Made by a program: the position numbers and the translations under genes. Shown piece after piece: positions 1-20,106 of a stretch of DNA of 20,106 nt. The stretch comes from Chrysochromulina tobinii (lineage: Eukaryota > Haptophyta > Prymnesiales > Chrysochromulinaceae). The stretch is taken from assembly GCA_001275005.1 (NCBI GenBank), contig JWZX01001566.1:1-20106 (forward strand). The letters run 5' to 3'. Under the pieces are notes generated by a model. It had not been told where the DNA came from. It saw only the letters and a program-made list of their open reading frames with translations, and searched no databases. How positions within the stretch are numbered: position 1 is the stretch's first letter; each line of letters starts with the position of its first letter.

Positions 1-209
1 GTCTAAAGTACCCGGTAAGAGCTCCTCACCACAGAAACGAGAAACGACAAACGGGGGTGGGGAAGCCGGCGGTAGCACTCTAAACATAATTCCGCAATCT
101 GTCGAGTCTGCGCGGCAACCATCCATCGCTGTTAGTTCGCGCAACGCAGGCAACGTCGCCGAGCACCACGGCTCGCGACGTCATCAAGGGACGCGCGCGA
201 CCACAACCC
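1..209. other. 5' flank of the transporter gene
   Basis: No gene is recognised here. The frame of the downstream gene stays open back to a TAA at 87-89 but holds no ATG, so 210 is the first possible ATG start. No TATA box or other core promoter motif is evident. The last 16 bases form the left arm and loop of a hairpin that covers the start codon and is listed separately. Confidence 0.5.
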
Positions 210-222
210 ATGTGGTCGCGCG
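194..222 (+). promoter_or_regulatory. Perfect 12-bp hairpin over a start codon
   Basis: Bases 194-205 (cgcgcgaccaca) are the exact reverse complement of 211-222 (tgtggtcgcgcg), with a 5-nt loop at 206-210. The A of the ATG at 210 is the last loop base, and its T and G open the right arm. In mRNA this GC-rich stem would hold the start codon in structure. The pairing is seen directly; a regulatory role is inference. Confidence 0.55.
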
Positions 223-1196
223 AGAATGCTTATCAGCTCCTTTTCAATTTCGTAGCCTCAGTCGCCACCATCTTCGTCAACAAACTCGTCTTTGAGTCCT
301 TCAAGTTTCGCTTCACCACTGCACTGACGGCCATGCATTACGTCGTCACACTATTGGGTCTTGAGATACTCGCTGCCGCGGGTATGTACGTCAAGCGCTC
401 TTCTCCGATGACGCCGCGCATCCTGCTTCTCAGTGCCGTCGTCGGCACCGCGCCGGCACTGAACAACCTGTCGCTTTCACTCAACAATCTCGGCTTCTAC
501 CAGATTGTGAAGCTGCTCGTGACGCCAGCGATCGTCGGCCTCGAGGCGTTCCTCTATGGCGAGAACATGTCGTGGCCACGTGCCGCCTCCCTGCTCCTCG
601 TCTGTGTCGGCGTTGGCTTCGCTTGCGTCAACGACCTTCGACTGAATTGGGGAGGTTGCGTCGCTGCTCTTCTCTGGCTCCCTGTGGCTGCGGTGTACAA
701 GGTGCTCTGGTCCCACGTGAGCAAGGAGGAGAGCTGGCACACGCTCGCGCTCATGAGGCGCGTCCTCCCCCTTTCGACACTCTTTCTGATGGCTCTCGTG
801 CCGGTCATCGACCCGCCGGGCCTCGTCAGTTTCGAATGGTCGTCGTATCGCGTGGCGATGATCACTCTCTCGGGTGTGGCCGCTTTCTTCGTCAACTGGT
901 CAGGCTTCCTGGTGATGGGGGCATGCAGTGCACTGACTCACACAGTCCTCGGCCAACTCAAGGGGTGCGTCATCATCATCGGCGGCTGGTTGCTCTTCAG
1001 TCAGGTCTACCCACCGAAGGCGCTCCTCGGCGCCGCGATCGCCATCGGCGCCAGCGTCGCCTACACGCACTATAACCTTGCCGAGCAGCAGCCCAAGAAG
1101 ACGGAACCAACCGAAGTCAGCCCGAAGCGGCCCTTGGAGGACGAGGATGACTCGGCGAGCTCCGCACAGGAGACGCCGCTGATGGCCCGAGGCTGA
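210..1196 (+). CDS. Triose-phosphate translocator / SLC35E3-like transporter
   Basis: A 328-aa multi-pass membrane protein of the drug/metabolite transporter superfamily, TPT/nucleotide-sugar-transporter branch. Its closest resemblance is to SLC35E3-type solute carriers. Landmarks are the early NKLVF motif (about residues 24-28), the NNLSLSLNNLGFYQIVKLL segment (about 85-103) followed by TPAIVGLEAF, and the late GQLKGCVIIIGGWLLF helix leading to AYTHYNLAEQQ. Family members exchange sugar phosphates or nucleotide sugars across plastid, Golgi or ER membranes; the substrate cannot be read here. Hydrophobic segments fit about ten helices, and the last 40 residues are a charged Glu/Pro/Ser-rich cytosolic tail. 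Length is normal for the family. No clear plastid bipartite leader is visible, which favours the endomembrane system. The start is the first in-frame ATG. The gene reads as a single exon. Confidence 0.88.
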   Translation: MWSRENAYQLLFNFVASVATIFVNKLVFESFKFRFTTALTAMHYVVTLLGLEILAAAGMYVKRSSPMTPRILLLSAVVGTAPALNNLSLSLNNLGFYQIVKLLVTPAIVGLEAFLYGENMSWPRAASLLLVCVGVGFACVNDLRLNWGGCVAALLWLPVAAVYKVLWSHVSKEESWHTLALMRRVLPLSTLFLMALVPVIDPPGLVSFEWSSYRVAMITLSGVAAFFVNWSGFLVMGACSALTHTVLGQLKGCVIIIGGWLLFSQVYPPKALLGAAIAIGASVAYTHYNLAEQQPKKTEPTEVSPKRPLEDEDDSASSAQETPLMARG

Positions 1197-1257
1197 GCTG
1201 TGCGAGAGTTAGCGAGTCAGAGCCTTTGCGGGTATACAATCCTGTTTGTCGCCTTTT

Positions 1258-1287
1258 AGCCTGTTGCCTTGCAGCCTGTTGCCTTGC
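1258..1287. repeat. 15-bp tandem duplication
   Basis: Two exact adjacent copies of agcctgttgccttgc lie about 60 bases after the transporter stop codon, probably in the 3' UTR. It looks like a simple slippage product. Confidence 0.7.
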
Positions 1288-1778
1288 AGGCCGAGAGTCC
1301 TTTGACCTTCCCTCGTGCCCGGTAGACGGCGCCACGCCTCAGACTCCCGGTTTTGGCCCGATTCGATTGGGCATTCCGGCACGGCACACTGTAGCCGTGT
1401 AGCGTAGGACCTGAGCGTATCATGTCCGCCTCCCATCTCCCGGCGCCTCCATTGACCGCGGCGCGAGGCTAAGTCCTAAGTTCTATAGCGAGCGGCAGGG
1501 GATCACCCTGTCCGCTGTGAGAGACCGACCTCACTACTAGCATCACTGACCTCACTACTATGATCTATGTGCAACACATACCTAACTGAGTGGAGAGTGC
1601 CGGCTGACTGCCTAAAGTCGATAAAGACGCGTTTCAAGCTGCTCGCGCCGATCGGCAGAAGTCTACGGGGGTCATTAGGTAGGCAGCACAGAGCGCCGCT
1701 GCCCACTCCCGGGACCGGACCTGCCCCAGTGTGTAGAGTGTACCCCTCTTAGTGAGAGCTCAATGTGCTGAAGAGGGT

Positions 1779-1827
1779 GCTGCTGCTGTTCAACACAACG
1801 CGCACGCTCTCCGGACCCCCAAGCACG
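1779..1827 (-). repeat. Dispersed repeat, minus-orientation copy
   Basis: Bases 1779-1803 are the exact reverse complement of 11908-11932 (25 nt), and 1809-1827 are the exact reverse complement of 11943-11961 (19 nt). The order of the two blocks is preserved in inverted orientation, with a 5-nt gap here and a 10-nt gap in the other copy. This marks two copies of one dispersed element, each upstream of a + strand gene. No coding content or terminal repeats are recognised. Confidence 0.75.
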
Positions 1828-2019
1828 GGGGCCGCTATCGCAGTGGACGGAGGCATGGCCGACACAGCCTGACTGAAGTGGATTCTTGAGCGCTTGGGAC
1901 GGCGTTTTTGAAAACACCTGCGTTTCGTCACGTATTTTTCTCGTCTGGAACGCGCACGCACGCCGACTCCGAAGTCGGACACGTAGAGTGGGGCGCGCAA
2001 CACATTCTCTTTGGTCCCG

Positions 2020-3943
2020 ATGAACTCAATCGCACCAGCGATTTCGACACAGGCCGACGAGGACAAACCGGCCGCAGTTCGTGCCGCGGAGGCGATTGCA
2101 GAGGCGGAGATGGCGGCTGCTGAGCAAGCCAAGGCTCTTTTAGCGGCACAGGAGATGGCCCTGCGCGCGGCATCCGCTCAAGCATACGCGGAGGAGGCAG
2201 CGCGCGAGGCAGCGGAGGCGGAGGAGGCGGCCATGCGGGAAGCGCTTCAGGAGTTCCCAACCATCTCCTTCGCGGAGCATCTGCGTCAGGCCGAGGAGTC
2301 CAAGGCGCGTGAGGATCTCCTCGACAAGAAGAAGCTCGATCGAAGCGCAGGCGCAGCTCGACCTGGGACGTACGAGCGTCGCTCGGTGCCGGCAGCGAGC
2401 TCGGAGCACCCTGCGCGCGGTCAGCCACCGCCGCCTAAGCACGACGAGCCGACGCGGGACGACCGATCCCGGGACGACCGATCCCGGGACGAGCGATCCC
2501 GTGCGGACCAAGCAATGAGCTGGCGACGCGCCGAAGAGCCGAAGCAACAGCCACACGCCTCGAGCTACGCGCCCAGTTGCGTGCCCGCGCCCAAGCCACA
2601 GAAGATGGCTTGGACAGGCGCCGTGTCGAGCGGTGCCGCGGCAGTTGCCGACAGCTCCCCCTGGCAGCCCGAGCACTCAGCGTCAGCGCTGGACGGTACC
2701 GATGGTGGCCCCTCCGGGCAGAGATCGGCCAGCTCCGCGATCTCGTGCTCGAGCTCCGCGAGCTCCGGCCAGAGATCGGCCAGCTCGAGCTCGTCTGCTC
2801 ACGCACCCGCCACGGCCGACGCTGGGAGCAGCGGTGGCAGCAGCAGCGGGACCGCTCGACACGGCGCTCTTCGAGAGGCGCGCGCGTGGCATTCCGGTGC
2901 CGAGTCGGGCGCCGTCACGGGCGCTCAGAGACTCACACTCCAGCAGATCCAGGCGGAGGAGGACGCTCGACAGAGGGAACGGCTCGCGGCGGCCAACTCG
3001 CCATGGCAACGGCCGTCCGGTCCGGGGAGTTCGCCATGGCAACGGCCCGCGCAGAGCACCGCGCCGCTCTCGACGAGCGCCGAGTTTGAGCACCAGCCCG
3101 CCCGCCGAATGGAAGCCTAGCGGGAGTGTGCAGGTCATCACGCGCCGTACTGAGCCGGTCATCTCGCGGCCCACGCCGAGCAGCAGCAGCGGCGCCGTCT
3201 TGAGCGAGGACGCGCCGGGCAGCGCGCATGCCGCCATGTGCTCGGGCTCTGGCGCCGTACCGAGCGCACCCTTCGCTTCGGCGGGCGCGATCGGTGCAGC
3301 ATCGGCCAGTGCGGCAGGCCCGAGCCACTCGCCGAGATCCAAGGGAGCTGCTCACGAGATACCGCCGAGATCCAAGGGAGGCGCGTATGAGGGGATGAGC
3401 TATGAAGAGGCCAAGCAGATGGTGCTCGCACGTGCCAAAGCCGCGGAGGCGAAGCGTCGTGCCGAGCGCGCTGTGGAGAAGGGCGCACCGACGCCCACCA
3501 CGACGCCCTCAGCCCTTGGAGGAGCCAGCTTGGGCGCCGTCTTGGGCGCTCGAGAGGCGCTTCGGCAGCCGTCGGGTGTCTCTTCCGGCGGCAGCCCAGT
3601 CCGCCACGCGATGCCAACACCGCTGCCGCCGGCGCCCCTTCTCCAAACGAATCCACTTGAGCGGCAGCTACCTACCCGCCCAGCGAGCTTCACAGCACCG
3701 GGTACGTTCACAGCTCCGGGTGCCTTCACAGCTCCGGGTGCCTTCACAGCACCGGGTGCGGCTCCCGACGCTGGCAGCATGGCGGACAAGGTTCGTCAGA
3801 TTCGGGCGGAGCTCTTGATCGACCCGAGCTTGTCGATGGCGGCCACCATCGCCGAGGCGAATGAGCAAATGGGCTTGGTCGCCCAAGGGCCGCTGCTATC
3901 GCAGGTCGAGGAGCTGCTCGCTGTGATGGGCCTCAACCGTTAA
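2020..3943 (+). CDS. Low-complexity protein ending in a shared 48-aa domain
   Basis: Function unknown. The ORF from ATG 2020 codes well to about 3100: an Ala/Glu-rich N-terminal coil, a region with a tripled DDRSR-type repeat, Ser-rich low complexity, then LTLQQIQAEEDAR followed by two SPWQRP motifs. That frame stops at 3118-3120, but the +1 frame continues in the same style to TAA 3941-3943, with a doubled PRSKG motif, a Lys/Arg/Ala helix (MSYEEAKQMVLARAKAAEAK), four FTAPGx units and the C-terminal domain. A 106-nt intron at 3015-3120 would restore the frame and give about 605 aa; a 1-nt sequence error is equally possible. The C-terminal 48 residues align without gaps to the N-terminus of the next gene. 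The IQxEE plus tryptophan-proline pattern recalls motifs in scaffold and translation-repressor proteins, but this is weak. The start is the first ATG in frame. Confidence 0.6.
2456..2500 (+). repeat. 15-bp tandem repeat, 3 copies
   Basis: Three units of gggacgaccgatccc (third copy gagcg) encode RDDRS/RDERS repeats in the upstream low-complexity gene. The charged Arg/Asp/Ser unit is likely disordered. Confidence 0.7.
3015..3120 (+). other. Candidate 106-nt intron or frameshift zone
   Basis: The first reading frame of the 2020-3943 gene ends in TAG at 3118-3120, while the +1 frame is clearly coding further on. A GT at 3015 and an AG at 3119-3120 bound a 106-nt segment (3n+1). Its removal joins SPWQRP to GSVQVITRR in frame. 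The donor context (cggcc|gtccgg) is weak, and removal would lose the second SPWQRP motif, so a single-base error between about 3076 and 3118 is an equal alternative. Confidence 0.35.
3689..3760 (+). repeat. 18-bp tandem repeat, 4 copies
   Basis: Four 18-bp units of the type ttcacagctccgggtgcc encode FTAPGT/FTAPGA repeats just before the C-terminal 48-residue domain. This is probably a flexible linker. Confidence 0.75.
3793..3936 (+). other. 48-aa shared domain (C-terminal copy)
   Basis: The last residues of the 2020-3943 gene, from VRQIRAELLIDPSL to EELLAVMGL, align over 48 positions without gaps to the N-terminus of the next gene, with 19 identities by my count. Conserved positions include I, E-L, DP, A-N, M, GPL, QV, LL and VMG. 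It looks like a small helical domain. I do not recognise it as a named family. Confidence 0.7.
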
Positions 3944-3983
3944 GTACGAGTGGCCCCGATCACAGGCCCAGCGTCAGGTGCAT

Positions 3984-4041
3984 CACACACACACACACAC
4001 ACATCACAGCGAGACAGAGACAGAGAGACAGAGACAGAGAA
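3984..4041. repeat. CA and GACAGA microsatellites
   Basis: A CA-dinucleotide run is followed directly by a GACAGA/GAGACA run. A second GACAGA-type tract lies near 4498-4528. These are simple sequence repeats in non-coding DNA, probably the 3' UTR of the upstream gene. Confidence 0.8.
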
Positions 4042-4310
4042 ATGGTGTGGGCTTCGGTCTCGGGCGGCGCTACCCCAGGAGCATGCACGACAGCGCACAG
4101 CGACATGAGGGCGATCTTACCAATTTTCGCGTGGACGGCAGGCGCATGCGGAGGTCGACCTCCACTCGCACAAAAAACGCGACGAGAGAGCGGCAGAAGC
4201 CAGGTGGGCCGGGGGAGCGGGTACCGTACGAGTGTGCCGATAATTCCATTCCACGATTTGAGGTTAATTCTTTGACTCAACATCGTGACAATTCCTCCGC
4301 ACTGTCTCGC

Positions 4311-4460
4311 GACGCGAAGTTTTTGAGCTTCCGGGAGGCACTCCGCTGCCCATGCAAGGATTATACCCCCCACTTGTTTGGGAACTATGACGCGAAGTTT
4401 TTGAGCTTCCGGGAGGCAATCCGCTGCCCGAGGAAACTATACCCCCCACTTTGGGACACC
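4311..4460. repeat. 78-bp tandem duplication
   Basis: Unit 1 starts at 4311 and unit 2 at 4389, both opening gacgcgaagtttttgagctt. Most of the unit is preserved, with a diverged stretch in the second half and a shorter tail in copy 2. Both copies are open in one + frame (AKFLSFREALRCP and AKFLSFREAIRCP), but the surrounding ORF has microsatellite composition, so coding is doubtful. Confidence 0.7.
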
Positions 4461-4906
4461 GACGCCTAGTCGGCGAGAGCCTCACGGCGAGAAACACACA
4501 GTGAGACAGAGACAGGAGAGAGAAAGGGACGTACAACAATGGAGCTCGCGACTACGAGATCGGGCGAGAGCGGAGAGGGGCGCATGCGTAACCCCACAGC
4601 TCTCGAGCCGCAATCGGGTGTTGACTGATGGCTTTCATCAGATCCAACACTTGCGTTCCTGAACACCGTACACGCTTTAGTATATGCCTGGGGGCGCCCC
4701 CCTCGCCACGTGTACGCTGCCTGTTGGCGTGTTTTACTTACTTACATACCGCACTTTGGGAACTATGTCGGTATCTTTTCCTCCGGATGTTTCCATTGTG
4801 AATCCCGACTTCCCCGGAGTTTGTGAAATTCGTCACATCGAGGACGCGTGTCATCACGAGCGTCTGTATTCAGGGAGCTGTATCCGTGCGCCGAGGCCCA
4901 CCGCCC

Positions 4907-7900
4907 ATGTCACTCCCGTCCAAGGTCGAACGCATCAAGTGGGAGCTTGGCCTCGATCCTGGAATGCCGCTGAGCCTCGCCGTCACCACCGCGAACGACG
5001 TGATGCGAGTGGAGCCGAGTGGCCCGCTGCCGGAGCAGGTCGATAGGCTGCTGGTCGTTATGGGCATCGCGCTCCGCAGCGACAACATCAACCTGCCGTC
5101 AACATCCGCCAGTGCGGCGGGGCGGCCGCAGCCGCGCCGCTCCTCTGAGGAAAGCTTACGTCAGCAGCGGCCGGCTCCACCGAACGACGGCAGGCAGCCA
5201 ATGCCGCGTGTTGGGCAGCAGCAGCGTCCCCCGCCGCCGCCAGCAAGCTACCAGCAGCAGTACCAGCGACCGCCACCGCCGGGGCAGCAGCCGATGCCAA
5301 TGCCAGGGCAGCGACCGCCACCGCCGGGGCAGCAGCCGATGCCAATGCCAGGGCAGCGATCGCCACCGCCGGGGCAGCAGCCGATGCCAATGCCAGGGCA
5401 GCGACCGCCACCACCGGGGCAGCAGCCGATGCCAATGCCAGGGCAGCGACCGCCACCGCCGGCGCAGCAGCCAATGCCAATGCCAGGGCAGCGACCGCCA
5501 CCGCCGGGGCAGCAGCCGATGCCAATGCCAGGGCAGCGACCGCCACCGCCGGGGCAGCAGGCGCCGCCGCCGCGCCCGTCGGCTGCCGCCATTCCCCGGC
5601 CGGCGCCGCAAGCGGCTCGGCTATGGTCGCCTGAGGCGCCATCGCCGCTCCGCGAGAGCATACGCCAGCAGGGGGCGAGTGCCGTGCCGAGCGCCCATCT
5701 CCAGCCTCCGCCGCAGCAGCAGCAAGTGCCGCAGCAGCTGCGACAAGCGCCAGTGCAGTCGCTGTTGGAGGCACGCGGTCTTCCTTCGCCGCGGTCTCCG
5801 CCTGTCAGCCTCGGTGGCGGTCCTCCTTCGCCGCGGTCTCCGCCGCATGCGCTGTCAGCCTCGGTGCATGCCTCAGCGCCGCACACCACAGCGCAGTCCA
5901 CCACACCGCCGCGCATGGCACCGCTCGCGCCGTCTTCGGGGCGGACCGTATTCACACCCTCGGGGCGGACCGTATTCACACCCGCCCAACCCACCCTCGG
6001 GCCCTTGCCACCCCCAGCGGCACCCACTGACCACACAGCGCAGGCGGCGGTGGCGGCGGGCGGGGCGGCGGTGGCGGCGGGCGGGGCGGCGGTGGCGCTC
6101 GAGGGCGAGGCGCTCGCCGCGGCTGTGGCGGCTGCAAAGGCAAGGGCGAAGGCGAAGGCCGAGGCGGCGAGGGCGGCGGCTGCGGCTGCGCAGGCGGAGG
6201 CCGAGGCAGCCGAGGCGGCGGCGAAGGCTCTGGAGCAAGAACACATGGCTGCGATCGCTCACGCACGCGCGCTCGGGTCGCCTTCGCCCTCGCGCACCAT
6301 GTCCACTCACGCCGCCGGAACCGACAGCACCAGCAGCATCACAAGCAACAGCACCTTCACCGCGTCTGCACCAGCCGCATCCGTCGCGCCCACGCTCGTG
6401 CCCACGCCCGTGCCCACGCCCGCGCCCACGCCCATGCACACGCTCGTGCCCACGCCCGTGCCCACGCCCGCGCCCACGCCCGTGCCCACGCCCGCGCCCA
6501 CGCCCGCCGCGCCCGTGCCCGCGCCCGCCGCGCCCGTGTCCACCGAAGCGCAGCATGCATCGACGGCGCCGCGCCGTTACCTCCGCCCTAGCATTCTCAA
6601 CGCCCTCGCAGGCATCGACGATGGCGACGCGTCGGCGGCGTCGGCGGCAGCGGCTTCATCTGACCCGGCTTCATTTGGTTCATTTGGGGCTTCGTTTGAT
6701 CTCCTGAGCGCTCTCAAAGACCTGCGTGCGCAGGGGTTGCTTGAGAGCTGCTTGAAAGCCTTTGCGCCGCCGCGGCCGGGTCCACACGCGCCTCTCGACG
6801 TGCCCTCCTTCCGGCGGCGCTCGCTCGATGCGGCCATCAAGCACTTGAACGCCGCGGCCAAGCTCCACACGGGGTCGCCCAAGGAGGGCAGCGCGCCGGA
6901 GGGTGGCGTGGGCGCCGTCGTGGGCGCACCGGAGGGCGGCGCGGCAAGCAAGGGCGCGACTTCGGACGTGCCGCCCACGACGGCGCCGACCTTGCCCGAG
7001 CTCGCCCTCTATGGCGATGGTTTGGTCGAACGGCTGACGGGAGCGGACTTGGCGGAGCATGCGGCGAGTTTGGGCGTGCCGCATCGCACGCTCATCCTCG
7101 CATGCACGGGCGATGGCATCGAGCATCTGCTACTGCGCATGCATCTGTATCTGAGCCACGCGCCCACAGGCCAACCGCTCCTGCGCGCGCAGAGCCACTG
7201 CCTACTCATCGGCGCCAACAACTTGCTCGCGGACCTGGGGCAAGCCGAGCAGGTGGAGCGGGCGGCGGCGCGGGCTCCTGGGCGTGCGGGTGCGGCGCTC
7301 GCGGCCTCGGCGGCGCTCGAGGCGGCGCTCGAGGCGGCCGCATCGCCCGCGCTCGTGGTGCAGGGCATCCAAGAAATTGTAGACCTGCTGCGTGCCTCGC
7401 AGCTTGCCGAGACGCGCGCCCACGATAGCGCTCACGATAGCGCCCACGGTGGCGATGGCGGCACTGGCGACAGTGAAGGCAAGCGCGCGCGCGGCCACGG
7501 AAATGGCGGGAATAGCAGCACTGGCGCCCATGACGTTGTCGATGGGGACGCCCGGAAAGGCGCGGGTGGCGAGGGCGGCAACCTCGCTGAGGGCCCTGCC
7601 GGCGCCCATGACAGCGGCAGCAGCGACGCCCACGGCGTGTTTGTGTGCAAGCTGCTGCATGTAGTGGGCACGCAACCGTGGGTAGCCCAGGCCAACGAGC
7701 GCATCGACGCTGTGAACGCGCTGCTGCAGGCACACTTGCGGGGCGCGACGCTCCTCCGTCCCTCCATCCCGGCAGAGCGCAAGTACTACGACGCGAGTGG
7801 GATCCACCTGAGCTTGATCGGGTACAAGCGACTCGTGGGGCAGCTGACGAGCCTCGTGCCCACCTTGAACGCAAGCGCCAAGGCCGAGGCTAGAAAGGCG

Positions 7901-10900
7901 CAGCAGGTGGCCGACGAGGAGGCGGCGGCGGCCATGGCGGCAGCGCAGGCGGCGCTCGAAGCAGCCGAGACGGCGCGAAAGGTGGTGCTGCAGTCCAAGC
8001 TCCACTTCTCGCGCGCCAAGGCTGAGACTGCTCAAGCCATCCGAGCCGACGCGGACATCGCCACAGAGGAGGCGCGCATTGCCGCCATTGAGTACAAGTA
8101 CTGGTCCGAGGGCGTGGCGGCCGCACGCACGCGCGCCGCGGCCGAGGTGCTCCAAGCAAGCATGCGGGCGCGCCGGGCGCGCCTCGCCGGCGAGATCGCG
8201 CCCACCGTGGGTGCGGCAGTATTGACCGCCTCTGCACGCGAGCACGCAACGACCAGTGGCGACGAGCGCTCGCAGCATGAGAGATTCGGCTTGTGGACGC
8301 GCAAGCGCTCGTGGGCGGCGACGGTGCTCCAGACCTTTGTACGCAGCCGAATGCTCGACAAGGGCGTGGGATGCGAGCCGTGCGATGACGACGACGAGTT
8401 CGCCGACGAGGGCGGCGAAGGCGAGGGCGCCGACGGTGCTTGCTTCCGGTGCGGCCAACTCGGCCACAGGGCAAAGCGCTGCCGGATGCGCATGCCCATC
8501 GACCCGAGCGTGCCTTGTAAGGCGAAGCTGCGCCTGCGCCCGTATTATGATCAGCGGGTGGACGAGGAGACGGGGGAGCTCGTCACGCGCATCCGCGTGG
8601 GCTGTCGCCTGTATGTCGGCCCCATTAGCCAAAAGGGGCCGACGAAACTTCGATTGCGTGTGGAGCCTGAGACGGGACACGTGATAGCCGAGATCCAGCT
8701 GTGGTATCGGGAGCGCAATGAGGAGGAGCTCGACCGTAGCGGTACGAAGCGGGCGCTCTGCCGCTTCTTCGAGCGCTTCGGCAACTGCTCACGCGGCGGC
8801 TCGTGTCCGTATGCGCACGGCTGGGTGGAGCTGACCGACGAGGCGAAGCTCGAGCTCGCTGCGGAGAGGGAGAAGCAGTCGGTGATCCCCGTCGGGCGCA
8901 TGCCGATGCGACGCGATGACTTGTACGGGCACTACAAGACGCGCCTGTGCGAGACTTGGACGGCAACTGGCCAATGCGCGCTCGGGAGCACGTGCAGCTT
9001 CGCCCATGGCGATGAGGAGCTGCAGAGACAGAAGCGGGGGCTGAGTGAGCGCGAGATTTTCAAAATCGAGCAGGCGAACCGCTCTAAGGTCTGCCGGTCG
9101 TGGCAGATGACGGGCGAGTGTCCCAACGGCACCGCATGCCTCTTCCGACATACAGGTGATTGCCTCTGATTGCCTCGGTGATTGCCTCCAATTGCCTCGG
9201 AAAGTCTCTTGTTGCGACTGATAGCAGCTGATAGCAGCTGATAGCAGCTGATGGCAGCTGATGGCAGCTGATGGCAGCTGATGGTCTTTTTGAGCGCCTC
9301 TGACGCTCGCTTCTGACGCTCGCGTGTCTCGTCCGATACGCAGACGATGAGGGCGGCGGGCGCGGCGGGCGCGGTGGGCGTGGCGGGCGCGGGCGCGGGC
9401 GCGGCGGCGGCGGGCGCGGGCGTGGCTTTGGTGGTGGCGAAGGCGGCGGCGACGGGGGCGTCGTTTGCTTGTGCCTCAAGCCGTTTAGCGGCTGTCGGCT
9501 GTGGCCTCTGGCGGAGCAAGGAATCGCTCGCTCTCACACGCTGCGAGCGGGCATGCCCTCCGGCCTCAACAACTGTACCACCACGATGCTCGGCAACGAA
9601 TCGCAGCTGTGCGCCACCTTTTTCCATGCGAATTCGTGGGAGGCAAACGTGAAGCTGTGCCTGCACTGGCCGGCCGATGAGAGTGGCTTGGCGAAGGCAT
9701 CGTACAATAGCCTGACGCCCGAGCAGCGTGATCGCATCCGAAAGTGCTCCAAGTCGCAGGTGGCGGTGATCGCACGGCTCACGTGCACGCCCGAGGCGCA
9801 AGAGGCCTGGTTGGAGGAGGCCGCCGAGCTGGCCGAGGTGGCGGCCCTGCGGCGCAAGGCTGCCATCGCCGCGGCGCAGGCCAAGGTCAGAATGGATCAG
9901 AAGGCCGACAAAGAGCGCCGCGCCGCCGAGGCCGCGAGGGCCGTCGCTAAGGCGCGTGCGGATGATGCGGCGGCGGCGGCGGCTCGCGAGGCGGCAAGGG
10001 CAAGGATCCTTGCAAGATGGCAACGCTCGCCACCGGTCGCGCTGGAGCTCTTCACTGCCGGCACCCCCGGACGCCTTGCGCTCCGGCTGAGTATTGGGGC
10101 TGCCACCGCCGCAGTCCGGGCAGCGCGTGCGCCGCTCGTGCGCGTGATAGCAGCTTCGGCTGATTCCGTTGAGGTACGCGTCACCTTTACTCTGCCGCCG
10201 CCACTCTCGCCGCCGGCGCTGTCGCCGCCCGCACCCCGGGCGCAGGCAGAGTCCATGGAGGCGCCGAAGAAGGACGCAACCGCGGTTGACGATGCCTCCT
10301 CGGCAGCTGAGGCGGCCGCGCCCGAGGCGGCGGCGTCAAAAGCGGCGGCGCTCGAGGTGTCCTCTGGGCCAGAGGCGGCGGCGCCGAACACAGCGCCGGC
10401 AGGTGAGGCAGTGGAGGCGGCGGCAACAGATGAGGCGGCGGCGACAGAGGAGGCGGCGGCAACAGAGGAGGCGGCGGCAACAGAGGAGGCGGCGACAACA
10501 GAGGAGCCGGCGGAGGAGACGGAATTGGAGCGCGAGGTGCGAGAGCGCGCAGAGGCACGCGCGCGCCAGCGGGCGGCGGAAGAGGCCGAGAGAGATGTCG
10601 ACTTATACGTGGCGCGGTACGCCAACTGCTACCGCGGCAACACGGACGTCAACATCCATGCGGAGGAGTTCCTGCTGGAAGACCTGCAGCTACTCGAGAC
10701 GCTCCACGGGCGCGTCTCTCACGCAGACCGACTACTCGCGGATGCGGTCAAGTCCCTCGGCGGTGGCGGCGGAGGCGGCAGCGGCCCCAAGAACAACACC
10801 TTCACGCCTGGGCTGGTCGAGGTAGTGAACACGAGCTCAGACGATCCATTCGGACGCTTCGGAGGCCCCAAGCCCGGTGCCCCTCCGCCTAACATTGGGG

Positions 10901-11457
10901 ACTTCCTTGCTCAGACTCGAGAGCGGGAGGCGGAGACAGGGCTGCGGCTGCTTCTGTACATGACGTACCAACCGTGTCACCACTCCGGCGGGAGGGTGCC
11001 TAAGGAGGCGCTCGGTCGCCTCTCGTACGCCTCTTCGGCCCCCGTGCACCCGGCTACCTGCTCCGAGAGTCTGCGCGACTTTTACATCAAGGAGCTGCGC
11101 CCGTACGGCGTGGCGCTCGAGCTCGTGCTCGCGGACGTGTACAAGGCCACGTGGGATGAGGAGTTACATCCCTCCGAGGTGGAGCGGCAGGTGTACTCGA
11201 ACAAGTCCGAGTCGGCGCGCGAGGGTATGCGGATGCTCCTCGCGGAGGGCATCACCATGCGCGCAATGCAACCCGCCGATTGGGACTTCATCGTCAGCCT
11301 CTGCGACCCGGAGGTGCAGCAAGCGTGGGCCAAGCGCGGCACGCCCGAGGCCGGTCCCTTCTCGAAGCTGCACGTGGCAATGCGCAATGCGATGGACCAG
11401 TACCTCGCCGGCTACATCGCTGCCGATTGGCGCGGCGACACGTACGCCGTGCTGTGA
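4907..11457 (+). CDS. CCCH zinc-finger / RGG / AID-APOBEC-like deaminase fusion
   Basis: I read one gene of two exons, 4907-9155 and 9344-11457, giving about 2120 aa. Domains in order: 48-aa shared domain (residues 5-52); [15 protein letters not shown] repeats (120-219); Ala-rich coil (380-450); PTPVPTPAP repeats (495-545); PAF-acetylhydrolase-like SGNH fold (about 695-985) with GDG instead of GDS; Ala/Glu coil with IQ-like motifs (988-1150); CCHC knuckle (1179-1192); three C-X8-C-X5-C-X3-H fingers (1285, 1348, 1396), the second TTP-like with YKTRLC; RGG box (1417-1454); Ala/Glu-rich region; and a deaminase domain (about 1845-2090) with HAE at 1855-1857, PC at 1960-1961 and a later Cys 1989. 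The likely role is binding RNA and deaminating cytidine in RNA or ssDNA. The start is ATG 4907, the first ATG in frame, just before the shared domain; a GTG at 4823 is less likely. If splicing is wrong, the two ORFs (4907-9169 and ATG 9553-11457) would be adjacent genes. Confidence 0.72.
4919..5062 (+). other. 48-aa shared domain (N-terminal copy)
   Basis: Residues about 5-52 of the deaminase-fusion protein, from [14 protein letters not shown] to RLLVVMGI, align without gaps to the C-terminus of the upstream gene. The match begins almost at the chosen ATG, which supports that start. Confidence 0.7.
5264..5561 (+). repeat. 45-bp tandem repeat, six copies plus a partial
   Basis: Units of 45 bp begin at 5264, 5309, 5354, 5399, 5444, 5489 and 5534 (partial) and encode [15 protein letters not shown] with very few substitutions. 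The near-identity points to recent expansion, so copy number is likely variable between strains. The Pro/Gln/Met-rich unit suggests an extended, phase-separating or SH3/WW-binding segment; this is inference. Confidence 0.9.
6388..6540 (+). repeat. PTPVPTPAP coding repeat
   Basis: A run of 12-bp cccacgcccgtg / cccacgcccgcg units encodes Pro-Thr-Pro-Val/Ala repeats in the deaminase-fusion protein, forming a stiff linker before the SGNH-like domain. Confidence 0.8.
6998..7860 (+). other. SGNH/PAF-AH-like domain lacking catalytic Ser
   Basis: Within the deaminase-fusion protein, residues about 697-985 carry the SGNH hydrolase blocks in order. Block I is [10 protein letters not shown] (GDG at 703-705, where GDS is expected), block [19 protein letters not shown], block III IGANNLL (769-772), and block [14 protein letters not shown] (His 967). 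The block II pattern GDxxxHxLxR resembles PAF acetylhydrolase Ib catalytic subunits. The nucleophile Ser is Gly705, and the Asp expected three residues before His967 is Ser964 (the nearest Asp is 962). A Gly/Asp/His-rich insertion of about 75 residues lies between blocks III and V. It is probably an inactive binding fold. Confidence 0.65.
8441..9151 (+). other. CCHC knuckle and three CCCH zinc fingers
   Basis: The cluster starts with [14 protein letters not shown] (C-X2-C-X4-H-X4-C) at 8441. After a basic, beta-rich stretch with two KLRLR-containing half-repeats come three C-X8-C-X5-C-X3-H fingers starting at 8759, 8948 and 9092. The second, preceded by YKTRLC and followed by GDEEL, is close to the tristetraprolin type. 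Such fingers typically bind single-stranded RNA. The final His codon is at 9149-9151, four bases before the proposed splice donor. Confidence 0.92.
9156..9343 (+). other. Predicted 188-nt intron with tandem repeats
   Basis: The junction tacag|gtgatt at 9155/9156 and atacgcag|acgatg at 9343/9344 has GT-AG ends. Removal (phase 1 intron) joins ...FRHT to [12 protein letters not shown] in frame, linking the zinc-finger ORF to the deaminase ORF. Unspliced, the first ORF ends five codons into the intron. The intron contains attgcctc repeats and six 10-bp units. Confidence 0.68.
9221..9280. repeat. 10-bp tandem repeat inside the intron
   Basis: Three copies of atagcagctg are followed by three of atggcagctg, preceded at 9159-9199 by four degenerate copies of attgcctc. 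Both arrays lie entirely inside the predicted intron, which agrees with relaxed constraint there. Confidence 0.85.
9344..9459 (+). other. RGG box
   Basis: In the frame of the deaminase ORF, this segment encodes DDEGGG, then repeated RGG/RG units ending in [13 protein letters not shown]. Arg-Gly-Gly boxes bind RNA, often G-rich, and are methylation targets. It lies upstream of any ATG in its own ORF, so it is translated only if the intron joins it to the zinc-finger exon or an upstream start is used. Confidence 0.7.
10425..10515 (+). repeat. Ala/Glu-rich coding repeat
   Basis: An 18-bp-type unit (gcggcggcaacagaggag) repeats about four times and encodes AAATEE blocks in the linker just before the deaminase domain. 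Confidence 0.7.
10618..11385 (+). other. AID/APOBEC-like deaminase domain
   Basis: The domain opens with [15 protein letters not shown], the HAE zinc/proton-shuttle motif (CAT GCG GAG at 10657-10665). It continues with a strand and [14 protein letters not shown] (PC codons 10972-10977), then [11 protein letters not shown] (Cys codon 11059-11061). After that come the strand [13 protein letters not shown], helix [13 protein letters not shown], strand ITMRAM and PADWDFI. The order and the EGxxxLxxxGI.....DWxxF ending follow the AID/APOBEC branch of the deaminase fold rather than tRNA- or nucleotide-type deaminases. The second Cys lies 28 residues after the first instead of the usual three. Activity is inferred, not shown. 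Confidence 0.7.
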
Positions 11458-12340
11458 GATGAGGCCCTGCGCGCGGTGGAGCCGAGCAAGAGAAAGAGGG
11501 TGAGACGGGAGGCTCGTTGATACGCGCTTTACGGATGTAGTGACGTGAGACGACATCGGCAAAAGACGAGATAATCGGTGTATGTGTAAATGAAGCCTTG
11601 TGGGACGCAAGATCTGACACGCGCGCAGGTCATGGTGGGAGACCTATATTTTCGGAGACCTAACGCGGGACATGCCGATATTAGCCGCAACGCGCAAGCC
11701 GTCGCGTTGGAGTTCCCTAAGAGTTGCGAGATTGCGAAACAGCTGATTGCGAAATACTCAAGTCTTTTAGGCACGTGATGGCACGGCGGACCCACCGCCA
11801 CTGACCCAAACTGCACACGCGACGCGGAACTCCGCCGGTACGGCGCTTTTTGCCCGACGGAGCGTCTGCGCGCGTTGTGTTGAACAGCATCAGCACGGAG
11901 CGTGTTCGCGCGTTGTGTTGAACAGCAGCAGCTAGAGGCCCTCGTGCTTGGGGGTCCGGAGCTTGGCGCGTTGTGTTGAGCAGCAGCAGCCGCACGAAGG
12001 TTTCGTCGCTAGCGGGGGTCAACTCCCACGCCGATTGGTGGCGGACTGTGCGCTGCGACCGGCCCTGACCACCTGCGTCCCTCCTCGCCCACTGGCGCTG
12101 GCGCCCTGCCAGCTTGCCGCGTTGAAAACGCCTTGCCGGGATTGCGCTGAAAATGGCCAACCCCGCCAAATGTCAACGCAACATTGCTTTCCGCATTTGA
12201 GTCTGCCGCAGCGCCGCTCCGCCATCGCGGCGGCAGAATTGATGTCGGTGACACGTCTCACAATTCCGGTGCGCAGGTTGTTAAGAATCATCTGCGCCAT
12301 TACCAGCAGGAAAACCTGACACGTCCCATAGCAGGAAATA
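11458..12340. other. Intergenic region with dispersed repeats
   Basis: About 880 bp lie between the deaminase-fusion gene and the K+ channel gene. It holds three copies of gcgcgttgtgttgaacagca-type sequence and the left arm and loop of a 25-bp inverted repeat. Short ORFs on both strands show no family resemblance. It presumably includes the 3' UTR of one gene and the promoter of the next, but no core promoter or polyadenylation signal is clear. Confidence 0.5.
11868..11990 (+). repeat. Three-copy repeat, plus-orientation dispersed element
   Basis: Copies of gcgcgttgtgttgaacagca or close variants begin near 11868, at 11908 and at 11966. The 11908-11932 copy and the following block 11943-11961 are both exact reverse complements of 1779-1803 and 1809-1827. 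The shared two-block structure indicates a dispersed genomic element; no transposase or terminal repeats are seen. Confidence 0.75.
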
Positions 12341-12363
12341 ATGGCGCAGATGATTCTTAACAA
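12278..12363. repeat. 25-bp perfect inverted repeat spanning the channel's first ATG
   Basis: Arms 12278-12302 and 12339-12363 pair perfectly over 25 bp with a 36-nt loop (12303-12338), which itself can form a small cagg/cctg hairpin. The ATG at 12341 lies in the right arm. It could act as mRNA structure, a transcription terminator-like foldback or a foldback element remnant; the sequence does not decide. Confidence 0.85.
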
Positions 12364-14638
12364 GTGGAACCGCTCTCACTCCAGCCAAGGCCCTCGTGGT
12401 TCTGGTTCATTTCTGTTAGCCAGGCAGAGTAATCATGCTCGCATGAACTACTCGCCGCGAACCGAGCAGCTGCTGGCAATGCGCACACAAGAGCTGCAAG
12501 CAAAGGTGGACACGCTCGAGCGCCGCGTGCGCCAGCAGTCCATCGAGCTCAGCCAGAAGAGCCGCCTCGCCTTCACGGGCGGCACATTTGGCGACCACTG
12601 GGCGCAATGCGTTGGCCACTTTGGCCAGGCGTGTGCCTCCCTTTGCCGCTCCGGCACGCGCTCCGGCACGATCGAGCCGATTGACCACGAAGGCAGCAGC
12701 AACGCCTCCATCCCAAGGCCTCGATCGCCCGCGCGCGTCTCGTTGGTCCAAGACCGGCGCGACGGGAAATCATCAACAAGCACGATCCCGGACTGGTCGT
12801 GCGGTGTCGAGAGGCGCTTCAAAGCAGTCGAGCTGTTGCCGCAGTTGAACGAGGTAAAACAGGACTCAAAAGAGGGGCCGCTCGAGGACCACGAGTACCT
12901 GCTCGACGACGAGTGGAGAATCCTGCCCTCCAACTGTATCATCTACCCGAAGTCGAAATGGAAGGAGACGTGGGACTTGACTGTGCTCTTCATGATCCTC
13001 TACTCGGCTGTGACCGTGCCCTTCCGCATCTGCTTCTCCGCGGAGGCGGAGGGGTGGCTGCTCGTTTTCGAGATCTTCGTGTCGCTCATCTTCTGCGTCG
13101 ACGTCATCTTCAACTTCAACCAGGCCTACCTGATCGACGACAAGTGGATCATCTCGCGCTCGCGCATCGCCTCGCGCTACCTGCGCTCGTGGTTCTGGAT
13201 CGACGCGCCGTCTTCGGTGCCTATCGAGCTGATCACGCTCTTGGCCGCGACCGAAACCAACAGCCAACTGACCCTGCTGCGATTCCTGCGTATGTTCCGG
13301 CTGCTGCGGCTGCTGCGGCTGCTCAAGATTGACGTGTACATCGCGCGCATCGAGGACACCTTCGAGATCAACCTGGTCTCGCTGCGCATCCTGGGCATGG
13401 TCACTCGTCTGCTCTTCATAGTGCACTTCCTCGGCTGCTTCTGGTGGTACGTGGCCATCTGCTCGCTCGAGGCGGGGTACGAGACCTCGTGGACCCTCGC
13501 GTACAACGGCGGCGCCGCGATGGAGGCACCCGTGAACCTACAGTACCGGTACTCCGTGTATTGGGCGCTCACCACGCTCACGACCGTCGGCTATGGCGAC
13601 CTCACGCCCCAAAACGACTGGGAGCGCGACTACTGCATGTTGGCGATGCTCATCGGCGCCATGATGTTCGGCTACATGGTGTCGACGATCGGCTCTATGG
13701 TTGCCACGCTCGACAAGGAGGCAGCCATCAAGGAGGACAGGATGGACGCGGTCAAGGAGTGGATGGCCTCCCGCAACATCCAGCAGAAGCTCTTCGTGCG
13801 CGTGCGCAATTACTACCAGCACTACTACACCAAGAAGAGCGCTTTCAATGAAGACGAGATTCTCGCGTCGCTCACGCCTAGCCTGCGCAACGAGTGTACC
13901 GCCGTGCTCCTGCGCGAAACCCTGGGCATCTTCCCGCTCTTGGCAGTTCTGGGCGTCGATTTCCAGCGTGCCGTGTACCCCCATCTCAAGCCGGTAATGC
14001 ACGCGCACCAGGACGTCATCTACGCGCGCGGCGAGAAGGCGGAGGACATTTACTTTCTGCGCAACGGCACCGTCGACGTGCTCGCGGGCGGCTTTGGCAC
14101 CGAGGTGCTCTACCGCATCAACCATGGCCAGCACTTTGGCGAGGAGGTGCTCACCAACCAGAAGCGCGCCTCGCACGTCACCTCAAATGGCATGAGTGAG
14201 ATGTGGACCCTCACAAAGGACGCCCTCGAGGGGGCGGTGCGCTTGCTCCCCGGGGCGCGCACCAAGCTTGAGGAATTCTGTGCGCTCGAGCTCGAGCGCA
14301 AGCAGCGGCTCAACTCGCTCTCGTACCGTGCCCTCATCGCCTCGGCTGGGTCGGCCGATCGCCGCGCCGCGCTCATCATGCAGAAGGCGTGGGTCTCGTA
14401 TGCGAACAAGAAGGCGCGCGAGGCGTCCATCCTCGCCCCCGCCCCCGCCCATCCAGAGGGCGCCGGCGCCGGCAAACCGACCACCACCCAGTCCGGCGCG
14501 CTCCAAGCGGCGCTCGCAGACATCAAGCAGGAGCTCAAGACGATGAAGGCGACGATTGCATCACAAGGCGGCATGCTCGAGCACGTTGCACGATTCACGC
14601 GAGAGCAAGAAAAGGAGAGGAAAAAGTACGGGGCGTGA
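12341..14638 (+). CDS. Voltage-gated K+ channel with cyclic-nucleotide-binding domain
   Basis: A 765-aa six-TM channel of the EAG/CNG/plant-Shaker superfamily in a surface or organelle membrane. S1 starts near residue 211. S4 (about 310-330) has a basic residue at every third position (LRFLRMFRLLRLLRLLK), a good voltage sensor. The filter is TVGYGD (415-420), indicating K+ selectivity. After S6 comes a C-linker (KEWMASRNIQQKLFVRVRNYY) and a cyclic-nucleotide-binding fold with HFGEEVL (about 598-603) and KRAS, keeping the Glu and Arg that usually contact the nucleotide. An IQ-like helix (ALIMQKAWVSYANKK) and a C-terminal coiled coil (about 720-765) follow. No PAS or ankyrin domain is seen. The first ATG lies in an inverted repeat; an alternative start, M35 at 12443, would begin just before a coiled coil (TEQLLAMRTQELQAKVDTLE) and give 731 aa. 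Single exon. Confidence 0.92.
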   Translation: MAQMILNKWNRSHSSQGPRGSGSFLLARQSNHARMNYSPRTEQLLAMRTQELQAKVDTLERRVRQQSIELSQKSRLAFTGGTFGDHWAQCVGHFGQACASLCRSGTRSGTIEPIDHEGSSNASIPRPRSPARVSLVQDRRDGKSSTSTIPDWSCGVERRFKAVELLPQLNEVKQDSKEGPLEDHEYLLDDEWRILPSNCIIYPKSKWKETWDLTVLFMILYSAVTVPFRICFSAEAEGWLLVFEIFVSLIFCVDVIFNFNQAYLIDDKWIISRSRIASRYLRSWFWIDAPSSVPIELITLLAATETNSQLTLLRFLRMFRLLRLLRLLKIDVYIARIEDTFEINLVSLRILGMVTRLLFIVHFLGCFWWYVAICSLEAGYETSWTLAYNGGAAMEAPVNLQYRYSVYWALTTLTTVGYGDLTPQNDWERDYCMLAMLIGAMMFGYMVSTIGSMVATLDKEAAIKEDRMDAVKEWMASRNIQQKLFVRVRNYYQHYYTKKSAFNEDEILASLTPSLRNECTAVLLRETLGIFPLLAVLGVDFQRAVYPHLKPVMHAHQDVIYARGEKAEDIYFLRNGTVDVLAGGFGTEVLYRINHGQHFGEEVLTNQKRASHVTSNGMSEMWTLTKDALEGAVRLLPGARTKLEEFCALELERKQRLNSLSYRALIASAGSADRRAALIMQKAWVSYANKKAREASILAPAPAHPEGAGAGKPTTTQSGALQAALADIKQELKTMKATIASQGGMLEHVARFTREQEKERKKYGA

Positions 14639-15038
14639 TGGGCCGAGAAGTTGTATGCGCGTGAGGCGAATCGGCATGGAGCCTTTTTGCGGAGATCCAG
14701 GCGCATTAAAAGGCCAGAGTCAGCGGCTGTGCCTGTTGAGACGGCATCTACGGGCCGCTTATAGTCTTCGGATAACTTTAAACTTAGTATATACGTAAAC
14801 ATTAGAGGATCGAGTGTGAGTAGCGGCTAGGCGCTCCGATCGGCTGCACTGCGCGCTGTCGAGGGTCGTTGATCAATGTCGCCGTCCGAAAGGCACACGA
14901 GTTAGCTGTTACTCGACTTTCTTCTGTGTACCGCTTAATCGCCTCGCCTTGTGACCCTCTCGACCCTATCATACGCCTATGCTAGAGCCATCGGCCCCGC
15001 CAGGGCCTCATTCGTCATTGCTTATAGCGAAGCACATC
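14639..15038. other. Convergent 3' intergenic region
   Basis: This 400-bp stretch lies between the stop codons of the channel gene (+) and the GPS-domain gene (-). No coding signal is recognised. The most AT-rich part (about 14758-14810, including aactttaaacttagtatata) could host 3' end formation, but no AATAAA is present. Both transcripts must terminate here or overlap. Confidence 0.5.
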
Positions 15039-18000
15039 TCACGGCTTGGTCATGAACGCGAAGCACGACGTAATGGCCTGGACGCTGAGGTCGAGCAGGT
15101 TCACGATTGTCTCTCCGCAAAAGTTGGCGAAGAACTCGGACGCGAAGAGAATGGGGAAGCCCTTGGCAGCGAGGATGAGCACGGGCTCGTTGACTACGAA
15201 GCGCTGGAATACGCAGAAGATCCACGCAAAAATGAGCTGCTGCCACATGCCACCGCCGACAAAGAGTTCGCATGCGTAAAAGATGAAGGTGATGAGGAGC
15301 CCGAACCAAACGACCAGGCTGGCCACCCACCCGAACAGGATCCTGCGCACGTCAGCCCAGTGACGCAAATGCACCGATCGTGTCAGAGACTGCACCAGCA
15401 TCCAGTCGTCGAGGCTCGCATAGGAAAACTTGCGGTCCTTGACCGGGCGGTTTCTGTTGGATGCTTGCTGCAAGAGGCTTTTGAGACGAGGTTTGCTGCC
15501 GTCTTTCGACTGTCGTCTGTCGATGCGCTTCTCAGCTGCACGATCCTTCGCAAGAGCGCTGTGTCCGCAGCGAATACGAACGCGCGGGCGCTCTCGCTTG
15601 CGCTCGGATCCTTCTTCTGGAGGCGAAGGAGGTGGCGATGCAGCAGAAAGTGACACTCCGCTCTCCACACACGTCTCCACACACATCGCCAGTGCAGAGG
15701 AAAGCTTGACTCCGCCCTCTTGACAAGCCCGCGCACCACAACGCTTCCTGAGCTCCTCAAGTTTCCGCTGCGCCTCAAGCACCTGCTCCTCGGCCGCCTT
15801 TTTGGCAGCACTTGCCTCTGCCAGCGCAGAGACTTGATTCATCGCGCGCACTTTGCTCATGGCTCCGCGGAGCCGCGCACGCCCTAGGGGGATGCCATCG
15901 CCTGATGGCTGGATTGAATCTCCCGATGGACGTGAAGGGGGCTCGTCAACGGCCGGTTCTGAGCTGCCGAGCTCCAGAGGGCTCATGACACCAGCGGCTG
16001 CTCCCGCGGTCCGATCCTCGGCTTGGAGCCCGAAAACCGACGGGCCCTTCCTTGACGAAACCGACGGATCCTCGGCTTCGAGCCCTTCTCCCTTGAACGC
16101 CTCGAGGACCACGGGGAGGTGCACCGTTGCCGTTGGCCGTGCCTCGAGCTCAGGGCGAGGATCCGTCGGTTTCGTCAACGTCCCTGTTGCGAGTTGAGCT
16201 CCCGGCCTTGCGTCGAGCTGCTCCACGACGTCGGCCTCACGCACGGGCCTGAGGCCCTGATCGGACGACCCCACGGCATCGACCGTTGGAACCCTTGTGC
16301 AGGGCGCCAGGCCGAGACTGGCCGTGGAGCTCATATGAATAGCATCAGAGATCGAAGAGCCAGGTAGAGAGAGCACTACTCTGGCGCCGCGCGTCAGTTT
16401 CCGCCCTCCAGCAGAAACAGAGAACTCAAACTTGGGGCGGAAATAATTGTCACCTGCCTTGATGAAACATTTCTGATTGACACGAAGGAGCCCGAAAGCC
16501 CGGAGGTCAGCTTCATAGAACCAAGTGCGGCGCTGTAGGGCAAAAGCCAGCTGCGCATTCCTGAGCTCGTAGCAGCGTCCCGTCGTCGGTAGAGTGGATC
16601 CGATGAGTTCCCACGCCAACCCATCTGGCGGTACGGCCTCCTCAACTTTGGTCGTCTCGTCACTCTTATCCGGAACGATGAGTCGGTACAGCTTACGGAG
16701 TGGCCAGCCGAAAAGCAGTGTAAGCAATCGGATGGGCACGCGCGCGAGGAACTCCGGCTCAAAAAGCCAGCCTAAGGTGAGCATAGCTGGGATGCAAATA
16801 GCTGCTGCAATGCTCGCAGAAAAGACGATGCCGACCGGATTGATTACCATGGGTTCGCCGTTTGTTGGGCCCGAGTAAAACATGCACAAGATCACCAATT
16901 CGAGGTTGATTGAGTTGAAAAGCACCATCACGGTCATCGCGCGGGTTGCGCCGCTCGCCCCGCGATAGACGAGCCCAGAGAGCAGGGAGTGCGATCCCTT
17001 GAAGGCTAGCCAAATGCGCTTGTACGACCGGTCGACATCCTTGCTCCATCGCTTTGCAAGCACTTCCTTCTGTGCCTCCAGCTTGGCCTGTGACCAGCGG
17101 TGTGCGGCCGAGACGCGCGGAGTTTGGCCAGAGCCGGCGTCGGCAGCCGGCGCCTGGCCCCGATTGCCAAAGATCCCAAGCACGTCCTTTTCTATTCTCT
17201 TTCGCTCGTGGCGCACTGCAATTTTGACTCGCTGCTGCTTGGCCAGCACGGCCCGTGGACCCACTTCAAATGTGACTCGCTCCTGCCTGCCCAGCTCATG
17301 CAGACTCCGTGTAAGCGGAGCAGGTACGGCCCGTGGACCCACATCAAATGTGACTCGCTCCTGCCTGCCCTGCTCACGCTTTAGTATCACGTCCTGGAGA
17401 CTCCGCTTGCGTTCGAGACTCCGTGAAAGCGGAGCAGGCGGAGACTCATCCAGAGAGGTCCTCTCATGCTTGGCCATTACAGGTGGCGACTCATCCAGAG
17501 AGGTTGTCAAACGCCGGGGCCGTGCACGCGGAACAGCACCACCGGCCTCCTCGTCGATCTCATCGATGCTGACCTCTTCTGCAGGCTTGAAGGCCTCAAC
17601 GAAGGTCTCTTGAGTGGCGCCGAAAAATGGGGCAGTGGCCGGGGAAGCTCCGTCGGCTGTTGCGGTGGCTGACGCTGCTTTGTCTGCGGGATCAGCTGTC
17701 GGCCCACGCGGCGTACTGCTCTGGCCGAGGGCGTTGGCTGCCAACGCAGTCCAACCCAAGCTCCACCAGCGCCGCTGGTGTCGAGCGGCGCCGCTGCCCG
17801 CAGCCCCATTGGTGGAAGCGGCAGCCACCGTCTTGTCCCTGGCCGAGCTGCCGCCTGCCACCGCCGGCGCGGCCGCTCTCTTGCTCATCACGTCCGTGGC
17901 GGCGTTGACATTCCCAGCCTGACCCGCGACCGCCTTCAAGACTGTTGCCTTTTGTATCGCGCCTTTGCCCTGCGCCGACTTGGCCGCTTCGGCAGGGCTC

Positions 18001-20106
18001 ATGGGACGACGTGGATTTGGTGCAACTCGTGGGGGTGCGGTCGAAAGTACGGAGGACATTGGGGGCGACGGCGGAGGCGAAGGCTGCCCAGCACGATCAT
18101 CAAAGCCGCCGATTTGGGAAGGGAGGGGCTGCTTCTCCTGCTTGATGCCGAAGACCGCGGATGACCTGAGCGCCGCGAGTGACTTCCCCTTTGAACCCTG
18201 AGCAAGCGTCGCCGATTTTCTCGTGCTTGTGGCGCTCTGCTGCTGCGGATGCTTCTCTTGCTTGATGCCGAAGACCGCGGATGACCTGAGCGCCGCAAGT
18301 GACTTCGCCATTGGACCCTGAGCAGGCGATACCGATTTTATCCTGCTGGTAGCGTTTATCCCGCTGGTGGCGTCCGATGCCGCTAACAATGAGCTCCATG
18401 TTGCCGCTTTCCCCTGAGTCTCCGATGCCGCGATGAATGAGAGATCCCCGCGTGACGACGCACGCAATAAGAGATGTTGAATATCTTGTCCGGATTTGGT
18501 TGCCTTCTTCCTGCCGACGATTTGAGAGATGCTCTTGAGTGCCTTCCGCTGCGCCTCCAGCTTGCGACCTTTGACAAGCAGCTCGGTGACAGCAATCTCC
18601 GCTCGATCGCGACGGACCGCATTGACGAGACTGATGACGAGGGCCACGATGAGAAGCATCACGAGACACCAAACCACAGGATCTTTGTCGATCCGTGGAT
18701 TTAAGGCGCACTGCACGGCGCTGATGCTCATGGTGTTGATGGTCACTGACTCCAGGATCGTGTCGAGTAACTCTTCTACGGTGAGAGGAAACTCAAAGGC
18801 GATGAACTCGGTGAGGTGGTTGCAAGAGCAGCCGACTCCGCCCTCCGGGTCAACGATCGTCCTGCAGCCGTCGGTCGACCAGAACCCCTCAGCCTCGTTC
18901 CAGAAGCGGCACTGGACGATCGTGTCACAACTCCACGACGAGGCCACATCGACGAGGCCGCCTCGGATTTCGATCGTTGGCTCCAAGGTGGGCTCGCCAA
19001 TGCACGGCGGCCGGCTATTGTTGACAGAGTTCACGCGGTAGGGCAGGCTGATTTCGATGGGTGTCGAGGCGTTCTTGATCTCAATCTTGTCCCCATTCGG
19101 CCGGAGCAGCTTAAAGGTGACCACCGGGCTTGCCTGCCCGGAGCTGACGCTACTCCCATCCTCCGACAGGCGCCGTAGGCCACGAGTGGCTGTCGGTGGA
19201 GCGTGCAAGTTGACAGCGGTGAGAAAAAGAACCACAGATACGGGCTCGGAGAGGTCGATGCCGGGCACGGTGTCGAGAAGGCCCGTGGGCATATGCACGA
19301 CTACGGTTGCCTCACCGAGGTTCGAGTCGCAGCTCATAGGCGTCGAGGCCAATGCCGAGGGCGGGCGCAACGCGATCGACATATTGAGGTTGGGCGACGA
19401 CAGCACAACGAGCTCAGACGAATTGCTCGAGCCGAGGCCTGAGGCGGTCGCCCGGATGAGCTCATCGACGGCGTTCCCAATCTGAACAGCGGCCTCGTTA
19501 GAGCTCGCGCTGCCCTGCGAGAATGCCTGCACTTCAAGCAAGCCGGAGACCGCGCCAACTACCGACTGGGCGCTCCCAGGGTCGAGTGACTCTGTCGTGG
19601 CGAGCACGTGGCTCAATTCATTCGCTGCTGCCGATACGGCAGCGGCGGCCTGCTCGGCGACAGCGGCCTGAGCTACCGCGTAGGCGCTGGCATTGTTGGC
19701 GCTGGCATTGCCGGCGCTGCCACCCGTCGGCGGGGTGAGCGCTGTCCACCCTCTCAACAAGTTGGTGGAGTCGATGATGGACACAAGCACCTCCGTGAGC
19801 GGTCGCAACGGCGGAGGAGGCTGCGAAGGCGGAGGTTTGGGAGGTGGCAACCGGGGCGGAGGTGGGGGCGTCCGCGGGAAGCCTACTGGCACGAGTGGCG
19901 GCCAGCTCGGTGGAGGAGGAGTTGGAGGTCGACGCGGGGATGGAGGCGGACGCAGCGGCGGTGGCGGCGGAGGCGCCAAAGGAGGCGACGATGGAGGCAG
20001 CGGCGGCGGGCTTGCTGGTGGCGGGCTTGGGGGGGGCAGCATTGGCGATGGTGGTGGCAAAGGTGGAGGTGGCGAGGGCCGAGGGGGGCTGGGTGGATGC
20101 TGGGGT
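15039..20106 (-). CDS. GPS/GAIN-domain multi-pass membrane protein, polycystin-1-like (5' partial)
   Basis: About 1688 residues are visible; the frame stays open to the window edge, so the N-terminus is missing. A Pro/Ser-rich extracellular stretch leads into a GAIN-like region with several NxS/T sites and a GPS motif (about 18800-18930) with CRFWNE, a tryptophan-GC step and CSCNHLTEF. The HL-T cleavage triplet is intact, so autoproteolysis is plausible. A helix (VVWCLVMLLIVALVISLV, about 18618-18680) follows. Next is a long basic, Ser/Ala-rich cytoplasmic region with a 40-aa tandem repeat and two RVTF motifs, then two helices (about 16766-16945), another soluble region, and at least two helices near the C-terminus (about 15122-15345). 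The architecture resembles polycystin-1/GPS proteins of protists; no PLAT domain or polycystin pore was recognised. A single exon in the window. Family members act as surface receptors or channel partners. Confidence 0.8.
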   Translation of the reverse strand, partial: PQHPPSPPRPSPPPPLPPPSPMLPPPSPPPASPPPLPPSSPPLAPPPPPPLRPPPSPRRPPTPPPPSWPPLVPVGFPRTPPPPPRLPPPKPPPSQPPPPLRPLTEVLVSIIDSTNLLRGWTALTPPTGGSAGNASANNASAYAVAQAAVAEQAAAAVSAAANELSHVLATTESLDPGSAQSVVGAVSGLLEVQAFSQGSASSNEAAVQIGNAVDELIRATASGLGSSNSSELVVLSSPNLNMSIALRPPSALASTPMSCDSNLGEATVVVHMPTGLLDTVPGIDLSEPVSVVLFLTAVNLHAPPTATRGLRRLSEDGSSVSSGQASPVVTFKLLRPNGDKIEIKNASTPIEISLPYRVNSVNNSRPPCIGEPTLEPTIEIRGGLVDVASSWSCDTIVQCRFWNEAEGFWSTDGCRTIVDPEGGVGCSCNHLTEFIAFEFPLTVEELLDTILESVTINTMSISAVQCALNPRIDKDPVVWCLVMLLIVALVISLVNAVRRDRAEIAVTELLVKGRKLEAQRKALKSISQIVGRKKATKSGQDIQHLLLRASSRGDLSFIAASETQGKAATWSSLLAASDATSGINATSRIKSVSPAQGPMAKSLAALRSSAVFGIKQEKHPQQQSATSTRKSATLAQGSKGKSLAALRSSAVFGIKQEKQPLPSQIGGFDDRAGQPSPPPSPPMSSVLSTAPPRVAPNPRRPMSPAEAAKSAQGKGAIQKATVLKAVAGQAGNVNAATDVMSKRAAAPAVAGGSSARDKTVAAASTNGAAGSGAARHQRRWWSLGWTALAANALGQSSTPRGPTADPADKAASATATADGASPATAPFFGATQETFVEAFKPAEEVSIDEIDEEAGGAVPRARPRRLTTSLDESPPVMAKHERTSLDESPPAPLSRSLERKRSLQDVILKREQGRQERVTFDVGPRAVPAPLTRSLHELGRQERVTFEVGPRAVLAKQQRVKIAVRHERKRIEKDVLGIFGNRGQAPAADAGSGQTPRVSAAHRWSQAKLEAQKEVLAKRWSKDVDRSYKRIWLAFKGSHSLLSGLVYRGASGATRAMTVMVLFNSINLELVILCMFYSGPTNGEPMVINPVGIVFSASIAAAICIPAMLTLGWLFEPEFLARVPIRLLTLLFGWPLRKLYRLIVPDKSDETTKVEEAVPPDGLAWELIGSTLPTTGRCYELRNAQLAFALQRRTWFYEADLRAFGLLRVNQKCFIKAGDNYFRPKFEFSVSAGGRKLTRGARVVLSLPGSSISDAIHMSSTASLGLAPCTRVPTVDAVGSSDQGLRPVREADVVEQLDARPGAQLATGTLTKPTDPRPELEARPTATVHLPVVLEAFKGEGLEAEDPSVSSRKGPSVFGLQAEDRTAGAAAGVMSPLELGSSEPAVDEPPSRPSGDSIQPSGDGIPLGRARLRGAMSKVRAMNQVSALAEASAAKKAAEEQVLEAQRKLEELRKRCGARACQEGGVKLSSALAMCVETCVESGVSLSAASPPPSPPEEGSERKRERPRVRIRCGHSALAKDRAAEKRIDRRQSKDGSKPRLKSLLQQASNRNRPVKDRKFSYASLDDWMLVQSLTRSVHLRHWADVRRILFGWVASLVVWFGLLITFIFYACELFVGGGMWQQLIFAWIFCVFQRFVVNEPVLILAAKGFPILFASEFFANFCGETIVNLLDLSVQAITSCFAFMTKP
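17250..17385 (-). repeat. Two-copy coding repeat with RVTF motifs
   Basis: Two copies about 78-81 bp apart, each containing the same ggcccgtggacccac segment, encode RQERVTFDVGPRAV and RQERVTFEVGPRAV in the cytoplasmic part of the GPS-domain protein. A degenerate third unit encodes QQRVKIAV. RVTF fits the RVxF docking consensus for protein phosphatase 1. Confidence 0.7.
18121..18345 (-). repeat. 120-bp (40-aa) tandem repeat
   Basis: Two adjacent copies offset by exactly 120 bp encode KSLAALRSSAVFGIKQEK units in the cytoplasmic region of the GPS-domain protein. High similarity indicates recent in-frame duplication. Confidence 0.8.
19800..20106 (-). repeat. Pro/Ser-rich extracellular linker
   Basis: On the minus strand this encodes dense PPPSPPP-type sequence running to the window edge. 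Such hydroxyproline-type stretches are common in algal surface proteins. It shows that the gene extends beyond the window. Confidence 0.75.

Follow-up and report, generated by a model that had tools for sequence, protein, structure and literature searches.

A single gene at positions 4907–11457 of the analysed window (contig JWZX01001566.1 of Chrysochromulina tobinii, 20,106 nucleotides; all features lie on the forward strand) almost certainly encodes a protein in which RNA-binding-type zinc fingers are fused to a deaminase domain of the AID/APOBEC fold. This assignment draws on the frame, the fingers, the invariant catalytic residues and the same fused order in relatives, together with the predicted fold. 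The gene consists of two exons with open frames, exon 1 at 4907–9155 (residues 1–1416 plus one base, with a predicted start codon) and exon 2 at 9344–11457 (stop codon included), separated by a predicted GT-AG intron of 188 nt in phase 1 (9156–9343) that contains stops in all three frames. When joined, the exons yield one frame of 2120 amino acids with zero internal stops, which bears out the claim, made by the sequence-only reading, that zinc fingers and deaminase motifs share one predicted chain. About 111 of the 188 intron bases are 10-bp tandem repeats, and among the matches listed in the genome (53,154,812 bases on 2253 contigs, the window being contig C656) the intron has 57 including itself, 56 of them elsewhere and some overlapping. 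We infer that 9156–9343 is spliced in C. tobinii; retention would place an in-frame stop at 9167–9169.

The fused order recurs in relatives. With the deaminase part as query, 23 proteins were retrieved; a profile search gave 17 (8 new), and the distant member P0023 as query gave 5 (4 new). The family thus comprises at least 35 proteins. P0001 and P0002 among them stand for the same gene, and two, P0002 (Chrysochromulina) and P0033 ('SAG31' assembly), come from EukProt; the family is under-sampled, because in two of the protein searches scoring was limited to the 8000 candidates with most words in common. CCCH fingers are found on the open frame of the deaminase in seven of the 35 (P0003, P0005, P0006, P0018, P0020, P0021 and P0031). 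Many of the other proteins are fragments; the junction test took nine of the 35. In one of these alignments, P0003 aligns to window residues 911–1563 in one stretch with 51% identity (blastp) that covers the knuckle, the three fingers, the Gly-rich linker and the start of the deaminase, and that therefore spans the 9155/9344 splice junction; the alignments of the other six finger-bearing relatives likewise cross it. The alternative of two adjoining genes, one for a CCCH protein that stops at 9169 and the other for the deaminase, is consistent with the stop in the retained intron and with the start of the P0002 model at the RGG box. Among gene models only P0002 hints at it, and it conflicts with the seven relatives, with the GT-AG borders and the frame fit, and with the repeats in the gap, which are of a genome-scattered kind; we consider it highly improbable. 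The separate-genes reading was rejected on the basis of the seven relatives with both parts on one frame.

Further RNA-binding parts occur within the family, with six CCHC knuckles in P0023 and one in P0034, and the N-terminus is Gly/Arg/Ser-rich in P0011 and P0012. A tree of 25 sequences (the window, 21 proteins and three paralogs from the same genome) contains two deep nodes with support values of 46 and 50, so that any order of acquisition of the fused parts drawn from it would be tentative. Pattern scans of viral and prokaryote contigs, which cover relatives sharing the two patterns used, returned 35 and 21 stretches, none of which was confirmed by tblastn.

The RNA-binding part is formed by a CCHC zinc knuckle (C1179–C1192, 8441–8482; Pfam zf-CCHC, 1.5e-4), three CCCH fingers and an RGG/GRG box (9352–9459). 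Finger 1 (C1285–H1304) is located at 8759–8818, finger 2 (C1348–H1367), which is preceded by the tristetraprolin-type lead-in YKTRL, at 8948–9007, and finger 3 (C1396–H1415) at 9092–9151; Pfam zf-CCCH matches three stretches of the joined frame with 9.5e-22. Motif counts in the joined frame give four RGG and eight GRG within 41 residues of the Gly/Arg-rich stretch. The single CCHC knuckle, the three C-x8-C-x5-C-x3-H fingers and the RGG box named by the earlier reading are thus all found. Among solved structures, the fingers, finger 2 included, match 9y10 (1.1e-12) and tristetraprolin 1m9o (3.3e-11), and butyrate response factor 2 (1rgo) is matched with 2.4e-9. Judged by sequence, the fingers can be described as being of the tristetraprolin type, a closer description than the one given before. 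Tristetraprolin proteins regulate mRNA decay, and ZFP36/tristetraprolin carries two fingers 18 residues apart. The window protein shares with tristetraprolin/TIS11 (ZFP36) the C-x8-C-x5-C-x3-H fingers with the YKT lead-in, but differs from it in having a third finger and a fused deaminase. Fingers 2 and 3 (H1367 to C1396) are separated by 28 residues instead of 18, so that the protein has tristetraprolin-type fingers, yet is no ZFP36 protein. Tristetraprolin is described as recognising AU-rich elements of 3' UTRs (PMC12787238).

The chain begins with a module of about 56 residues (4907–5074) that shows 46% identity to residues 1–56 of P0021 and also starts P0006 and P0021. It is found at 11 genomic places, counting that of the window gene and one at 3776–3934 of the window, and the shared N-terminal domain proposed earlier is, therefore, real. 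A 45-bp tandem repeat that encodes Pro/Gln/Met-rich low-complexity sequence follows at 5264–5560. The region at 6986–7870, which from residue 911 onward is common to P0003 (blastp), had been read as a degenerate SGNH fold serving as a docking part. Pfam and PDB sequence searches lend this no support: 6986–7921 has no Pfam match, and none of its seven weak PDB sequence matches is SGNH. The resemblance of the middle region to SGNH appears to be at the motif level only.

The deaminase domain encompasses residues 1456–2120 (9460–11454), as delimited by an AlphaFold2 model, its comparison with the PDB and a CLC start that is conserved in relatives. The sequence-only reading placed the fold at residues 1840–2100; the fold is indeed predicted, but the domain starts at about residue 1456. 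Strands 1 and 2 are separated by an insertion (residues 1565–1834, 9787–10596) with a coiled coil and Ala/Glu-rich low-complexity sequence, much of which is modelled at low confidence; among the sequences of alignment A1 (nine sequences, eight trimmed pieces), a long insertion at this position occurs in only one of nine, P0003. The HAE motif (10657–10665) contributes the presumed zinc ligand H1855 and the presumed catalytic E1857, the PC motif (P1960–C1961, 10972–10977) the presumed ligand C1961, and a second cysteine, C1989 (11059–11061), the presumed third ligand at the start of a helix that begins at residue 536 of the model. The HxE motif and PC ligand of AID/APOBEC-like deaminases are thus present, and the order of strands and helices around them matches that of AID/APOBEC enzymes, as first proposed.

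Conservation of these residues was assessed in alignment A2, which contains the window and 27 of the 35 proteins; P0001 and P0002 (same gene), P0011, P0013, P0014 and P0015 (close to P0012), P0027 and P0029 are omitted. H and E of HAE are kept in all 26 sequences that cover them, 25 relatives plus the window, P and C of PC in 27 of 28, the exception being P0031, which stops shortly past HAE, and the second cysteine in 27 of 27 covering sequences. In canonical AID/APOBEC enzymes the second zinc cysteine follows the first by two to four residues (PCx2-4C). The spacing across the family ranges from C-x17-C to C-x34-C, if these are the zinc cysteines, and no PCxxC is formed; the domain is, therefore, filed as AID/APOBEC-like by fold and not as canonical AID/APOBEC.

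APOBEC_N matches the window with 2.9e-5 and 24.6 bits, just below the Pfam cut-off of 25 bits, which is passed by P0003 (31.6), P0005 (30.9) and P0006 (28.9). Five of eight relatives fall short of it in the first Pfam set, as do, in the second, all six relatives and the two paralog frames from the genome itself. Pfam SNAD4 and NAD1 give weak matches, with SNAD4 above its cut-off in P0003 only (27.4 versus 27). PDB sequence searches with the deaminase returned five chains for the single sequence, none a deaminase, and one unrelated chain for the profile, and an NCBIfam search of five proteins found nothing relevant. The AlphaFold2 model, by contrast with the possibility of a missing fold raised earlier, adopts the AID/APOBEC fold over the whole domain. 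Among the fold matches listed for the window model, all are AID/APOBEC, with 13–17% identity to the vertebrate proteins (APOBEC3, AID, APOBEC1). With target length as reference, Foldseek gives TM-scores that are moderate for both models: 0.37–0.47 with single-domain chains for the window and 0.50–0.63 for P0005. The best-ranked solved folds are APOBEC3 proteins, with AID tied within 1 Z.

This ranking could point to a restriction factor: viral or retroelement RNA would be captured by the fingers and the RGG box, and the deaminase would then mutate either this RNA or its single-stranded DNA copy, in the manner of APOBEC3 proteins. The presence of several paralogs in the genome and the viruses on record for Chrysochromulina parva are in line with such a role. 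A shared fold does not give the function, however, the PDB list is full of APOBEC3 entries, and a rapid arms race would fit the long collinear match to P0003 less well than conservation of the architecture; we regard a restriction factor as unlikely. The deaminase fold acts on many substrates and does not by itself tell which, so that adenosine in RNA, tRNA or genomic single-stranded DNA could be the target instead. The fusion of RNA-binding modules in several members, and fold matches confined to a group of cytidine deaminases, make such a substrate improbable.

The reading that we favour, with slightly better than even confidence, is that of a nuclear gene for a protein that finds and edits its own RNA targets. 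The tristetraprolin-type CCCH fingers, the CCHC knuckle and the RGG box would bind RNA, probably AU-rich mRNA, and the tethered C-terminal domain of AID/APOBEC fold would deaminate C to U near the bound site. The finger module would play in cis the part that falls to a separate cofactor in the case of vertebrate APOBEC1. Three points of this reading are inferred: deaminase activity, RNA and not single-stranded DNA as the substrate, and AU-rich mRNA as the target. Of the original proposal of one chain that binds and edits RNA, the presence on one chain of RNA-binding-type fingers and of an AID/APOBEC-fold domain is supported, HAE, PC and the second cysteine of that domain being conserved in relatives; SGNH docking finds no support.

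Unlike vertebrate AID/APOBEC proteins, the window protein carries presumed zinc cysteines of the widely spaced kind (17–34 residues apart in its family), a large insertion past strand 1 and RNA-binding domains in cis. AID/APOBEC-like deaminases in algae were reportedly described by Iyer et al. in 2011, and further clades, including the SNAD/NAD families, are said to have been added by Krishnan et al. in 2018. The window domain resembles these families in being AID/APOBEC-like and outside the classical vertebrate family. An AID/APOBEC-like enzyme with wide cysteine spacing and its own mRNA-binding-type fingers may be new beside those families. In the open-licence literature searched, no paper was found on a haptophyte protein of such kind, on nuclear mRNA editing in haptophytes, on APOBEC in Emiliania, or on APOBEC or deaminases with Nematostella and algae; APOBEC with haptophytes retrieved a CRISPR review alone.

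PPR-DYW editing factors combine RNA recognition and a C-to-U deaminase on one chain. The window protein, with its predicted activity, would work in a like manner, but has another RNA-binding module and belongs to another deaminase family; PF14432 (DYW-deaminase) has no match in the window, and its sole match in the genome is a separate gene on contig C341. If the favoured reading is true, it would represent a second evolutionary route, beside PPR-DYW, to targeted C-to-U RNA editing. RNA editing by APOBEC1 requires a cofactor (PMC7556403), and a natural enzyme with its own mRNA-binding fingers would contrast with that arrangement. The gene raises the question, directly testable in one cultured alga, of host mRNA editing by AID/APOBEC-fold enzymes in organisms other than animals.

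At least three further deaminase genes are present in the genome, two on contig C124 and one on contig C2002. Their frames were assigned by similarity to family members, and Pfam at E 0.1 gives no deaminase match in them. The C2002 frame is organized as an Arg/Asp-rich stretch, a U2AF65-type RRM (best PDB match 2.5e-14), Gly-rich repeats and then the deaminase. Contig C1755 carries a longer U2AF65-like frame that is 91–95% identical to that of C2002 over the common part, and the C2002 gene, therefore, looks like a recent chimera, although its fusion may be an assembly error at its repeat.

The public model P0002 (EukProt/JGI, 'Chrpa1 ... Chrysochromulina_OHIO') is identical to the window gene over 244 residues and 98.9% identical over 269, and lacks the fingers. 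It also lacks an in-frame GT-AG segment of 324 nt (10403–10726) that encodes strand 2 and HAE. The flanking splice sites look usable, and removal of the segment would leave an RNA-binding protein without an active site. A regulator of mRNA stability or splicing, with an inactive deaminase or one serving as a binding platform and the HAE-less form as the working form, would agree with P0002, with this segment and with the role of tristetraprolin proteins in mRNA decay. Retention of H, E and both cysteines in nearly all covering sequences, even distant ones, is instead what catalysis predicts, and makes a regulator of this kind quite unlikely; because HAE is kept in every covering sequence of A2, 10403–10726 is taken as coding. 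A broader form of the self-targeting editor is put forward tentatively, as doubtful in its entirety: an algal AID/APOBEC-fold clade would have repeatedly taken up RNA-binding parts in cis and would work as self-targeting C-to-U editors of nuclear mRNA, and the HAE segment of the window gene would in addition splice out to give a plain RNA-binding form. The parts concerned would be tristetraprolin-type CCCH fingers, CCHC knuckles, RGG boxes and a U2AF65-like RRM.

The public protein model of the deaminase gene (P0002) lacks an in-frame, GT-AG-bounded segment of 324 nt (10403-10726) that includes the HAE motif, and this segment is possibly an exitron. The predicted intron that separates the two exons of the gene (9156-9343) consists mostly of 10-bp tandem repeats, and its comparison with the genome of the same alga returned 56 further matches among the matches listed, some of them overlapping. 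A short tandem repeat also breaks the deaminase frame of a paralog on contig C124.

The paralog on contig C2002 (locus L008, 4209-5882, reverse strand) combines a U2AF65-type RRM, Gly-rich repeats and the deaminase in one frame, which represents either a recent chimera or an assembly error. An additional deaminase paralog occupies positions 1-1370 of another locus, L007, where PCHF replaces PCHH (MTQQPCHFASG). It is interrupted by gaps full of repeats, and adjoins a second deaminase gene on the same contig. A predicted intron at about 3490-3600 of L007 carries a near-identical sequence of ~24 bp (CAGGTACGCCAACTGCTTCCG...) at both edges, as does the corresponding site in L008, as if the intron had originated by tandem duplication of a piece of exon.

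The N-terminal module of ~55 residues is encoded twice in the window (4907-5074 and 3776-3934), and recurs at other loci of the genome, L010, L011 and L012 among them. It has no match in Pfam, and is joined to unrelated proteins, of which one is a protein kinase and another an ABC ATPase.

A search of the genome for DYW-deaminases revealed one match over the Pfam cut-off, at locus L041 (G000:C341:4095-4325); by eye, the remainder of that frame has a PPR-like appearance. Two neighbouring frames in the window correspond to a triose-phosphate-transporter family protein (210-1196) and an ion channel with a cyclic-nucleotide-binding domain (12341-14638); a third, long one on the reverse strand (15039-20105) contains a GPS motif.
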